Source of the DNA: Anaerosoma tenue
GTDB lineage: Bacteria; Actinomycetota; Coriobacteriia; Anaerosomatales; Anaerosomataceae
Reading direction: 5' to 3'
Length of the DNA: 64,000 nucleotides
NCBI RefSeq assembly: GCF_023161965.1
Contig: NZ_JALNTY010000001.1
Coordinates: forward strand, 496,001 to 560,000
Part shown: positions 1-64,000 of the stretch, piece after piece
How the letters are laid out: the number at the start of each line of letters is the position of its first letter
Position numbering within the stretch: the stretch's first letter is position 1
Translations under genes and position numbers: made by a program
The notes under the pieces: model-generated
What the model was told of the DNA's origin: nothing
Database searches by the model: none
Seen by the model: the letters and a program-made list of their open reading frames with translations, nothing else

Positions 1-683
1 TTGGCTACGTCATCCCAGCTACCGGTGTACAGTCCGATGACCTCGATGTCCGGGTTCACCGACTTCGCGCCAGCCTCGAATCCTGCCTGGAACTTCCGGA
101 TCAGCGGGACGTCCATACCGCCGACGAAGCCGATGACGTTCGCGTCGTTCAGGCGCTCATCGAAACTGTCCTGCGTCGCAAGACCCGCGACCACGCCCGC
201 CAGGTAGCTGCCCTCGTGCTCCTTGAAGCCGACGCCCACCACGTTGTCGGGAACCGGATCGAAGAAGCCGTCGATGTTGATGAACATCGTATCGGGATAC
301 TGTGGCGCGATCTTCGAAACGGTGTCGGTCAACAGGAACCCTGTGGCCACCAGCGGACTGTAGCCCGCCTGCGCCAATTGCTCGAGGTTCGGCTCGTAGT
401 CGTTGATGGTCGCCGACTCGAGAGCCCTCACCTCGACGTTGAGCTCGGACTCGGCACGCTCGAAGCCCTGCCACGTCAGATCGTTGAACGACTTGTCGCC
501 CAGGCCCGCCGTGTCGGTGATCATCGCGGTCTTCAGAGCGGGCTCTTCAGCGACCGGCTCCTCCTGCTCGCTCACCGGCTCGTCGGTCTCGGGCTCCTCC
601 TCGGCCGCACAGCCGGGCACGAATGCCACCACGAGCATCAGTGCCAGGAGCAGGGTCAGGATCCTACTCGTCTTCCCGTTCAC
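1..683 (-). CDS. BMP-family ABC transporter substrate-binding lipoprotein (3' end beyond window)
   Basis: Extracellular solute-binding lipoprotein of the basic membrane protein (Med/PnrA-like) family, which feeds nucleosides or similar ligands to ABC importers. The gene runs off the left edge, leaving about 227 N-terminal residues. The GTG start at 683 follows AAGGAGG by 11 bases. The N-terminus has a signal peptide with lipobox VPGC (Cys25), then an acidic Glu/Pro linker, then the ligand domain. Family-typical segments include MITDTAGLGDKSFND, FVGGMDVPLIRKFQAGF and VIGLYTGSWDDVA. The ligand cannot be told from this part. Permease and ATPase genes would be expected beyond the edge. Confidence 0.85.
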   Translation of the reverse strand, partial: MNGKTSRILTLLLALMLVVAFVPGCAAEEEPETDEPVSEQEEPVAEEPALKTAMITDTAGLGDKSFNDLTWQGFERAESELNVEVRALESATINDYEPNLEQLAQAGYSPLVATGFLLTDTVSKIAPQYPDTMFINIDGFFDPVPDNVVGVGFKEHEGSYLAGVVAGLATQDSFDERLNDANVIGFVGGMDVPLIRKFQAGFEAGAKSVNPDIEVIGLYTGSWDDVA

Positions 684-895
684 GCTGCGATCCGCCTCCT
701 TATGCAGAAACTGGGTACGCCAGATTCATTCTACCCTCCGGCAAGGCGCTCTACCATGCCAGCGGGGGCTATTTCCTGAATCTGCGTGAACGGGACACAC
801 GGGGGTGTGAGGTCATCGCGGGGTCACGCGGAGAACCCGGCGGGAGCCGCCGCATGCAGGGCAGCGCGCGGGAGTGGAATGCGTACGGAGTGGCG
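684..895. other. intergenic region between xerD and the BMP lipoprotein gene
   Basis: This 212-base gap contains no convincing gene. Two short hairpins lie downstream of xerD: CACAC/GTGTG at 796-809 and CGGCGG/CCGCCG at 838-852. Neither has a T-tract, so they are at best weak terminators. A TAGAAT -10-like hexamer on the minus strand at 728-733 could start the lipoprotein transcript, but I see no matching -35 box. Confidence 0.4.
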
Positions 896-1801
896 CTAGC
901 GGAGCCGGGCGCGTGGGTGGGTCGTGAGATACTCCTCACGCACATGCGTACGGTCGACGTGCGTGTACACCTGCGTGGTGCTGATGTCCGCATGACCGAG
1001 CATCTCCTGGAGGGCCCGCAGTTCAGCTCCGCCCTGCAGCATGTGAGTGGCGAACGAGTGGCGCAGCGTGTGTGGATGCAGCTGCAACCCTACCCTGGCG
1101 CCGTAGTCGCGGACGATGCCGAAGACCGCCTGTCTTGTGAGGCGTCCACCCCGGACATTGAGGAACATCGCCGACGGATCCTGGCGCGTGCTGGCCTTCT
1201 TCGCCCGCAGGTACGGACGCCCGTGACGCAGATACTCCTCGATCGCCGTGACGGCCGCGCTCCCTACAGGCACGAGCCGCTCCTTGCTCCCCTTGCCGAA
1301 GACCCGCAGGAACCCTGCCTCGGTATCGATGTGCCCGAGGTCGAGCCCGGTCAGCTCGCTTACACGGAGACCACACCCGTAAAGCGTCTCCAGCACCGCA
1401 CGATCGCGGTGACCTACAGGTCCTTCAGGGAACGGCTGAGACAGCAGACGCTCGGCGTCCTCCACGGAGATCACGTCGGGAAGCCGCTCCGGCACCTTCG
1501 GCAACGTGACATCGAGGGTGGGGTGGTTGTCGGTGAGCCCCTCGCGGACGAGGTACGCATGGAAGCTCTTCACCGCGGCGACCTTGCGCTCGACGGTGCT
1601 CGCCGCCATCCCTTTCTCCTGGAGCATCGACATGAATGCGATCACGTCGTCCCGCGATGCCTCCAGCGGCTTTGTCGCGCGCCGCTCAAGATGAGCGAAG
1701 TATGCGTTCAGGTCGCCCCTATATGCGCTTATGGTGTGACTCGATGCACCTCGCTCAACCGCGAGGTAGCCGAGGAAGTCGTCGAGCAGCGTCGTATCCA
1801 T
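896..1801 (-). CDS. xerD: site-specific tyrosine recombinase XerD
   Basis: Resolves chromosome dimers at dif together with XerC. The protein is 301 residues, the usual length. It has an N-terminal SAM-like core-binding domain (about 1-90) and a C-terminal catalytic domain with all active-site residues: Arg146 in CGLRVSEL, Lys173, His244 and Arg247 in HTLRH, His270 in MLGH and nucleophile Tyr279. XerC and XerD are hard to tell apart by eye; XerD is favoured by the pyrG neighbourhood. The ATG at 1801 is chosen because family members start there. An upstream GTG at 1894 would add 31 unlikely residues. A TATGGT -10-like hexamer lies only 11 bases before the ATG, so the transcript could be nearly leaderless. 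Confidence 0.9.
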   Translation of the reverse strand: MDTTLLDDFLGYLAVERGASSHTISAYRGDLNAYFAHLERRATKPLEASRDDVIAFMSMLQEKGMAASTVERKVAAVKSFHAYLVREGLTDNHPTLDVTLPKVPERLPDVISVEDAERLLSQPFPEGPVGHRDRAVLETLYGCGLRVSELTGLDLGHIDTEAGFLRVFGKGSKERLVPVGSAAVTAIEEYLRHGRPYLRAKKASTRQDPSAMFLNVRGGRLTRQAVFGIVRDYGARVGLQLHPHTLRHSFATHMLQGGAELRALQEMLGHADISTTQVYTHVDRTHVREEYLTTHPRARLR

Positions 1802-1908
1802 GCGGGAACAATACCATACTTTCGGAGCGAACGGCCGCTGTATGAAGATGAGCGGAAGGTTCCCGTACGGGGGATTCGAGGGCGCCTCCACCACATCCAG
1901 GTCCGGCG

Positions 1909-2994
1909 TCAGGGGGTCCCGTACCCGCCGTCCGGATGCACGCCCACGACCCCCGCGGCCGCTGCGGCAAGGAAGAACGCGGGGTCGTCGTCGTACGCCC
2001 TGCCCATCGTCCGCACCTCCACGCCGCGCATGTCGGGCATCGCGCGCACATCCACGTCACGCCGCTCGTGAAGACGCCATACCGAAGCGTTGCCGAGCGC
2101 TTCATCCACGGACGTGGCCATCGCCGGGTCGAGCGCAGGCACCGGCACCACTGCGGACGCAAGCGCCACAGACGCGAGCGCAGTAAGCGACTGGTGGCTC
2201 ACGGGAACGTGCCGTGGCCGCGGATCGGCGAACGACAGACGGAGCACCGCTATCGGCCTGCCGCCGAGCGCGGCGGCCGCGTTCACCGCCTGCCCCTGCG
2301 CGACGCCGCTGTGCCCGTACGGCGTGGACGTCCCCGGGATGCCGGGTCCGATCGCGACGATCGCGACGTCAGCAGCCGCCACAGCCCGAGCGGCCAGCAG
2401 TCCTGAGTACAGGTTCACGGCTTCCAGTCCGCCGCCGAAGGCCTGCCCGCAGGTGACCGTCTCATCCACGAGCCCCGCATCCCGCATTCGCGGTACCAGC
2501 CGTGAGAGCGCGATCGGCAACGCGGATTCATCGGTCATCACGTACACGACGCGCGCACGGGGCGACCGTTCCTTCACGGCCGCCGCCACCACCGGGACCT
2601 GGCTGTGCAGTCCGCAGCAGACCACCGGCAGGCCACCGAGATCGCGCGCCTCGGACATCGTGGCGTGGTGTTCGCTGGCCGGCTCCTCCACGCTCAGGAC
2701 GTCCCGCTGCAGCGGTGTGTAGCGCAGTTTCATGATGTGGCCCAGCGACGGATCGTCGAGCACGACGCCCGTGCCGGCACGCGCGACCACGAAGTGCTCG
2801 CCACCGGTGCCGAGACCCAGGTCCACGGCGGTCGTGTTGCACAAGACCCGCTCGCCGGGCCGGCAGACCCCCGTGAGAGAACCGTACGCCACTGCGGCCG
2901 CCCCCGCCGTGTCACCGTCGAGACGGACGCGAAGACGCTGTGCGCCGCTCTCCGACGATCCAGCGCTCTCGACAGTGCCCCAGACGAGCCGCAT
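1909..2994 (-). CDS. DUF3866 family protein
   Basis: A 361-residue protein that I recognise as the actinobacterial DUF3866 family, whose function is unknown. The sequence alternates hydrophobic and Gly/Ala-rich segments, with a conserved-looking centre CGLHSQVPVVAAAV and VAIVAIGPGIPGTSTPYGH. I see no signal peptide and no classic catalytic motif. The ATG at 2994 lies 4 bases after the M20 peptidase stop codon, so the two are probably co-transcribed and translationally coupled. The next gene downstream is xerD. Confidence 0.75.
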   Translation of the reverse strand: MRLVWGTVESAGSSESGAQRLRVRLDGDTAGAAAVAYGSLTGVCRPGERVLCNTTAVDLGLGTGGEHFVVARAGTGVVLDDPSLGHIMKLRYTPLQRDVLSVEEPASEHHATMSEARDLGGLPVVCCGLHSQVPVVAAAVKERSPRARVVYVMTDESALPIALSRLVPRMRDAGLVDETVTCGQAFGGGLEAVNLYSGLLAARAVAAADVAIVAIGPGIPGTSTPYGHSGVAQGQAVNAAAALGGRPIAVLRLSFADPRPRHVPVSHQSLTALASVALASAVVPVPALDPAMATSVDEALGNASVWRLHERRDVDVRAMPDMRGVEVRTMGRAYDDDPAFFLAAAAAGVVGVHPDGGYGTP

Positions 2995-2998
2995 CGGA

Positions 2999-4104
2999 CT
3001 ACTCCCCTGCCGTGCGAGCCATCGCCACGAGGAGATCGGCCAACCGCTCGAGTTCGACGACAGCGAGCGACTCATCGGTCGAGTGCACGTCGGTCATGCC
3101 CGACCCGAGAACGAGCGTCGGGGTACCGTGCGACGCGAACACGTTGGCGTCGCTGCCTCCGCCGGTCGCGTAGCAGCGCGGCGTCACGCCGATCGACACG
3201 CATGCCGACTCCACCGCCCGGACCGCGGGAGCGCCGTCCGGGACCGAGAACCCCACGTAAGCGAGCGTCCATTCAACGCTCACGCTGCCGCCGTGCTCCG
3301 CCGCGGCCTCCCGCATCGCCGCATCCATCGCGTCTCGCACCTTCTCGGCCATCGCACGATCGAGCGACCGGCACTCGCCAGTGAGGGTGCATTCCGGAGC
3401 GACCACGTTGGTGGCGCTCCCGCCGGCAATGGTGCCGACGTTCGCCGTCGTCTGCGGGTCGAGGCGCCCGAGGTCCATCCGCTGCACCGCAGACGCCGCC
3501 ATCCGGATCGCCGAGACGCCCTTCTCCGGCTCGACACCCGCATGCGCGGCGCGTCCGCTGAAGACCGCCTTGAACGTGTGATGGCTCGGAGCGGCGGTCA
3601 CGATACCGCCCACCGGACCATCGGCATCCAGCACGAGACAGAGCCCGGCGCTGGCGTCCTCGGAAGAGAGAGCCTTGGCGCCGAGCAGCCCGTCTTCCTC
3701 GGACACCGTGAGAAGGACCTTGAGCGAGCGATGCTCCCCGCCCTCCTCGGCCAGACGGCGGGCCGCCTCGATGATCGCGGCGACACCCACCTTGTCGTCG
3801 CCGCCCAGCACGGTCTCGCCGGCGCTCCGTACGACACCGTCGGCCACCACCGGTTCGACGCCCTCACACGGCTGGACGCAGTCCATGTGCGCCGAGAACG
3901 CGAGCACGCCGCCCGGCAACGTGCCGGGGAGGGTCGCGATCAGATTGCCGCTGTCCGACCCGGTGACGGCCATCGTGTCGTCGAATCGCACGTCGAATCC
4001 TGCTGCCGTCAGCGCCTCGGCCGCATACGCGGCCACTACGGCCTCCCGCCCCGTGGGGCTGGAGATGCGCGCCAGATCGAGGAAGGTCTCGAGTACCCGG
4101 CTCA

Positions 4105-4105
<1 letters not shown>
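2999..4105 (-). CDS. M20-family metallopeptidase, PepT-like
   Basis: Cytosolic zinc aminopeptidase of the M20 family, closest in appearance to the PepT/YqjE group that cleaves short peptides. The protein is 368 residues. The metal-binding and catalytic signature SAHMDCVQPCEG is near residue 75, GGDDKVG near 105, and the catalytic Glu pair in SEEDGLLGAKAL near 138. A lid/dimerisation domain with SHHTFKAVFSGRAAHAG follows. The start codon shares one base with the pyrG stop (TGATG), indicating translational coupling. Exact substrate specificity cannot be read from the sequence. Confidence 0.85.
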
Positions 4106-5787
<1,682 letters not shown>

Positions 5788-5799
5788 TCAGCCGGACCT

Positions 5800-6855
5800 T
5801 CACAGCGTCCAGCCACCATCTCCCCCTCCATCCCCGCTCCCCGCATCGGAGGGCATGCGGCCGAGCCGGTCGATCGCCCGCAGCGGCGCCACCCTGTCCA
5901 CGATCGCGCTGAACGAGACCCGCTCGGAGAGCAGGTTGAGCGCAAGCAGCACCGTAGCGGCCACGGCGAGCCAGGGCAGCGGAAGCGCAGATGCGAGCAG
6001 ATAGCCCACCACGGCGCCCATCGCGTTGCTGCCGGCATCCCCGAGCATACCCTCTTCGCCGAGGTCGAAGCGCCATACCGCCACAACCGGACCCAGCAGG
6101 ACGCACGCCATCAACACGACCGAGACCGCCGAATCGAGGGCGCTCCATGCGGTGACGCCCAACTCCGCGAACGATGCCGCATAAGACACGTACCCCTCGA
6201 CCGCGTCCAGCACGAACACGGGCGCAGCCACGAGCGCCAGTGCCGAGTACGTCTTGAGCGCGCGACCGGGGCGCAGATCGGTGAGGTTGATGAGGTTGGC
6301 GGCGGCGGCGATCGTGAGCGTGGCAAGGACCCACACGCCGAACGTCTCGCCCAACCCGACAGCTCCGCGCGACCATGCGATGTGCCAGCCGTAGACCGCT
6401 GAGGCGGCCCCGATGCCAAGCAGCTTCAGCCCTCCCGTGGTGAGCCTCCCGCGCACGAGCGCGGAGAGGTGGCCCTTGAACCCCTTGTCGGTGTGAGAGC
6501 CGAACACGTCGTCGGCCAGTCCGAACAGCACCGAGACGGTGACGAGCATCAGGGGGACGCCGTAGAGCGGAAGCGTGAGCGGTCCGTCGTACAGCGCGAG
6601 AGCGTGACCCGATGCAGGGTCTCCGGCCGCTGTCGCGATGACCTCCATCACCACGCTCATGAAGAGCAGCGACACCGACCACACGACCCACACGACGCCC
6701 AGGCCCACATGCACGCTACGGCCCCGGTAGTTCGTGGAGAGTCGGCCGGACGACGCCAGAGCCGGGGACAACGCGCGCATGGCAAGGAACGGCACGAGCG
6801 CCCCCGCGACCAGGCACGCGGCCGCCGCGATCGCGTAGGCGAGCGTGGCGCTCAC
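5800..6855 (-). CDS. MraY/WecA-like polyprenyl-phosphate phosphosugar transferase (GT4/PNPT family)
   Basis: Integral membrane enzyme of the family that transfers a sugar-1-phosphate from a nucleotide to a polyprenyl phosphate carrier. It has 351 residues and roughly ten hydrophobic segments. Family landmarks are present: FGLADDVFG with the Asp-Asp pair, NLINLTDLRPGRALK matching the NxxN/D substrate loop, and LGDAGSNAMGA. The cytoplasmic HIS-type loop is not obvious, so the acceptor is probably not UDP-MurNAc-pentapeptide; a teichoic acid or glycan role is possible. The GTG start overlaps the upstream gene by 4 bases (GTGA). The C-terminus is Gly/Asp-rich. The neighbouring genes all concern the envelope. 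Confidence 0.8.
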   Translation of the reverse strand: MSATLAYAIAAAACLVAGALVPFLAMRALSPALASSGRLSTNYRGRSVHVGLGVVWVVWSVSLLFMSVVMEVIATAAGDPASGHALALYDGPLTLPLYGVPLMLVTVSVLFGLADDVFGSHTDKGFKGHLSALVRGRLTTGGLKLLGIGAASAVYGWHIAWSRGAVGLGETFGVWVLATLTIAAAANLINLTDLRPGRALKTYSALALVAAPVFVLDAVEGYVSYAASFAELGVTAWSALDSAVSVVLMACVLLGPVVAVWRFDLGEEGMLGDAGSNAMGAVVGYLLASALPLPWLAVAATVLLALNLLSERVSFSAIVDRVAPLRAIDRLGRMPSDAGSGDGGGDGGWTL

Positions 6856-9143
6856 GTGACGCCTTTGGGCCGGGCGATGAACGACGACAGCATCAGATGC
6901 AGGAGGCTGCCGGTGATGTAGAGCATCACGAGCGCAGGGATGACGATGCCGGAATCCTCGGTGAAGTACCCCACAAGGCTGCCCCACAGCGCCGCCGTGA
7001 CCGCCACACCGAAGGCGGGGTATGCGGCGAGCGTCTCGGCGAAGATCCCGTGCGGGCGCCACCTCATGTATCCAAGGAACGCCAGGATCGCGATCATCAG
7101 GATCGACCAGTTGGTGGCACGAAGCACCCGCCAGTTCGTCTCAGCCTTCCGGACGACGATCCGCCACAACTCCTCGAGCCCACCCGCGTCGGCGCTCTGC
7201 CACGCACGGCCAAGGTGCGTCTGGGTTGCGCCGTCGGAGAGGTCGTAGAGGGAGAAGGCGGCCACGAAGGCCACCGCGATCGCAACGCCAAGAAGGAGCC
7301 AGCCGACCGTCATACGCCTGCCATTCAGGCCGAGCCACAGGATGCCGAACGCGGCGGTCCCCCACGCCACCAGACCGACGTTGGCTCCGAGGAACGGTGC
7401 AGCCGTGATGAGCACGATCGCAAAGCCGGCGATAGCGGGCCCCCATGCCCGCAGATGGTGGGCCCACCGCGCCTCACGCCTGGCGTCCGCGAGCAGGGCG
7501 AGTCCCGCGAGCGCCCCACCTACCACGATGCTCGCGCCCTCGTTTCCGATACCGTAGTAGCGCGCTCCGAGCAGCGGCGAATAGCTGAAGAGGCCCGAAT
7601 ACGAAAGCGGCGCCCCGAGGAGCTGGTCTGTGAGCAGCACGCCTGCGGTGCCGAGCCCCACCACGGCAAGCGCCATGGCCGCACCCCACCGCCGCTCGAT
7701 GAGCAGGGCGAACACCCACACGACGGCCGACGTCAGGAGGAACAGCCCTACCACCGCACCGGTCGAATCGGGACGCGGCACGATCAGGAACATCACCGTG
7801 GCGGCAAGGGGCATCGACAGCAGCAGCAGGATCACATGACGGAACACCGTGCTAAGCCTGCCTCCCCATGACTCGCTGAAGCGGCGCATCCGCCCGAGCA
7901 GCGCCGCACACGCCAGCAGGACCGCCACGGTGACACCGATGTATCCCGTCTGGATCGCAAGGCGTACCGTGTCCACCGCAACGGCCGTGTCATTCATCGC
8001 CACGAGACGTTCGACCCGTGTCTCGAAGGGGTCATCCGTACGAGCACCGGTGACGGCGTTACCGCGAATGGAGACCGGCCTGTCGATCCCGAGGAGCGAG
8101 AGCACCGTCGCCGAGACGTCGAGGTCGGTCATCAGGCCCTCGCGATGGGTGGATGAGGACGACACGAGTCCCGCGGGGAGACCCGGGCCGCCGATCAGCA
8201 CCGGCCCGAACCCGCTCGGCCCGCTTGCCGGCCGACGCTGAGCGTTGGATAGGACCATCAGCACGCCGTCATCGGGAAGACCGGCGAGAGCCGTCTCCAC
8301 AACGGCGTCGAGCGTCCGCAGAGCGGCCGTCCGCTGTGCCTCCGCGACATGGGGGGCGACGTCAGGGGCGTACCGGTACGCCCGTTCGGCGTCACCAGCA
8401 TCGAGGACCACCAGCCCCGGCCCGTTCGCGACCGCGGGCTGGCGCATCACACGCTGGTACTCGGCGGCGATGCTCTCGACGTCCGCCCTGATGCCGAACG
8501 GAGCGTTCACGTCTTCCTCGATCACGTTGATGGAGACATCGCCATAGCGGACGAGGCCGCGAGCGTCCATCGCGAGTATCGCGGCCGGACGGCTGCGTAT
8601 CGGATCGCCTCCCGCCACTCCCCCATCGGAGTTGCCGATAGCGGCCGTCACGCCGCCCGCGTTGACGACAGCCTGTCCCAGCGCTCCGGGGATCGTCTCA
8701 AGCGTTGCGATGTCGTTGGCGCGGATCGTCCTTGGAAGACCGAGGTAGACCACCTCGGCGTTGCCCGTAGACGACCCCATCAGCCGCCGGTAGACCTCGC
8801 TCGCGGTCGCGGAGCCATGCATCGCCGATACTCCGAAGGCGGCGGGCGCCGACGCGTCCCAGGCCGCCGGAGCCCCGGCGGACATCGTCAGCGCCACGTG
8901 TGATGGCGTGAGTTCCCGCGCATAGCGCGAGCTGCTGCGGATGTTCATGTCACCAAGCGCCGCGGCCTCGGCGAACGCCCGGGTGTGCGGCATCTCACCG
9001 CTCGTCACGTCATCCCAGGTCACATACGGCGCCAGGACGACGACGACGGTGCGCGCCGACGACTCCGCGCCGAACGCCGGGACACACGTGATGAGCAGCG
9101 CCACCAGCAGCGCTCCTGCGATCCGGCGTCCCATCCGTGTCAT
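6852..9143 (-). CDS. large membrane protein with degenerate alkaline-phosphatase-like ectodomain
   Basis: A 763-residue protein of unknown function. It has a signal peptide (about 1-30), an extracytoplasmic domain to about residue 380, then 9-10 membrane segments. The ectodomain resembles the alkaline phosphatase/sulfatase fold: a leading strand VVVVLAPYVTWDD, a possible nucleophile region TPSHVALTM, and LMTDLDVSATVLSLLGI where that family has its Asp-xx-Thr-x-Leu element. The usual metal ligands are missing: the early Asp-Thr pair and the SDHG-type motif (here LSNAQ). The membrane part has RYYGIGNEG and TEDSGIVIPA, possible functional motifs. The ATG at 9143 follows GAGGAG closely. It is coupled to the MraY-like gene, suggesting a shared cell-wall polymer role. 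Confidence 0.6.
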   Translation of the reverse strand: MTRMGRRIAGALLVALLITCVPAFGAESSARTVVVVLAPYVTWDDVTSGEMPHTRAFAEAAALGDMNIRSSSRYARELTPSHVALTMSAGAPAAWDASAPAAFGVSAMHGSATASEVYRRLMGSSTGNAEVVYLGLPRTIRANDIATLETIPGALGQAVVNAGGVTAAIGNSDGGVAGGDPIRSRPAAILAMDARGLVRYGDVSINVIEEDVNAPFGIRADVESIAAEYQRVMRQPAVANGPGLVVLDAGDAERAYRYAPDVAPHVAEAQRTAALRTLDAVVETALAGLPDDGVLMVLSNAQRRPASGPSGFGPVLIGGPGLPAGLVSSSSTHREGLMTDLDVSATVLSLLGIDRPVSIRGNAVTGARTDDPFETRVERLVAMNDTAVAVDTVRLAIQTGYIGVTVAVLLACAALLGRMRRFSESWGGRLSTVFRHVILLLLSMPLAATVMFLIVPRPDSTGAVVGLFLLTSAVVWVFALLIERRWGAAMALAVVGLGTAGVLLTDQLLGAPLSYSGLFSYSPLLGARYYGIGNEGASIVVGGALAGLALLADARREARWAHHLRAWGPAIAGFAIVLITAAPFLGANVGLVAWGTAAFGILWLGLNGRRMTVGWLLLGVAIAVAFVAAFSLYDLSDGATQTHLGRAWQSADAGGLEELWRIVVRKAETNWRVLRATNWSILMIAILAFLGYMRWRPHGIFAETLAAYPAFGVAVTAALWGSLVGYFTEDSGIVIPALVMLYITGSLLHLMLSSFIARPKGVT

Positions 9144-9248
9144 GGTGGCTCCTCGGCGTTTCAGGGCATGGCAAGACATGCGTGCGTGTCAGGGGGAACA
9201 TGAGCGAATCGAACCGTAGGTCGACCCGGTCCGGAGTGCCCGTCGCTC

Positions 9249-9254
9249 AGTATA
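9249..9254 (-). promoter_or_regulatory. candidate -10 box for the 6852-9143 transcript
   Basis: TATACT on the minus strand, five of six matches to the sigma-A -10 consensus, about 105 bases before the start codon at 9143. No clear TTGACA-type -35 box lies at 16-19 bases. It sits in the divergent region shared with murJ. Confidence 0.45.
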
Positions 9255-9294
9255 CCGAAACGTGACACCGCTACGGTAACAGCCTGTCGTCGGC

Positions 9295-9300
9295 TACACT
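9295..9300 (+). promoter_or_regulatory. candidate -10 box for murJ
   Basis: TACACT on the plus strand, predicting a transcript start near 9307 and a leader of about 27 bases. The leader contains the Shine-Dalgarno GAGGAGGG at 9321-9328. The -35 region is poor. The same TACACT hexamer appears before the DUF948-sigma factor operon. Confidence 0.4.
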
Positions 9301-9333
9301 TGGCCGAGACCGGCCGTCCCGAGGAGGGCACCC

Positions 9334-10932
9334 ATCGCTCAACCATCGATAGCGCGATCCACAGCGTTGATGTCAGCCTCGACGCTGGTGTCGCGTCTCA
9401 CGGGTTTCGTGCGCACGTGGGCCATGGCGTTCGCCCTCGGCGTAACGGCCATAGCCGACTCGTACGACATCGCCAACAACCTCCCTAACATGCTCTTCGA
9501 GCTTCTCGCCGGCGGCGTGCTCTCGAGCGTCTTCATCCCGATGTTCATGGAGCGGCTGCAGAAGCACAGCGAGGAGGATGCCTGGCGGTTCGCCAGCTAC
9601 GTCCTCAACATCATCATCGTAGGTCTCGGGGCGGTGGCGCTGCTGGCGACCGTCTGGCCGCAGCCGTTCGTGCGTTCGCAGACCCTCACGATCCCTCCCG
9701 AGCAGGCGGAGATGGCCACCTGGTTCTTCCGCTTCTTCGCCGTCCAGATCATCTTCTACGGCGCACAGCTCGTCTTTGCGGGCGTGCTCAACTCGTACCG
9801 CAAGTTCCTCGCTCCAGCGGTGGCGCCCATCTTCAACAACCTGGTCGTCACCGTGACGCTCCTGGGCTTTTACGTGCCGTTCCGCGAAACCGCCCCATCG
9901 CTCGCGCTGACGGGTCTGGCGGTAGGCACCACGCTCGGTGTGGTCACGATGGCGCTCGTGCAGATCCCCAGCATCATCAGGCTCGGCGGGCGATACACGA
10001 TGCGCATCGACTGGCGTCACCCCGCCTTGCGGACGGTCGCGGTCAAGATGGTCCCCATCCTGATCTATGTGATCACCAACCTCGTCGCGGTCACGTTCCG
10101 CACGAACATCGCAGTGGCCACCGGTGAAGGCGGACAGGCCGCCCTCCGTTACGCCTGGCAGTTCTATCAGCTCCCGTACGGCATCTTCGCGGTGGCCCTG
10201 GCGACGGCCATCTTCCCCGAACTCACCGAACGGGCGAACGCCATCGATATGGGGGGCTTCAAGCGGATGTTCACCCGTGGCCTGCGGTCCACCATGGTGC
10301 TCATCATGCCGCTAGCCGCGCTCCTCGCGACCCTTGCCACACCCGTGATCACGATGTACCGCGCAGGACGGTTCACCGCCAGCGATGTCCCGGTGGTCGC
10401 CGACGTGCTGATGTGGTGGGCGCTCGGCCTGACCTTCTACGCGGGCTACATGTACGTGCTCAAGTCGTTCTACTCGCTGCAGGATACGAAGACGCCGATG
10501 CTGACCAACATAGTCGCCACCACGCTTCACGTAGGACTCTACGCGTTGCTCGCAACGGGAGCCGGACTGTGGGAAGGACTGGGCATCATCGGCGTGCCGA
10601 TCGCCGACGGCATCTTCTTCTTCCTGCACATGACCGCGCTCCTCATCATCCTGAGACGCCGAGTCGGCTCGTTCGACGGTCGCTCCTCGCTCAAGACCTT
10701 CCTTGTCGTCGCGCTCGCCTCTGCCGGCGGCGCCGCGGTGGCATGGGTGGTCGCGCGCGTGAGCGCCGATGTACTGGCGCTTCCCGGTGGCTTCCTGATA
10801 CAGCTGTTCATCGCTGGCGCCCTCGGACTCCTCGCCGCATACGGGATCATGGCCGCGCTCCGCGTACCGGAGCTGACGGACGTGTTCGAGCCGCTCGCAC
10901 GGCGGCTCAAGCGGGGACGGAGACGTCCGTGA
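9334..10932 (+). CDS. murJ: lipid II flippase MurJ (MviN family), probable ATC start
   Basis: Moves lipid II across the membrane for peptidoglycan synthesis. The product is about 532 residues with around 14 hydrophobic segments. The MurJ-typical N-terminal helix reads LVSRLTGFVRTWAMAFALG and is followed by SYDIANNLPNMLFELLAGGVLSSVFIP. The first canonical starts in frame are TTG 9367 and ATG 9370, about 40 bases from the only Shine-Dalgarno. Using them would delete a segment (QPSIARSTALMSASTLVSR) that looks family-typical. An ATC at 9334 lies six bases after AGGAGG and restores it. An in-frame stop at 9277-9279 excludes a longer reading frame. The function is certain; the start is inference. 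Confidence 0.93.
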   Translation: MAQPSIARSTALMSASTLVSRLTGFVRTWAMAFALGVTAIADSYDIANNLPNMLFELLAGGVLSSVFIPMFMERLQKHSEEDAWRFASYVLNIIIVGLGAVALLATVWPQPFVRSQTLTIPPEQAEMATWFFRFFAVQIIFYGAQLVFAGVLNSYRKFLAPAVAPIFNNLVVTVTLLGFYVPFRETAPSLALTGLAVGTTLGVVTMALVQIPSIIRLGGRYTMRIDWRHPALRTVAVKMVPILIYVITNLVAVTFRTNIAVATGEGGQAALRYAWQFYQLPYGIFAVALATAIFPELTERANAIDMGGFKRMFTRGLRSTMVLIMPLAALLATLATPVITMYRAGRFTASDVPVVADVLMWWALGLTFYAGYMYVLKSFYSLQDTKTPMLTNIVATTLHVGLYALLATGAGLWEGLGIIGVPIADGIFFFLHMTALLIILRRRVGSFDGRSSLKTFLVVALASAGGAAVAWVVARVSADVLALPGGFLIQLFIAGALGLLAAYGIMAALRVPELTDVFEPLARRLKRGRRRP

Positions 10933-11609
10933 GCGTGATAGCGCTGATACCGGCCCATGACGAGGCCGACCGGATCGCGGACACGGTGCAAGCTGCACGC
11001 TCGGTGGGCACGATCGACCGGGTGATCGTGATCGATGACGCCTCCACGGATGGGACCGGCGACGTCGCAAGAGAAGCGGGGGCCCAGGTGCTCGCGCTGG
11101 ACGTCAACCACGGCAAGGGAGGAGCGCTCCAGGCAGGCCTCGATGCGGTGGCCGACTCAGCGGACGTGATCGTGCTCCTCGACGGCGATCTTGGCACGAC
11201 CGCGGACCAGGCCGGCCTGTTGCTCGAGCCGGTGCTCGCCGGTGCCGCCGACATGACCATCGCGACCCTTCCCCGGCCTGCGGGATCCGGCGGCTTCGGA
11301 CTGGTGAAGGGATTGGCGCGTACCGGGATCAAAGCGCTCTCAGGCTACGAACCCACGGCGCCGCTCTCGGGACAGCGCGCCCTCTCACGGGCGGCCTGGC
11401 AGGCAGCCACGCCCTTCGCCCAAGGCTACGGCGTTGAGGTAGGCCTTACGGTGAGAGCCGCGCGGGCAGGACTACGACTCATGGAGGTTCCCACCACCAT
11501 GGGCCATGCGGCGACCGGCCGCGACGTTGCGGGGTTCGTGCATCGCGGACGTCAGTTCGTGCAGGTAGCTGCCGCGCTGGCCCGCCTGGCGTCCGGCCGG
11601 GACCTCTAG
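10929..11609 (+). CDS. family 2 glycosyltransferase
   Basis: Inverting GT-A glycosyltransferase of 226 residues, in the group that includes polyprenyl-phosphate sugar transferases. The nucleotide-binding start is VIALIPAHDEADRIADTV. The metal-binding DxD motif is DGDLG near residue 82, and a substrate loop follows (PLSGQRALSR). The GTG start overlaps the murJ stop by 4 bases, so the two genes are translationally coupled. No membrane segment is apparent; it probably acts at the inner face on a lipid-linked acceptor. Donor and acceptor are unknown. Confidence 0.85.
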   Translation: MSVIALIPAHDEADRIADTVQAARSVGTIDRVIVIDDASTDGTGDVAREAGAQVLALDVNHGKGGALQAGLDAVADSADVIVLLDGDLGTTADQAGLLLEPVLAGAADMTIATLPRPAGSGGFGLVKGLARTGIKALSGYEPTAPLSGQRALSRAAWQAATPFAQGYGVEVGLTVRAARAGLRLMEVPTTMGHAATGRDVAGFVHRGRQFVQVAAALARLASGRDL

Positions 11610-11631
11610 GCGCACGGCACCGGCACAGGTC

Positions 11632-12492
11632 CTACGGGGTCATCGCCGGATAGTACCCGTCTGCACCATCGCCCGTGCCGTAGTATCCGCTCGCCCTTCC
11701 TGCCAGCAGGTATACGAGCGAGAGACGACCCTGCGGGGTCTCAAGATGATCGACGGCCGACACCCCTTCCCCGTCGCACACGCTGGCGACACCACCCGGA
11801 GTCTCCGAGAGTTCGGCCGCGGCAGCATGCTCACCGTCGGCGATGATCCGCTGTGCAAGGGACAAGGAGAACGGGTCGCAGCCCTCTGATCCGGTGCCTG
11901 CGATCACGACGGCGTCGACCGTGAACGTGCCGGTGAGGCTCTCCGTCGCCATCCGACCGGTCGAGACGAGCAGCTCGGTGAGCGGACGTTCGCCGCCTGC
12001 GCGCCACTCGGCATACAGCAGCTCCGCGACCTGCTCACGAAGCGCCTCGCCGGGCTCGGCCATCTCGATCCCCTCGCCGAAGAGGAGTCCCGCAAGACCC
12101 TCCGGCTCCGTCTGGTCAAGACCGAGCGCCGGCGTGTTGAGCGTGACCACATAGGCCGCTCCTCCCGCCGACTGCACGGTCTCGCGGACCGCCTCCACGC
12201 TGTGCGCCTGACCGGCGGTAGCGAGCACCGCAACGTCGGCGTCGCTCAGGAGGCCGTCAACGAGCGGACCTACGACGTCCTCGGCGAATGCACGATCCCT
12301 CTCCAGACCCAGCGAGAGCGTCTCGTTCTCGGCGGAGATCTCATCGAACCGGGCCTGGAGCTCCCGCACCACTTCGACGCCTTGATCGTCGAGCATGCCG
12401 CGTTCCGCGACCACGGTGCCGAGCAGAAGGCCGAGGGCCAGCGCGAAGAACACGGCCACCAGCGACGCGATGTGATATCGCAGGTTGTACAT
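11632..12492 (-). CDS. steB: SteB/MctB family protein
   Basis: Envelope protein of the MctB family (DUF3186), annotated as a copper transporter in mycobacteria and as SteB in corynebacteria. There it works with SteA in daughter-cell separation through control of the RipA hydrolase. The protein is 286 residues. A single N-terminal membrane helix (ASLVAVFFALALGLLLG, about 9-27) is followed by a short coiled coil (VVRELQARFDEISAENETL), the element by which SteB-type proteins contact partners. The rest is an extracytoplasmic alpha/beta domain. It lies 13 bases after steA. It converges with the GT2 gene, and no hairpin terminator is visible in the 22-base gap. Confidence 0.85.
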   Translation of the reverse strand: MYNLRYHIASLVAVFFALALGLLLGTVVAERGMLDDQGVEVVRELQARFDEISAENETLSLGLERDRAFAEDVVGPLVDGLLSDADVAVLATAGQAHSVEAVRETVQSAGGAAYVVTLNTPALGLDQTEPEGLAGLLFGEGIEMAEPGEALREQVAELLYAEWRAGGERPLTELLVSTGRMATESLTGTFTVDAVVIAGTGSEGCDPFSLSLAQRIIADGEHAAAAELSETPGGVASVCDGEGVSAVDHLETPQGRLSLVYLLAGRASGYYGTGDGADGYYPAMTP

Positions 12493-12505
12493 CGTGACGA
12501 GCCTC

Positions 12506-13627
12506 CTAGAGTCCGATCAGTGTCCGGAGCTGCAGCAACATCAGGTTGAGGAACGCGCGCGTACCGGGCGAGATGATGACGGCGACAGAGAGGACCGCCA
12601 GGCCCGCGAACGAGAGCACCAGCAACTGCATCGGGCTTACCGATGCACGATACAACCTGCTCACGCCTTTCGCGTCAACCAGGCGCGGTCCCACCCTGAG
12701 CCGAACAAGGAACGTCGATGCCATACCCTTGCGGCCCTTGTCGAGCTGCTCCAGCAGGTTCCAGTGGGTACCGACAGCGACTATGAGTTCGGCGCCCGAC
12801 TCGCTCGCCAGCATCAGCGCGAGATCCTCGCTCATCCCCGCGCTGCGCCACTCGGTACCCGTGAGCCCCGCAGATTGCAGCCGTTCACGCCCGGGACATC
12901 GCCCATCGACGTATGCGTGGACGACCAGGTCTCGTGCCTTTGTGAGAGCCTCATCGCTCACCGAATCCATGTCGCCGATGATGATGTCCGGCTTGAGCCC
13001 GATCTCGAGCAGCGCGTCGGCGCCACCATCCACCCCGATGAGGACCGGCTTCATCTCACGGATGTAGGGCACGAGCGTGCGCAGGTCGTTCTTGTAGTCG
13101 TATCCGCGAACCACGACGAGTGCGTGCCGGCCCTCGATATGCGTGCGCAGATGCGGCACGGCGACCGGACCGGTCAGCAGGTCGCGCTCCTTGTCGATGA
13201 ACTCGATCGTGTTCCGTGCGAACGCGTCGAGTTGCTCATCCAGACGCGCGGTGGCCTCGGTCATGGCCGCCTCGACGCCCTCGATGGTAAGCCTCGTACC
13301 GGAAGCCACCGCTTCACCATCGCGATAGACCGTGCCGCGTGATACCTCTATCCGATCGCCTTCGGTCACCCCTTCGAAGACCTCCGGACCCACCGCGTCA
13401 AGGATCTCCACGCCTCCGCGCAGAAGCAGCAACGGGCCCAGGTTCGGGTAGCTGCCGGAGATCGACGGCGAGGCGTTGATCACCAACTCAACGCCGGACT
13501 CGAGGAGCGACTCCGCGCTGAGGCGATCCATGTCGACGTGATCGATGATGGCGATGTCGCCATGCTCGAGCCGTTTGACGAGGTCCTTCGTGCGATGGTC
13601 CAGTCGTGCGGTCCCATATACGTACAT
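12506..13627 (-). CDS. steA: SteA, thiamine-pyrophosphokinase-like cytokinetic ring protein
   Basis: Cell-division-associated protein that partners SteB. The protein is 373 residues. The centre resembles thiamine pyrophosphokinase: VLIGVDGGADALLEIGLKP followed by IIIGDMDSVSD, the nucleotide-binding Asp cluster. The opening YGTARLDHRTKDLVKRL is typical of the family. The C-terminus has one membrane helix (about 335-357, LLVLSFAGLAVLSVAVII), which anchors the cytoplasmic domain to the membrane. It sits 6 bases after recN and 13 before steB, an arrangement shared with mycobacteria and corynebacteria. A true thiamine role is unlikely in this context. Confidence 0.88.
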   Translation of the reverse strand: MYVYGTARLDHRTKDLVKRLEHGDIAIIDHVDMDRLSAESLLESGVELVINASPSISGSYPNLGPLLLLRGGVEILDAVGPEVFEGVTEGDRIEVSRGTVYRDGEAVASGTRLTIEGVEAAMTEATARLDEQLDAFARNTIEFIDKERDLLTGPVAVPHLRTHIEGRHALVVVRGYDYKNDLRTLVPYIREMKPVLIGVDGGADALLEIGLKPDIIIGDMDSVSDEALTKARDLVVHAYVDGRCPGRERLQSAGLTGTEWRSAGMSEDLALMLASESGAELIVAVGTHWNLLEQLDKGRKGMASTFLVRLRVGPRLVDAKGVSRLYRASVSPMQLLVLSFAGLAVLSVAVIISPGTRAFLNLMLLQLRTLIGL

Positions 13628-13633
13628 CTCTGG

Positions 13634-15271
13634 CTACCCTCTCACCATGTCAGCGACCTGCGCGGAGAGCAGCTCGCGCGCGTGTGCGATACCCGCCTCA
13701 GAGGTGCCGCCCGAGAGCATTCGGGCCACCTCGGCAACGCGCTCATCGCCGGTGACGCTCCGGACGGTGGTCACCGTACGGCCATCGTGCTCCTGCTTCT
13801 CCACGACCATCTGGACGTCGGCACACGCGGCTACCTGGGCAAGATGCGTCACCACGAGCACTTGGTGGCTCCGGGCGAGTCTCGCCAGCCGCTCCCCGAC
13901 CGCGTGTGCAGTGGCGCCGCCTATCCCGGCGTCCACCTCGTCGAACACCAGGACCGGCACCGCGTCGGCCTCCCCCAGCACGCCCTTGAGGGCGAGCATC
14001 ACCCGCGAGACCTCTCCGCCCGACGCGATCTTGGCAAGCGGCCGGAGCTGTTCTCCGGCAGCGGACGTGAACAGGAACTCCACCCGCTCGGGGCCGTCCG
14101 ACGTCCATGACTCGAACGGCAACGCCGTCCGCTCGACGCCGAACTGCGCATGCGCGAGCGCCAGATCGGAAGCGGCTTCGCCCAGCCGTGCCACGAACGG
14201 CGCGGTGGCGGCATCACGGACGGCGCGAAGGGACTCCGCGGCCTCACACAGGACGGCCGCCGCTTCCTCAGCATGCCGCTCGGCATCCGCCAACCCCGCC
14301 TCACCCGCCTCGAGGACGTCGAGTTCCTCCGAGGCGCTCTCCCGCATGGCGATCACGGCCGCCACGGTCCCACCGTACTTGCGGGTGAGCCCCTCTATGC
14401 GGTGCAGCCTCGCTTCAGCGGCATCCAGAGCTTCCGCATCGTGGTCGATGCTCTCCGCATACTCAAGGACCTGTGCCGCGAGCTCCTGCAGCTCGATGTC
14501 CAGTCGGGAGACCGTCTCCGCGAAGCCGTCGAGCGCGGGATCCAGGCCTCGGACACCGCCAAGCGCCGCGAGCGCGGCCGAGAGGCCGTCCGAGGCGCCC
14601 CGCTCCTCTTTCAGCGCCTGCCATGCCGCGTATGACGCCTCCGCCAGCCGCTCACCATACCTGAGCCGAGGCAGCAGCGCCGTCAACTCCTCGTCTTCAC
14701 CCGTCTGCGGCTCAACGGCATCGATGTCCCCGATGACGAAGCGGAGGTAATCGGCCCGCTGCTCCCGGTCGGCGAGCGCCCCACGAAGCTCATCCAGACG
14801 CGCGACCGCCTCCCTGGCCGTCCGCCGGGCTTCCCGATATCGCGCGAGCGCCTCCGCGGCCTCCTCGCCGATGTAGCGATCGAGATAGCCGGCGTGACGG
14901 GCCGGCGACAGCAACGCCTGGTGCTCGTGCTGGCCGTGGAGATCCACCATCGGGCCGAGTGTGTCCGCGAGCATCGCCACCGTTGCCATCTCGCCGTCTA
15001 TGGAGCAGCGCGACCGCCCCTCGGCGCTGATGCGGCGACGAGCGACGATGTCACGACCGTCGATCACGAACCGCCCCTCCACCACCGCCTCGGCAGCTCC
15101 TTGCCGCACCATCGCCGAATCGGCGCGTTCGCCCAGAAGCAGCTTCAGCGCGGACACGAGCACGGTCTTGCCTGCGCCGGTCTCCCCCGATAGCACCGTG
15201 AGGCCGGGGCCGAGCTCCAGCCACACGTCCTCTATCAGTGCGAGATCCCGCACATGCAGCTCTGCCAGCAC
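13634..15271 (-). CDS. recN: DNA repair protein RecN
   Basis: SMC-like ATPase acting early in double-strand break repair. The protein is 545 residues. Walker A GETGAGKT is near residue 33, a long coiled coil occupies about 150-350, and the C-terminal ATPase half carries the signature region IASGGEVSRVMLALK and Walker B VLVFDEVDAGIGG. The GTG at 15271 is preferred over a TTG at 15283 because GGAG lies 7 bases upstream and the protein then begins LAELHVRDLALI like its homologues. It begins one base after the nadK stop. Confidence 0.96.
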   Translation of the reverse strand: MLAELHVRDLALIEDVWLELGPGLTVLSGETGAGKTVLVSALKLLLGERADSAMVRQGAAEAVVEGRFVIDGRDIVARRRISAEGRSRCSIDGEMATVAMLADTLGPMVDLHGQHEHQALLSPARHAGYLDRYIGEEAAEALARYREARRTAREAVARLDELRGALADREQRADYLRFVIGDIDAVEPQTGEDEELTALLPRLRYGERLAEASYAAWQALKEERGASDGLSAALAALGGVRGLDPALDGFAETVSRLDIELQELAAQVLEYAESIDHDAEALDAAEARLHRIEGLTRKYGGTVAAVIAMRESASEELDVLEAGEAGLADAERHAEEAAAVLCEAAESLRAVRDAATAPFVARLGEAASDLALAHAQFGVERTALPFESWTSDGPERVEFLFTSAAGEQLRPLAKIASGGEVSRVMLALKGVLGEADAVPVLVFDEVDAGIGGATAHAVGERLARLARSHQVLVVTHLAQVAACADVQMVVEKQEHDGRTVTTVRSVTGDERVAEVARMLSGGTSEAGIAHARELLSAQVADMVRG

Positions 15272-15272
15272 G

Positions 15273-16121
15273 TCAGACTCCAAAGAAGGTCGTACCGAGG
15301 GACGAGTAGAACCCGCGCCCGTTGGCGCGGACGAGGCGCACGTCCTGATCGCTCACGCGTATCCGCACGCTGTCGAGCGTCGTACGGCATGGGACCTGGT
15401 CGCCGTCCACGGAGACACATGCATCAGCCCGCGCGAGCGTGGGGCACCGGAGCGTGAGAACGTCGCCAGGCGCGGAGACCACCGGCCGCGCCGCAACGGT
15501 ATGGGGCGCGACGGGAACGGTCACGATGCCGCGTACCCCCGGCGCCACAGCGGGTCCACCGGCCGAGAGCGCGTACGCGGTGGAACCAGTGGGGGTTGCG
15601 GCGATGACCCCGTCGCACAGATATCGTCCGATGACGGAGCCGTTCACATCGACCTCGAGCTCGATCGACCGCGATGTCGCCCCTCGGCCGACGAACACCT
15701 CGTTCAGCGCCCGATACGATCCCGCCTCACGCCCACCCGCCATGACGGTGGCCTCGATCGTCTGCCTCCGCTCGATCGAGACGTCGCCCGCGAGCGCCGA
15801 TGAGACGGCCTCGAGCACGTCCTCGCCACGCGCGCCGGAGAGGAATCCAAGGCGGCCCAGATTCACGCCGAGGATCGGCACGTCGAGCTGCCCAAGGATG
15901 TGGACCGCCTTCAGGATGGTGCCGTCTCCTCCGAGGGCGACTGCGAGCTCAGGTGTCCCGATGTCAGCGCGTGCCACGGGGATGGCATCCACACCGCTGA
16001 GGTCGACGTCCTCGGCGATCATCACCGGCTCGTAACCTCCGGACCGCAGGTACTCCACCACTCCGCGGGACGCATCGATGGAGCGAGGGTTCATCGGGTT
16101 TGGAACGAGCAGTACACGCAC
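15273..16121 (-). CDS. nadK: NAD kinase
   Basis: Phosphorylates NAD to NADP in the cytoplasm. The protein is 282 residues. GGDGT (64-68) is the diacylglycerol-kinase-like catalytic motif. ALNEVFVGRG holds the conserved Asn-Glu, and CDGVIAATPTGSTAY forms the NAD-binding site. The GTG at 16121 is chosen because GGGAGG lies five bases upstream, and it begins one base after the tlyA stop. The start at 16142 would overlap tlyA and lacks a ribosome-binding site. It forms a coupled tlyA-nadK-recN run. Confidence 0.96.
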   Translation of the reverse strand: MRVLLVPNPMNPRSIDASRGVVEYLRSGGYEPVMIAEDVDLSGVDAIPVARADIGTPELAVALGGDGTILKAVHILGQLDVPILGVNLGRLGFLSGARGEDVLEAVSSALAGDVSIERRQTIEATVMAGGREAGSYRALNEVFVGRGATSRSIELEVDVNGSVIGRYLCDGVIAATPTGSTAYALSAGGPAVAPGVRGIVTVPVAPHTVAARPVVSAPGDVLTLRCPTLARADACVSVDGDQVPCRTTLDSVRIRVSDQDVRLVRANGRGFYSSLGTTFFGV

Positions 16122-16122
16122 G

Positions 16123-16917
16123 CTAGCCTCCCAATGCGGCATGCGCCGCCTCTACGATCGCATCGACATCCACCTTGACCGGCTCGCCTTCCGGTCTGAG
16201 ACACACCCAGAACTCGATATTACCTTCCGGGCCCGTGATGGGCGACCAGCCAAGGCCGCACACTGCCCACCCGTCCTGCTCCGCAGTGGCCAGCACCGAG
16301 CCGAGAACATCACGATGGACCGCTGGATCGCGCACCACACCTTTCTTACCGATACGTCCTTTACCGGCTTCGAACTGAGGCTTAACCAGAGCGAGACAGA
16401 CGGCGTCATCGGCCAGGATCGTACGCACCGCCGGCAGGACCTTGCACAAGCCGATGAACGACACGTCTATGACCGCCATGTCGTACGGTCCTCCGAGCCG
16501 CTCCGGATCGGCAGTGCGGATGTTCGTGCGTTCCAGCACGTGGACACGAGGATCGTTGCGGAGCGACCAGGCGAGTTGCCCGTAGCCGACGTCAACGGCC
16601 GTCACGGAGCGTGCGCCCCGCTGCAGCAGACAATCGGTGAAGCCGCCTGTGGAGGCTCCCACGTCGACGGCGCACACGCCTGAAGGGTCGACGCCGAAGG
16701 AGTCAAGCGCCCCCGCCAGCTTGTGGCCGCCGCGCGATACGTACTGGGGCCGCTCGACCACGAGGATCTCAGCGTCAGGCTCCACGGGCGCACCAGCCTT
16801 TGACACCGTCACGCCGTCGACGCTCACATCACCGGCGAGGATGACACCCCGGGCCTGCTCTCGCGATCGCGCAAGACCCCTGCTAACGAGCTCGACGTCG
16901 AGCCTGCGCGCCGTCAT
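16123..16917 (-). CDS. tlyA: TlyA family 2'-O-ribose rRNA methyltransferase
   Basis: TlyA proteins methylate ribose in 16S and 23S rRNA and confer capreomycin sensitivity in mycobacteria. The protein is 264 residues. An N-terminal S4 RNA-binding domain (about 1-65, LVSRGLARSREQARG) is followed by a SAM-dependent FtsJ-like domain with AVDVGASTGGFTDCLLQRGA and AVDVGYGQL. The conserved VIDVSFIGL catalytic region follows. The start lies 35 bases inside the dxs reading frame, an unusually long overlap for this neighbourhood. Confidence 0.93.
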   Translation of the reverse strand: MTARRLDVELVSRGLARSREQARGVILAGDVSVDGVTVSKAGAPVEPDAEILVVERPQYVSRGGHKLAGALDSFGVDPSGVCAVDVGASTGGFTDCLLQRGARSVTAVDVGYGQLAWSLRNDPRVHVLERTNIRTADPERLGGPYDMAVIDVSFIGLCKVLPAVRTILADDAVCLALVKPQFEAGKGRIGKKGVVRDPAVHRDVLGSVLATAEQDGWAVCGLGWSPITGPEGNIEFWVCLRPEGEPVKVDVDAIVEAAHAALGG

Positions 16918-18817
16918 CTAAGATCGCACCTTCCGCTTCGCGCAGAGCCGCCAGCCTCCGCAGGATCGCATCGGTCACCGACTCAGGCGTGAGTCCGACC
17001 TCTTCGAGCAGGATGCTCGTCTTCCCGTGCGTCACGAAGCAATCGGGGATCGCGATCTTCATGACGGGGACTGTGATCGCCTCTTCAGCGAGGGTCTCCA
17101 TCACGGCGCCGCCGAAGCCGCCTTCACCGGTGTTCTCCTCCAGGGTCACGATGAGCGGCCTGTCGGCAGCTCTCCTAACCGCATCGCGGTCGAGAGGCTT
17201 CACCCAGCGCATGTCCACCACTTCAGCCGTGACGCCGTGCGCAGCGAGCGACTCGGCCGCACGCTCGGCGGTCTCGACCATCCGCCCGATGGCCAGTAGG
17301 GCGACGTCCTCCCCCTGACGCACCGTCTCGGAGACACCGGGGGTGAGCATCCGCCGCTCAGCGGGCAGCGCCACTCCGCGACCAGCGCCTCTCGGATACC
17401 TGATCGCCACCGGGCCGTCCATGGCGAGTGCCGTATGCAACATGTCCGCCAGCTCGGCCTCGTTGGACGGCGCCATCACGGCGAGACCGGGAACGGCCCG
17501 CAGGAACGTGAGGTCGAAGACGCCGTGGTGCGTAGGGCCGTCCTCGCCCACCAGGCCCGCTCGGTCGAGGCAGAAGACCACGTGGAGACCCTGGAGAGCG
17601 GCGTCCATGATCACCTGGTCGTAAGCGCGCTGGATGAAGGTCGAGTAGATCGCTACCACGGGTATCTGGCCGCCGTGTGCGAGCCCAGCGGCCAGACCCA
17701 CCGCGTGCTGCTCGGCTATGCCTACGTCGAAGAACCGGTCCGGAAAGCGCTCCGCAAACGCCGTGAGGCCCGTTCCCGCCGGCATGGCCGCCGTGATGGC
17801 GACGATGCGCTGATCGCGCTCGGCCTCGGTCACGATCGCATCGCCGAAGACTTGCGTGTAGCTGAGCGGTTTGGGGCCGCCGCCGTTCGCACGGCCCGTC
17901 TCCACGGAGAACGGGCTCACGCCATGGAACTCGTCGGGGCGGTCCTCAGCGTGCGTGTATCCCATGCCCTTGCGCGTGACCGCATGCACAAGCACGGGAC
18001 CGTCGGCGCTCTTGGCCCAGGTTATCGCGTTCTGCACCTGGGCGATGTCATGACCGTCGATGGGGCCGACGTACTGGATGCCGAGCTCCTCGAAGAGCAT
18101 CCCCGGCACGATAAGCTGCTTCACCGACTCCTTGGCGGCCTCGCCGGCAGCCACCATCGCCGCACCGACCCTTGTGCGAGCGAGCGCCGACTCGACATCA
18201 TCTCTGAGGCGACGGTATCGGCGGTCGAGCCTCACGCGCGCCAGGTAGCTCGACAGGGCCCCCACGTTGGGCGCGATCGACATCTCGTTGTCGTTCAGGA
18301 GCACGATGAGCCGCGAGCCCAGGTGGCCCGCATGGTCCAGCGCCTCGAACGCCATGCCCCCGGTCAGCGATCCGTCGCCGATCACCGCTACGATGGTCTC
18401 GTCCGTGCCGTTCAGATCGCGCGCAGCGGCGAGACCCAGCGCCACCGAGATCGACGTGCTCGCGTGCCCCGTGTCGTGCACGTCGTAGGGACTCTCGGTG
18501 CGCTTCGGGAACCCGCAGACGCCGCCGTACGTGCGCAGCGTTCCGAATCCCTCCCTGCGCCCAGTGATGAGCTTGTGGACGTACGCCTGGTGGCCTACAT
18601 CCCAGATCACGCTGTCAGCGGGGCAGTCGAGCGCCCGGTGAAGGCCCAGCGTGAGCTCCACGACACCAAGGTTCGGCGCGAGATGACCGCCCGTCTCAGA
18701 GACGGTAGCGATGAGAGTCGCCCGGATCTCGGCAGCCAGCTGCGTGAGCTCCTCGCTGCTGAGCGCCTTCAGAGCGGCCGGTTCGTTTATGGAATCAAGA
18801 ATGGGCGTCTGTGACAC
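16883..18817 (-). CDS. dxs: 1-deoxy-D-xylulose-5-phosphate synthase
   Basis: Thiamine-diphosphate enzyme joining pyruvate and glyceraldehyde-3-phosphate; first step of the MEP isoprenoid pathway, which supplies the polyprenyl carriers used by murJ-type envelope enzymes. The protein is 644 residues. Thiamine-binding GDGSLTGGMAFEAL is near residue 150. A transketolase pyrimidine domain contains VGIAEQHAVGLAAGLA, and a C-terminal transketolase domain completes it. The start is GTG at 18817, with GGGAG about 14 bases upstream, a weak ribosome-binding site. The 3' end overlaps tlyA by 35 bases. A TACGAT -10-like box precedes the gene. Confidence 0.97.
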   Translation of the reverse strand: MSQTPILDSINEPAALKALSSEELTQLAAEIRATLIATVSETGGHLAPNLGVVELTLGLHRALDCPADSVIWDVGHQAYVHKLITGRREGFGTLRTYGGVCGFPKRTESPYDVHDTGHASTSISVALGLAAARDLNGTDETIVAVIGDGSLTGGMAFEALDHAGHLGSRLIVLLNDNEMSIAPNVGALSSYLARVRLDRRYRRLRDDVESALARTRVGAAMVAAGEAAKESVKQLIVPGMLFEELGIQYVGPIDGHDIAQVQNAITWAKSADGPVLVHAVTRKGMGYTHAEDRPDEFHGVSPFSVETGRANGGGPKPLSYTQVFGDAIVTEAERDQRIVAITAAMPAGTGLTAFAERFPDRFFDVGIAEQHAVGLAAGLAHGGQIPVVAIYSTFIQRAYDQVIMDAALQGLHVVFCLDRAGLVGEDGPTHHGVFDLTFLRAVPGLAVMAPSNEAELADMLHTALAMDGPVAIRYPRGAGRGVALPAERRMLTPGVSETVRQGEDVALLAIGRMVETAERAAESLAAHGVTAEVVDMRWVKPLDRDAVRRAADRPLIVTLEENTGEGGFGGAVMETLAEEAITVPVMKIAIPDCFVTHGKTSILLEEVGLTPESVTDAILRRLAALREAEGAILDDGAQARRRAR

Positions 18818-18868
18818 TGATCAGGCACACTCCCGTGCGTGGGGGTCGCGGCGGCACCCTGGATTCCC

Positions 18869-18874
18869 ATCGTA
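18869..18874 (-). promoter_or_regulatory. candidate -10 box for dxs-tlyA-nadK-recN-steA-steB
   Basis: TACGAT on the minus strand in the 110-base gap between xseB and dxs, about 50 bases before the dxs start. The same hexamer precedes the candidate RNA at 59045-59219 and the 63098 gene. No TTGACA-type -35 box is visible. Confidence 0.4.
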
Positions 18875-18927
18875 CCACCCGCGCGCTGCACGAATGCCAG
18901 CGCCGCAACCCTGCCGTAACTGGCCGG

Positions 18928-19299
18928 TCACTCTGCCGATGAGTCGGCCTGCTGCGCGTCACCCGTGGCATCGGCACCCTCATCGGGGTCCGCGCCGTTG
19001 AGCGGCTGACCCGGCACATCGTCTTCAGCGGCCGTGCCTTCGATGTCGGGAACGACCACCTCACCGGCCCCGGACGCATCATCCGGTCCACCGGTGCCGT
19101 CGACCTCTCCGCTCCCGGGCGCAGGAGCGGCACTCATGTCCGTGTGGTCGACGAGCTCGGTGCAGATATTCGCGAGGCGGACGCCCTCCTCGAGCAGATC
19201 GAGGCTCTTCTCGAGCGACGTGTCCTTCTTGCGCGCCTCTGCGGCGATCTCCTCCAGCCTGACCCGCGCGGTCTCGAACGTGTACCTCTCATCCGCCAT
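18928..19299 (-). CDS. xseB: exodeoxyribonuclease VII small subunit with acidic C-terminal extension
   Basis: XseB subunits bind in several copies to XseA to form the nuclease that degrades single-stranded DNA. The first 55 residues match the family (YTFETARVRLEEIAAEA, SLEKSLDLLEEGVRLANIC). XseB is normally 70-80 residues, but here a further 65 residues follow, rich in Asp, Glu, Gly and Ala and probably disordered. No xseA lies beside it, although xseA-xseB are usually paired. It begins 6 bases after nusB. The large subunit must be encoded elsewhere if the enzyme is functional. Confidence 0.8.
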   Translation of the reverse strand: MADERYTFETARVRLEEIAAEARKKDTSLEKSLDLLEEGVRLANICTELVDHTDMSAAPAPGSGEVDGTGGPDDASGAGEVVVPDIEGTAAEDDVPGQPLNGADPDEGADATGDAQQADSSAE

Positions 19300-19305
19300 C
19301 GCCGG

Positions 19306-19761
19306 TCAGACCCCTTCCTCATGTTCCACGTCATCGGTCACGTCGTCCGGTACCGGCTCGCCACGCAGCTCCGCGATCTTGCCGAGCACCCCGTTGACGA
19401 ACTTGGGCGAATCGTCACCGCCGTACGCCTTGGCCAGCTCGACGGCCTCGTTGATAGCCACCGAGGCCGGAACGTCCTCCTCGAACATGATCTCGTACAC
19501 GGCCAGACGCAAGATGTTCCGGTCCACGAACGGCATACGCATCAACGACCAATGCTGTGAGGTGGCTTCGATGCGCGCATCCACCTCGCCCTGGCGCGCC
19601 TCTGTGCCGAGCACGAGCTGGCGGCAGTAGTCGGAGGGCTCCCCGTCCTCGTCGTTGAACGATCGGGTGTCGAGTATCGACCGGACGTCCTGCCCGGTGA
19701 TATCGCGCTGGTAGAGTATCTGGAGCGCCTGACGGCGCGCGCGGGTTCGCTCGAGCATCAT
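19306..19761 (-). CDS. nusB: transcription antitermination factor NusB
   Basis: All-helical RNA-binding protein that, with NusE, binds boxA RNA to drive antitermination on rRNA operons. The protein is 151 residues. Family features are the N-terminal RARRQALQILYQRD, the conserved RNILRLAVYEIMF and INEAVELAKAYGGDDSPKFVNGVLGKI. The C-terminal 20 residues form an acidic tail. The start could equally be the second Met (19758). The asp23-nusB-xseB order is the common Gram-positive arrangement without folD and xseA. Confidence 0.96.
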   Translation of the reverse strand: MMLERTRARRQALQILYQRDITGQDVRSILDTRSFNDEDGEPSDYCRQLVLGTEARQGEVDARIEATSQHWSLMRMPFVDRNILRLAVYEIMFEEDVPASVAINEAVELAKAYGGDDSPKFVNGVLGKIAELRGEPVPDDVTDDVEHEEGV

Positions 19762-19786
19762 CTACCCGTACCCGGTCTACCGTACG

Positions 19787-20137
19787 TCACTGCTCGTCCG
19801 GGAAGACGACCCCGTCGACGTACACGTCGACGGAAGCGACCGCCTGGCCGGTGTGCGTGAGCAGGGCGTCCGTGACCGCACGCTGGACCTCGGTCGCCAC
19901 CTCACGCAGCGGCCTGCCATACGATGCGCTGATCCGCACGCTCGCGGTGAGTTCGTTACCCTCTCCCACCTCGACGACCACACCGCGAGCCGCACCCTTG
20001 GGCACAAGTCCCGCGAGTCCGCCCGCAGCCGGCACGATCGCCGCCACGCCCTCCACGGACTGCGTAGCCACCTGGGCGATGGTCTCGAGGACGCCCGGGG
20101 CGACCCCGATGCCGTCCAGCGTGATCTCCTCAGACAT
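19787..20137 (-). CDS. Asp23/Gls24 family envelope stress response protein
   Basis: Small cytoplasmic protein of a Gram-positive family that associates with the membrane and is linked to alkaline and envelope stress. The protein is 116 residues, about the size of the conserved domain alone. Matching segments are ITLDGIGVAPGVLETIAQVA near the start and VSIRISASYGRPL-type strands with EVQRAVTDALLTHTG in the second half. GAGGAGGGG stands 5 bases before the ATG. The start overlaps the accC stop by 8 bases. Its usual place is between the carboxylase genes and nusB. Confidence 0.88.
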   Translation of the reverse strand: MSEEITLDGIGVAPGVLETIAQVATQSVEGVAAIVPAAGGLAGLVPKGAARGVVVEVGEGNELTASVRISASYGRPLREVATEVQRAVTDALLTHTGQAVASVDVYVDGVVFPDEQ

Positions 20138-21539
20138 CGTGCCCCTCCTCGGGTCGGGAGCCGTCGATCACGAACGCGTTCAGAGCAGCCTGGTCGACAT
20201 GCTGCTCAACGTAGTCAGTATAGACCTCGGCCTTCACGAAGTGCGGTTCCTCCACCACGAACTGGTGGAACGGGATGGTGGTGGGGATGCCGACGACGAT
20301 GAACTCGTCGAGCGCCCTGCGCGCACGGGCGACCGCCTCATCCCGGGTCTCGCCCCATACGATCAGCTTGGCGAGCAGGGAATCGTAGTACGGGGGCACC
20401 ATGTACCCGCCGTACACGTGGCTGTCCACGCGGACACCGAACCCTCCCGGCGGGTTGAAGCACTCGACCATCCCGGGGTGCGGCCTGAAGTTGTGTATCG
20501 GATCCTCGGCGTTGATGCGGAACTCGATAGCGTGGCCGCGAAGCGTGACCGAATCCTGCGAGGCATGTGTCATGCGGTCGCCGGCTGCGATCCGGATCTG
20601 CTCCTTGATGATATCCACGCCGGTGATCTGCTCGGTCACGGGATGCTCCACCTGTACGCGCGTATTCATCTCCATGAAGAAGAAGCTGCCATCCGTGTCG
20701 AGCAGGAACTCCACGGTGCCGGCGTTCACGTAGTCGACCGCACGAACCGCCTTCAGGGCCGCTTCGCCCATCGCCGCCCGCAACTCCTCGCTGAGCGCGG
20801 GTGAGGGCGCCTCCTCGATCAGCTTCTGGTGACGCCGCTGCACCGAGCAGTCACGCTCGTAGAGGTAGATCGCATTGCCGTGCGTATCGGCGAGCACCTG
20901 GATCTCGATGTGCCGCGGCCGCGACAGGTACTTCTCGAGATACACCTCGTCGTTGCCGAACGCGGCGGCGGCCTCCGTCTTGGCCGCGGTGAAGTTGTGG
21001 ACGAGCTCCGACTCGTCGGCGGCCACACGCATGCCCTTGCCACCGCCGCCCGCGGACGCCTTGATGAGCACGGGAAAGCCGACCTCGCGAGCGAAAGCGA
21101 GCGCCTCTTCGGCCGTTTCGACGATGCCGTCGCTGCCAGGGACGCACGGCACTCCGGCAGCCATCATCGTGCTGCGTGCCACCGCCTTGTCGCCCATCCG
21201 CTCGATCGCATCCGCCGAAGGACCCACGAACACGAGGCCTGAGTCGGCACATGCGCGGGCGAAGGCCGCGTTCTCCGCGAGGAACCCGTACCCCGGGTGC
21301 ACGGCGTCGGCGCCGCTCGTGAGCGCCGCGGAGATGATGTTGGGCATGTTGAGGTAGCTCGCCGACGATGGCGCCGGACCCACGCACACGGCCTGGTCGG
21401 CCATCCGTGCGTGGAGAGAGTCCCTGTCAGCCTCCGAGAAGACGGCCACCGACCTGATACCCAACTCCTTGCACGCGCGCACGACGCGGAGTGCGACCTC
21501 CCCGCGGTTGGCGACGAGCAGTGTCCGTATCGCAGCCAC
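20130..21539 (-). CDS. accC: biotin carboxylase subunit (AccC/PycA)
   Basis: ATP-grasp enzyme that carboxylates biotin on a carrier domain. The protein is 469 residues. The N-terminus LVANRGEVALRVVRACKELG is diagnostic. The ATP-binding glycine loop KASAGGGGKGM is near 160-170, and catalytic residues lie in MNTRVQVEHPVTE and FRINAED. The C-terminal 25 residues extend beyond E. coli AccC. The GTG start overlaps the stop of the upstream carboxyltransferase-BCCP gene (TAGTG). This pairing suggests a two-subunit pyruvate carboxylase, although the subunit could also serve an acetyl- or propionyl-CoA carboxylase. Confidence 0.93.
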   Translation of the reverse strand: MAAIRTLLVANRGEVALRVVRACKELGIRSVAVFSEADRDSLHARMADQAVCVGPAPSSASYLNMPNIISAALTSGADAVHPGYGFLAENAAFARACADSGLVFVGPSADAIERMGDKAVARSTMMAAGVPCVPGSDGIVETAEEALAFAREVGFPVLIKASAGGGGKGMRVAADESELVHNFTAAKTEAAAAFGNDEVYLEKYLSRPRHIEIQVLADTHGNAIYLYERDCSVQRRHQKLIEEAPSPALSEELRAAMGEAALKAVRAVDYVNAGTVEFLLDTDGSFFFMEMNTRVQVEHPVTEQITGVDIIKEQIRIAAGDRMTHASQDSVTLRGHAIEFRINAEDPIHNFRPHPGMVECFNPPGGFGVRVDSHVYGGYMVPPYYDSLLAKLIVWGETRDEAVARARRALDEFIVVGIPTTIPFHQFVVEEPHFVKAEVYTDYVEQHVDQAALNAFVIDGSRPEEGHDV

Positions 21540-23398
21540 TAGGCGACCGGCTCGTAGTAGAAGAGGACCGCACCGTACTCGACAGGCTGCGCGTTGACGG
21601 CGGCCACCTCACGGATGACGCCGGCCTCCTCGGCAGCGATCTCGTTCATGAGCTTCATCGCCTCAAGGATGCACAACGACTGGCCCTCGGCCACGGTATC
21701 GCCCACCATCACGTACGGGTCGGCGCCCGGCGACGGAGACGCGTAGAACGTGCCGACCATAGGCGCGGTCACCGCACGCCACGTTGCGGGTCGCCCGGCG
21801 GTGGATGTGGTATCGACCACCTGGGGCGACTCCGGAGCGGCAGGCGCCGGCGGAGCGGGGACATGCTGGTGATGTGACGGTTCGACCGACGTGCCGCCCT
21901 TGCGGACGACCACGCGGGCATCGCCCTCCTCGACAACGATCTCGGTGACGTCCGAACTCTCGATGAGCTTCACGAGCTCTGCGATGTGATTCACGTTCAC
22001 TGCGTCGTCCTCTCTGGCATGATCGATCTCGCGCCCGGTCATGAACACAGCGCCTTCGGCCCCCTCGCGATGACGCTCGAGGAACGCTCGCGCCTCGTTG
22101 GGGAACAGCGCGTACATCAGTACGTCTTCTTCAGTGTGCGCAAGGTCGCCGACCTCGGCGGCCACCTGGTCATACGTGGTCGTCACCAGCGATGCCGGAC
22201 GGACATCGGCGGGCAGCGGTTCCGCATCGCGCAGGACGCTCGCGACGACATCAGGATCCATCGGACCGGGCGCCTTGCCGTACAGTCCGCGGATGTAGTC
22301 CTTCATCTCCTGCGGGACCACCGACCACCGCTTGGCGGTGAGCACGTTGATCACCGCCTGCGTACCCACGATCTGGGACATCGGCGTCACGAGCGGCGGA
22401 TACCCCACCTCGGCGCGGACCTTTGGGATCTCAGCGAGCACGTCGGACAGTCTCGAGCTGGCGTTCTGTAGCTCGAGCTGGCTGATGAGGTTGCTCATCA
22501 TGCCGCCCGGGACCTGATGGCTGAAGACCTCCATATGCAGCAGCGAGGTGACGCCTCGCTTCAACTGCTTGGCCTGTCTGATGTCCTCCCAGTACTGTGC
22601 GATCTCGAAGAGCAGGTCGAGATCGAGGCCGCTGTCGTAGGGGCTCTCCTTGAGCGCCGCCACGATCATCTCCACCGCCGGCTGACTGTTGCCGAAGGCG
22701 AGCGCCACCACCGCAGTGTCTATGATGTCCGCACCGGCCTCAGCGGCCTTGAGGTAGTTCATGGGCGCCATGCCGCCGATGTAGTGACAGTGCACGTGGA
22801 CCGGCAGTCCCACTTCGTCCTTGAGCGCCCGCACCATCTTCTCGGTGCGGAAGGGCGTGAGCATGCCCGCCATGTCCTTGATGCAGATCGTGTCGGCGCC
22901 GAGATCCTTGAGCTGCTCGGCATAGCGGATGTAGCTGTCCAGCGTGTGCACCGGGCTGACGGTGTACGAGATCGCGCCCTCGAAGTGCGCGCCCGATTCC
23001 TTGATGGCGAGAGCTGCAGGCGTGATGTTGCGGATGTCGTTGAGCGCGTCGAAGACCCTGAACACGTCGATACCGTTGCGGTGCGACGCCTTCACGAAGC
23101 GATCCACGATCTCGTCGCTGTAGTGACGGTAGCCGACCAGATTCTGGCCGCGCAGCAGCATCTGGAGCGGCGTGTTGGGACAGTGCTGCTTGATGACGCG
23201 AAGCCGGTCCCAGGGGTTCTCGTCGAGGAACCGCAGCGCGGCATCGAACGTCGCGCCGCCCCACACCTCGAGCGACCAGTAACCCACCGCATCCATCTTG
23301 GGCAGGATGGGCAGCATGTCGCCGAGCTCCATGCGGGTGGCCCACAACGACTGGTGGGCGTCGCGGAGCGTCGTGTCGGTGATCTTGACCGGTCGCAT
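21539..23398 (-). CDS. pyruvate/oxaloacetate carboxyltransferase fused to an AccB-like biotin carrier
   Basis: Carboxyltransferase half of a biotin-dependent carboxylase, 619 residues. Residues 1-270 are an HMGL-like barrel (ITDTTLRDAHQSLWATRM, the catalytic IKDMAGMLTP, metal-binding HVHCHYIGGMA). Residues about 300-450 are the PYC/OADA domain. From about 467 the sequence matches an entire AccB protein: helix IAELVKLIESSDVTEIVVEEG, a Pro/Ala linker, then a biotinyl domain with the acceptor lysine (about 582) in EAMKLMNEI. PycB/OadA normally ends in a different, PCB-type biotinyl domain. With accC adjacent and no sodium-pump subunits, pyruvate carboxylase is favoured over oxaloacetate decarboxylase. 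Confidence 0.9.
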   Translation of the reverse strand: MRPVKITDTTLRDAHQSLWATRMELGDMLPILPKMDAVGYWSLEVWGGATFDAALRFLDENPWDRLRVIKQHCPNTPLQMLLRGQNLVGYRHYSDEIVDRFVKASHRNGIDVFRVFDALNDIRNITPAALAIKESGAHFEGAISYTVSPVHTLDSYIRYAEQLKDLGADTICIKDMAGMLTPFRTEKMVRALKDEVGLPVHVHCHYIGGMAPMNYLKAAEAGADIIDTAVVALAFGNSQPAVEMIVAALKESPYDSGLDLDLLFEIAQYWEDIRQAKQLKRGVTSLLHMEVFSHQVPGGMMSNLISQLELQNASSRLSDVLAEIPKVRAEVGYPPLVTPMSQIVGTQAVINVLTAKRWSVVPQEMKDYIRGLYGKAPGPMDPDVVASVLRDAEPLPADVRPASLVTTTYDQVAAEVGDLAHTEEDVLMYALFPNEARAFLERHREGAEGAVFMTGREIDHAREDDAVNVNHIAELVKLIESSDVTEIVVEEGDARVVVRKGGTSVEPSHHQHVPAPPAPAAPESPQVVDTTSTAGRPATWRAVTAPMVGTFYASPSPGADPYVMVGDTVAEGQSLCILEAMKLMNEIAAEEAGVIREVAAVNAQPVEYGAVLFYYEPVA

Positions 23399-23481
23399 CG
23401 CACCGTCCTCTCAGCGGGTAGGCGTGGACCACCGCAGGAGCACTTCTGCCTGCGGGGCCGGTCGGAACAGTATAGCGGAGG

Positions 23482-24042
23482 CTACACGCGCGTGATATAG
23501 GACCCGTCGCGCGTATCGATCTTGAGCGTATCGCCCTGTTCCACGAACATCGGGACCTGGACGACGGCGCCGGTCTCGAGGGTGGCGGACTTGGTGCCGC
23601 CCTGGACCGTGTCACCCTTGAATCCCGGGTCGGTCTCGGTGACCTCGAGCTCCACGAACATCGGCGGCTCCACACCGATCATCTCGCCGCCGGCGTAGAC
23701 CACCTGCACCTCGTCGTTCTCCTTGAGCCACTTGGCCGCGTCGCCAACGAAGTCGGCCGCGATCTCGAACTGCTCATAGGACTCGGTGTCCATGAAGTGA
23801 TACGCAGAGCCGTCCGAGTAGAGGTACTGGAGACGCTTCTGCTCCACCCGTACGTCGTCCACCTTCTCGCCTGCACGGAACGTCACGTCGTTCACGCGGC
23901 CGGTCTTGAGCTCCTTGAGCTTGGTGCGCACGAATGCGCCGCCCTTGCCCGGCTTGACGTGCTGGAAGTCGACGATGATGTACATCTTGTCGCTGTACAT
24001 GATGCACATGCCGGTCTTGAACTGGTTGGTGGCGACAGCCAT
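23482..24042 (-). CDS. efp: elongation factor P
   Basis: Relieves ribosome stalling at polyproline stretches. The protein is 186 residues with three beta domains. The tip loop of domain I reads VKPGKGGAF, with Lys33 the residue that would be modified or work unmodified. The C-terminal signature (MFVEQGDTLKIDTRDGSYITR) is intact. It starts 12 bases after the pepP stop. Several window proteins, notably the pilus regulators at 40197-44497, have long Pro-rich tracts that would need this factor. Confidence 0.98.
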   Translation of the reverse strand: MAVATNQFKTGMCIMYSDKMYIIVDFQHVKPGKGGAFVRTKLKELKTGRVNDVTFRAGEKVDDVRVEQKRLQYLYSDGSAYHFMDTESYEQFEIAADFVGDAAKWLKENDEVQVVYAGGEMIGVEPPMFVELEVTETDPGFKGDTVQGGTKSATLETGAVVQVPMFVEQGDTLKIDTRDGSYITRV

Positions 24043-24054
24043 ATGTGGACCTTC

Positions 24055-25143
24055 CTAGATCTCGATGAGTTCCTTCGGGGCGTTGGTCAGGCGACGGTGA
24101 CCCCCGTCGTCAACGACCATCAGGTCTTCGATTCTAACACCTGCCACACCTTCGACGTAGACGCCTGGCTCGATGGTGACGACCGCGCCGTCGCGCAGCG
24201 ATTGAGTGCTGCGGGGGCCGATCGTCGGCAGTTCGTGGATATCCAGACCCACTCCATGCCCGATGCCGTGCGTGAAGTAGTCCCCGAAGCCGCGCTGCGC
24301 GAGCACGTCACGGCCCGCCTTGTCCACATCGACACAGGGCATCCCCGCGCGTACGGCTGCGATGCCGGCCTCGTTGGCGGCGAGCACCGCGTCGTAGATC
24401 CGGCGCTGCTCGTCCGTTGGCTTGCCCACGCACACGGTCCGGGTCATGTCGGAGCAGTAGCCCCCCACACGTGCGCCGAAGTCGAGCACGATCATGTCAC
24501 CCGGCTGCACCTCCCGCGGGCCCGGGATCGCGTGCGGGTGCGCTCCGTTGGGGCCCGACGCGACGATCGGCGAGAACGGCATGCCCTCGGAACCGTTGCG
24601 ACGCATGGTGAACTCCAACTCGAGCGCGATCTCGGATTCCGTCCTCCCCGGCACGATGTATCCGAGCATGTGGTGGAACGCCTCGTCCGCGATCGCGGCC
24701 GCAGCCGCGATCCGGCCGACCTCTTCGTCCTCTTTGATCTGACGGAAGTCCTCGATCAGGTGGTCGATGACCCGGACGGCGCCCCTGAACTGCTCGGAGA
24801 TGAACTTGAACCGGCCATAAGGCACGCTCGACTCGACGGCGAGCGAGTCGACGTCCATGGCGTGGAGCTCATCGCAGACCTCCACGTACAGGTTCTCGCG
24901 TTGGATGCCGACCTCCCATGGCCCGCCTTCGGCCGCCGCTGCCGCGGCGTCGGCATATCGCATGTCGGTGTAGAACCGGGTCACATCGGCGGTCACCAGA
25001 CATGCGCCATTGATCCCATCGTCTATGACGCCGTCGAAGCCCGTCAGGTACCGAAGGTTGGCCGGAGCGCTCACGAGCACGGCCGTCGCCCGCTCATCCT
25101 CCATGCGTCGGCGGAGCTTGCGGATGCGTCCTTCTATGTCCAT
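24055..25143 (-). CDS. pepP: M24-family Xaa-Pro aminopeptidase
   Basis: Cytosolic metallopeptidase releasing the residue before proline. The protein is 362 residues. An N-terminal creatinase-like domain (to about 130) is followed by the pita-bread domain with all five metal ligands: Asp in [11 protein letters not shown] and CSDMTRTV, His in [12 protein letters not shown], Glu in [11 protein letters not shown] and Glu in RIEDLMVV. The ATG at 25143 overlaps the aroQ 3' end by 10 bases. The aroQ-pepP-efp order is conserved in actinobacteria and firmicutes. PepQ (prolidase) is an alternative name. Confidence 0.93.
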
Positions 25144-25586
25144 TCGTCCTCCTTGCGAAGATGCCTCACGAGACGCTCAAGGCCCGCGGTGTAAGAAGCG
25201 GGTCCCAGGCCGCTGATCTGATCGATACACACTGGTGCCGTGACGCTCACGGCGCGGAACTCCTCACGAGCCCCGATATCGCTGAGATGCACCTCGACCA
25301 CGGGGAGACCGGTTGCCGCGATCGCGTCACGCAGCGCGTAGGAGTAATGCGTGTACGCTCCCGGGTTGAACACCGCCCCGTCACACTCGCCCATCGCCTC
25401 ATGCAGCCGGTCGATCAGCGCCCCCTCGTGGTTCGACTGGAAGAACATCACGTCCACGCCGAGGTCACCCGCGGTATCGGCCACGAGCGCCTCGATATCA
25501 TCGAGCGTCTTGGTGCCGTACACCTCCGGCTCACGTCTTCCGAGGAGGTTCAGGTTCGGCCCGTTCATCACGAGTATCCGCAGCAT
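25134..25586 (-). CDS. aroQ: type II 3-dehydroquinate dehydratase
   Basis: Third step of the shikimate pathway, forming 3-dehydroshikimate. The protein is 150 residues, standard for the dodecameric type II enzyme. Landmarks are [21 protein letters not shown] with the catalytic Tyr, [34 protein letters not shown] and [15 protein letters not shown] with the catalytic His. Two adjacent ATGs (25589 and 25586) follow GGGAGG; the second shares one base with the preceding stop codon. Confidence 0.97.
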
Positions 25587-27226
25587 CATGCCTCCCGGTC
25601 GATCACGGAACGCCATTCCTGCAGCGCACCCAGCACAGTGGCATCGTCGAGCGCCACCACCCGCCAGCTTCCCGGGCGTTCGACCAGAACGAAGCGCACA
25701 GCGCCGGAACGCGCCTTCTTGTCGGACTTCATGGCCGAGAGCACGGCATCGGGAGTGAAGCGCTCGACGGCGTCGCCGACCTGCTCCAGGAACGCCTCAC
25801 GAGAGCCGCCGATCCGCGCAACGAGCCCGTCCACCCTCTCCGCCAGTGAACGCGGCGCATCCGCCACATCCACCGCCAGCGTCATGGCGAAGCGCATGCC
25901 CTCGGCCACCGCAAGCCCGTGCGGCAACCTGTCGTATCCGGCAAGCATCTCGAGGGCATGGCCCAGCGTATGGCCGAGGTTCAGGCACTCGCGCGTGTCC
26001 GACTCACGAAGGTCGGCGCTCACCACGGCCGCCTTGAACGAGGCCGCGTCATGCACCGTCTGCCTGATCGTGGCTGCGTCACGCGCCATGATGCGCTCCG
26101 TACGCGACTCGAACAACTCGAACGCGGCGTCGCCGGCGAGCACCGCCGCCTTGGCTGCTTCCACCAGGCCGTTCGTCCACTCGGACGCCGGAAGCGTGTC
26201 GAGCAGCGCTGTGTCGGCGAGCACGAGCCGTGGCGGCCAGAACGCCCCCGCGAGGTTCTTACCTGCGCGTAGATCCACGGCGGTCTTGCCGCCGATCGCG
26301 CTATCGACCTGCGCGAGCAGCGTCGTGGGAACCTGCACGACCTGCACCCCGCGCATGTAGGTCGCCGCGCAGAAGCCGGCGATATCGCCCACGACACCGC
26401 CCCCGAGAGCGACCACGCATCCGCCGCGGTCGAGACCGGCTGCCGCGAACTCCTCCAGCAACACACCCGCCGTCTCCCAGGACTTCGACCGCTCGCCGGG
26501 TGCGATCACGTGCACCGACAGCGTGGCGCCTGAGCGTTCGATCGAGGCCGTCACACGATCGCCGACGAGATCGCGGACGTGCTCGTCAGTCACGAGAGCG
26601 ATCCGCCGGGCGCCGGTGACGTCCCGGATCCTCGCGCCGATCTCATCGATCAGTCCGGGTCCCACCACGATGCTGTACGCATCCGGCGACCCGGCCTCCC
26701 CTACCGGGATGCTCGCCGAGGTGAGCGAGCCGACGACCGCGGCGACGTCGTCGGCCACATCCTCGGCCGGCCGTCCCACTGTGTCGATCACGTGGTCGGC
26801 CGTGCTCGTGTAGAGACCGAGTCGTGCATCCAGGATCGCGCGGGCCGCTGAGACACCCGCCCCCGCGAGCAGCGGACGACCGGCGGCGTCCCCCACGCGG
26901 GCGATCGCCTCCTCGGGCGTCACCGACAGGTACACGACGGTGCCAAGGCCGCGCAGAAGCGCCCGATTGTCTTCGCGCAGGATCACACCGCCGCCCGTTG
27001 CCACCACGGCGGCCGGCTCCCGCTCCAGGGAGCGGAGCGCGTCGTGTTCGGCGCGCCGGAACCCGGATTCGCCGTGCGTGCGGAAGATCTCGCTCACCAG
27101 CGCCCCTTCGCGCTCCTCGATCATCGCGTCCAGGTCCAGGAACCGGCGCTTCAGGCGCGCAGCGACGAGCCGACCCACCGTGCTCTTGCCGGCACCCATG
27201 AACCCTGTGAGGAAGACGTGGCTCAC
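25586..27226 (-). CDS. aroKB: fused shikimate kinase / 3-dehydroquinate synthase
   Basis: Bifunctional shikimate enzyme of 546 residues. Residues 1-170 are shikimate kinase, with P-loop GFMGAGKST (8-16), the shikimate-binding Asp in [10 protein letters not shown] and TGGGVILRE. From about 190 to the end it is 3-dehydroquinate synthase, with the NAD-binding [20 protein letters not shown] and metal-binding His residues in [14 protein letters not shown] and [11 protein letters not shown]. The GTG at 27226 overlaps the aroC stop by 4 bases. Residues joining the two halves are few, so this is a true in-frame fusion without an intervening stop. The fusion occurs in some other actinobacteria. Confidence 0.96.
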
Positions 27227-28371
27227 CAGGCGATCCTCTCCCGGTACGCCGCAAGCGCCGTCCGCATGTCGTGGAGGCAGGCCCCGCCAAGAAGGCCCTG
27301 GTATGCGTCGGCGAGCACGAGCGCCACCTCGGCCTCGGCCACTACGGCGGCTGCCGGTACCGCGCACACGTCGGAGCGTTCGCGGGCCGCATCAGCGACC
27401 TCGCCGGTACTGATGTCCACGGTCCTGAGCGGCCGCATCAGCGTAGGTATCGGCTTCATCGCCGCACGCAGCACGACCGGCTCGCCCGTGGTCATGCCGC
27501 CATCGATGCCGCCCGAACGATTCGTGGCGCGCCGCAGCCGGCCGCTCTCACCCAGCACGATCTCGTCGTGGACGGCCGAGCCGGTGCGAGCCGCGGCGGC
27601 GAACCCGAGGCCGAACTCCACGCCTTTGATCGCGGGTATCGACATGACCGCCGAGGCGAGACGCGAATCGAGCCGCTGTCCCTGCTCGGCATAGCCGCCG
27701 ACACCGGGCACCAGCCCCTCCACGCACACGGCGAACACTCCGCCGAGGCTTTCGCCCTGCTGACGGGCATTATCGATGGCGGAGCGCATCTCGGCGGCGA
27801 CATCCGCGTCCGGACACGACACATCGCTCGTCGCCACCGCTGCCGGGTCCGCCTCCTCGGGACCGAGCGCCCCGGTAGCCGCCGGCCCGATCCGCTCGAC
27901 CCATGAGCGCACCGATACGCCGAGAGCCGCGAGCAGCGCACGTGCGACAGTCCCCGCCGCCACCCGCGCCGCGGTCTCCCGGGCGCTGGCCCGCTCGAGT
28001 ATGTCGCGTACGTCGGCGGCGCCGGTGCGTTGCACGCCCCCGAGATCGGCGTGACCGGGTCGCGGAGCCGTGACCGCTTCCACGCCGTCACCACTTCCCC
28101 ACGGGTCCATCACCTCGGACCAGTTCGCCGCATCACGGTTGACGATCCTCATGGCCACCGGGCTGCCGAGAGTGCGCCCGAAACGTACTCCTGCCACCAC
28201 AAGCGCACGGTCTGTCTCGATCGCCATACGACCGCCACGCCCGTATCCTTGCTGGCGGCGGGCCAGGTCGTGATCGATCGTCGCACGGTCGAGCTCGATA
28301 CCGGCCGGCACGTCGGAGACGATCACCACGAGCTCCGGGCCGTGTGATTCCCCTGCCGTTGTGTACCGCAC
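27223..28371 (-). CDS. aroC: chorismate synthase
   Basis: FMN-dependent enzyme completing chorismate synthesis. The protein is 382 residues. It opens with the diagnostic MRYTTAGESHGPELV. RRQQGYGRGGRM is the conserved Arg-rich loop, APRPGHADLGG follows near residue 130, and the C-terminal NRSGGIDGGMTTGEPVVLR is intact. It heads the aroC-aroKB-aroQ-pepP-efp group and is the first gene after the pilus locus. A strong hairpin at 28463-28488 separates it from the pilP-like gene. Confidence 0.98.
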   Translation of the reverse strand: MRYTTAGESHGPELVVIVSDVPAGIELDRATIDHDLARRQQGYGRGGRMAIETDRALVVAGVRFGRTLGSPVAMRIVNRDAANWSEVMDPWGSGDGVEAVTAPRPGHADLGGVQRTGAADVRDILERASARETAARVAAGTVARALLAALGVSVRSWVERIGPAATGALGPEEADPAAVATSDVSCPDADVAAEMRSAIDNARQQGESLGGVFAVCVEGLVPGVGGYAEQGQRLDSRLASAVMSIPAIKGVEFGLGFAAAARTGSAVHDEIVLGESGRLRRATNRSGGIDGGMTTGEPVVLRAAMKPIPTLMRPLRTVDISTGEVADAARERSDVCAVPAAAVVAEAEVALVLADAYQGLLGGACLHDMRTALAAYRERIAW

Positions 28372-28462
28372 CGCATCGCCCCTCTCGTATCGGTACCTGG
28401 ATTCTACCGCAGTGGCGGGCCGGCCCTACCGTACGCCTCGCGCTTCCTTCAGCAGAGACACA

Positions 28463-28488
28463 TCGGGCGCCGCATATGCGACGCCCGA
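28463..28488 (-). terminator. hairpin between the pilus operon and aroC
   Basis: Arms TCGGGCG (28463-28469) and CGCCCGA (28482-28488) flank an inner CGCAT/ATGCG pair, giving a nearly continuous 12-bp helix. It lies in the 140-base gap after the pilP-like stop. No T-run follows on the minus strand, so it could be a Rho-assisted or partial terminator, or an RNA processing site. The rest of the gap shows no gene. Confidence 0.5.
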
Positions 28489-28511
28489 CAAGGATCGTGT
28501 GCTGGGCCCTG

Positions 28512-29144
28512 CTACTTCGTTATCCCCTGACCCACCGCCAGGGTCACCTGGATGTCGCCGTAGAGCATGGTCACGCTGGTGGAGCTGACCCGCAGCACTT
28601 CCCACGGTGTGTCCGGGATACCCTCTCCGGGCCCGAGCGTGTACGTGGTTCCGTTGTACCGCAGCTCCGCCTTCATGATGCCGTCTTCGGTCACCACACC
28701 GTCGAGATACAGGACATCGAGCGTATCAGGAGTGACGGTGTCGGTGTCGCCCGGGTCAGTGGTAGTCGTCGAATCCGTCGATGTGCTTGTTGTGGGGAGC
28801 GGCTCGAGCAGCGGATCGAAGATGTCCCTGAACGTGAAGACCTCGCTGTTGCGGACCTCGGCAGCCGGTGCGGCCGCCTCGACCGTCATCGTCGAGTCTC
28901 CAGAATCGTCTTCAGCCTGGCCGGTCTCAGTGACCTCGACCACAGCGTCGTCGATCGCATCGGAGAAGAGCGAGCCGAGTATCACCGCCGCTACGACACC
29001 ACCGATGATCGCCAGCAACGCCAGGGCGCCGACGATACCCACAAGGCGCCCCCCGGGGGTCGAGAAGAAGCCCGGCTTCTTCTCCGGCACATCGGTCGTC
29101 TCCGGCGCCTGCGCTCCGGTCGCATCCATGCGGTCATCAGACAT
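28512..29144 (-). CDS. type IV pilus PilP-like membrane protein
   Basis: Last gene of the pilus operon, 210 residues. A cytoplasmic N-terminus of about 35 residues is followed by one membrane helix (about 36-60, IVGALALLAIIGGVVAAVILG). An acidic Thr/Ser-rich linker leads to a small C-terminal beta domain (DGVVTEDGIMKAELRYNGTTYTL in two pieces, then VTMLYGDIQVTLAVGQGI). That domain resembles the PilP/GspC homology region by strand pattern only. The ATG at 29144 has AGGAGG 8 bases upstream, better than the GTG at 29153. With PilM, PilN and PilO it would form the alignment complex; there is no outer-membrane secretin here. Confidence 0.6.
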   Translation of the reverse strand: MSDDRMDATGAQAPETTDVPEKKPGFFSTPGGRLVGIVGALALLAIIGGVVAAVILGSLFSDAIDDAVVEVTETGQAEDDSGDSTMTVEAAAPAAEVRNSEVFTFRDIFDPLLEPLPTTSTSTDSTTTTDPGDTDTVTPDTLDVLYLDGVVTEDGIMKAELRYNGTTYTLGPGEGIPDTPWEVLRVSSTSVTMLYGDIQVTLAVGQGITK

Positions 29145-29168
29145 AGCGGTCACCTCCTCGCTGCTCGA

Positions 29169-29768
29169 TCATTGGGCGGCCGGAGCCTCGGTCGAAGCCG
29201 CGGCCATGACGTACACTTCGATGGTGCCTGATACGTCGATGTACGCGTCCACTTCCTCGGTCTCCGGCACATACGTGAACGTCATCACGGTCACTCGCGT
29301 CCCACGGTCGAGGTTGTTCACCCGTCGGCAGAAGTCGATGACATCCGCCCACTGCCCCGTGCAGCCCACCGTGAGCTCCACCACGTCATACGCCTGTGAA
29401 GAGCCGTCTTCGGCCACCGGCGCTGCCGAGATGTCGCCTACGGAGATCGTGGGCAACTCCACGCCCGCCGCGTTCGCCACATCCTGAAGCTCGATGATCA
29501 CCGAGGGAAGCTGCGGCGAATCGGGCACCTGGTTGGCGATCTGCATGAGCTCGACCTCATTGGCGGCTGCCTGAGCCTTGACGCTCTGACGGCGCGCCAG
29601 CAGAGCCTGGGCCGTCTGCAACTCCGTCTGGGCCGCTGCGATCTCCGTGTCCACTGCCGAGGCCTGCTGGAACTTCGGCAGGATCGCCAGGACCACGAAC
29701 GCGATCGTAAGGACCGCGATGACGCCGATCGCGATGTACATCTGCATCTGGGCTGAAAGACGGTTCAT
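29169..29768 (-). CDS. pilO: type IV pilus assembly protein PilO
   Basis: Single-pass inner-membrane protein that dimerises with PilN. The protein is 199 residues. A membrane helix occupies about 9-30 (YIAIGVIAVLTIAFVVLAI), then a coiled coil (IAAAQTELQTAQALLARRQ) and a periplasmic-type ferredoxin-like domain (VVELTVGCTGQWADVIDFC). The second ATG (29768) is chosen because GGAGG is 10 bases upstream; the first sits on top of it. It follows pilN by 80 bases. Confidence 0.88.
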   Translation of the reverse strand: MNRLSAQMQMYIAIGVIAVLTIAFVVLAILPKFQQASAVDTEIAAAQTELQTAQALLARRQSVKAQAAANEVELMQIANQVPDSPQLPSVIIELQDVANAAGVELPTISVGDISAAPVAEDGSSQAYDVVELTVGCTGQWADVIDFCRRVNNLDRGTRVTVMTFTYVPETEEVDAYIDVSGTIEVYVMAAASTEAPAAQ

Positions 29769-29850
29769 CGCAGACATCCTCCGCTACGGGGCGAACGTAC
29801 TCGGCGGGGCAGGCTCACCCGTCGCGGGTCTGTTGTATCCATGTATCGCA

Positions 29851-30441
29851 TCACTCGGCCTCACCCTCTGTGGCCGGGGGCACGACTTTCGACGTGATGG
29901 TGTACTGGATCGCGTCCTGCTCGGCGAACTCGGTCTTCACCGAGCTGGCGAGCCAGACGTCGCTGAGGTCTTCGAGGTCCGCAAGCCTCACGAGCGCTTT
30001 GGCGATCGCCTTGTGGCCGAGGTCCGGGACATCGTCCGGGGAGTCTATCGCGTACCCCGCGAGAGAGATACCCGCATCTTCATCAACGGCCATCGTCTGC
30101 ACCCACAGGTCCGAGGGGAGCACCAGCGACACCTCGTCGAGCAGCTTCGCCCAGTCGATCCGGCCGCCGAGAGCCGCCTGGACGGTGGCCTGGCGCTCCT
30201 CGAGCTCGCTTGCCCGGGTCTCGAAGATGGCGAGTTGATCGGCCTGCGCCTGGATGGCCTGGGCCTCCTGCTGGACGGCCGCGAGTTCGTCCTTCTTGTT
30301 CTGGAGCCTGTAGTTGGCGACACCCCACACGCCCGCAAGGAGCACCGCGATCACGATCGCCGCAACGACGACCCATATGATGCGGCGTTCCGCCTGCCGG
30401 CGCTCGAGTATCTCCGGAGGAAGCAGGTTCACACGCATCAT
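29851..30441 (-). CDS. pilN: type IV pilus assembly protein PilN
   Basis: Inner-membrane protein of 196 residues whose cytoplasmic tail docks on PilM. The tail contains MRVNLLPPE, the conserved INLLP-type PilM-binding motif. A membrane helix follows (about 21-43), then a long coiled coil (KKDELAAVQQEAQAIQAQADQL) and a small alpha/beta domain. The start overlaps the pilM stop (ATGATG over TGA), showing tight coupling. Either adjacent ATG could be used. Confidence 0.92.
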   Translation of the reverse strand: MMRVNLLPPEILERRQAERRIIWVVVAAIVIAVLLAGVWGVANYRLQNKKDELAAVQQEAQAIQAQADQLAIFETRASELEERQATVQAALGGRIDWAKLLDEVSLVLPSDLWVQTMAVDEDAGISLAGYAIDSPDDVPDLGHKAIAKALVRLADLEDLSDVWLASSVKTEFAEQDAIQYTITSKVVPPATEGEAE

Positions 30442-31559
30442 GACTGCAACCCCCCCAACGCCAGACCGATCGCCGTGACGGCACCCATCCTATCGGAGCC
30501 GAGCGCCTGCTGGGCGCCGGAAGCAACGTTGATCCTCTCGAACGGGTCGGCCACGAGCACCTGGGCCTGCAGCCCCTTCTCGAGATACGAGGCGAGGTTC
30601 CGCAACTGCGCGCCGCTTCCGGTAAGGAGGATGCGCTGGATGCTGCGCACCTGCGCCGTCTGCGTGAGGTAGTAGTCGAGCGATCGCCGTACTTCAGCGA
30701 TGAACTTGTTGACCTCCCGCTCGATGGACTCCTGCACCACCGGCACGTACTCGGGATCCACCCCCTGGATCGCGGTGTCAGCGCCGGCGTCGATGCTCGG
30801 CAGTCCGACGCGGCGCTTCAGATCCTCGGCCTCGTCGAACCCGATATTGAGCACGTTGGCCACGGCGTGGGTGAACGTGCTGCCAGCGAGCGACGATATC
30901 CTGTTGAAGCGCGGCACGCCGCGTTCCACCACGGTGATATTGGTGAGGCCGGACGAGATGTGGATGATGGCGGTGGCCTGGCCGTCGTCGTCGGGCAGGA
31001 CCTGATCGCTATCGCCCATCAACGCACGCACCACCGCGAACGAGGAGACGTCGATCTGGTCGAGCTTGAGTCCGGCCCCCTCGACCGCCGACACGGTGTT
31101 GGCGATCATCTCGCGGTGCGCGGCGACCAGCAGCACCTCCATCATGTGCTCGTCGCTCTGCGTCATGTAGTCGCCGATGATCTGGAAGTCGAGGATGGAG
31201 TCCTCGACGGCCATAGGGATGTAATCCTGAGCCTGATACTGGATCGCGCTCTGCAGCTCGCCGCGCTCCATGAACGGAAGGTCGATGAGCCGCACGATCA
31301 CGCGCTGGTTGGAGACGCCGACATTGACGTTCTTGCCGCGCACCTTGGAGTGGCGCCAGAGGTCCTTGATCGCCGCTGCCACAGCGCCCGTGTCGACGAT
31401 CTCGCCGTCAGCGACTGCGCCCATGGGAACAGGAACCGAGCCATACCCGGTCAGCGTGAAGCCGGAACCGGTCGACTTGACCTGGGCGACCCTTACGTGA
31501 TCGGTCCCGATGTCGAGACCACAAGCGGTCTGACCTGAGCCGATGGAGAGGGAACCCAA
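30438..31559 (-). CDS. pilM: type IV pilus actin-like ATPase PilM
   Basis: Cytoplasmic actin/FtsA-fold protein that binds PilN and links to the motor. The protein is 373 residues. Nucleotide-binding elements are visible: phosphate 1 loop CGLDIGTDHVRVAQVK, phosphate 2 region AIIHISSGLTNITVVERG, and adenosine loop ILLTGSGAQLRNLASYLEK. The start is TTG at 31559 with AGGAGG six bases upstream, a well-supported minor start codon. A TTGACA element lies about 150 bases upstream, so pilM-N-O-P may have its own promoter. Confidence 0.95.
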   Translation of the reverse strand: MGSLSIGSGQTACGLDIGTDHVRVAQVKSTGSGFTLTGYGSVPVPMGAVADGEIVDTGAVAAAIKDLWRHSKVRGKNVNVGVSNQRVIVRLIDLPFMERGELQSAIQYQAQDYIPMAVEDSILDFQIIGDYMTQSDEHMMEVLLVAAHREMIANTVSAVEGAGLKLDQIDVSSFAVVRALMGDSDQVLPDDDGQATAIIHISSGLTNITVVERGVPRFNRISSLAGSTFTHAVANVLNIGFDEAEDLKRRVGLPSIDAGADTAIQGVDPEYVPVVQESIEREVNKFIAEVRRSLDYYLTQTAQVRSIQRILLTGSGAQLRNLASYLEKGLQAQVLVADPFERINVASGAQQALGSDRMGAVTAIGLALGGLQS

Positions 31560-31712
31560 CGGTGTCCTCCTTCTGCTTCTGCTGCTACGGCAAGACTGCG
31601 ACTGGTACTGCTACTGCGACGTTCCCCCGGACTGACGTGCTCCATATGCAGGCATCCGAGAATCTGCATACAGCACATAGTTGGGACTATCGAACATCAG
31701 TTCATGCCGGGT

Positions 31713-31718
31713 TGTCAA
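31713..31718 (-). promoter_or_regulatory. candidate -35 element upstream of pilM
   Basis: A perfect TTGACA on the minus strand in the 186-base gap between the PilX-like gene and pilM. TTCGAT lies 18 bases downstream as a weak -10 box, with GATAGT at 21 bases as an alternative. No other gene or recognisable riboswitch motif is seen in this gap. Confidence 0.35.
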
Positions 31719-31745
31719 TAGCGGCCGGTCGTCACGCATGGCTGA

Positions 31746-33365
31746 TCACCCTCGCGTCCACAGTCCTGGCGCGAGCAGACCGGAGCCGGAACCGGGTAGC
31801 GAGTCGGGCAGATAATCGGGAAGCAACGGGTTGGTGACCAACGTGCAGTTGTTGGCCGTGAACTCCATCTGTGTGGCGAGGACGGTGCCCCTGACCAGCA
31901 TGTTGTTGGTGGTGAAGTGCGCTGTGCCGAGGCAGTAGTACGCGCCCGCATAATCGGGCAGGATGTCCCTGAGCGCCTCGCGGTCGGAGGCCGATGTGCC
32001 GGCCAGCGGGTTGTTGCCTCCCTGGTTGAACCAGATGTCGCCGGGCGTCACCAGTCCGAGCGCCCATTTGTTGTTCTCCCCCTGGACGTTCGTGCCGTAG
32101 GGCCGTAGATCGCACTCCATCGCGATATCGCCATTCGCTACGATCGTGCCATTACCGACGTACGTGATCGGACCCGCACTGCGATCGAACGTCACCGGGC
32201 CGTCCACGAATACCGTGCCGCTGATGTACAACACGCCGGTAGCCGCGTTGTAGGAGAAATCGTCCCAGCGGTTCGCCGGATACGAGTCGACGCCGGTCGG
32301 CCCCGGGCCGGCGATCATCACGCCATCGGTGGTGTTCACCGAACCCCACGCGCCAAAGCTCGTGTTCCCGATCGTGAGCGCAGTGGCACCGGTCCCCAGA
32401 CTGCTCACCACACCGCTCTCCGGGCCGATGAACTTGTACGGTTGCGATGAACCGGGGTTCGCCATCGCCCTGCTCCAGGTGGTGGTGTTGGGCGGTTGCA
32501 TGTTGTCATACCGCGCGGGGTCGTTCTCGATGTCGGTCTCGAGGTTGATGAGATCGGTCGACCCCATGATGTTGTCGAACGACTCGTCCTTGGCCAGTTG
32601 TGCCGACTCCTCGATGCCCACCTGGTCGAGCGGCGGCAGCGAGATCTCCGGAACCCTCGATACACGCGTACCGACGTACACGCCAACACCCTTGCCCGTA
32701 CCGCTTCCGGTGTTCTCGGGGATGGCCGGCAGCCCGTCGGTAGGGATGCCGTCGCAATAGACCTTGATCGGCTGCACCTCGATGCCGAGCCAGGAGTTCG
32801 GGTTCTTGCGGCGTATCACGCCGTTCTTCACGAAGAGCGGACCCTCGAGCACAGCCATGTTCGCCTGGATGTTGAGGTCGCCCTGCATGTAGAACGGGCC
32901 CACGATGCTCGACGTGCCGTTCAGCGCCGAGGAGCCGCTCATCAGCGAGTCGGAGCCGGTGGAGAGGTTCATCTCCCACAGGTTGATGAAGTAGAACCGC
33001 TGCTGGACCGTCTCGGTCACGCCATCAGGACCCGTTCCCACCGACGTGAGCACCCACTCGCTGTCGCCCAGATCCTCGATCGTGATCGAGTAGGCCCCGT
33101 CCGGTGTCGACCCCACGATCGGACCGCCTGCGGCCATGGCCACGGCAGTTGCCTCCGTGAACGTGGACAGGACCTCGTCCAGCCCGCTCGAGGCGACGCG
33201 GAACGCCTTGGTGTCGTTCTCCATCTGCACGGACTCGTGTAGCGCCTGGCTCGCGATGGTGTAGCTCGTCACCGCCAGGATCGAGATGACCACGCCGATC
33301 CCGAGCACAGTGACGAGGGCGACCCCGCGGTCGTCCCTGATCATCGAACGCAGTCTGCGCCCCAT
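31746..33365 (-). CDS. PilX-like large pilus-associated protein
   Basis: A 539-residue protein of the pilus operon, exact role unknown. The N-terminus is a short basic segment with GVALVTVLGIGVVISILAVTS, a hydrophobic helix of the PilX/type IV pilin kind but without a canonical Gly-Phe-Thr-Leu-x-Glu cleavage site. The remainder is extracytoplasmic and rich in Gly, Asn, Thr and Ser. Its strand-rich C-terminal half (VGNGTIVANGDIAMECDL, FTTNNMLVRGTVLATQ) suggests a beta-solenoid. The start at 33365 is preferred because GAAGGAG lies 10 bases upstream. It probably sits at or near the pilus tip with the two minor pilins upstream. Confidence 0.6.
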   Translation of the reverse strand: MGRRLRSMIRDDRGVALVTVLGIGVVISILAVTSYTIASQALHESVQMENDTKAFRVASSGLDEVLSTFTEATAVAMAAGGPIVGSTPDGAYSITIEDLGDSEWVLTSVGTGPDGVTETVQQRFYFINLWEMNLSTGSDSLMSGSSALNGTSSIVGPFYMQGDLNIQANMAVLEGPLFVKNGVIRRKNPNSWLGIEVQPIKVYCDGIPTDGLPAIPENTGSGTGKGVGVYVGTRVSRVPEISLPPLDQVGIEESAQLAKDESFDNIMGSTDLINLETDIENDPARYDNMQPPNTTTWSRAMANPGSSQPYKFIGPESGVVSSLGTGATALTIGNTSFGAWGSVNTTDGVMIAGPGPTGVDSYPANRWDDFSYNAATGVLYISGTVFVDGPVTFDRSAGPITYVGNGTIVANGDIAMECDLRPYGTNVQGENNKWALGLVTPGDIWFNQGGNNPLAGTSASDREALRDILPDYAGAYYCLGTAHFTTNNMLVRGTVLATQMEFTANNCTLVTNPLLPDYLPDSLPGSGSGLLAPGLWTRG

Positions 33366-33395
33366 TCTGACCCGCTCCTTCAGCATCAGCTGACC

Positions 33396-33941
33396 TCAGT
33401 TCCGTATGAAGACCGTGCGGCTGTCGCTCAGTGTTGAGTCACGGTACGACACCATCAGCGTGACCTCCACGTGTGTGGCGTCGTTCGCCACATCACTCAT
33501 GTCCGTGATCTCGCCATCAGGACCGTAGTACCGGAACAGCGGCACACCTGCTGCGATGTTGGCATTCGACTCCGACCACACGGTCTGCTCGGCCGTACCA
33601 CTGGCGGCCGTCCCCCGCGTGACGAGTAGCTGCGTTCCGTTCACTTCGAACTGCCAGCGCTCCTGAACGCCATCCGCGTTCTGGTCGGTGAAGACGGCGA
33701 CCCGGTTCTGCTGGACACCGGGGTAGCTGACATCGAACCCGAGGGACTGGGTGAACACCTGATCGACCAGGTCCAGCGGCGCGGCTATCTCCTCGCTCAC
33801 GAGCGCCTGCTCGTCGCTGAAGGCCGTGCCGCTCATCGCGATATGCATACCGCCGTAGGCGACGCCCATGATGATGCCGAGCAGACCGATCACGGCGATC
33901 AGTTCGCTGAGCGTATAACCGTCATCGTGGCGAAGAGACAT
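33396..33941 (-). CDS. minor type IV prepilin
   Basis: A 181-residue minor pilin. The leader MSLRHDDG ends at a prepilin peptidase site Gly8-Tyr9, with Glu at mature position 5 (YTLSE) and hydrophobic helix LIAVIGLLGIIMGVAYGG. The rest is a small globular domain with no cysteines. The ATG at 33941 begins two bases after the stop of the large minor prepilin. An overlapping GTG nine bases earlier is possible. It probably belongs to the tip complex. Confidence 0.82.
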   Translation of the reverse strand: MSLRHDDGYTLSELIAVIGLLGIIMGVAYGGMHIAMSGTAFSDEQALVSEEIAAPLDLVDQVFTQSLGFDVSYPGVQQNRVAVFTDQNADGVQERWQFEVNGTQLLVTRGTAASGTAEQTVWSESNANIAAGVPLFRYYGPDGEITDMSDVANDATHVEVTLMVSYRDSTLSDSRTVFIRN

Positions 33942-33943
33942 CG

Positions 33944-35509
33944 TCACCACGTTCCTTCAGTGAACGTGTACGTGCCGGAAGCGCTGGACGCGGTGCTCAC
34001 GGTGTTGGAGACCACCGTCTGAGCGGTACCGCCACTGTAGCCCTCAGGAGTGAACGTGACCTCGACCCGGTACGAACGCACCGGGAAGCTCATGTTCTTG
34101 CCGCTCACCTCGACCGTGTCCTCACACGTTGCGGATGGCCCTGTCTGGACCACGGTCTCAGCGCCATCGGTGATCCGATAGAACGTATACGTGATGCCGT
34201 CGGATACCGGGAACTGCGGCAGTGAGCCACTCAGGTTCGACGTGACGACGTAGGAATACGTGCTCCCCTGTCTGCTGGCGTCCACTGTGTAGGTGCCTGA
34301 AACGAGCGGCCGTGACACGAATATGGTGTTGACCCAGCCGGAGCGCCAACGCGGACTCTTGGCGCGCACGTGTGTGATGTAGCGCCGGAAAGGCAGCGTT
34401 TCGATAGCGTGAGACATCGTGTCGCCATCGTAAGCGCTCGCGTCGGACCACTCGTACGAGTCGACGTAGTTCCAACCGAGCCACGACTCCTCGTAGGTAT
34501 CCCACAGATCCTGCCGGTGCCAGACCACATCGTACCCCTCGGCGCCGTGAGACCCGTCCATCACCTTGGGCCAGGAGATCGATGTGCTCGTTGCCGACTC
34601 AGGCAGCGCCGCCACCGATGCCGGGGCAGGCGGCGCGAAGTTGTCCACGAGGTAGTAGCGGACCACGTCGTCCGATCGCGCCGGGGTGGCATTGTCGGTG
34701 ACGGTGGCCTTCAGGGTGCGCCACCCGTCCTGTACCTGTCGCACGTCATACGGAGCACCCACCTCCGGATACACCGTCTCGATCTCGTTGGTGTCCCACA
34801 TGAACAGCAGGAGCGTGGAGCTAAACGACTGTGTGCCGCCAGGCCAGACGGCAGGGTCTCCATCAGGGTTCTCGCAGGGGAAGCCGTACGACACCTGCAC
34901 GCTGGCGATAGTCCGGCCTTCGGCAGCGGCCGCCTCGACGTCGATGTAGAACGGCTGTGCGGCCGTGCTGTACTGTTCGGGCTCAAGCCCCAGCGGGGCC
35001 CACGAGGTGTCCCAGGCCACGGCGCGGTCAGGCGGCATCAACGAACCCCAGGTGATCGTCGGGTCCAGCGCGTCCGAAGGCGTGGTGAGGAACTGTTCCC
35101 TGTCGCGGACCGTCACCTCTGTGCTGGTGTTCGTCACCCCTCCGCGGCCATCGGCGATGGTGATGTCCACCACGAGCGTCTTCAGGGCGTCGTTGCCCAC
35201 CACGGGGGTGACGGTGGGATGGATCGTGATGGTATACCCGTTGGTCACCTGGACCGTCTCGGTGGTAAGCACGCCACCTTCTGTCACCAGGGCGACATCC
35301 TCGAACGGCAACGCGTGCACCGACTCGATGTACGCGTTGAGCGCGTTGGTGAGGATGTTCTTCTCTTTAGCCTGGGCGCCCATCAGCGTGGTGCGACCCA
35401 CAAGGCCGAGCACACCCGATAGGATGATGAACATGATGACCGCCGCCGCCATGATCTCGACGATCGTCATACCGTCATCGCGCCGCGCCCGTTCCCAGAT
35501 GCCCCTCAT
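33944..35509 (-). CDS. large modular minor prepilin with fibronectin-like region
   Basis: A 521-residue prepilin, about four times the usual pilin size. A 13-residue leader ends in Gly and is followed by MTIVEIMAAAVIMFIILSG, with Glu5 of the mature protein present. After the pilin-like stalk lie beta-rich modules. One (PPAPASVAALPES...ISWPKV...GYDVVWHRQ) looks like a fibronectin type III domain, with aromatic-rich loops (WLGWNYVDSYEW). A final Ser/Thr-rich domain contains a single Cys. The size and layout suggest a tip adhesin or receptor-binding pilin. The start at 35509 is uncertain because several Met residues precede it; no strong ribosome-binding site helps. Confidence 0.72.
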   Translation of the reverse strand: MRGIWERARRDDGMTIVEIMAAAVIMFIILSGVLGLVGRTTLMGAQAKEKNILTNALNAYIESVHALPFEDVALVTEGGVLTTETVQVTNGYTITIHPTVTPVVGNDALKTLVVDITIADGRGGVTNTSTEVTVRDREQFLTTPSDALDPTITWGSLMPPDRAVAWDTSWAPLGLEPEQYSTAAQPFYIDVEAAAAEGRTIASVQVSYGFPCENPDGDPAVWPGGTQSFSSTLLLFMWDTNEIETVYPEVGAPYDVRQVQDGWRTLKATVTDNATPARSDDVVRYYLVDNFAPPAPASVAALPESATSTSISWPKVMDGSHGAEGYDVVWHRQDLWDTYEESWLGWNYVDSYEWSDASAYDGDTMSHAIETLPFRRYITHVRAKSPRWRSGWVNTIFVSRPLVSGTYTVDASRQGSTYSYVVTSNLSGSLPQFPVSDGITYTFYRITDGAETVVQTGPSATCEDTVEVSGKNMSFPVRSYRVEVTFTPEGYSGGTAQTVVSNTVSTASSASGTYTFTEGTW

Positions 35510-35650
35510 CTGTCCCACTTCCATCCAACACGCCATGGACGACATCGCACTATGCGCATGCCGCTGTTGCATGGCTCTGTCTGCTGTATCGGCAGTGGCC
35601 GCGCCTCACTTGAGCGTCCGGCTTCCTCGCCGAGCATTCTAGCAGCCCGT

Positions 35651-36490
35651 TCACGCGATACCCACGAGGCTCAGATAGCCGCTCACGAGCGCAGGTCCAA
35701 GGACGGCTGTTATGGCAGCACCAGCGGCAAGCCACGGGCCGAACGGGACACGCCGTTGCGAGAGGTCGCGCCCACGCGCGATGACCGCGCCGCCGACCGC
35801 TCCGAGGAGACTGGCGACGAAGAAGGTCACGAGAACGTACGGACCAAGGAACAAGCCGAGCGCACCGAGCAACTTGACATCTCCCATACCGAACCCGCTC
35901 CGCCCTCGTATCGCGCTGTACACGAATGCGATCATCGCTGGCAGACCCGCACCGAGCAGCACCCCGATGAGCGAGAGGGCGAGCGGGTGCGCAGCCACAC
36001 CGCTAGCACCGTCCGCGGTAAGAGGCACGACATGCGCCCCACCGAGCTCCGAGAGAAGAGCGCCAAGAAGCCCGACGGCTGCGAGCGTGGCGACGAGCGG
36101 GTTCGGCAGCCGCATGTGCTCGAGGTCGATCAGCGAGAGCGCGAGCAGGAACCAGAAGAGCGCCGCACCGAACAGAGCGCGCGCACCCGGCCCCCACACG
36201 AGAGCCGCCGCAACGAAGAGCGCGCCCGATACCGCCTCGACAAGCGGATACCGCGGAGCGATCGGCTTGTGGCAGTGACGGCAACGGCCACGCAGAACGA
36301 GCCACGAGACCACAGGGATGTTGTCGTACCAGGCGATCGGTGTGTCGCAGCCGGGGCAGTGCGAGCCGGGGTGCGCGATGGACTCACCGCGCGGGACACG
36401 CCAGATCACGACGTTGGCGAAACTGCCGAACAGCAGCCCGAAGAGTCCCATCGAGAGAGTGAAGTACCACCCGGGGATGTCGAACGCCAC
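35651..36490 (-). CDS. pilD: prepilin peptidase (A24 family)
   Basis: Membrane aspartic protease that cleaves and N-methylates prepilins. The protein is 279 residues with about seven hydrophobic segments. The N-terminal methylase-like domain keeps both zinc pairs (Cys45/Cys48 and Cys70/Cys73). The second catalytic Asp lies in GFGMGDVKLLGALGLF, and the first is probably in SLIDLEHMRLPN. The gap after it (35510-35650) holds a TAGAAT -10-like hexamer at 35636-35641 that may serve the minor pilin genes. A single prepilin peptidase gene between aroE and aroC (Rv2551c) is recalled from M. tuberculosis. Confidence 0.95.
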   Translation of the reverse strand: MAFDIPGWYFTLSMGLFGLLFGSFANVVIWRVPRGESIAHPGSHCPGCDTPIAWYDNIPVVSWLVLRGRCRHCHKPIAPRYPLVEAVSGALFVAAALVWGPGARALFGAALFWFLLALSLIDLEHMRLPNPLVATLAAVGLLGALLSELGGAHVVPLTADGASGVAAHPLALSLIGVLLGAGLPAMIAFVYSAIRGRSGFGMGDVKLLGALGLFLGPYVLVTFFVASLLGAVGGAVIARGRDLSQRRVPFGPWLAAGAAITAVLGPALVSGYLSLVGIA

Positions 36491-36550
36491 GCCACACCTC
36501 TCGTTGCACGGATGTCAGCGCACAGCATACCGCAGATGGCACCGGGCGAA

Positions 36551-36584
36551 GCAAAGGACCGGCGGTCGCCCGCCGGTCCTTTGC
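36551..36584 (-). terminator. strong hairpin after the pilin gene
   Basis: Perfect 15-bp arms gcaaaggaccggcgg (36551-36565) and ccgccggtcctttgc (36570-36584) around a four-base loop, placed between the pilin stop and pilD. Read on the minus strand the helix ends in CTTTGC without a longer U-run. It could terminate most transcripts while allowing limited read-through to pilD, or protect the 3' end of an abundant pilin mRNA. Confidence 0.65.
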
Positions 36585-36619
36585 TCACGTGCACCGGATG
36601 AACTCCGGCTTGGTGAAGG

Positions 36620-37033
36620 CTACTCGTAGTTGTGCTCTCCGCCAGTACCGTCTCCGTCGACGTCAAACACACACGAGAAGTCGCCATCGGTAACCGTGTA
36701 TGCAGTCGTACCGTCAGACGGGCACACGGTGGAGCCGTCCCAGTCCTTCACGTAGATGCCTGTCGTGCCGTCGGCCGCCTCCGCGGTTCCGAGCGCAGCC
36801 TCGGCAGTTGCCAGGTCATCAATGGTGGTCTTGTCGTTGTTCGGGTTCGCCGCAGCCCACTGCTCGGTTGCACCGTCGAGGGTACGCAGGTTCGACTGGC
36901 AGGCGCTCCTGCGCGCCGAATCACTGGCCGCGTTGAACACAGGGATAGCGATAGCAACAAGGATACCGATAATGAGAACCACGACCATGAGCTCGACGAG
37001 GGTGAAGCCCTCATCCTTCCTGAACATCCGCAT
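36620..37033 (-). CDS. pilA: major type IV pilin
   Basis: Pilus subunit of 137 residues. A nine-residue leader MRMFRKDEG is cut before [22 protein letters not shown], the canonical sequence with Glu5. The globular part is acidic, with Asp/Thr/Gly-rich loops and three cysteines (45, 104, 121); the last two could form a C-terminal disulfide loop. The Shine-Dalgarno GGAGGTGA before the ATG is one of the strongest in the window, fitting high expression, as does the downstream hairpin at 36551-36584. It lies between pilC and pilD. Confidence 0.92.
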
Positions 37034-37065
37034 CGATGTTCACCTCCCTTTCACTTGCGGACATG

Positions 37066-37081
37066 AGCGGGAATCCCCGCT
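37066..37081 (-). other. short hairpin in the pilin 5' region
   Basis: AGCGGG (37066-37071) pairs with CCCGCT (37076-37081) in the 99-base gap between pilC and the pilin gene. It could be a processing or stabilising element for the pilin mRNA. A TACTAG hexamer at 37080-37085 overlaps it and could be a -10 box instead. Confidence 0.3.
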
Positions 37082-37132
37082 AGTACACTTATCGGCAGTG
37101 CGGTTCGGGACTTTAGAACGAATCCCGCAAAG

Positions 37133-38347
37133 TCAGGCCACCATCGTGACGGCCTGGAACATCGGCATGTAGAGCGCGATAACGATGCCGCCAACCACAA
37201 CTGCCAGCACGACCATGATGATCGGCTCCATGGCCGAGGCGAGACCGTCGATCGCGGTGCCCACCTCTTCGTCGTAGAAGTCGGCGATCTTGATGAGCAT
37301 CTGGTCGAGCGCTCCGGTCTCCTCGCCCACGGCCACCATCTGCACGACCATGCCGGGGAACACCGGCGATTCGCCCAGCGGTTTGGCGATGGTCTCGCCT
37401 TCCTTGATCGCTCCCCGCGCCGACTTGAGGGCGCGGGTGACCACCTCATTGCCTGCGGTGTCAGCCACGATATCCATCGCCGAAAGAATCGGGACGCCTG
37501 CCGCCACAAGCGTGCCGAACGTACGGGTGAAGCGGGCCACCGACGTCTTGCGGATGATGTTGCCGGCCACGGGCATCCGGAGTTTGATGCCGTCCCAGAT
37601 GAACTTGCCCGAGTCGGTCTTGGTCCACTGCTTGAACACGAAGAACAGGATCACGAGCACGATGGCAGTGATCACGCCCTTGATGCTCGCAACGTAATCG
37701 GACATGGCAACGAGTACCTGGGTCGGAAGCGGCAACTCCTGCCCTGCGCCACTGAACATCTCGATGAACGTCGGCACCACGAACACCATCATCGCGATGA
37801 CCACGACCACCACAAGGATGGAGATGACCATCGGGTACATCATCGCGGACTTCACGCGTCCCCTGAGGTGGGCGTCCTGCTCGAAAAGGTCCGCCACGCG
37901 TAGGAGCACCTCGTCGAGCACACCGCCGGTCTCGCCTGCCTTCACCATGTTGTAGAAGAGCGGCGGGAAGATCTTGGGATGCTTCATCATCGCCTCGGAA
38001 AGCGACTGACCGGCCTCCACGTCACGGTTGAGTTGCGCGATGATGTCGCGCATCTCCTTGTTCTCCGCCTGATCGGCGAGGATGCTCAGGCACTTCGTGA
38101 GCGAGAGGCCCGCGTTGATCATCGTCGCGAACTGTCGCGCGAAGATGGTCACGTCCTTGATCTTGACCGACGTGCCGAACTGGATCTTGTTGAGTTGCGC
38201 GAGACGGTCCTCGTCGAGGTCGAGGATGATATAGCCCATCTGGCGGAGTTTGGTAGCGACCGCTTCGCGGCTCTCCCCCTCGAGCTTGCCGCTCACGACC
38301 CTGCCGGTCTTGTCACGGACGTTGTACTTGAAGGTGGTTGTGGCCAT
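37133..38347 (-). CDS. pilC: type IV pilus inner-membrane platform protein PilC
   Basis: Polytopic platform on which PilB acts to extrude pilin. The protein is 404 residues with two GspF domains, each preceding a membrane segment, about three membrane helices in all. Typical pieces are FARQFATMINAGLSLTKCL, MVKAGETGGVLDEVLLRVAD and MVAVGEETGALDQML, and the C-terminus ends in a helix (VVLAVVVGGIVIALYMPMF). The ATG at 38347 follows AAGGAG by 7 bases; the upstream Met 20 codons earlier is rejected. It lies 78 bases after pilB. Confidence 0.95.
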   Translation of the reverse strand: MATTTFKYNVRDKTGRVVSGKLEGESREAVATKLRQMGYIILDLDEDRLAQLNKIQFGTSVKIKDVTIFARQFATMINAGLSLTKCLSILADQAENKEMRDIIAQLNRDVEAGQSLSEAMMKHPKIFPPLFYNMVKAGETGGVLDEVLLRVADLFEQDAHLRGRVKSAMMYPMVISILVVVVVIAMMVFVVPTFIEMFSGAGQELPLPTQVLVAMSDYVASIKGVITAIVLVILFFVFKQWTKTDSGKFIWDGIKLRMPVAGNIIRKTSVARFTRTFGTLVAAGVPILSAMDIVADTAGNEVVTRALKSARGAIKEGETIAKPLGESPVFPGMVVQMVAVGEETGALDQMLIKIADFYDEEVGTAIDGLASAMEPIIMVVLAVVVGGIVIALYMPMFQAVTMVA

Positions 38348-38425
38348 CACCCACTCCTTAACCAGGGATCCCCTGAACACGATAGTACACTCGGCATGCC
38401 AGAGCACGAACTGAAGGGCCGCCCG

Positions 38426-40096
38426 TCACACGATGACCCGCGAGACCTCCTCGATCGAGGTCTGGCCCTGGCGACACTTCTCGAGGCCGTCCTGCTTGAG
38501 CGTGAGCATCCCCTGCTGCATCGCCACCTCGCGGATCGCCTCGGCGGTGGCCTCCTTGATCGTGAGGTCGCCGATCTCCTCGGAGATCATCATGACCTCG
38601 TGGATACCGACACGTCCGCGGTAGCCGGTGCCGCCGCACTTCTTGCAGCCTTTGGGCCGCCATAGGCGCTCGGGCAGCGCATCCTCGGCGAATCCCGCGT
38701 CAAGCGCCAGCTGCTTGCTCGGCTTGTACTCCTCTTTGCAGTCGGAGCACAACCGCCGTCCCAGGCGCTGGGCGAGCACGCAATCGACCGCGGAGGCCAC
38801 GAGGAACGGCTCCACGCCCATCTCGGTGAGTCGGGTGATGGCGCCGGCCGCGTCGTTGGTGTGCAGCGTGGAGAGGACGAGGTGGCCGGTGAGCGCCGAC
38901 TCGATGGCGATCTTGGCCGTCTCCTGGTCGCGGATCTCACCCACGAGGATGATGTCGGGCGAACAGCGCAGGAACGAGCGCAACGCCCGTGCGAACGTGA
39001 GGCCGGCCTTCACGTTGGTCTGCACCTGATTCACGCCTGCGAGGCGGTACTCCACCGGGTCCTCAGCTGTGAGGATGTGTTTCGCGGGCGTGTTGAGGAC
39101 GTTGATGGCAGCGTAAAGGGTCGTCGACTTGCCCGAGCCGGTGGGACCGGTGACCAGAATGGCGCCGTAGGGCTTGCGGAAGGACGACTCGAACCGCTCG
39201 AGCGCCGACGGCAGGAAGCCGAGGTCCGTCAGCCGCAGCATGATGTTGTCCTTGCGCAGGATACGAAGCACCACGCGCTCGCCGTAGACGGTGGGCAGCG
39301 TGGACACACGGAAGTCCATCGCGTGCCCGCCGATGGTGAGCGCCGTGTGACCGTCCTGCGGCTTGCGGGTCTCGGCGATGTCCATGTCGGCCATGATCTT
39401 GAACCGCGATATCATCGCCTGCTGCGTGGACTTGGGGCTCCGCATCATCTCGTGCAGCACACCGTCGATACGGTACCGGACGCGGAGGTCCTTCTCCTGC
39501 GGCTCGATGTGGATGTCGCTCGACCTGTCAGCCACAGCGCGGTTGATGATGTAGTTCACGAGCTTGACCACTGGCGCATCGTCGGTGATCTCGGTCATGT
39601 CCTCGAGCGTGAGCTCCGCCGTGTCGCCCCCGGCGTCGAGGTCTTCCTCGCTCATCGTGGTGGCGACCTTGTAGAACTCGTCGACAGCCGCGACGATGCT
39701 GTCCTTGGTGGAGATGGCCGGGGCGATCTCGTACCCGGTGATGATGCGGAGGTCGTCGAGCGCAAGCACGTTCTGCGGGTCGGCCATAGCAACCACAAGG
39801 TGGTCGTCTTCGATCTCGATAGGCATCAACGTGTAGCGGATCGCCAGCTCACGCGGTACGAGGGCGATCGCGTTGGCATCGGGACGCTTCACCGAGAAGT
39901 CGATGTACGGGATCCCGATCTGCTTGGCCATCACCGACAGGATCCCGCCCTGCGTGGCGTATCCCAGGTCGACCAGGACCTTGCCGAGCGGGCTCCCGGT
40001 GACCTTGTGGATCTCTATGGCGTCTGCAAGCTGGCGTTCGGTGATGATGCCCGCGCGCAGGAGCAGCATCCCTAGCCGCTCACCGGCTTCAGCCAC
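38426..40096 (-). CDS. pilB: type IV pilus extension ATPase PilB (copy 1)
   Basis: Hexameric GspE/PulE motor of 556 residues. An N-terminal MshEN-like domain (about 1-150) is followed by the Asp-box/His-box N2 domain with SSDIHIEP. Walker A GPTGSGKSTT is at 317-326, and a His-containing loop (LHTND) follows. Walker B is ILVGEIRDQETA near 384. The tetracysteine zinc site is Cys450/Cys453 and Cys484/Cys487. All catalytic parts are intact. It directly precedes pilC, so it is probably the main extension motor. A second copy lies at 44640-46307. Confidence 0.95.
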   Translation of the reverse strand: MAEAGERLGMLLLRAGIITERQLADAIEIHKVTGSPLGKVLVDLGYATQGGILSVMAKQIGIPYIDFSVKRPDANAIALVPRELAIRYTLMPIEIEDDHLVVAMADPQNVLALDDLRIITGYEIAPAISTKDSIVAAVDEFYKVATTMSEEDLDAGGDTAELTLEDMTEITDDAPVVKLVNYIINRAVADRSSDIHIEPQEKDLRVRYRIDGVLHEMMRSPKSTQQAMISRFKIMADMDIAETRKPQDGHTALTIGGHAMDFRVSTLPTVYGERVVLRILRKDNIMLRLTDLGFLPSALERFESSFRKPYGAILVTGPTGSGKSTTLYAAINVLNTPAKHILTAEDPVEYRLAGVNQVQTNVKAGLTFARALRSFLRCSPDIILVGEIRDQETAKIAIESALTGHLVLSTLHTNDAAGAITRLTEMGVEPFLVASAVDCVLAQRLGRRLCSDCKEEYKPSKQLALDAGFAEDALPERLWRPKGCKKCGGTGYRGRVGIHEVMMISEEIGDLTIKEATAEAIREVAMQQGMLTLKQDGLEKCRQGQTSIEEVSRVIV

Positions 40097-40196
40097 GAAT
40101 CATCGCCCCTCTGCGATCGGATACGACGTAAGCGGTACACCCGCATGCCGATAGTACGACAGATGCGGTGCTCCGCGACAGACGCCGATGCCGGCC

Positions 40197-41240
40197 TCAG
40201 CGATCGCGCGTGGCGTGCAGGTCGCCGAGCAGGATGGCGGCCAGGCGCTGGAACTCGGCATGGCTTCTCGTGCCGGGCTTGACGCCCACGCGTCCCGGAC
40301 CCGCCGTGAAGTGCAGCTCGACCGGCGCCACGAGCGAGTACTCGGGGATGGAGGAGGCATCCACGACGGACGGCTCTGCGACAGCCGTTGCCGGTGCAGG
40401 CTCCCGTACCGGCGCGGCGGCGGGTGCGGGCTCCGGCGTCGGTTCGGAGGCCGTTGCGGGTTCGGGCTCGGGCACAGGTTCGGGCTCGGGCACAGGTGCA
40501 GGTGCAGGTGCCGGAGCGGGCGACGACAGTGCCTGACCGATCGACGGCGGGGGCATCAGGGGCGGCGCCTCGAATGAAGGCTCCGGGTCGCCGACCGACT
40601 CGGCGGGGACAGTCGCCTCCTGCTGCCCGGACGGCATGAGCGGCTGCTGCTCCTCGGCCACGCGCATGAGCCGCTCGAGCTCGTCGCCGAGCGAGTAGCC
40701 GGGCATGGCGGCCACCGCTGGCTGCGATGCGGGTTCGGTGGCGGGCATTCGGGGCGACAGAGCGGCTGGCGAAGGATCCGCCGCGGGTGCGGGTGGTGCG
40801 ACCGCGGGTGTCTCCGGGGCAGGCGGAACTGCCGCCTGACGGGCAACGGGCTCCTCCACCTCTGTGGAGACCTCTGCGTGATCGCGTACGGTCAGCGGAG
40901 GACGAGCCGGGCTCACGTGTTCCGGTTCGGAGCGGTGCACCTCGGGGATACGGAACGGAGCGACCTCGGCTTCCCGGGATATGACCGGCGTTGTCGCGCT
41001 CGATCTGCCGCTCGCCACGGGGCCACGCGGAACAGCGGCACCCTCCCGGGGCGCCGCGAAGAGATCGCCCGAATCCTCGGCGAGATAGCGCGCCTCGGCA
41101 TCATGCTGGTCGTCATGCTCCGCGACGTGGCTCGCCCTGCGTACCGCGGCACGATAGCTCGCGATCGCGTAGACGAGATACGCGAGCAGGACGACGACGA
41201 GCAGCGCGATCCCCCCGAGGATGTAGAGCCCCTGGTCCAT
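40197..41240 (-). CDS. membrane-anchored Pro/Glu/Ala-rich protein of the pilus locus
   Basis: Unrecognised protein of 347 residues. An N-terminal membrane helix (about 6-27, YILGGIALLVVVLLAYLVY) is followed by a basic patch and then a long low-complexity cytoplasmic stretch dominated by Pro, Ala and Glu. Two short motifs break it: PGYSLGDELERLMRVAEEQQ near the middle and PEYSLVAPVELHFTAGPG near the end, sharing a Pro-x-Tyr-Ser-Leu core. The last 45 residues look folded. It starts 5 bases after the GTPase stop, so the two are coupled. A scaffold that tethers the GTPase or motor to the membrane is a reasonable guess, not shown by homology. Confidence 0.6.
   Translation of the reverse strand: MDQGLYILGGIALLVVVLLAYLVYAIASYRAAVRRASHVAEHDDQHDAEARYLAEDSGDLFAAPREGAAVPRGPVASGRSSATTPVISREAEVAPFRIPEVHRSEPEHVSPARPPLTVRDHAEVSTEVEEPVARQAAVPPAPETPAVAPPAPAADPSPAALSPRMPATEPASQPAVAAMPGYSLGDELERLMRVAEEQQPLMPSGQQEATVPAESVGDPEPSFEAPPLMPPPSIGQALSSPAPAPAPAPVPEPEPVPEPEPATASEPTPEPAPAAAPVREPAPATAVAEPSVVDASSIPEYSLVAPVELHFTAGPGRVGVKPGTRSHAEFQRLAAILLGDLHATRDR
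40459..40512. repeat. short tandem repeats encoding a Pro-Glu tract
   Basis: Two perfect copies of an 18-bp unit, GGTTCGGGCTCGGGCACA (40459-40476 and 40477-40494), followed by GGTGCA twice and one variant. On the coding strand they encode alternating Pro-Glu/Pro-Val then Ala-Pro. All units are multiples of three, so copy number changes would alter linker length without a frameshift. Confidence 0.8.
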
Positions 41241-41245
41241 CACCC

Positions 41246-41773
41246 TCAGTCCATGCTGTCGAGGATCCGATAGAGCAGCCCCAGCAGGACCGCCTTAACG
41301 CTCTCTTTCTCGCGGGCGTCCACCGGCAGCAGCGGCACGGTGTCCTCGAGCGCGATGGCGGAGCGCACCCGCCGCAACGTCTTGACGTCGGTGGCCGGGA
41401 CCTTGTTGGCCGCCACCACGAACGGCACGTCGGACATCTCCTTGAAGAAGGCGATCATCGCCTTGGCGTCCTCGAACGAGCCTTCATCCTCGGCATCCAC
41501 GATCAGCACGAATCCCAGCATGCCCTCCGAGAGCGTCTCCCACATGAAGGAGAACCGCTCCTGACCGGGAGTGCCGAAGAGATACAGCACCACGTCGTCG
41601 GAGATCGTGATGCGGCCGAAGTCCATGGCGACCGTGGTCTCGCCGCTGCCCTCGCCCGAGGCGTCGCTGATCTGGCGCTCGGTGGAGAGCACCGTGATCT
41701 CGCTGACCGCCTTGATGAAGGTCGTCTTACCGGCATTGAACGGACCGGTGACGATGACTTTGACCGACTGCAT
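41246..41773 (-). CDS. small GTPase, COG2229/CvnD-MglA-like
   Basis: Ras-like GTP-binding protein of 175 residues. The P-loop is GPFNAGKT (10-17), switch I is around ETTVAMDFG, and the G3 region is FGTPGQERF (66-74) with Gln71. That places it with COG2229 proteins, including streptomycete conservon GTPases (CvnD) and near MglA. The G4 motif reads NKVP (123-126) instead of NKxD, so base specificity may be relaxed. No lipidation signal or membrane helix is present. Its neighbours are the PATAN protein 17 bases upstream and the membrane-anchored protein downstream. The Roadblock protein at 43880 is a likely activator or partner. Confidence 0.85.
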   Translation of the reverse strand: MQSVKVIVTGPFNAGKTTFIKAVSEITVLSTERQISDASGEGSGETTVAMDFGRITISDDVVLYLFGTPGQERFSFMWETLSEGMLGFVLIVDAEDEGSFEDAKAMIAFFKEMSDVPFVVAANKVPATDVKTLRRVRSAIALEDTVPLLPVDAREKESVKAVLLGLLYRILDSMD

Positions 41774-41790
41774 GCGCGCTCCGTCCCTTG

Positions 41791-43827
41791 TCAGAGATCC
41801 TCGATGCCCTGGATGATCTGCTCGAGCAACTCTTTATCCACTGTCTGGTCGATGTGGAGCCTGCCGCCCTCTCCCGGCTCGGGTATCGCATTCACGGTGG
41901 TCACCGGTCGGGCGCGACCGGTACCTCCGCCGGTCAGCGCGGTCAGCTCGTCGCCGAGACCACCGCTCAGACCGCTGCCGGTATCGAACTCCGCAAGGAA
42001 CGAGTCGGTTGAGATGTACTCCCCGGTGCTCTGCTCCTCGCCGAAATCGGTCTCGGACGCGATGACCCCCGAACCTTCTTCGGCAGACGCGCCGAGCGAC
42101 TCGAGCAGCGAGTCGAGATCCTGGTCGGACCCGCCTTCGGGCGCGGCGGTCTCCGCGACGCCTTCCTCCGCAGGCGCCTGCTCTACCGGCGCCTCCTCTG
42201 CGGGCGGCTGCTCTACCGGCGCTGGCTCCTCGGAGATGGACTGCACGAACTCGGCCCAGTCCGACTCCGACCCGCTCTCCACCTCGACCGCCGCCTGCTC
42301 CATCTCGGACATCGGTGGGCGGCTCTCGCTCACGGGCTCCGGCTCCAGCAACTCGGGCGGATACTCGCCGAGACCAAGGGTGCGCAGGTCGCTCTCGAAG
42401 TCGCCGGTAGGCATGAACTGCGATGGCTCCGTCTCCGCCACCGGCGGAGCGGGAATCTCGGCGAGATCCGACTCCGGTATGGCGCCGAAGCCTACGTCGT
42501 CACTGTCCGCCGCGGGCGTCTCGTACGTCTCGGCCTCCGCAGGCGGCTGGTGCTCCTCAACGACCGAAGATGGTTCCTGATCCTGGACATCATCCGCCGG
42601 TGGCTGTGCGATGCCCATCTCGGCGAGCAAGGCCGACTCGTCCCACGCGTCCTCCACCGTGGGAGCGTAGGGCACGACCGGCGTCTCATCGGCGGTCTCC
42701 GGCTCGTACCCGAGCTGGGGGAACTCATCGAGGGGCTCCTCAGGCGCGGCCGGCGGCTCCTCCTCAAGCGTCTCAGCAGCAGCGGCATCGTGCGGGGAGA
42801 GGACCGCCTCCATCATCTCTGTGAAGACCGCCATGTCATCGTCGCTGGGCGGTTCCGCGCCCACCGAGAGGAATTCGGGCATCTCCGGAGCGGCGCGCAC
42901 GTCCTCCCCCGCCGGCGCCTCCTCCGGCTGCTTCTCGACCGCCGTGTCCTCCGGGGCGTGCACTTCGGGCTCCGACTCCACCACTGCGGATGCGTCCGCC
43001 TCGGGTTCGGACGCCGACGGGCCGGACGCTTCACGCTCAGCACGCGCGGCGGCAGCACGCGCCCGCTTCTCCTCGCGAGCGGCACGCTCGGCCCGCAGCC
43101 TCTCGACCTCCTCATCCGACGGCACCTCGAGCAAACCTGCCGAGAAGAGACCGTAGATGACGCGCGCAACCTCGAAGTCGGTGCTGCGCACCTCCTCGGC
43201 AAGCTCACGCACCGAGCGCGTACCGTCGATCAGAAGGAGCAGGTTCCACTCCACGGGCTTCAGCGAGATCTCGAAGGTTCCCTCGCCCGGAGCTGTGGCC
43301 ATCTTGAAGACCATGTCAGCCGACGGGACCTTCTTCTTGATGCGGTTCCACTCCTCGAGCCGCCGGCTGCCCTCCATGACGATGTTCTCAACGGAGACCG
43401 ACAGGCCGATGTCCTCGTGCAGGACCTCCGGCAAGACCTCGAAGTCGAAGTCGCCTTCGTCCCACCGCATGATGTCGAAGATCGTGTCCTGGATCTGCTC
43501 CTGGACGAAGGTCTCGAGGACGTGCTGGGTGATGTAACCCTCGCTCACCAGGATCTCGCCGAGCCGGCGCTCGCCGCCCTCGGCCTTGTGCATCTCCAGC
43601 GCACGTTCGAGCGCCGCCGGCGTTATCCGCTGCGCGCTCACCAGCCGATCGCCAAGCAGCTCATGGCGCCAGTTGGACTGCGCGAAGAACACGTCGCCGT
43701 CGCGGAACCAGATACTGCCTTCCGCGTCGGGACGGACGATGCGCAGCACTCCGGTCTTCCCGCTCAGCTGAACGAGCTGGAAGACGTCTGGAAGACTGAA
43801 GTCCTTGAGGTTGCCGCGCAGTGCCAT
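41791..43827 (-). CDS. DUF4388 (PATAN) domain protein with long acidic tail
   Basis: A 678-residue protein. The N-terminal 130 residues are a DUF4388/PATAN domain (NLKDFSLPDVFQLVQLSGKTG, WFRDGDVFFAQSN, GEILVSEGYITQ). A helical extension follows to about 175, and a winged-helix-like segment at about 195-240 (LLLIDGTRSVRELAEEVRS). Residues 250-640 are very acidic and Pro-rich with imperfect repeats, probably disordered; the last 40 residues look folded. PATAN domains occur in cyanobacterial regulators that contact the pilus motor. There is no receiver domain, so it is not a PatA response regulator. It lies between the Roadblock and GTPase genes and may act as their effector or scaffold. Confidence 0.8.
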   Translation of the reverse strand: MALRGNLKDFSLPDVFQLVQLSGKTGVLRIVRPDAEGSIWFRDGDVFFAQSNWRHELLGDRLVSAQRITPAALERALEMHKAEGGERRLGEILVSEGYITQHVLETFVQEQIQDTIFDIMRWDEGDFDFEVLPEVLHEDIGLSVSVENIVMEGSRRLEEWNRIKKKVPSADMVFKMATAPGEGTFEISLKPVEWNLLLLIDGTRSVRELAEEVRSTDFEVARVIYGLFSAGLLEVPSDEEVERLRAERAAREEKRARAAAARAEREASGPSASEPEADASAVVESEPEVHAPEDTAVEKQPEEAPAGEDVRAAPEMPEFLSVGAEPPSDDDMAVFTEMMEAVLSPHDAAAAETLEEEPPAAPEEPLDEFPQLGYEPETADETPVVPYAPTVEDAWDESALLAEMGIAQPPADDVQDQEPSSVVEEHQPPAEAETYETPAADSDDVGFGAIPESDLAEIPAPPVAETEPSQFMPTGDFESDLRTLGLGEYPPELLEPEPVSESRPPMSEMEQAAVEVESGSESDWAEFVQSISEEPAPVEQPPAEEAPVEQAPAEEGVAETAAPEGGSDQDLDSLLESLGASAEEGSGVIASETDFGEEQSTGEYISTDSFLAEFDTGSGLSGGLGDELTALTGGGTGRARPVTTVNAIPEPGEGGRLHIDQTVDKELLEQIIQGIEDL

Positions 43828-43879
43828 CGCTTCGAACCGTCACTCCCCCGGGGCATCGTATAGTGCCGGTGCGTGCGGA

Positions 43880-44497
43880 TCAGCCAAGAACGTTGCCGAT
43901 GCGCTCCGCTATAGCCTTCATGTCGTACAGGACGAGCCCCAGTTTCGCGCTGGGATCGGCCATCGCCGTGAGGACCGCCCTGCTTCCTGCGGCGATCAGC
44001 AGCACGTAGCCGTTCTCCCCCTCGATGAAGACCTGCGAGAGGTGACCCCTGCCGAGTTCGGCCGCCGCGCGCTCGCCGAGACCGAGGATCGCGGCCGACA
44101 TCGCGCCCACGCGGTCGGCCTGCATGCCCGCCGGCAGCGCCGACGCCATCGTGAAGCCGTCAAGGCTCACAAGCGCAGCGGCCTGGATGTCGCCGTCCTC
44201 GCGCATGAGCTCGTCGAGCGCCTGCGCCAGCTGCTCCTCGCGGCTCATCTGCCGTGTCGTGGCCTGTGGACGCGCCGCCTGCGGCTCCGCGGGCTGAGGC
44301 GCCGGAGCAGCGGCCGGCGCAACGGGAGCGGCCTGCCGCGCCGGCTGGGCCGCCGGCGCCGGAGCCTGGGCGGGAACGGTCTGCGCGGGCTGGGGTGTGA
44401 CCGGAACGACGACCGGCGCGCCGAGCAGGTCGTCGTCGTCGTACGACTCGTCATCGGTGTCGCTGATGAAATAGTCGCCGATGCCCTTGTCCACCAT
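43880..44497 (-). CDS. Roadblock/LC7 domain protein
   Basis: A 205-residue protein. An acidic N-terminus (GDYFISDTDDESYDDDD) and a Pro/Ala linker (about 40-90) precede a Roadblock/LC7 domain (about 100-205, with AALVSLDGFTMASALP, GERAAAELGRGHLSQVFIEG and VLTAMADPSAKLGLVLYDM). Roadblock proteins act as GTPase-activating or co-activating partners of MglA and CvnD GTPases, and a candidate GTPase lies two genes downstream. The ATG at 44497 follows GGAGGTGA; the upstream in-frame start would add 27 residues. No clear promoter is seen in the 142 bases before it. Confidence 0.85.
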   Translation of the reverse strand: MVDKGIGDYFISDTDDESYDDDDLLGAPVVVPVTPQPAQTVPAQAPAPAAQPARQAAPVAPAAAPAPQPAEPQAARPQATTRQMSREEQLAQALDELMREDGDIQAAALVSLDGFTMASALPAGMQADRVGAMSAAILGLGERAAAELGRGHLSQVFIEGENGYVLLIAAGSRAVLTAMADPSAKLGLVLYDMKAIAERIGNVLG

Positions 44498-44639
44498 CGT
44501 GTCGTCACCTCCGGGAGCGGCCGTCAAACAGACCGGGGGGTCGTAATGGCGTGCGCGACCAGACCCGACCTGGGGCAAGCAGTCTCAGTCTCTCACGTCG
44601 CCGATACCGAAACAACCGGGAAAACGCAGGTCGGACGTG

Positions 44640-46307
44640 CTAGACGACCACCCGCATGATCTCTTCGATCGAGGTGAGACCGGCCAGGACCTTCTCGAAT
44701 CCGTCGTCACGGAGCGTCTTCATGCCCTCGTCCACGGCGATGCGGGCGATCTCATCACCGGACGCATGATCCACGCATGCCCGCTCGATAGACTCGGTCA
44801 CGGTCATCACCTCATGCACACCCATCCGACCCTTGTAGCCGATGTCGTTGCACTTCACACAACCGACCGCCCGATAGAGCTTCGGGGGTCGTCCGGGCTC
44901 GTACGGGAATCCGATCCGCTGCAGCACCTCTTCCTCGGGGACGTACTGCTCCTTGCACTCCTTGCACAGTCGCCGGGCGAGCCGCTGGGCGAGCACGCAG
45001 TTGATCGCCGAGGCGGAGAGGAATGGTTCCACGCCCATCTCCGTGAGACGGGTGAGCGCCGAGGGGGCGTCGTTGGTGTGCAGGGTGGAAAGGACAAGGT
45101 GCCCCGTGAGAGCGGCCTCGATCGCGATCGTGGCGGTCTCCTTGTCGCGGATCTCGCCGATCATCACGACGTCGGGGTCCTGGCGGAGGATCGACCGCAG
45201 AGCCGCCGCGAACGTGAGGCCCGCCTTCTCGTGTACCTGCACCTGAGAGAGCCCCTCGAGACGGTACTCGACCGGATCCTCGACCGTGATGAGGTTCACG
45301 GTGGGCCTCGTCGTCTTGTTGATGGCGGCGTACAGCGTGGTGGACTTACCCGAACCGGTCGGGCCCGTCACCAGAAGGGCGCCGTACGGGCGCGAGATCG
45401 CCTCCATCACGCGCTCCATCGGCTGCTCAAGGAACCCGAGGTCCTCGAGCGACATGAGGATGGCGTCCTTGCGCAGGAGACGCATGACCGACATCTCGCC
45501 ATGGACCGTGGGCAGGACAGCCACCCGGAAGTCGACCGACTTGCCGTCGAGCATCACGCCGAAACGGCCGTCCTGCGGTATGCGGCGTTCAGCGATGTCC
45601 ATGTTGCACTGGATCTTGAGCCGGCTCATCAGCTGTCTGTGTATCTTCTTAGGGCTCCGCATGATCTCCTGGCACACGCCGTCGATGCGGAACCTCACCC
45701 GGAGGTCGTTCTCACCGGGCTCGATGTAGATGTCGCCGGCGCCCTGGCGGATGGCCTCGGTCACGACGTGGTTGAGGATCTTGGCGACCGGCGCCTCCTC
45801 ATCCTGCACATCCACGCGGTCATCCTCGACGGTGGCCGACACGTCTTCGATGTCGCCGACCATCTCTTCGACGTTCGCCTGCATGCTCTGCTGCTTGTCG
45901 AGAGCGGCCAGCAGATCGCTCTCCGTGGCCACGACCACGCGGATGTCGTATCCTGTGACGATACGGATGTCGTCGATCGCCAGGACGTTGGCAGGATCGG
46001 CCATCGCCACCACGAGCTCGTCGTCCTGCACCTTGATGGGGAGGCATGTGTGCCGCCGCGCCAGATCGATGGGAAGCATGGTCACAGCGCTCGCATCGAC
46101 ATCGATGGCGCCGAGATCCACGAAGGTCAGCCCCATGCTCTCAGCAACCGCCTGGGCGATCGCGTTCTCCTTCACGATGCCCTCGCCGACCAGGACGCCG
46201 CTCAGCGACCGGCCAGAGGTGTCCGAAAGGGCAGCGTCGAGCTGCTCCTGCGTGATCACCCCGGAGTCGACCAGAACGCGGCCGAGCCGCTTTCCGGAGG
46301 CGGCCAT
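44640..46307 (-). CDS. type IV pilus ATPase, PilB family (copy 2)
   Basis: Second GspE/PilB-type ATPase, 555 residues, with the same layout as the copy at 38426. It has an N-terminal MshEN-like domain, intact Walker A GPTGSGKSTT, Walker B VMIGEIRDKETA and both zinc Cys pairs (CKECKEQY, CVKCNDIGY). One difference is GDIYIEPGE where copy 1 has SDIHIEPQE. It is too long for PilT and has the zinc site PilT lacks, so it is an extension-type motor or a regulatory paralogue. Its ATG overlaps the aroE stop (TGATG), tying its translation to a housekeeping gene. Confidence 0.9.
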   Translation of the reverse strand: MAASGKRLGRVLVDSGVITQEQLDAALSDTSGRSLSGVLVGEGIVKENAIAQAVAESMGLTFVDLGAIDVDASAVTMLPIDLARRHTCLPIKVQDDELVVAMADPANVLAIDDIRIVTGYDIRVVVATESDLLAALDKQQSMQANVEEMVGDIEDVSATVEDDRVDVQDEEAPVAKILNHVVTEAIRQGAGDIYIEPGENDLRVRFRIDGVCQEIMRSPKKIHRQLMSRLKIQCNMDIAERRIPQDGRFGVMLDGKSVDFRVAVLPTVHGEMSVMRLLRKDAILMSLEDLGFLEQPMERVMEAISRPYGALLVTGPTGSGKSTTLYAAINKTTRPTVNLITVEDPVEYRLEGLSQVQVHEKAGLTFAAALRSILRQDPDVVMIGEIRDKETATIAIEAALTGHLVLSTLHTNDAPSALTRLTEMGVEPFLSASAINCVLAQRLARRLCKECKEQYVPEEEVLQRIGFPYEPGRPPKLYRAVGCVKCNDIGYKGRMGVHEVMTVTESIERACVDHASGDEIARIAVDEGMKTLRDDGFEKVLAGLTSIEEIMRVVV

Positions 46308-47215
46308 CACGAGTCATCGCCCCCGCCGGCGCCGGTTGAGAGCGCCTCGAGCGCAGTCTCAGCGGCGGCCCGCATGACATCGCGCGGGGTGCGTGACTGC
46401 GCGACCTCGCCGCCGGCCCAGATGTCGATCGCGAGGGCTCCCTGCGCGACCAGCATCCCGAGTCCGCCGATGCCGTGTGCGCCCACCTGAGCGGCAGCTC
46501 GCAGGAGCGGCGTCTCCGGACGCTGATACAGCATGTCGAGCACGACCTGGCCTTCGCGGAGCCATGACGCGGGAACAGGGCTCGGGTCGTCGAGACTCAT
46601 GCCCACCGGCGTCGCGTTCACCACGAGATCGGCGCTGCGCACTGCGTCAGCTGCTGATCCATCCAGGGGATAGGCCGTCGCGGTGGTGCCACGCAGATGG
46701 TTCGAGACCCTCGCGAGCACGGATTCCGCACGCGCGGGATCGCGATTCACCAGCACCACACTGGAGCTTCGCGCAAGGATGAACGCCGTCACCGCGGCGC
46801 CGGCGGCGCCGCCTGCCCCGATTATCGCAACACTCGCCCCAGCCGGATCGAAACCCGCGTCATCCGCCAGCGACTCCAGCATACCGCGCCCATCGGTGTT
46901 GTAGCCGATCAGGCGGCCGTCGACGCAGTGGACCGTATTGACGGCGCCCGCCATCTGCGCGAGGGTCGCCGTCTCGTCGCACAGCTCCAACATCGCCTGC
47001 TTGTACGGCATGGTCACGTTGAAGCCCACGAACGGCAGACGTCTCGCGGCCTCCGTGAACGCGAGCAGGGCGTGTTGGTCGGTTACGCCGAAGGGCAGAC
47101 ACGCCCAGTTGAGGCCGAGCGATTCGTAGGCAGCGTTGTGCATCACGGGCGACAGCGACTGCGCGATCGGCCAGCCGATGACGGCGGTCGGTCGTGTCCG
47201 TCCGTTGATGATCAC
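46307..47215 (-). CDS. aroE: shikimate dehydrogenase
   Basis: NADPH-dependent reduction of 3-dehydroshikimate. The protein is 302 residues. Shikimate-binding GWPIAQSLSPVMHNAAY lies at the start, the catalytic Lys in FNVTMPYKQAML, and the Rossmann glycine motif in AIIGAGGAAGAAV. The start is GTG at 47215. It is separated from aroC by the whole 18-kb pilus locus, whereas in other actinobacteria aroE and aroC lie close together. Confidence 0.96.
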   Translation of the reverse strand: MIINGRTRPTAVIGWPIAQSLSPVMHNAAYESLGLNWACLPFGVTDQHALLAFTEAARRLPFVGFNVTMPYKQAMLELCDETATLAQMAGAVNTVHCVDGRLIGYNTDGRGMLESLADDAGFDPAGASVAIIGAGGAAGAAVTAFILARSSSVVLVNRDPARAESVLARVSNHLRGTTATAYPLDGSAADAVRSADLVVNATPVGMSLDDPSPVPASWLREGQVVLDMLYQRPETPLLRAAAQVGAHGIGGLGMLVAQGALAIDIWAGGEVAQSRTPRDVMRAAAETALEALSTGAGGGDDS

Positions 47216-47240
47216 GCGCCACCTCTCCCTGTCATCGCCC

Positions 47241-47729
47241 TCAGGCCTCGGGGTTCCTCCCCGCCATTATGCGCTGTTCCAGCCGTCGAAGCACCCGGGT
47301 GTGAGGCAGGTCCACGTGCGTGAGGGGCTCCACCAGGACCGTCACCGCCCCGGCGCAGTTGCCGCCGAGGATATCCGTGAACAGCTGATCGCCGATCATC
47401 GCACACGCACCCGGCTCCGAGCCGAGCAGTCTCATAGCCCTGCGTATGCCGAATGGCAAGGGCTTGCCCGCCTTGGGCACCACGGGGAAGCCGAGCGCCG
47501 CGGCCCGCTCGTGGACGTCATCGTGCCAGTTGTTGGAGACGAAACAGACTGAGAACCCCCGACCGGGCAACGTAGCGAGCCAGTCACGGATCTCAGGCAC
47601 CACGGTGGTCGAATGATGTGGCGAAACGGTGTTGTCGAGATCGAGCAACAGCGAATCGACACCGGTGGCCTTGAGCGCGTCGAGATCGATCGCGCACACG
47701 CCGGTCACGTAGTGGTCGGGTCTGAACAG
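47241..47729 (-). CDS. YqeG-family HAD IIIA phosphatase, probable CTG start
   Basis: Cytoplasmic HAD-superfamily phosphatase related to B. subtilis YqeG, often found next to aroE. The catalytic Asp pair is in LLLDLDNTVSP, followed by FVSNNW (Thr/Ser motif II) and MIGDQLFTDILGG (motif IV). The first canonical start is GTG 47708, with no ribosome-binding site. Reading back in frame to a CTG at 47729 adds FRPDHYV, which matches the FxPDxYV start of the family. It places AAGGAG eight bases upstream, overlapping the preceding stop codon. I therefore annotate CTG, giving 162 residues. Confidence 0.88.
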   Translation of the reverse strand: MFRPDHYVTGVCAIDLDALKATGVDSLLLDLDNTVSPHHSTTVVPEIRDWLATLPGRGFSVCFVSNNWHDDVHERAAALGFPVVPKAGKPLPFGIRRAMRLLGSEPGACAMIGDQLFTDILGGNCAGAVTVLVEPLTHVDLPHTRVLRRLEQRIMAGRNPEA

Positions 47730-47741
47730 CGCGCTCGCTCC

Positions 47742-48419
47742 TTAGTGGTCCGGGACTCCGTCGTGGTCATGGTCGTGGTCCTCATGGGACAGCTCGTCAC
47801 CCAACTCCTCGTCGAGACGCTCGAGCCGGTCCTGCACGAGCGCATCGAGGTCGTCCCTGTCCGCCTGCCGGAAGATGTCCCCCAGCAGCGGGTACCACTG
47901 GTGCTGCTGGATCCCGTCAAGCCACTCGATGTCATCTTTCAGGACACGCTCGGCGATGACCACCGCCGTGTCGAGGCCCTCTCCGTAGAGATACTCCATC
48001 TGGGCGAGGTTCGACAGGAGAAGACCCGCGCGAGGGTTCGCTTCCACGCCTCTCTCGGCCATCACCAGGGCTTCTTCCACCCGGCCGTTGTCAGCGAGGA
48101 TCCACGAACCCACGGAGTAGGCCTGCTCCTGATGAGGGTCCAGCGCTATCACCAGGCTGATCGTGCTCAGCATGTAGCGCTGCTCACCGATAGGGATCTC
48201 CGAGTAGTAGCCGTGCATGACCGGGTGCAAACGGTTCCACAGGGCGGCGGCCGCATAGGTCTTGATCCCGGTGAGGTACGACGACGCGGCGCGCCCGACC
48301 GCCTCGTTGGTCTCGGCTCCCGACGCCTCGGGCACGAGCGAGTCGGCCATCGCCTGACCGCCGAGCACGAGCGCCAGGCACACCGCCGCGACCACGATGT
48401 AGCGCTGCAGGTCGCGCAT
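47742..48419 (-). CDS. TPR-like exported/membrane-anchored protein with His/Asp-rich tail
   Basis: A 225-residue protein of unknown function. An N-terminal signal anchor (about 6-25, YIVVAAVCLALVLGGQAMA) is followed by helices resembling tetratricopeptide repeats (LIALDPHQEQAYSVGSWILADNGRVEEAL in pieces). The C-terminus is HEDHDHDHDGVPDH, a possible metal-binding tail. It lies 5 bases after the ABC permease and is probably its partner. No closer family is recognised. Confidence 0.65.
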   Translation of the reverse strand: MRDLQRYIVVAAVCLALVLGGQAMADSLVPEASGAETNEAVGRAASSYLTGIKTYAAAALWNRLHPVMHGYYSEIPIGEQRYMLSTISLVIALDPHQEQAYSVGSWILADNGRVEEALVMAERGVEANPRAGLLLSNLAQMEYLYGEGLDTAVVIAERVLKDDIEWLDGIQQHQWYPLLGDIFRQADRDDLDALVQDRLERLDEELGDELSHEDHDHDHDGVPDH

Positions 48420-48424
48420 CGGAC

Positions 48425-49162
48425 TCACAGGTCCCTTCGGGAGAAGAGCGCCACCCCGACCGCGAGAGCCAGCCCGGCGAAACCCGCGAACACGGCCAGC
48501 ATGCTCGCGACATACAGCGCGGGCACCCCGGACCCGTGGGCGACGGGATTGACCACGTTGAACGCGTCCAGCGACGGATAGAAGGGCCGAAGAGCGAGCG
48601 CCCCCTCCCCGCCGAGGAGCGTGGAGCGGGAGTGCCCGATGAACAGCATTGCCAGGCTCGCCGTGACCACCACGACCGGGCCTGTGATCGCCGAGACCGC
48701 CACCGCGAACGCGGCTATGACGCCCATCTCCAGCCAGACGGCCAGGGCCCCCTGCCATAACTGCCACATCGCGTCACCGTACCTCAGCACGGCGATGACC
48801 TGCTCCACGGCGGTGAAAACCGCTATGGCGCCGCCCGTCACCACGAAGACGCCCAGCCATGAGCCGACCAGGTATTCCCACCTGCCGACTCCTTTCGAGA
48901 TCACGTTGTAGACGGTCCTGTGCTCTACCTCCGAGGGGACGCGGTTCGCGGCGAGCGACAGCGAGAGCACCAGCGCGGTGGCGAACGACAATGCGAGCGC
49001 CACCTCCCGGTAGACCGCGTCCTCCACACCCAGCCCGTAGCTGGGCAGCGACGGTATGGCCATCGCGAGCAGCGCGGCGAACACGAACACGATGTACACG
49101 ACCTTGCGTCTGAGGCTGTCCGCCACCACGCCCCTGGCGATCGTCCAGATCCGGGACATCAT
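48425..49162 (-). CDS. ABC-2 type permease
   Basis: Membrane subunit of an ABC exporter, 245 residues with about six membrane helices. The N-terminus IARGVVADSLRRKVVYIVFV and the central SEVEHRTVYNVISKGVGRWEYLVG are typical of NosY/ABC-2 permeases. The start overlaps the ATPase stop by 4 bases. Substrate unknown; the operon partners are the ATPase upstream and the TPR-like protein downstream. Confidence 0.85.
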   Translation of the reverse strand: MMSRIWTIARGVVADSLRRKVVYIVFVFAALLAMAIPSLPSYGLGVEDAVYREVALALSFATALVLSLSLAANRVPSEVEHRTVYNVISKGVGRWEYLVGSWLGVFVVTGGAIAVFTAVEQVIAVLRYGDAMWQLWQGALAVWLEMGVIAAFAVAVSAITGPVVVVTASLAMLFIGHSRSTLLGGEGALALRPFYPSLDAFNVVNPVAHGSGVPALYVASMLAVFAGFAGLALAVGVALFSRRDL

Positions 49163-50112
49163 CGTGACCCCACCTCCCCGGCCGAACGTGTGAGCAGCCT
49201 GGCGAAGTAGTCCTCCAGCGAGTCCCGCACGGGCGAGACCGACACGATGACGCCGCCTGCATCGTCGATCGCGTCGACCACAGCACGGACGGACTCGTCC
49301 GGGACCGAGAACACCGACACACCACCGGAAACGGCTACGTCTTCGGCCAGGTCACGCACCTCGGGCGGGAGTCCCGCCTCCAGGCCGCGCACGCGTATCG
49401 ACGTACGCCCCTCCACGTTCAGGAGCGCATCCAGTTGGCCTTCGGCCGCGACGACGCCCGCATTCATGATGGTGACCTCATCGCACACCGCCTCGACCTC
49501 GGAGAGCTGATGTGAGGACAGCAGGACGGTGACGCCCCCGCCGCGCAGTTCGAGCATGAGGTTTCGGATGTCACGCTGGCCGACCGGGTCGAGACCGGAC
49601 GCGGGTTCGTCCAGCACCACCACCGCCGGGTCGTTGATGAGCGCCTGCGCGATCCCCAGCCGTTGCAGCATGCCCCGCGAGAACGCGTCGAGCGTGGTCT
49701 TCTCGCGACCCTGCAATCCCACGCGCTCCATCAGCCGGGACGTCCGCTCGACGATCTCATCCCGCGGCACCCCGGCAAGCTGCGCATACAGCCTGAGCGC
49801 CTGGTCGGCTCGCAGATGCTGCGGGAAGTACGGCTGCTCGGGCATGAACCCGACACGGCGGCGCCCCTGCGGATGCGTGGAGTCCTCGCCAAGGATGCGG
49901 AACTCCCCAGCACTCGGCTTCACCAGGCCTAGCAGCATCTTGATGGTCGTGGTCTTGCCAGCGCCGTTAGGACCGAGCAGACCGTGGATAGTGCCTGGCG
50001 CGACGGCGATATCCACACCACGCACCGCGTCGCGCTCGGGCGCGCCCACTATCGGTTTGTATCGCTTGCGAGCGCCTGTGATACGTATGGCCGATGTGCT
50101 CACGACATCCAT
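49159..50112 (-). CDS. ABC transporter ATP-binding protein
   Basis: Nucleotide-binding subunit of 317 residues for the permease downstream. Walker A GPNGAGKTT, a Q-loop region MPEQPYFPQ, signature FSRGMLQR (a variant of LSGGQ) and Walker B VVVLDEPASGLDP are present, with the switch His in LLSSHQLSEV. The last 80 residues form an accessory domain of the CcmA/NatA type. It follows mltG by 5 bases. Confidence 0.92.
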   Translation of the reverse strand: MDVVSTSAIRITGARKRYKPIVGAPERDAVRGVDIAVAPGTIHGLLGPNGAGKTTTIKMLLGLVKPSAGEFRILGEDSTHPQGRRRVGFMPEQPYFPQHLRADQALRLYAQLAGVPRDEIVERTSRLMERVGLQGREKTTLDAFSRGMLQRLGIAQALINDPAVVVLDEPASGLDPVGQRDIRNLMLELRGGGVTVLLSSHQLSEVEAVCDEVTIMNAGVVAAEGQLDALLNVEGRTSIRVRGLEAGLPPEVRDLAEDVAVSGGVSVFSVPDESVRAVVDAIDDAGGVIVSVSPVRDSLEDYFARLLTRSAGEVGSR

Positions 50113-50117
50113 GACGT

Positions 50118-51245
50118 TCAGGGGGTCACCTCTCTCGACTTCTCCTTGGCTTCAAGGAACTCCTCATACGTCTCCGTGAAGGTATGCGCTCCGTCCGCGC
50201 TCGTGAGGACGTAGTACAGGTACCCGGTCTCGGCAGGCGAGGTGGCGGCCTCCAGCGCCGCCAGGCCCGGGCTCGCTATCGGCCCCGGCGGCAGACCGTC
50301 GTACTTGTACGTGTTGTACGGACTGTCGACCTCAAGGTCCTTGTTCAACAGCCGGGGCCGGTTCTCCTTGATGACGTACTCGATGGTCGCGTCGATCTCA
50401 AGACGCATCCCTCTGGCGAGACGGTTGTATATGACCGAGGAGACAAGCGGCCGCTCATCGGCGAGACGTGCCTCCCGCTCCACCATGGACGCAAGTGTGA
50501 CCACCTCATGCGATGTGAGCCCCGCCTCCTCGGCGTATGAGAGGTCGAGGGTGGCGAACTGCTCGGCGAACTGGTCGAGCATCAGGATGATCACGTCCTG
50601 CGCGGTGGAGCCCTCGGCGATGCGGTAGGTCTCCGGGAAGAGGTAACCCTCCAGGGACCCCTGGAAGCCGTCGCTCACGAACGGATACTCCTGCTCGAAG
50701 GATGGGGCACCGCCCAGGCCGAGCTCTGCGATCTCGTCTGCGGAGATCCCCGTCTCCGCACCGATCCGCTCCGCGATCTGCTCCACCGTGAACCCCTCCG
50801 GGATGGTCACCGTCGTGTAGGCGACCGGTGGCCCGGCCACCAGCGTGTCCACCACCTCGTCGTACGCCATGCCCGTGATCAGGTCGTAGACCCCCGGCCG
50901 CAGCTCACTGTCGACCCCGTCCAGCCTGGCACGCAAACGGAACATGGCCGCGTTCCCGATCACCCCGGTGTCCGCGAGTATCGACGCGATGGTGGCCGTA
51001 TCCGCCCCGTCCGGGATCTCCACCTGCACAGGCTCGCCCGCGACCACGTCGGCCTGGGGGGCGAACAGGACACGCCACACGCCGTACGAAGGAACGCACA
51101 CCAGGAGAGCCGCGACCACGAGGATGACGACCGCCGCCAACGCCCGGCGGCGAGAGCCCGCGTCGGCCGAGTGCACCCCGCGCGCCGAGAACCGGCGCGC
51201 AAAGCCCGCCGACCCCCGCCCCGAGTGTTCGCGCCGACCGCTCAT
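50118..51245 (-). CDS. mltG: endolytic murein transglycosylase MltG
   Basis: Cleaves nascent glycan strands in peptidoglycan. The protein is 375 residues. A basic N-terminus of about 35 residues precedes one membrane helix (about 37-58, ALAAVVILVVAALLVCVPS). A LysM-like domain contains VTIPEGFTVEQIAERI. The YceG catalytic domain has the catalytic Glu in TLASMVEREARLADERPLVSSV (split across the helix), and NTYKYDGLPPGPIASPG. The ATG overlaps the ruvX stop (ATGA) and has AGGAG six bases upstream. Confidence 0.94.
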   Translation of the reverse strand: MSGRREHSGRGSAGFARRFSARGVHSADAGSRRRALAAVVILVVAALLVCVPSYGVWRVLFAPQADVVAGEPVQVEIPDGADTATIASILADTGVIGNAAMFRLRARLDGVDSELRPGVYDLITGMAYDEVVDTLVAGPPVAYTTVTIPEGFTVEQIAERIGAETGISADEIAELGLGGAPSFEQEYPFVSDGFQGSLEGYLFPETYRIAEGSTAQDVIILMLDQFAEQFATLDLSYAEEAGLTSHEVVTLASMVEREARLADERPLVSSVIYNRLARGMRLEIDATIEYVIKENRPRLLNKDLEVDSPYNTYKYDGLPPGPIASPGLAALEAATSPAETGYLYYVLTSADGAHTFTETYEEFLEAKEKSREVTP

Positions 51246-51673
51246 CCTGACTCCTGTGACCCGTTCCGTCGGCCATCGAGCCAACTTTGCAGCAGGAGCG
51301 CGGCCGCCACCTTGTCCACGGAGCCTCGCTGCTCCTTCTCGCTGAGGCCGGACGCCGACATCATGCGCCGAGCCTCGGCGCTTGAGAGGCGCTCATCGGC
51401 ATAGGCGAGCGGCACCCCCACGGCCCCCGCGAGCCGCTCGGCCGTCGCCTGCACGGCTTCAGCCTGGGGTCCGGTCTCGCCCGAGAGCGACAGCGGAAGC
51501 CCCACCACCAGGCACTCCGGCTCGTAGTCTTCCACGAGACGGGCGAGCGGGCCGATGTCCGAGGCAAGCGAACGGCCGTCAAGCACCGTGAGGGGCGATG
51601 CCACGCTGCCCGATGGATCCGACACGGCGACGCCGATGCGGACCGATCCGATGTCCAAGCCGAGAGCGCGCAT
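51242..51673 (-). CDS. ruvX: Holliday junction resolvase-like protein RuvX (YqgF)
   Basis: RNase H-fold nuclease implicated in 16S rRNA maturation. The protein is 143 residues. Acidic catalytic elements are visible in ALGLDIGSVRIGVAVSD, VVGLPLSLSGE and DERLSSAEARRM. The ATG at 51673 lies 4 bases after the alaS stop. Upstream in-frame starts would lie inside alaS. The alaS-ruvX-mltG-aroE order is conserved in actinobacteria. Confidence 0.95.
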   Translation of the reverse strand: MRALGLDIGSVRIGVAVSDPSGSVASPLTVLDGRSLASDIGPLARLVEDYEPECLVVGLPLSLSGETGPQAEAVQATAERLAGAVGVPLAYADERLSSAEARRMMSASGLSEKEQRGSVDKVAAALLLQSWLDGRRNGSQESG

Positions 51674-51677
51674 GCGT

Positions 51678-54305
51678 TTACCCGACGCCGAGCGCAGAAC
51701 GGGCCTCGGAGAGCGCCGCCTCGATGCCCGAGGCGTCCTTGCCACCCGCCTGCGCCATCTCGCGACGTCCGCCGCCGCCGCCCTTGATCCGTGGTGCGAT
51801 GGCTTTGATGAGCGACCCCGCGTCGAATCCCGCCTCCACTGCTCCCGGCGTGCCGGCTGCCAGCAGGAGGGGTGCACCGGACTCGGGATCCTTCGATGCG
51901 ATCACTGCCGCCGCCGAGTCGCCCAACCGCGTACGTACGACGTCCCAGACACCGCGCATCTCTGCCGCGGTGATGTCGGGGACCTGCGCGATCACCACGG
52001 GGTAGCCCGCGTCAAGGGCGCCCTCGGCAAGCGATGCGGGATCGAAGCCCGACAAGTGGCTCTTCGCGCGCTGCGCGGCGTTCTCCAGGTCCTTCACACG
52101 CTTCACGAGCGCTCCGGCCCGCTCGGCCACGTCGAACCTGCCCACCTTGAGGACGGACGCCGCTTCGCCGAGCTCGGCCTCGACGCGATCGGTGTACGCC
52201 AGAGCGTCGAAACTCGTCACCGCCTCGATGCGGCGGAGGTTGGCTCCCACACTGCCTTCGGAGACGATCTTCAGCAGGCCGATCTCGCTCGACCAGGCCA
52301 CATGCGTGCCGCCGCAGAGCTCCTTGCTGAAGTTGCCGACCTCGAGCACGCGGACGATCTCGCCGTACTTCTCACCGAAGAGCGCCGTCACACCCATCTC
52401 ACGCGCGGTGGCGAGCGAGGTCTCGTAGTTGAGGACCTGGTGGTTCTCCATGATCTTGTGGTTCGCCATCTCCTCGATTCGGTGCAACTGCTCCGCCGAG
52501 ATCGCCTCGAAGTGCGTGAAGTCGAAGCGCAGCCGTTCGGGCGCCACGAGCGACCCCGACTGCCGGACGTGATCGCCCAGGATGCGGCGCAGCGCCCAGT
52601 GCAGGATGTGTGTCGCCGTATGGTTGCGGCGGATGCGCTCGCGGCGCATCACGTCTATGGCGGCATGCACCGTGTCACCGACCGAGATGCCGCCCGCCTC
52701 CAATATCCCGACATGGGCGACGAGCCCCGGTACCGCGAATCGGGTATCGGACACCGCGAAGCGCGTATCGTCGGCCGACAGCACTCCGGTGTCGCCTACC
52801 TGGCCACCCTGCTCGGCGTAGAAGGGGGTCGCCGCAAGCACGACCTCGCCCTCCTGTCCCGCCTCGATCCGCTCCACGGAGGTGCCGCCCACCACGATGC
52901 CCACGACCGTGCTCTCCGCCTCGTCTGCACCATAGCCGAGGAACTCGGTGGCCCCGGCCGTCCGGGCCATCTCATCGAACGCGCTCCCGAAAGACCACGA
53001 CTCGTCCTTCACCGCGGCGCGCCCGCGTTCGCGCTGGGCCTCCATGGCGGCCTCGAATGCCTCGTGGTCCACCTCGAGGCCCGACTCCGCGGCGATCTCC
53101 GAGGTCAGTTCATACGGGAAACCGTACGTGTCGTGCAGCGTGAACGCCTCGGTGCCGTCGAGCACGGTCTCGCCCCCCACATGCGCCCGCTCCATGGCCT
53201 CGGTCAGGAACGCGAGTCCCTGGCGGAGCGTCGCGCTGAACCGCTCCTCCTCCGAGGCGACGATACCCCGGATGAGTTCGGCGTTGTCCACGAGCTCGGG
53301 GTAAGGCGTACCCCATCGCCCGATGACCGTGTCGATGAGCTGCACCATGAACGCGTCGTCCACGCCGAGCAAGCGACCGTGCCTGATCGCCCGCCGGAGC
53401 AGACGCCTGAGCACGTATCCCCGCCCCTCGTTGGATGGCAGCACGCCGTCGGCGATGAGGAACGCCACTGCGCGTGCGTGGTCCGCGAGGATCCGGAGCG
53501 ACACGTCGGTCTTCTCGGCCGCCCCGAGCGAGACGCCAGAGAGGCCCTCGCCCACGGCAACCAACACGCGGAGGTCGTCGGTCTCGAAGTTGGTGTGGAC
53601 CCCCTGCATGATGGCAGCGACGCGCTCGAGACCCATGCCGGTGTCGATGTTCTTCTTGGGAAGCGGTTCGAGCGTGCCGTCGTCCTGGCGGTCGTACTGC
53701 ATGAACACGAGATTCCAGTACTCCACGAACCGGTCGCAGTCGCAGCCGGGCGCGCAGGTGTCGAGCCCGCACCCCACCTCGGGACCCTGGTCGTAGTAGA
53801 GCTCCGAGCACGGACCGCACGGACCGGTGGGTCCGGCGGACCAGAAGTTGTCCTTGGCGCCCATGCGCACGATGCGGTCCTGCGGGACGCCGACCTCGTC
53901 GCGCCACACGGCCTCCGCCTCGTCGTCATCCTCGTAGATCGAGAACCACAACCGGTCCGGATCCATCCCGAGGACGTCGGTGGAGTACTCGTACGCCCAC
54001 GCGCACGCCTCGCTCTTGAAGTAGTCGCCGAAGCTGAAGTTGCCGAGCATCTCGAAGAAGCTGTGGTGGCGCCCCGTAGTGCCGATGATGTCGATGTCGG
54101 TGGTGCGCGCACACTTCTGGCACGTCGTGGCGCGTGTCACGCCGATGTCGCGCGCGCCGAGGAAGACCGGCTTGAACTGCACCATGCCGGCAGAGGTGAG
54201 CAGCAGCGACGGGTCGTCCGGCACCAGCGAGGATGAGGGCAGCCGCTTGGCGCCCTTGCTCTCGAAGAACGACAGGAAACTCTCTCGGATATCGGCTGAC
54301 TTCAC
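51678..54305 (-). CDS. alaS: alanyl-tRNA synthetase
   Basis: Charges tRNA-Ala and edits Ser/Gly mischarging. The protein is 875 residues, full length. The class II catalytic core includes FKPVFLGARDIG and RATTCQKCART. The editing domain has NHTATHILHWALRRILG and CGGTHVAWSSEIGLL with the zinc-binding His and Cys residues. The C-Ala domain includes GGGGRREMAQAGGKD. The GTG at 54305 follows GAGGAG by 9 bases. The longer frame to 54455 would add a non-homologous Arg/Pro-rich stretch. Confidence 0.98.
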   Translation of the reverse strand: MKSADIRESFLSFFESKGAKRLPSSSLVPDDPSLLLTSAGMVQFKPVFLGARDIGVTRATTCQKCARTTDIDIIGTTGRHHSFFEMLGNFSFGDYFKSEACAWAYEYSTDVLGMDPDRLWFSIYEDDDEAEAVWRDEVGVPQDRIVRMGAKDNFWSAGPTGPCGPCSELYYDQGPEVGCGLDTCAPGCDCDRFVEYWNLVFMQYDRQDDGTLEPLPKKNIDTGMGLERVAAIMQGVHTNFETDDLRVLVAVGEGLSGVSLGAAEKTDVSLRILADHARAVAFLIADGVLPSNEGRGYVLRRLLRRAIRHGRLLGVDDAFMVQLIDTVIGRWGTPYPELVDNAELIRGIVASEEERFSATLRQGLAFLTEAMERAHVGGETVLDGTEAFTLHDTYGFPYELTSEIAAESGLEVDHEAFEAAMEAQRERGRAAVKDESWSFGSAFDEMARTAGATEFLGYGADEAESTVVGIVVGGTSVERIEAGQEGEVVLAATPFYAEQGGQVGDTGVLSADDTRFAVSDTRFAVPGLVAHVGILEAGGISVGDTVHAAIDVMRRERIRRNHTATHILHWALRRILGDHVRQSGSLVAPERLRFDFTHFEAISAEQLHRIEEMANHKIMENHQVLNYETSLATAREMGVTALFGEKYGEIVRVLEVGNFSKELCGGTHVAWSSEIGLLKIVSEGSVGANLRRIEAVTSFDALAYTDRVEAELGEAASVLKVGRFDVAERAGALVKRVKDLENAAQRAKSHLSGFDPASLAEGALDAGYPVVIAQVPDITAAEMRGVWDVVRTRLGDSAAAVIASKDPESGAPLLLAAGTPGAVEAGFDAGSLIKAIAPRIKGGGGGRREMAQAGGKDASGIEAALSEARSALGVG

Positions 54306-54336
54306 GTGGATGCTCTCCTCGGGTGCGCTCGCATGT

Positions 54337-55566
54337 TCAGGTACGGTCGGACTCTCCGGCCGCGCCGGTCTTGTCCTGGTCGGCAGTGCGGACCTGGTCC
54401 TCCGGTGGCGTGTCCTCGCATTCGCACTCGTCTTCGGACGCCTCGGAAGACGCACGGAAGAGCGCTCCGCCCTCCGACGTCAGCTTCGAGTCGGTGTACT
54501 TCTCGAAGTAGTAGACGAACAAGCCCTTGCCGATGGCGGCCACAGGGATCGAGAGCAGCAGGCCCGCGAATCCGAACAGGGTGGCCCCCGCAAGCAGCGA
54601 GAATATCACCAGCAACGGGTGCAGGTCGACCTGCTCGGACATCACGCGCGGCTGCACGAAGTACTCGGTCACCTGCTGGGCGCCAAGACAGATCGCCACG
54701 GCTCCCACTATGTGCAGGGGGCTCACGAACGCCGCGGCGATACCCGCGATGATCGCGGTGAGCGCCGGGCCGATCCACGGTATGAAGTTGAGTACCGTGG
54801 CTAGCAGGCCGATGACGAGCGAATACGGCACTCCGATGAGCCACAGGCCGATCGTGACGATCACGCCCGTGACGAGCGAGATGGTGAACATCCCGCGGAG
54901 GTAGCCGCCGAGCACGCGGGAGACCGTCCGCGTGACCACGGCTGCCTCATCGTGGCCCTTCGGACCGGCGAGCATGATGATCTCCCGGTTGATCGCGGGG
55001 AGGTCCTTCAGGATCCAGAAGCCCACAACGAGCGACAGGACAGTGGTGACGAGCAGCGACACGGCCGACCCGCCGACACTGAAGATCTCCCGGGCAAGCA
55101 CGCTCGACCACTCGGCGGACTGTCGCGTGATCGTGTCCTGGAGGTTGGCCAACGCGTCTTCGACCCAGGGCGGCATGACGAGGGCCTGATACCTGTCCTG
55201 CAGGTCCAGGAAGAGGGTCGTGGCTCGCTCGTAGTACCCCGGGAACGCTTCCACGAACTCGCGCACCTGCTCCACGAGGGCCGGGATGAGGAATCCGAGC
55301 ATGACGCCCAGAACGGCGAAACTCACGAGGTAGCAGATGCCGACGGCCAGACCGCGCTTGACCCCGCGCCGCTCCATGGCCGCCACCGGACCCCTGAAGA
55401 TGAAGACGATCACGATCGCGAGCAGGAAGGGCACGAGCGCCGTGGACACCTTGCCGAGGATCCACCCCGCCGCGTACAGCAGGATGCCGATGCCCACCAG
55501 CGACCATGTGACCGTGAACACCCGCGACCAGCGGTCCTTGGACTCGCGGCGCAACAGCGGTGCCAT
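54337..55566 (-). CDS. AI-2E family transporter (PerM/YdiK-type)
   Basis: Polytopic membrane protein of 409 residues with about eight membrane helices. The family signature region includes VLNFIPWIGPALTAIIAGI and FVQPRVMSEQVDLHPLLVIFSLLAGATLFG. Members export signals or act as Na/Li-H antiporters; the substrate cannot be told. The C-terminal 45 residues form an acidic cytoplasmic tail with two cysteines. AGGAGG lies six bases before the ATG. It starts one base after the sigma factor stop codon. Confidence 0.9.
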   Translation of the reverse strand: MAPLLRRESKDRWSRVFTVTWSLVGIGILLYAAGWILGKVSTALVPFLLAIVIVFIFRGPVAAMERRGVKRGLAVGICYLVSFAVLGVMLGFLIPALVEQVREFVEAFPGYYERATTLFLDLQDRYQALVMPPWVEDALANLQDTITRQSAEWSSVLAREIFSVGGSAVSLLVTTVLSLVVGFWILKDLPAINREIIMLAGPKGHDEAAVVTRTVSRVLGGYLRGMFTISLVTGVIVTIGLWLIGVPYSLVIGLLATVLNFIPWIGPALTAIIAGIAAAFVSPLHIVGAVAICLGAQQVTEYFVQPRVMSEQVDLHPLLVIFSLLAGATLFGFAGLLLSIPVAAIGKGLFVYYFEKYTDSKLTSEGGALFRASSEASEDECECEDTPPEDQVRTADQDKTGAAGESDRT

Positions 55567-55567
55567 C

Positions 55568-56353
55568 TCAGGCCTCCTCGATGACGATATGCTCGCGCAA
55601 GGCGCGCAGCGTCTTCCTCAGCAGGCGGGAGACCTGCATCTGGGATATCCCTAGCATGCTGGCGATCTCCGTCTGCGTGAGTCCCTGGAAGAAACGGAGA
55701 TACAGGACGTGCTGCTCCAGCGGTGAGAGGCGCTTCAGGCCCTCCGAGAGCGTCGTCCTGTCGTCCACCAGCGCCATCAGCTGATCGTCTTCACCGACAT
55801 ACTCGAGGATGCTGAAGGAATCGTTGCCATCGGAGTTGCGGTCGGTCTCCAGCGAAACGAAGTTGTACGCCTCCGACGTCTCGAGCGCCTCCAGGACGTC
55901 CTCGGTGGTGACTTCAAGGTACTCGGCTATCTCAAGTATCGTGGGCGACCGCTGCTCACGCTGTGTGAGCGCATCGATCGCCTGGTTGACCCGGAACGAC
56001 AGTTCCTGAAGGCGCCGCGGCACCTTGATGGCCCATCCCTTGTCGCGGAAGTACCGCTTGAGCTCGCCGACGATGGTGGGCGTCGCGTAGGTGGTGAACT
56101 CCACCTCGCGCTGGATGTCGAACCGGTCGATAGCCTTGATCAGGCCGATCGTCCCCACCTGGATCAGGTCGTCGATCGGCTCGCCCCGGTTGCGGAAGCG
56201 GCTGGCCAGGTACTTGACCAGGTTGAGATACATGGTGATGAGCTCGTCACGCGACTCCTCATCGCCATGTTCGTGATAGTGGATGAACAGCTGCCTCGTG
56301 TGCTCCTTGTCCCACACGAGCCGCCGCTCTTGTCGGCGCTGGGCTTTAGGCAC
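55568..56353 (-). CDS. SigB/SigF-type RNA polymerase sigma factor
   Basis: Alternative sigma factor of the general-stress/sporulation group, 261 residues. Region 2 is MYLNLVKYLASRFRNRGEP and DLIQVGTIGLIKAIDRFD, with the -10-recognising helix FTTYATPTIVGELKRYFRDKG. Region 3 follows, and region 4 has LTQTEIASMLGISQMQVSRLL as the -35 helix-turn-helix. The GTG at 56353 overlaps the stop of the anti-sigma gene by 8 bases, matching the usual rsbW-sigB coupling. No anti-anti-sigma gene (rsbV) is in the window. Confidence 0.9.
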   Translation of the reverse strand: MPKAQRRQERRLVWDKEHTRQLFIHYHEHGDEESRDELITMYLNLVKYLASRFRNRGEPIDDLIQVGTIGLIKAIDRFDIQREVEFTTYATPTIVGELKRYFRDKGWAIKVPRRLQELSFRVNQAIDALTQREQRSPTILEIAEYLEVTTEDVLEALETSEAYNFVSLETDRNSDGNDSFSILEYVGEDDQLMALVDDRTTLSEGLKRLSPLEQHVLYLRFFQGLTQTEIASMLGISQMQVSRLLRKTLRALREHIVIEEA

Positions 56354-56741
56354 CGGGCTCTCCCGCAACGGATCCCGCACGGCGGCACAGCCGGAGACTG
56401 CACCCTTCGTCACTGCGCTCGATCTCGAACTCGTCACACACGGAACGGAGGATGAACTCCGCATACCCTCCCGGCGCTTCTTCGACGGACCGCGCATCCC
56501 GCAGCGGCCCCGCGACGATCTCGAGCGAATCGGGCGACACGAGGAACGTGAACGTAGCCTCGCCGTCCTCACCCAGGCACTGGCTGGCGTAGACGAACGC
56601 CTCCTCAGCGGCGATGCGCACGTCATCGACCTCGTCATAGGACATGCCGAGCCTGCTCGCCAGCTCGGCCGCGGTGAGCCGCACCGTCTTGGCATACTCC
56701 CCCCGCGTGGGGACGGTAAGTGTGATCCGATCGCTAGCCAT
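56346..56741 (-). CDS. RsbW-like anti-sigma factor with altered ATP-binding motif
   Basis: GHKL-fold protein of 131 residues, the probable anti-sigma factor for the downstream sigma gene. It aligns with RsbW/SpoIIAB in the region YAKTVRLTAAELASRLG and VDDVRIAAEEAFVYA. In RsbW the last part contains the N-box Asn (EAxxNA); here the position is Tyr (EAFVYA). The DxGxG G1 motif is also not recognisable. Sigma binding may therefore persist without kinase activity. The ATG at 56741 has AAGGAGG five bases upstream. Confidence 0.78.
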   Translation of the reverse strand: MASDRITLTVPTRGEYAKTVRLTAAELASRLGMSYDEVDDVRIAAEEAFVYASQCLGEDGEATFTFLVSPDSLEIVAGPLRDARSVEEAPGGYAEFILRSVCDEFEIERSDEGCSLRLCRRAGSVAGEPGA

Positions 56742-56773
56742 GGATCCTCCTTCGATGAGACCCGCAGACGCGC

Positions 56774-57106
56774 TCATCGTTTGCCGAACGAACGGATGAC
56801 GCGCGCAACACCCTGCGCGGCGGTGTTGACGGGCGAGCGGATGAAATCGCTCGCGGTGGAGACGGCTTCGGTCACGCCCTCGGCCTGCGACACGATCGCG
56901 TCGAGTCGCAGAAGCTCGGCGTTGACGGCGTCGATCGTCACGTCTGCCTTGTCGAGCAAGGGGACGATACGCACCCTCACGTCCTCGACGGCCGCCTGTA
57001 TGTCGCGCACGGCTCTCACCGCCACCACCACACCGTAGAGAGCGACGAGCGACAGCACGATGGCGACGACCGTGAGCACTATGCTGAGGGTCCCGGAAGC
57101 GTCCAA
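56774..57106 (-). CDS. DUF948 domain membrane protein
   Basis: A 110-residue protein with one N-terminal membrane helix (about 8-28, IVLTVVAIVLSLVALYGVVVA) and a long amphipathic coiled coil (VRDIQAAVEDVRVRIVPLL onward), the DUF948 architecture. The start is TTG at 57106 behind AAGGGCAGG. It leads the anti-sigma/sigma pair with a gap of 32 bases, and a TACACT -10-like box precedes it. Role unknown, possibly envelope-related stress sensing. Confidence 0.75.
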   Translation of the reverse strand: MDASGTLSIVLTVVAIVLSLVALYGVVVAVRAVRDIQAAVEDVRVRIVPLLDKADVTIDAVNAELLRLDAIVSQAEGVTEAVSTASDFIRSPVNTAAQGVARVIRSFGKR

Positions 57107-57142
57107 AGCCTGCCCTTCGTGGAACTGCGAGGGTACCCGCTC

Positions 57143-57148
57143 AGTGTA
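57143..57148 (-). promoter_or_regulatory. candidate -10 box for DUF948-anti-sigma-sigma operon
   Basis: TACACT on the minus strand, about 37 bases before the TTG start at 57106, in the 62-base gap after rarA. The -35 region is not recognisable. It matches the hexamer before murJ. Confidence 0.4.
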
Positions 57149-57168
57149 GCAAAGGGCGTGCGCAGGAC

Positions 57169-58467
57169 CTACGGCTCTTCCTGCTGGCCCGGCCCCTCTG
57201 CCGGGCGGTAGTACCGTCTCCCGGTGAGCCCGTCCGGCAGGTACTGCTGCTCGACCCGCGCGCCGGGATGATCATGCGGGTACTGGTACGGCGGATACAG
57301 GTCCGCGCCCGGCCGGTGCCGGTCCCGCAGATGGTCGGGCACGCGCTCGGCCCGCCCCTCACGGATGTCGCGTAGCGCTTCATCGATCGCCACGTAGGCA
57401 GCGTTGCTCTTGGGAGCCAGCGCGAGGTAGATCGCGGCATGCGCAAGGTTGATGCGCGCCTCGGGCCAGCCCACCGACTCGGCCGCCTTGAAAGCCGCCA
57501 CCGCGACAGAAAGCGCCCCGGGATCGGCCATCCCCACGTCTTCCGAGGCGAATATCAGCATCCGCCGCGCGATGAACTTCGGGTCTTCGCCTCCGGCCAC
57601 CATCCGCGCCAGCCAGTACACGGCGGCGTCGGGGTCGCTGCCCCGCATCGACTTGATGAACGCCGAGATCACATCGTAGTGGGCGTCCCCACCCTTGTCG
57701 TAGGGCACAGCGCGCACCGCCGTGGCCCTCGCGACCTCGTCCGGAGTCACGACCGGCGCTTCGCCTGGCGCCCTTTCGACGGCTGCGGCAGACGCGATCT
57801 GCGCCGCGAGCTCGAGCGTGGTGAGGGCGCTGCGAGCGTCGCCACCGGCACGGGTGACGATCGCGTCGAGCGCCTCCGGCGTGATGCTGACCGAACCCCC
57901 AAGACCGCGCACCGGCTCCTGGAGCGCGCGCTCCAGGATGGCCCTGATGTCATCGTCGGTGAGCGGGGTGAACTCGACGATCCGCGAGCGGCTGATAAGC
58001 GGAGCGTTCACCTCGAAGAACGGGTTCTCGGTGGTGGCGCCGATGAGGACGACCAGCCGGTCCTCCACCGCATGAAGCAGCGCGTCCTGTTGCGATTTGT
58101 TGAAGCGATGGATCTCGTCGATGAACAGCAGCGTCCGGCGGCCGGTCATCTTGAGGCGTTCCCTCGCCTGCTCGATCACCAGCCGGACCTCTTTGACGCC
58201 CGCATCCACTGCCGAGAGCTCCACCACGTGAGCTTCGGTCATGCCGGCGATCACGCGGGCGAGGCTCGTCTTGCCGGTCCCTGCAGGACCGTACAGGATG
58301 AGCGACGAGAGCGCGTCGATCTCGATAGCGGTCCGAAGAACGGTCCCGGGCCCCACGGCATCGCCCTGCCCGACGAACTCGTCGAGCGTACGCGGACGCA
58401 TCCGCGCAGCAAGAGGCGCACCTTCGGTAAGGCTCTGCTCGGCCGTGTCGTCGAACAGGTCGCGCAC
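57169..58467 (-). CDS. rarA: replication-associated recombination protein A (RarA/MgsA)
   Basis: AAA+ ATPase acting at stalled replication forks. The protein is 432 residues. Walker A GPAGTGKTSLARVIAG lies near residue 60, Walker B LLFIDEIHRFNKSQQD near 115, and a sensor 1 region GATTENPFFE follows. The C-terminal oligomerisation domain includes RGSDPDAAVYWLARMVAGGEDP. The GTG start lies 2 bases after the lipoprotein stop. In Bacillus rarA also follows hisS-aspS and the 6S-1 RNA gene. Confidence 0.96.
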   Translation of the reverse strand: MRDLFDDTAEQSLTEGAPLAARMRPRTLDEFVGQGDAVGPGTVLRTAIEIDALSSLILYGPAGTGKTSLARVIAGMTEAHVVELSAVDAGVKEVRLVIEQARERLKMTGRRTLLFIDEIHRFNKSQQDALLHAVEDRLVVLIGATTENPFFEVNAPLISRSRIVEFTPLTDDDIRAILERALQEPVRGLGGSVSITPEALDAIVTRAGGDARSALTTLELAAQIASAAAVERAPGEAPVVTPDEVARATAVRAVPYDKGGDAHYDVISAFIKSMRGSDPDAAVYWLARMVAGGEDPKFIARRMLIFASEDVGMADPGALSVAVAAFKAAESVGWPEARINLAHAAIYLALAPKSNAAYVAIDEALRDIREGRAERVPDHLRDRHRPGADLYPPYQYPHDHPGARVEQQYLPDGLTGRRYYRPAEGPGQQEEP

Positions 58468-58469
58468 TT

Positions 58470-59024
58470 CTAGCGCGTGGCGCGCTCGACCTCGCGCTTG
58501 ATGACGCCGCTCTCGGCGTAGCCCTTCCAGCGCCAGGTGATGAACGAGTCCCGATCGACTATGAGCGTGTACGGCGTGCTCGTGACCCCGAGTTCGTTGG
58601 CGTACATCGTTGCGGCCTCGGCGGCGGTGGCATCACCGTTACCGCTCACATCGAACGTCACCATATCGATCAGGCCACGGTAGTCATCGACGACCGCATC
58701 AATCTCTTCGCGCACATCGTCGGTGACCAACTGCTCGCTGTCGTAGAAGTAGATGATCATCGCCCTGCCGGCATCGAGTTTGGCCTGGAAGGCGTGCGGT
58801 GTGAGCGTGGTGGTGAACGACGGGAACGGAGCGGGCGCGATGTCGTCATCGTTGGCCGAGCGATCGGTCAGATACTCGGGCCCCTCGGGCTCCGCCGGCG
58901 CGGGTGCGGCTTCCGGCTCTTCTGTGACTGGTGCATCCTCGGCCGCCGTGTCTTCGGCTGTCCCGCAGCCGATCACGGTGAACGCGAGCAGTGCTACGAC
59001 GATTGCTACGACTATCCTGCGCAT
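58470..59024 (-). CDS. thioredoxin-fold lipoprotein lacking the CxxC motif
   Basis: A 184-residue lipoprotein. The signal peptide ends at lipobox VIGC (about residue 20), and an acidic Pro/Ala/Glu linker leads to a thioredoxin-like domain (about 85-184). The domain keeps the core strand AMIIYFYDSEQLV, the middle strand MVTFDVSGNGDA and the cis-Pro loop STPYTLIVDRD. The active-site Cys-x-x-Cys is replaced by SEQL, so redox chemistry is unlikely. The ATG at 59024 has GGAGG 6-7 bases upstream. It sits between the candidate RNA and rarA. Confidence 0.7.
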   Translation of the reverse strand: MRRIVVAIVVALLAFTVIGCGTAEDTAAEDAPVTEEPEAAPAPAEPEGPEYLTDRSANDDDIAPAPFPSFTTTLTPHAFQAKLDAGRAMIIYFYDSEQLVTDDVREEIDAVVDDYRGLIDMVTFDVSGNGDATAAEAATMYANELGVTSTPYTLIVDRDSFITWRWKGYAESGVIKREVERATR

Positions 59025-59044
59025 ATGTTTCCTCCACCCCTCAG

Positions 59045-59219
59045 GGTATGGTCGAACCCCGCCCTGCGTGGTCGGCCGGGTGAACCTGCCGCAGCAGGTG
59101 GGTGCCCGCACCTCAGGTTCGCGCTTCCCCGAAGGGATACCACTCGCCTGTGGGATGTAGGGCTCCCGGTCAAGAAGTGTTGGCTCAACCGCTGACGCCG
59201 GGTCCACGCAAGGCAAGGC
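59045..59219 (-). ncRNA. candidate structured RNA, 6S-like
   Basis: On the minus strand, an 11-bp closing stem forms between GCCTTGCGTGG (59214-59204) and CCACGCAGGGC (59071-59061) with one G-U pair. Inside are a UUCG-capped hairpin TCCC/GGGA (59126-59137) and a 7-bp stem GAACCTG/CAGGTTC (59120-59114 with 59088-59082). A -10 box at 59226-59231 places the start 5 bases before the closing stem. The length of about 175 bases and the hisS-aspS-...-rarA setting match 6S RNA. The ends are approximate. It could alternatively be the structured 5' leader of the lipoprotein mRNA. Confidence 0.45.
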
Positions 59220-59225
59220 ACCATC

Positions 59226-59231
59226 ATCGTA
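59226..59231 (-). promoter_or_regulatory. candidate -10 box of the structured RNA
   Basis: TACGAT on the minus strand, about 7 bases before the predicted RNA start. No -35 consensus is seen. It is identical to the hexamer before dxs. Confidence 0.45.
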
Positions 59232-59270
59232 GCATCCTCGCCGTGCACATGCACCAGGAACGACCCCCTG

Positions 59271-59588
59271 TCAGTCGCCGTCACCGGGAGAGGACGGGCG
59301 CTCCTCGATGTCCCGCAGCCGTGCGCTGAGCGCACGGTGCGCAAGAACGAAACCGGACGCGAGGATGCCGCCGACCAGGAGCGCGGCGATGACGACGGTC
59401 GGATCACCACGGTGATCCCACACGGAGACCACGGCGATGGCCATCAACGCCACCGCCGCGATGATACGTGTCCACCGTCCGTATCCGGCCGACGTGAGGT
59501 CCCACCGGTACACGGCGCCCACGACCATGAAGAGCAGGGAGGCCGCGATGACCACCCCCGAGGCGATGAAGACCGACGGTGACATCAT
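59271..59588 (-). CDS. small three-helix membrane protein
   Basis: A 105-residue protein with about three membrane helices (VFIASGVVIAASLLFMVVG, IIAAVALMAIAVVSVW, VVIAALLVGGILASGFVLA) and an acidic C-terminal tail. No family is recognised. The first of two adjacent ATGs lies 6 bases after the aspS stop, so it is probably translated from the hisS-aspS message. Confidence 0.65.
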   Translation of the reverse strand: MMSPSVFIASGVVIAASLLFMVVGAVYRWDLTSAGYGRWTRIIAAVALMAIAVVSVWDHRGDPTVVIAALLVGGILASGFVLAHRALSARLRDIEERPSSPGDGD

Positions 59589-59594
59589 GCACTC

Positions 59595-61364
59595 CTAGTC
59601 CGTCTTGAGGTGGACCTCGCGCAGCTGACGCGCGCTTACGGCATCGGGTGCGCCCGTGAGCGGATCCGCGCCGGACGACGTCTTGGGGAACGCGATGACG
59701 TCACGGATCGAACTCGCACCCGCGAGCAGCATCACGAGGCGGTCGAGACCGAGAGCGATCCCGCCGTGGGGCGGAGCGCCGAAGGAAAGCGCCTCGAGCA
59801 GGAAGCCGAACTGGCGGCGCGCCTCTTCCTCTGTGAGCCCGATGCGCTCGAGAACGCGGAGTTGCAGGTCGGCGTTGTGTATACGCAGCGTGCCTCCCCC
59901 GATCTCGTAACCGTTCATGATGAGATCGTAACTGTAGGAGCCCAGCGACAGAGGCTCCGACTCCAGCCGCTCGATGTCTTCCTCGCGCGGCATCGTGAAC
60001 GGATGGTGGTTGGCCGCGTATCGCTCCTCGTCCGCGTCGTACTTGAACATCGGGAAGTCCACGACCCACAGCACGTCGAACCCGCTGCGCTCGATACCCA
60101 GCTCGTCGGCCATCTTCAGGCGAATGACGCCAAGGACCTCCTCGGCCACTGCGCGCGCATCCGCGACCATCAGCACGAGGTCACCGGGCTCCACACCGAG
60201 GACCTCGCGCAAAGCGGCCATCTCGTCATCCGAGAAGAACTTCGCGATCGGCGAACGTACCTCGTCCTCCGAGGTGAACGCCACCCATGCGAGGCCCTTG
60301 GCTCCCGCGTCGAGCGCCACCTGGTTGAGCGCGTCGATCCGGCCCCTGCTCCAGTCGCCCGCGCCCTTGGCGTTGATGCCCTTGATCACGCCACCGCTGG
60401 CGAGAGCTCCGGCGAAGACCTTGAACCCGCTGTCGGCGAACACCCGGGAGAGATCCTGCAGCTCCATGCCCAGTCGCGTGTCAGGGCGGTCGGAGCCGTA
60501 CCGATCCATGGCCTCGGCGTAGGTGAGACGCCGCAGCGGCACCGGAAGATCGACCGCGGCCTCCTTCATCACCTCGTGCATCACGGCCTCCATCATGGCC
60601 AGCACGTCATCCTCGGTGACGAATGACATCTCGATGTCCACCTGGGTGAACTCCGGCTGACGGTCGGCGCGCAGGTCTTCGTCCCTGAAGCAACGTGCGA
60701 TCTGGTAGTAGCGTTCGACGCCGGCCACCATGAACAGCTGCTTGAAGAGCTGCGGCGACTGCGGGAGCGCATAGAACGCCCCTGGGCTCATGCGGCTCGG
60801 GACGATGAAGTCGCGCGCCCCCTCCGGCGTGGACTTGCCGAGGATCGGGGTCTCCACCTCCATGAAACCGTACGACTCGAGGGCGCGACGGAACCGCTGC
60901 ACGACACGGTCGCGGAGCGAGAGCGCATAGAGCACCTCGGGCCGCCGGATGTCGAGGTACCGGTACCTCATACGGGTGACCTCGTCGGTGTCGATGCCCG
61001 GCTCGATCTCGAACGGCGGCGTCTCGCTGGCGTTCAGGACCTCGGCCTCGGCGATCTCGATCTCCACCTCACCCGTGGGCATGTTGGGGTTCTCGGTGCC
61101 TTCGGGCCGACGGCGGACGACGCCGGTGAGCTTGACGACCCACTCGGGCCGGACGCGCTCCGCGGTCACGAACGCCGCGCCGGACGCGTCGGGATCGAAC
61201 GTGCACTGCACGATGCCGCTGCGGTCCCTGAGGTCGATGAAGATCAGGCCGCCGTGGTCGCGACGCTTGGCCACCCACCCCGCCACGGTGACGGTCTCTC
61301 CGATCGAGTCGGCGGTTATGGCGCCGGCGATGTGCGTGCGTATCGAGTAGCGTGCGTCGAACAT
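59595..61364 (-). CDS. aspS: aspartyl-tRNA synthetase
   Basis: Charges tRNA-Asp (and tRNA-Asn if non-discriminating). The protein is 589 residues, bacterial type with the GAD insertion. An N-terminal OB-fold anticodon domain includes [21 protein letters not shown]. Class II motif 2 is [20 protein letters not shown] and motif 3 is [16 protein letters not shown]. It lies 15 bases after hisS. No gatCAB genes are in the window, so specificity for tRNA-Asn is open. Confidence 0.97.
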
Positions 61365-61379
61365 GAAGGCGGTCTCCTC

Positions 61380-62651
61380 CTAGACGAGCGAGGCGGTCAC
61401 GGCGGCCACGGCCTCCGAGAGCGCCACGCGGCGTTCCTGCTTGCTTTCCATGTCGCGGAGCGTGAACTCCCCGGACGCGATCTCGTCGGGGCCCACGACC
61501 GCGACACGCCTCGCTCCGAGTCGGTCGGCCTGCTTGAACTGCGACTTCAGGCTGCGCCCCTGATGATCGAGCTCCGTGGCGATGCCCGCGTCACGCAGGC
61601 GCTGTGCGAGAGCGAAGACCTCTGCCAGCACGCTGTCGTCCACACGAGCCACGAACACGTCCGCTCTCGGTGGCGCCGGGATGTCCACGCCGGCTGCTTC
61701 GAGCGCAAGCAGCGTGCGCTCGAAGCCGAGCGCGAACCCCAGACCCGGTGTCGGTGGACCGCCGTACTCCTGCATCAGCCGGTCGTAGCGTCCGCCGCCG
61801 CCGATCGCGTTCTGCGAGCCGAGGCCCGCGTCCACCTGGATCTCGAACACCGTGCGGGTGTAGTAGTCGAGGCCGCGCACCAGCGTGGAGTCCTCGACGT
61901 ATGGGATGCCAAGGCCGTTCAGGTGCGTCTTGACCTCGGCATAGTGAGCGGCGCATGCGTCGCACAACGCGTCGCGGAGCAGCGGCGCGTCGGCCATGAC
62001 CGTCCGGCAACCATCCTTCTTGCAGTCGAAGGCCCGGAGGGGATTCGACTCGGCACGCCGCACGCATTCGTCACACAACTCGGCCGAGCGGGCGCGGATG
62101 AACGCGGCGACCGAGTCGCGGTACGCCGGCCGGCACTGTTCGTCGCCCATCGAGTTCAGCAGCAGACGCATGCTTCCCGCAGGGATACCCAGCGTCTCGA
62201 AGTAGCGCCAGAGGACGGTGATGACCTCGGCGTCCGCGGTGGCTCCGTCGGAGCCGAGACACTCGATGCCGATCTGCCAGAACTGCCGCATGCGGCCCTT
62301 CTGAGGACGTTCGTATCTGAACATCGGGCCTGCGTAGTAGAGCTTGGCCTGCGCCCCATTGGCCGTGAGATTGTGCTCGAGGGCCGAGCGCACCACGCTC
62401 GCGGTGCCCTCGGGGCGAAGCGTGATCGAACGGCCCGCCTTGTCCTCGAACGTGTACATCTCCTTGGAGACGATGTCCGTGGCCTCGCCGATGCCACGGG
62501 TGAACACGTCGGTGTGCTCGAAGAGCGGCGTATAGACCGGCTCATAACCGTAGCGGGCGAAGAGCTCCTGGGCGACGCGCTGCATGTGCTCCCATGCCCG
62601 CGCCACCGCGGGCAGCATGTCGGCGGTACCCTTGGGGGCCTGAGCGTTCAA
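61380..62651 (-). CDS. hisS: histidyl-tRNA synthetase
   Basis: Charges tRNA-His. The protein is 423 residues. It opens with APKGTADMLP, class II motif 2 is FRYERPQKGRMRQFWQIGIEC, read in two parts around the Arg-Gly, and His-A motif LVRGLDYYTRTVFEI is present. The C-terminal anticodon domain is complete. Four CxxC-like cysteines at about 195-235 are normal for the insertion domain. The start is TTG at 62651, with GGAAGG seven bases upstream. Confidence 0.97.
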   Translation of the reverse strand: MNAQAPKGTADMLPAVARAWEHMQRVAQELFARYGYEPVYTPLFEHTDVFTRGIGEATDIVSKEMYTFEDKAGRSITLRPEGTASVVRSALEHNLTANGAQAKLYYAGPMFRYERPQKGRMRQFWQIGIECLGSDGATADAEVITVLWRYFETLGIPAGSMRLLLNSMGDEQCRPAYRDSVAAFIRARSAELCDECVRRAESNPLRAFDCKKDGCRTVMADAPLLRDALCDACAAHYAEVKTHLNGLGIPYVEDSTLVRGLDYYTRTVFEIQVDAGLGSQNAIGGGGRYDRLMQEYGGPPTPGLGFALGFERTLLALEAAGVDIPAPPRADVFVARVDDSVLAEVFALAQRLRDAGIATELDHQGRSLKSQFKQADRLGARRVAVVGPDEIASGEFTLRDMESKQERRVALSEAVAAVTASLV

Positions 62652-62723
62652 GATGCGGCCTTCCGGACGAGTGGGATACGGGCGTGTGCGGTATCCGAGT
62701 GTAACGGATGCGCCGCGCAGGGG

Positions 62724-63098
62724 CTACGCGCGGATCCCTTCGCCCGAGGCCTGGATGCGGTTCCTCACTCGGCGCCACAAGAGCACGCCCAGCACCACCG
62801 CCGCGACCTCCACCACGTGCTTCACAGCGATGGCGGGTATGAGATCGCCCCGGATCGCGCCCAGGTCGTGAGAGTTGAATGTGATCACGCGCGGGATGCC
62901 GCCGAGGATCACCCAGACGAGAGCCGCGTTCGCGAACCGGCTCAACGTGGGATAGGCGCGCGTGAGCGTGGCGAGGTCTTCCGGAGCGCCGCGGAGCGCC
63001 TGGCGCTCGAGCGTCCACATGATGGCCGCTGCCGCGATGAGCGTCGCCGTGGCCACGTCGTGGAAGTAGTTGTTCATGACGATCAGGATGTCGAGCAT
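62724..63098 (-). CDS. small membrane protein of unknown function
   Basis: A 124-residue protein with about three membrane helices (ATATLIAAAAIMWTLE, ANAALVWVILGGIPRVITF, HVVEVAAVVLGVLLWRRV). An internal conserved-looking NSHDLGAIRGDLIPAIAVKH lies on one side of the membrane and is rich in His/Asp; heme or metal binding is conceivable. The ATG has AAGGAG 7 bases upstream. It precedes hisS by 72 bases. Confidence 0.65.
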   Translation of the reverse strand: MLDILIVMNNYFHDVATATLIAAAAIMWTLERQALRGAPEDLATLTRAYPTLSRFANAALVWVILGGIPRVITFNSHDLGAIRGDLIPAIAVKHVVEVAAVVLGVLLWRRVRNRIQASGEGIRA

Positions 63099-63129
63099 TC
63101 ACGGCTCCTTGTCGATGCTGCTGCAGCGG

Positions 63130-63135
63130 ATCGTA
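63130..63135 (-). promoter_or_regulatory. candidate -10 box before the membrane protein and hisS
   Basis: TACGAT on the minus strand, overlapping TATACG at 63132-63137, about 32 bases before the start at 63098. This is the third TACGAT box found upstream of a transcription unit in this window. Confidence 0.4.
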
Positions 63136-63198
63136 TAGCAAAGGACTTACCACACGCCGGGTCGCGATGACAGCACACCCGTCGTGCCGTGGCCTTTC

Positions 63199-63816
63199 TC
63201 AGGCACGCGGGAAGAACGGGTTCACGCGACGCTCCCGCGCGATGGTGGTCTCCGCTCCGTGACCGGGGCAGACGCGGGTCTCGTCGGGTAGCGAGGCGAG
63301 CCGGGCGATAGACCGACGCATCGCCGCCATATCCCCTCCCGGGAAGTCGGTGCGCCCGATGCTGCCCGCGAACAGGGTGTCGCCGCTCAAGAGGATGCCA
63401 GCACCGTAGAGGCAGATGGAGCCGGGTGTGTGACCCGGGGTGTGGATGACGCGAAGCTCGAGTTCCCCGGCAGTGATGACGTCACCGTCCCGGACGGTCC
63501 GGTCGGCCTGCGGAGCGGTCTCCGAGAAGCCGAACAGGGCTCCTCCGTTACCCGCGCTCGTCGTGATGCTCGCAGCATCGTCCTCATGCACCACGAGCGG
63601 TGCGCCCGTGGAGTCGAGGATCTCGCGGACGGCGCCCAGGTGGTCGAAGTGCCCATGCGTGAGCGTCACGGCGGCCACCCCGCGCGATCCGAGCGCTTCC
63701 AGGATCCCGGCGGCATCGTCCGCCGGATCCACCACCAGCACCGGACCGCCGGCGCCGTCGTCGACCAGCCAGCAGTTGGTGTCGAGAGGACCGAGGGTCA
63801 GCCGTTGCGCCCTCAC
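63199..63816 (-). CDS. MBL-fold metallo-hydrolase (glyoxalase II-like)
   Basis: Zinc hydrolase of 205 residues. The metal motif THGHFDHLG (about 54-62) is followed by His in VIHTPGHTPGSICLY, Asp in LLSGDTLFAGSIGRTDF and His in VCPGHGAET, a complete set. This hydroxyacylglutathione-hydrolase-like family commonly lies between rel and hisS. In organisms without glutathione the true substrate is unknown. The GTG start overlaps the rel stop by 4 bases. Confidence 0.9.
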   Translation of the reverse strand: MRAQRLTLGPLDTNCWLVDDGAGGPVLVVDPADDAAGILEALGSRGVAAVTLTHGHFDHLGAVREILDSTGAPLVVHEDDAASITTSAGNGGALFGFSETAPQADRTVRDGDVITAGELELRVIHTPGHTPGSICLYGAGILLSGDTLFAGSIGRTDFPGGDMAAMRRSIARLASLPDETRVCPGHGAETTIARERRVNPFFPRA

Positions 63817-64000
63817 TCCTCGCTCCCCTTCCGCCTACCGCCCTCGGGCATGGTCCGGCGGGCGTCGAAGACGCCGTCAACACCACGGACCGTGGCAAGC
63901 ACCTTCTGCAGCTGATCCATGCTGCCAAGCTCGAACAGGAAGCGCAGATACGCCACACCCTGCCTGTCGGTCGATATCGCGGCCGACAGGACGTTGACGC
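63813..64000 (-). CDS. rel: (p)ppGpp synthetase/hydrolase Rel, C-terminal end (5' part beyond window)
   Basis: Only the last 61 or so residues are in the window. They read as the ACT domain that ends RelA/SpoT proteins: VNVLSAAISTDRQGVAYLRF, FELGSMDQLQKVLATVRGVDGVFDARR, read across the break. A basic tail GGRRKGSEE follows. The rel-MBL-(membrane protein)-hisS order supports the call. The catalytic hydrolase and synthetase domains lie outside, so bifunctionality cannot be judged. Confidence 0.75.
   Translation of the reverse strand, partial: VNVLSAAISTDRQGVAYLRFLFELGSMDQLQKVLATVRGVDGVFDARRTMPEGGRRKGSEE

Follow-up and report, generated by a model that had tools for sequence, protein, structure and literature searches.

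An RNA encoded on the minus strand between aspS and rarA of Anaerosoma tenue (2.1-Mb genome, class Coriobacteriia) is a 6S RNA by all of the sequence-based tests that we ran, and we regard it as a new member of a known family and not as a new kind of RNA. 6S RNA is a small RNA that mimics an open promoter and holds back the main RNA polymerase. When the window, the whole 64-kb stretch of DNA that was analysed (64,000 nucleotides), was scanned with 4227 Rfam families, 6S RNA was the sole match above gathering score (RF00013, 56.8 bits compared with a gathering score of 46.4, E 1.3e-8), and the match covered model positions 1–187 of 187.

59052 to 59222, minus strand: 6S RNA (ssrS/bsrA homologue), about 171 nt; full-length match to RF00013, 175.4 bits with the lineage model

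The length of 171 nt given by the model lies within the ∼160–200 nt of 6S RNAs, and predicted ends give 171–183 nt in relatives of the same order. The actinobacterial 6S homologue proposed in the initial annotation is supported by the Rfam model, as well as by the fold and by covariation in relatives. Moreover, the gene of the primary sigma factor RpoD is present in the genome. We consider it very probable that this is a single-copy, vertically inherited 6S RNA with its own sigma-A promoter, probably processed from a longer mRNA. It likely acts by mimicking an open promoter, so that it would bind the sigma-A holoenzyme and would be set free again when a pRNA is made.

The fold of the minus strand has a free energy of −86 kcal/mol and exceeds dinucleotide shuffles in stability (z −2.7), with 2 of 200 being as good. 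Its elements are as follows.

59204 to 59219, minus strand: closing stem, 5′ arm (MFE fold; covariation)
59056 to 59071, minus strand: closing stem, 3′ arm (MFE fold; covariation)
59168 to 59199, minus strand: 5′ strand of the central bubble, with an invariant CCAAC (alignment A1)
59101 to 59167, minus strand: apical arm, GGGAGCCC/GGGCACCC and a UUCG-capped terminal hairpin (helices 2–5 of the covariation test)
59084 to 59099, minus strand: 3′-central-bubble hairpin ACCUGC/GCAGGU (99.4% of cells paired; pair probability 0.84–0.99)
59182 to 59190, minus strand: P2-like strand GGUUGAGCC, partner at 59079 to 59086 (97.9% of cells paired, almost invariant)

The 11-bp stem and the UUCG hairpin that had been read from the sequence earlier are both present, the former (59204–59214 with 59061–59071) as the inner part of the 16-bp closing stem and the latter within the apical arm. 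With pair probabilities of 0.84–0.99, the 3′-bubble hairpin is predicted to be formed in the free RNA. The P2-type helix GGUUGAGCC/GGUUCACC shares bases and hence competes with this hairpin, and costs 4.8 kcal/mol in stability relative to the free fold; because it hardly varies, it has no covariation support. In alignment A1 (MAFFT, 30 relatives), the 41-pair 6S structure, comprising the closing stem, the central bubble, the 3′-bubble hairpin and the apical arm, was paired in 96.5% of the cells, and pairing fell to 41–50% when the partners were slid by one to three columns. Compensatory changes, altering both sides, occurred at 18 pairs in the aspS–rarA gap of these relatives, with 74 such cells compared with 21 in shuffles, and none of 500 shuffles reached as high a count; this covariation excludes chance as the source of the 6S structure. 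Among 76 sequences from across the phylum, between four and six pair types occur at the majority of closing-stem pairs; that alignment was fitted to a structure model, and A1 is the cleaner covariation test. A hand-made register of the lower apical helix (80–83 with 120–123) was rejected, as it was paired in 42.5% of cells compared with 91% for the RNAalifold register. The 5′ bubble GGUUGA[AG]CCAAC and the 3′ bubble CCACCUGC-loop-GCAGGUUCAC are near invariant, as expected of bases that contact polymerase or serve as its template.

The gene order on the minus strand is hisS, aspS, a small membrane protein gene, 6S, a thioredoxin-like lipoprotein gene and rarA.

61380 to 62651, minus strand: hisS (PF13393, 180 bits)
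59595 to 61364, minus strand: aspS (PF00152, 396 bits)
59271 to 59588, minus strand: small membrane protein, the ORF upstream of the 6S gap
58470 to 59024, minus strand: thioredoxin-like lipoprotein (profile match to 2m72, E 7.7e-5; kept in relatives)
57169 to 58467, minus strand: rarA, an MgsA-type AAA ATPase (PF12002, 212.7 bits)

The gap from the small membrane protein gene to the lipoprotein ATG measures 246 bases, as first described, and the gene order bears out the suggested Bacillus-like slot hisS-aspS-bsrA-rarA; in Bacillus subtilis, the neighbours of bsrA are aspS and yrvM (PMC11077062). The order aspS-6S-lipoprotein-rarA is general within the order of A. tenue, and aspS-6S-rarA, without the lipoprotein gene, is found in other, deep Actinomycetota. 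In two Geobacillus, a weak match to model R1, which was built from A1, lies directly after aspS (E 0.004–0.008). The common slot together with the common fold argues for vertical descent and not for recent transfer.

An extended −10 element precedes the RNA.

59226 to 59234, minus strand: extended −10 element TGCTACGAT (TGnTAssAT in 21 of 21 same-family relatives)

This element lies three bases upstream of the 5′ end of the 6S model and contains the TACGAT −10 box claimed in the initial annotation (59226–59231, minus strand). In all 21 same-family relatives TGnTAssAT is found just upstream of the RNA and nowhere else on the same strand of those loci. The motif is not rare in the window alone (2 found, 2 expected), and its weight thus rests on its conserved position. 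A consensus sigma-70 scan found no promoter at the 6S RNA because the −35 is weak; other families carry TTGnnn and TACACT-like boxes 17–18 bases apart. Eight gut Coriobacteriia loci share the motif TCAAGACT ∼20–35 bases upstream of the 6S −10 box; it may be bound by a regulator or represent a variant −35. The lipoprotein gene begins with codons (58985–59024, minus strand) that are conserved as DNA, also in relatives (ATGCGCAG..TCGTCGTAGCACTCGTCGTAGCA), and GTCGTAGCA is nearly the promoter box TGCTACGAT in reverse complement; this conservation might stem from codon choice or from an antisense promoter. Coding through the RNA was considered and rejected: its length differs among relatives by non-multiples of three, and the in-frame stretch ahead of the lipoprotein ATG ranges from 0 to 336 nt without being conserved.

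No terminator was found between the 6S RNA and the lipoprotein gene, nor on the same strand down to 54300; many gut Coriobacteriia copies have a terminator-like site soon after 6S. Because a terminator is absent and the lipoprotein ATG (59024) follows 27 nt past the end of the RNA, with GGAGG at 59031–59035, the 6S RNA probably forms the 5′ end of a longer mRNA and would be cut out of it, and its co-transcription with the closely following lipoprotein gene is likely. Hence, the mature 3′ end would depend on the proposed processing. In B. subtilis, 6S-1 that is extended by the neighbouring mRNA still binds polymerase (PMC11077062). The genes that come after rarA (55568–57106, minus strand) encode another small membrane protein, then an RsbW-like anti-sigma factor and a SigB/SigF-type sigma factor, an order that is kept in eight relatives and was not seen in two more distant loci. 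One long transcript running from 6S through the lipoprotein gene, rarA and the second small membrane protein gene to the anti-sigma and sigma genes is a rather unlikely arrangement; if true, a single transcription event would make an inhibitor of sigma-A polymerase and also allow synthesis of an alternative sigma factor and its anti-sigma factor.

The way in which such an RNA would act can be outlined by analogy with its family, using the following template.

59179 to 59192, minus strand: predicted pRNA template, start opposite C44 (59179) (aligned to the Rfam 6S consensus; analogy with C40 of B. subtilis)

Transcription would begin at the RNA's own sigma-A promoter and probably yield a longer mRNA, from whose 5′ part the RNA would be processed; its rod with a central bubble would mimic an open promoter and occupy the sigma-A holoenzyme, and sigma-A transcription would be lowered by 6S when nutrients are exhausted. 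When nucleotides are back, the polymerase would start at C44 and use the 5′ bubble strand as template for a short pRNA, predicted to read 5′-GUUGGCUCAACCGC... (also written GUUGGCUCAACC..., GUUGGCUC, GUUGGCUCAACCGCUGAC), and this synthesis would unwind the inner helix, leave the 3′-bubble hairpin formed and free the enzyme. The template and 3′-hairpin sequences are conserved. The predicted start aligns with U44 of Escherichia coli 6S, the pRNA start there. The pRNA of B. subtilis starts at C40 (PMC8876501).

RF00013 finds one copy each in 38 of the 41 genomes of the near-relative set, and model R1 one copy each in 144 of 148 Coriobacteriia (E ≤ 0.001), gut families included; R1 used the poorer apical register, which would if anything depress its scores. 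Copies from three other Coriobacteriia families scored 31–46 bits with the Rfam model compared with 90–116 bits with model R2, whose 76 source sequences include some of these families' copies. Because gut-family copies fall under the Rfam cut-off, standard annotation probably misses them. Among 296 sampled Actinomycetota genomes, 102 were matched by RF00013 (73 over the cut-off), 110 by R2 and 113 by the two together, mostly in genomes without WhiB. WhiB is a marker of the better-known actinobacteria and was matched in 132 of the 296. The two occur together in 5 genomes compared with ∼50 expected (Fisher p ∼1e-31, descriptive only, as the genomes are related); the 6S RNA is in the aspS–rarA slot in four of the five, and aspS adjoins it in the fifth. 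Some of these cases could still be assembly contaminants, but two of the genomes belong to one family. L178, L179, L180 and L181, which have WhiB and a 6S-like RNA between aspS and rarA, are candidates for a 6S/Ms1 transition state.

According to the published view, actinobacteria lack 6S RNA and use Ms1 instead (PMC9130861, PMC11077062). Here, canonical 6S RNA is present in almost every Coriobacteriia genome sampled, and many other deep Actinomycetota carry it too, at the site that it occupies in Bacillus. This points to an ancestral 6S RNA that the branch bearing WhiB later lost, where Ms1 may have taken its place. Such a history could be tested in gut Coriobacteriia that can be cultured and in lineages that combine WhiB with 6S. 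Our text search found no publication on 6S RNA in Coriobacter, Rubrobacter or Eggerthella, and the one match each for Collinsella and Atopobium was, by its title, not a 6S study; Wehner 2014 and Barrick 2005, which survey the distribution of 6S, lay outside this comparison, and some Actinomycetota copies may already be in Rfam.

Ms1, whose structure is related to that of 6S RNA, is the RNAP-binding RNA known in Mycobacterium and Streptomyces (PMC9130861, PMC11077062), and the present RNA might act in the same manner, by binding the RNAP core and not the sigma-A holoenzyme. This is very improbable, because the RNA passes the 6S covariance model, its ∼171 nt compare with ∼300 nt for Ms1 (PMC11077062), neither its predicted length nor its neighbourhood fits Ms1, and it occupies the Bacillus 6S-1 slot, whereas in Streptomyces the RNA with 6S-1 synteny, Str11, did not bind RNAP, and the genuine Ms1 is encoded elsewhere (PMC9130861). 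Slightly less credible still is the view that the RNA serves the lipoprotein gene as a cis-acting 5′ leader and has no trans function. In most relatives of the order, the ATG lies 15–28 nt past the RNA and has a ribosome site, and a terminator is absent. But the whole 6S fold including bubble and template is conserved, and lineages without this lipoprotein have the same RNA before rarA or before other genes, where a terminator-like site is frequent, or, as in several gut Coriobacteriia, adjoining rarA on the opposite strand. Thus the sole role as lipoprotein leader, which the initial annotation had named as its counter-case, is not borne out, and the RNA may be a leader and a 6S RNA simultaneously.

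As a 6S RNA that would bind the sigma-A holoenzyme, it is like Ms1 a rod-like RNA, of the same phylum; Ms1 is RNAP-binding, and differs in its greater length, in binding core RNAP and in its gene neighbourhood. E. coli 6S RNA (ssrS) belongs to the same family and has the same layout; its neighbour is ygfA, so that the neighbours differ, and the 3′-bubble hairpin is here, by comparison, predicted to be already formed in the free RNA. Compared with B. subtilis, which has 6S-1 and 6S-2, one copy was found here, and in contrast to 6S-1 it is GC-rich and has a lipoprotein gene next to it on the 3′ side, with no intervening terminator. Nevertheless, 6S-1 (bsrA, RF00013) shares the covariance match, the rod with a central bubble, the aspS–rarA slot and a C in the 5′ bubble as the pRNA start, predicted here, and its 3′-bubble hairpin, present already in the free RNA (PMC8876501), resembles the one predicted in A. 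tenue.
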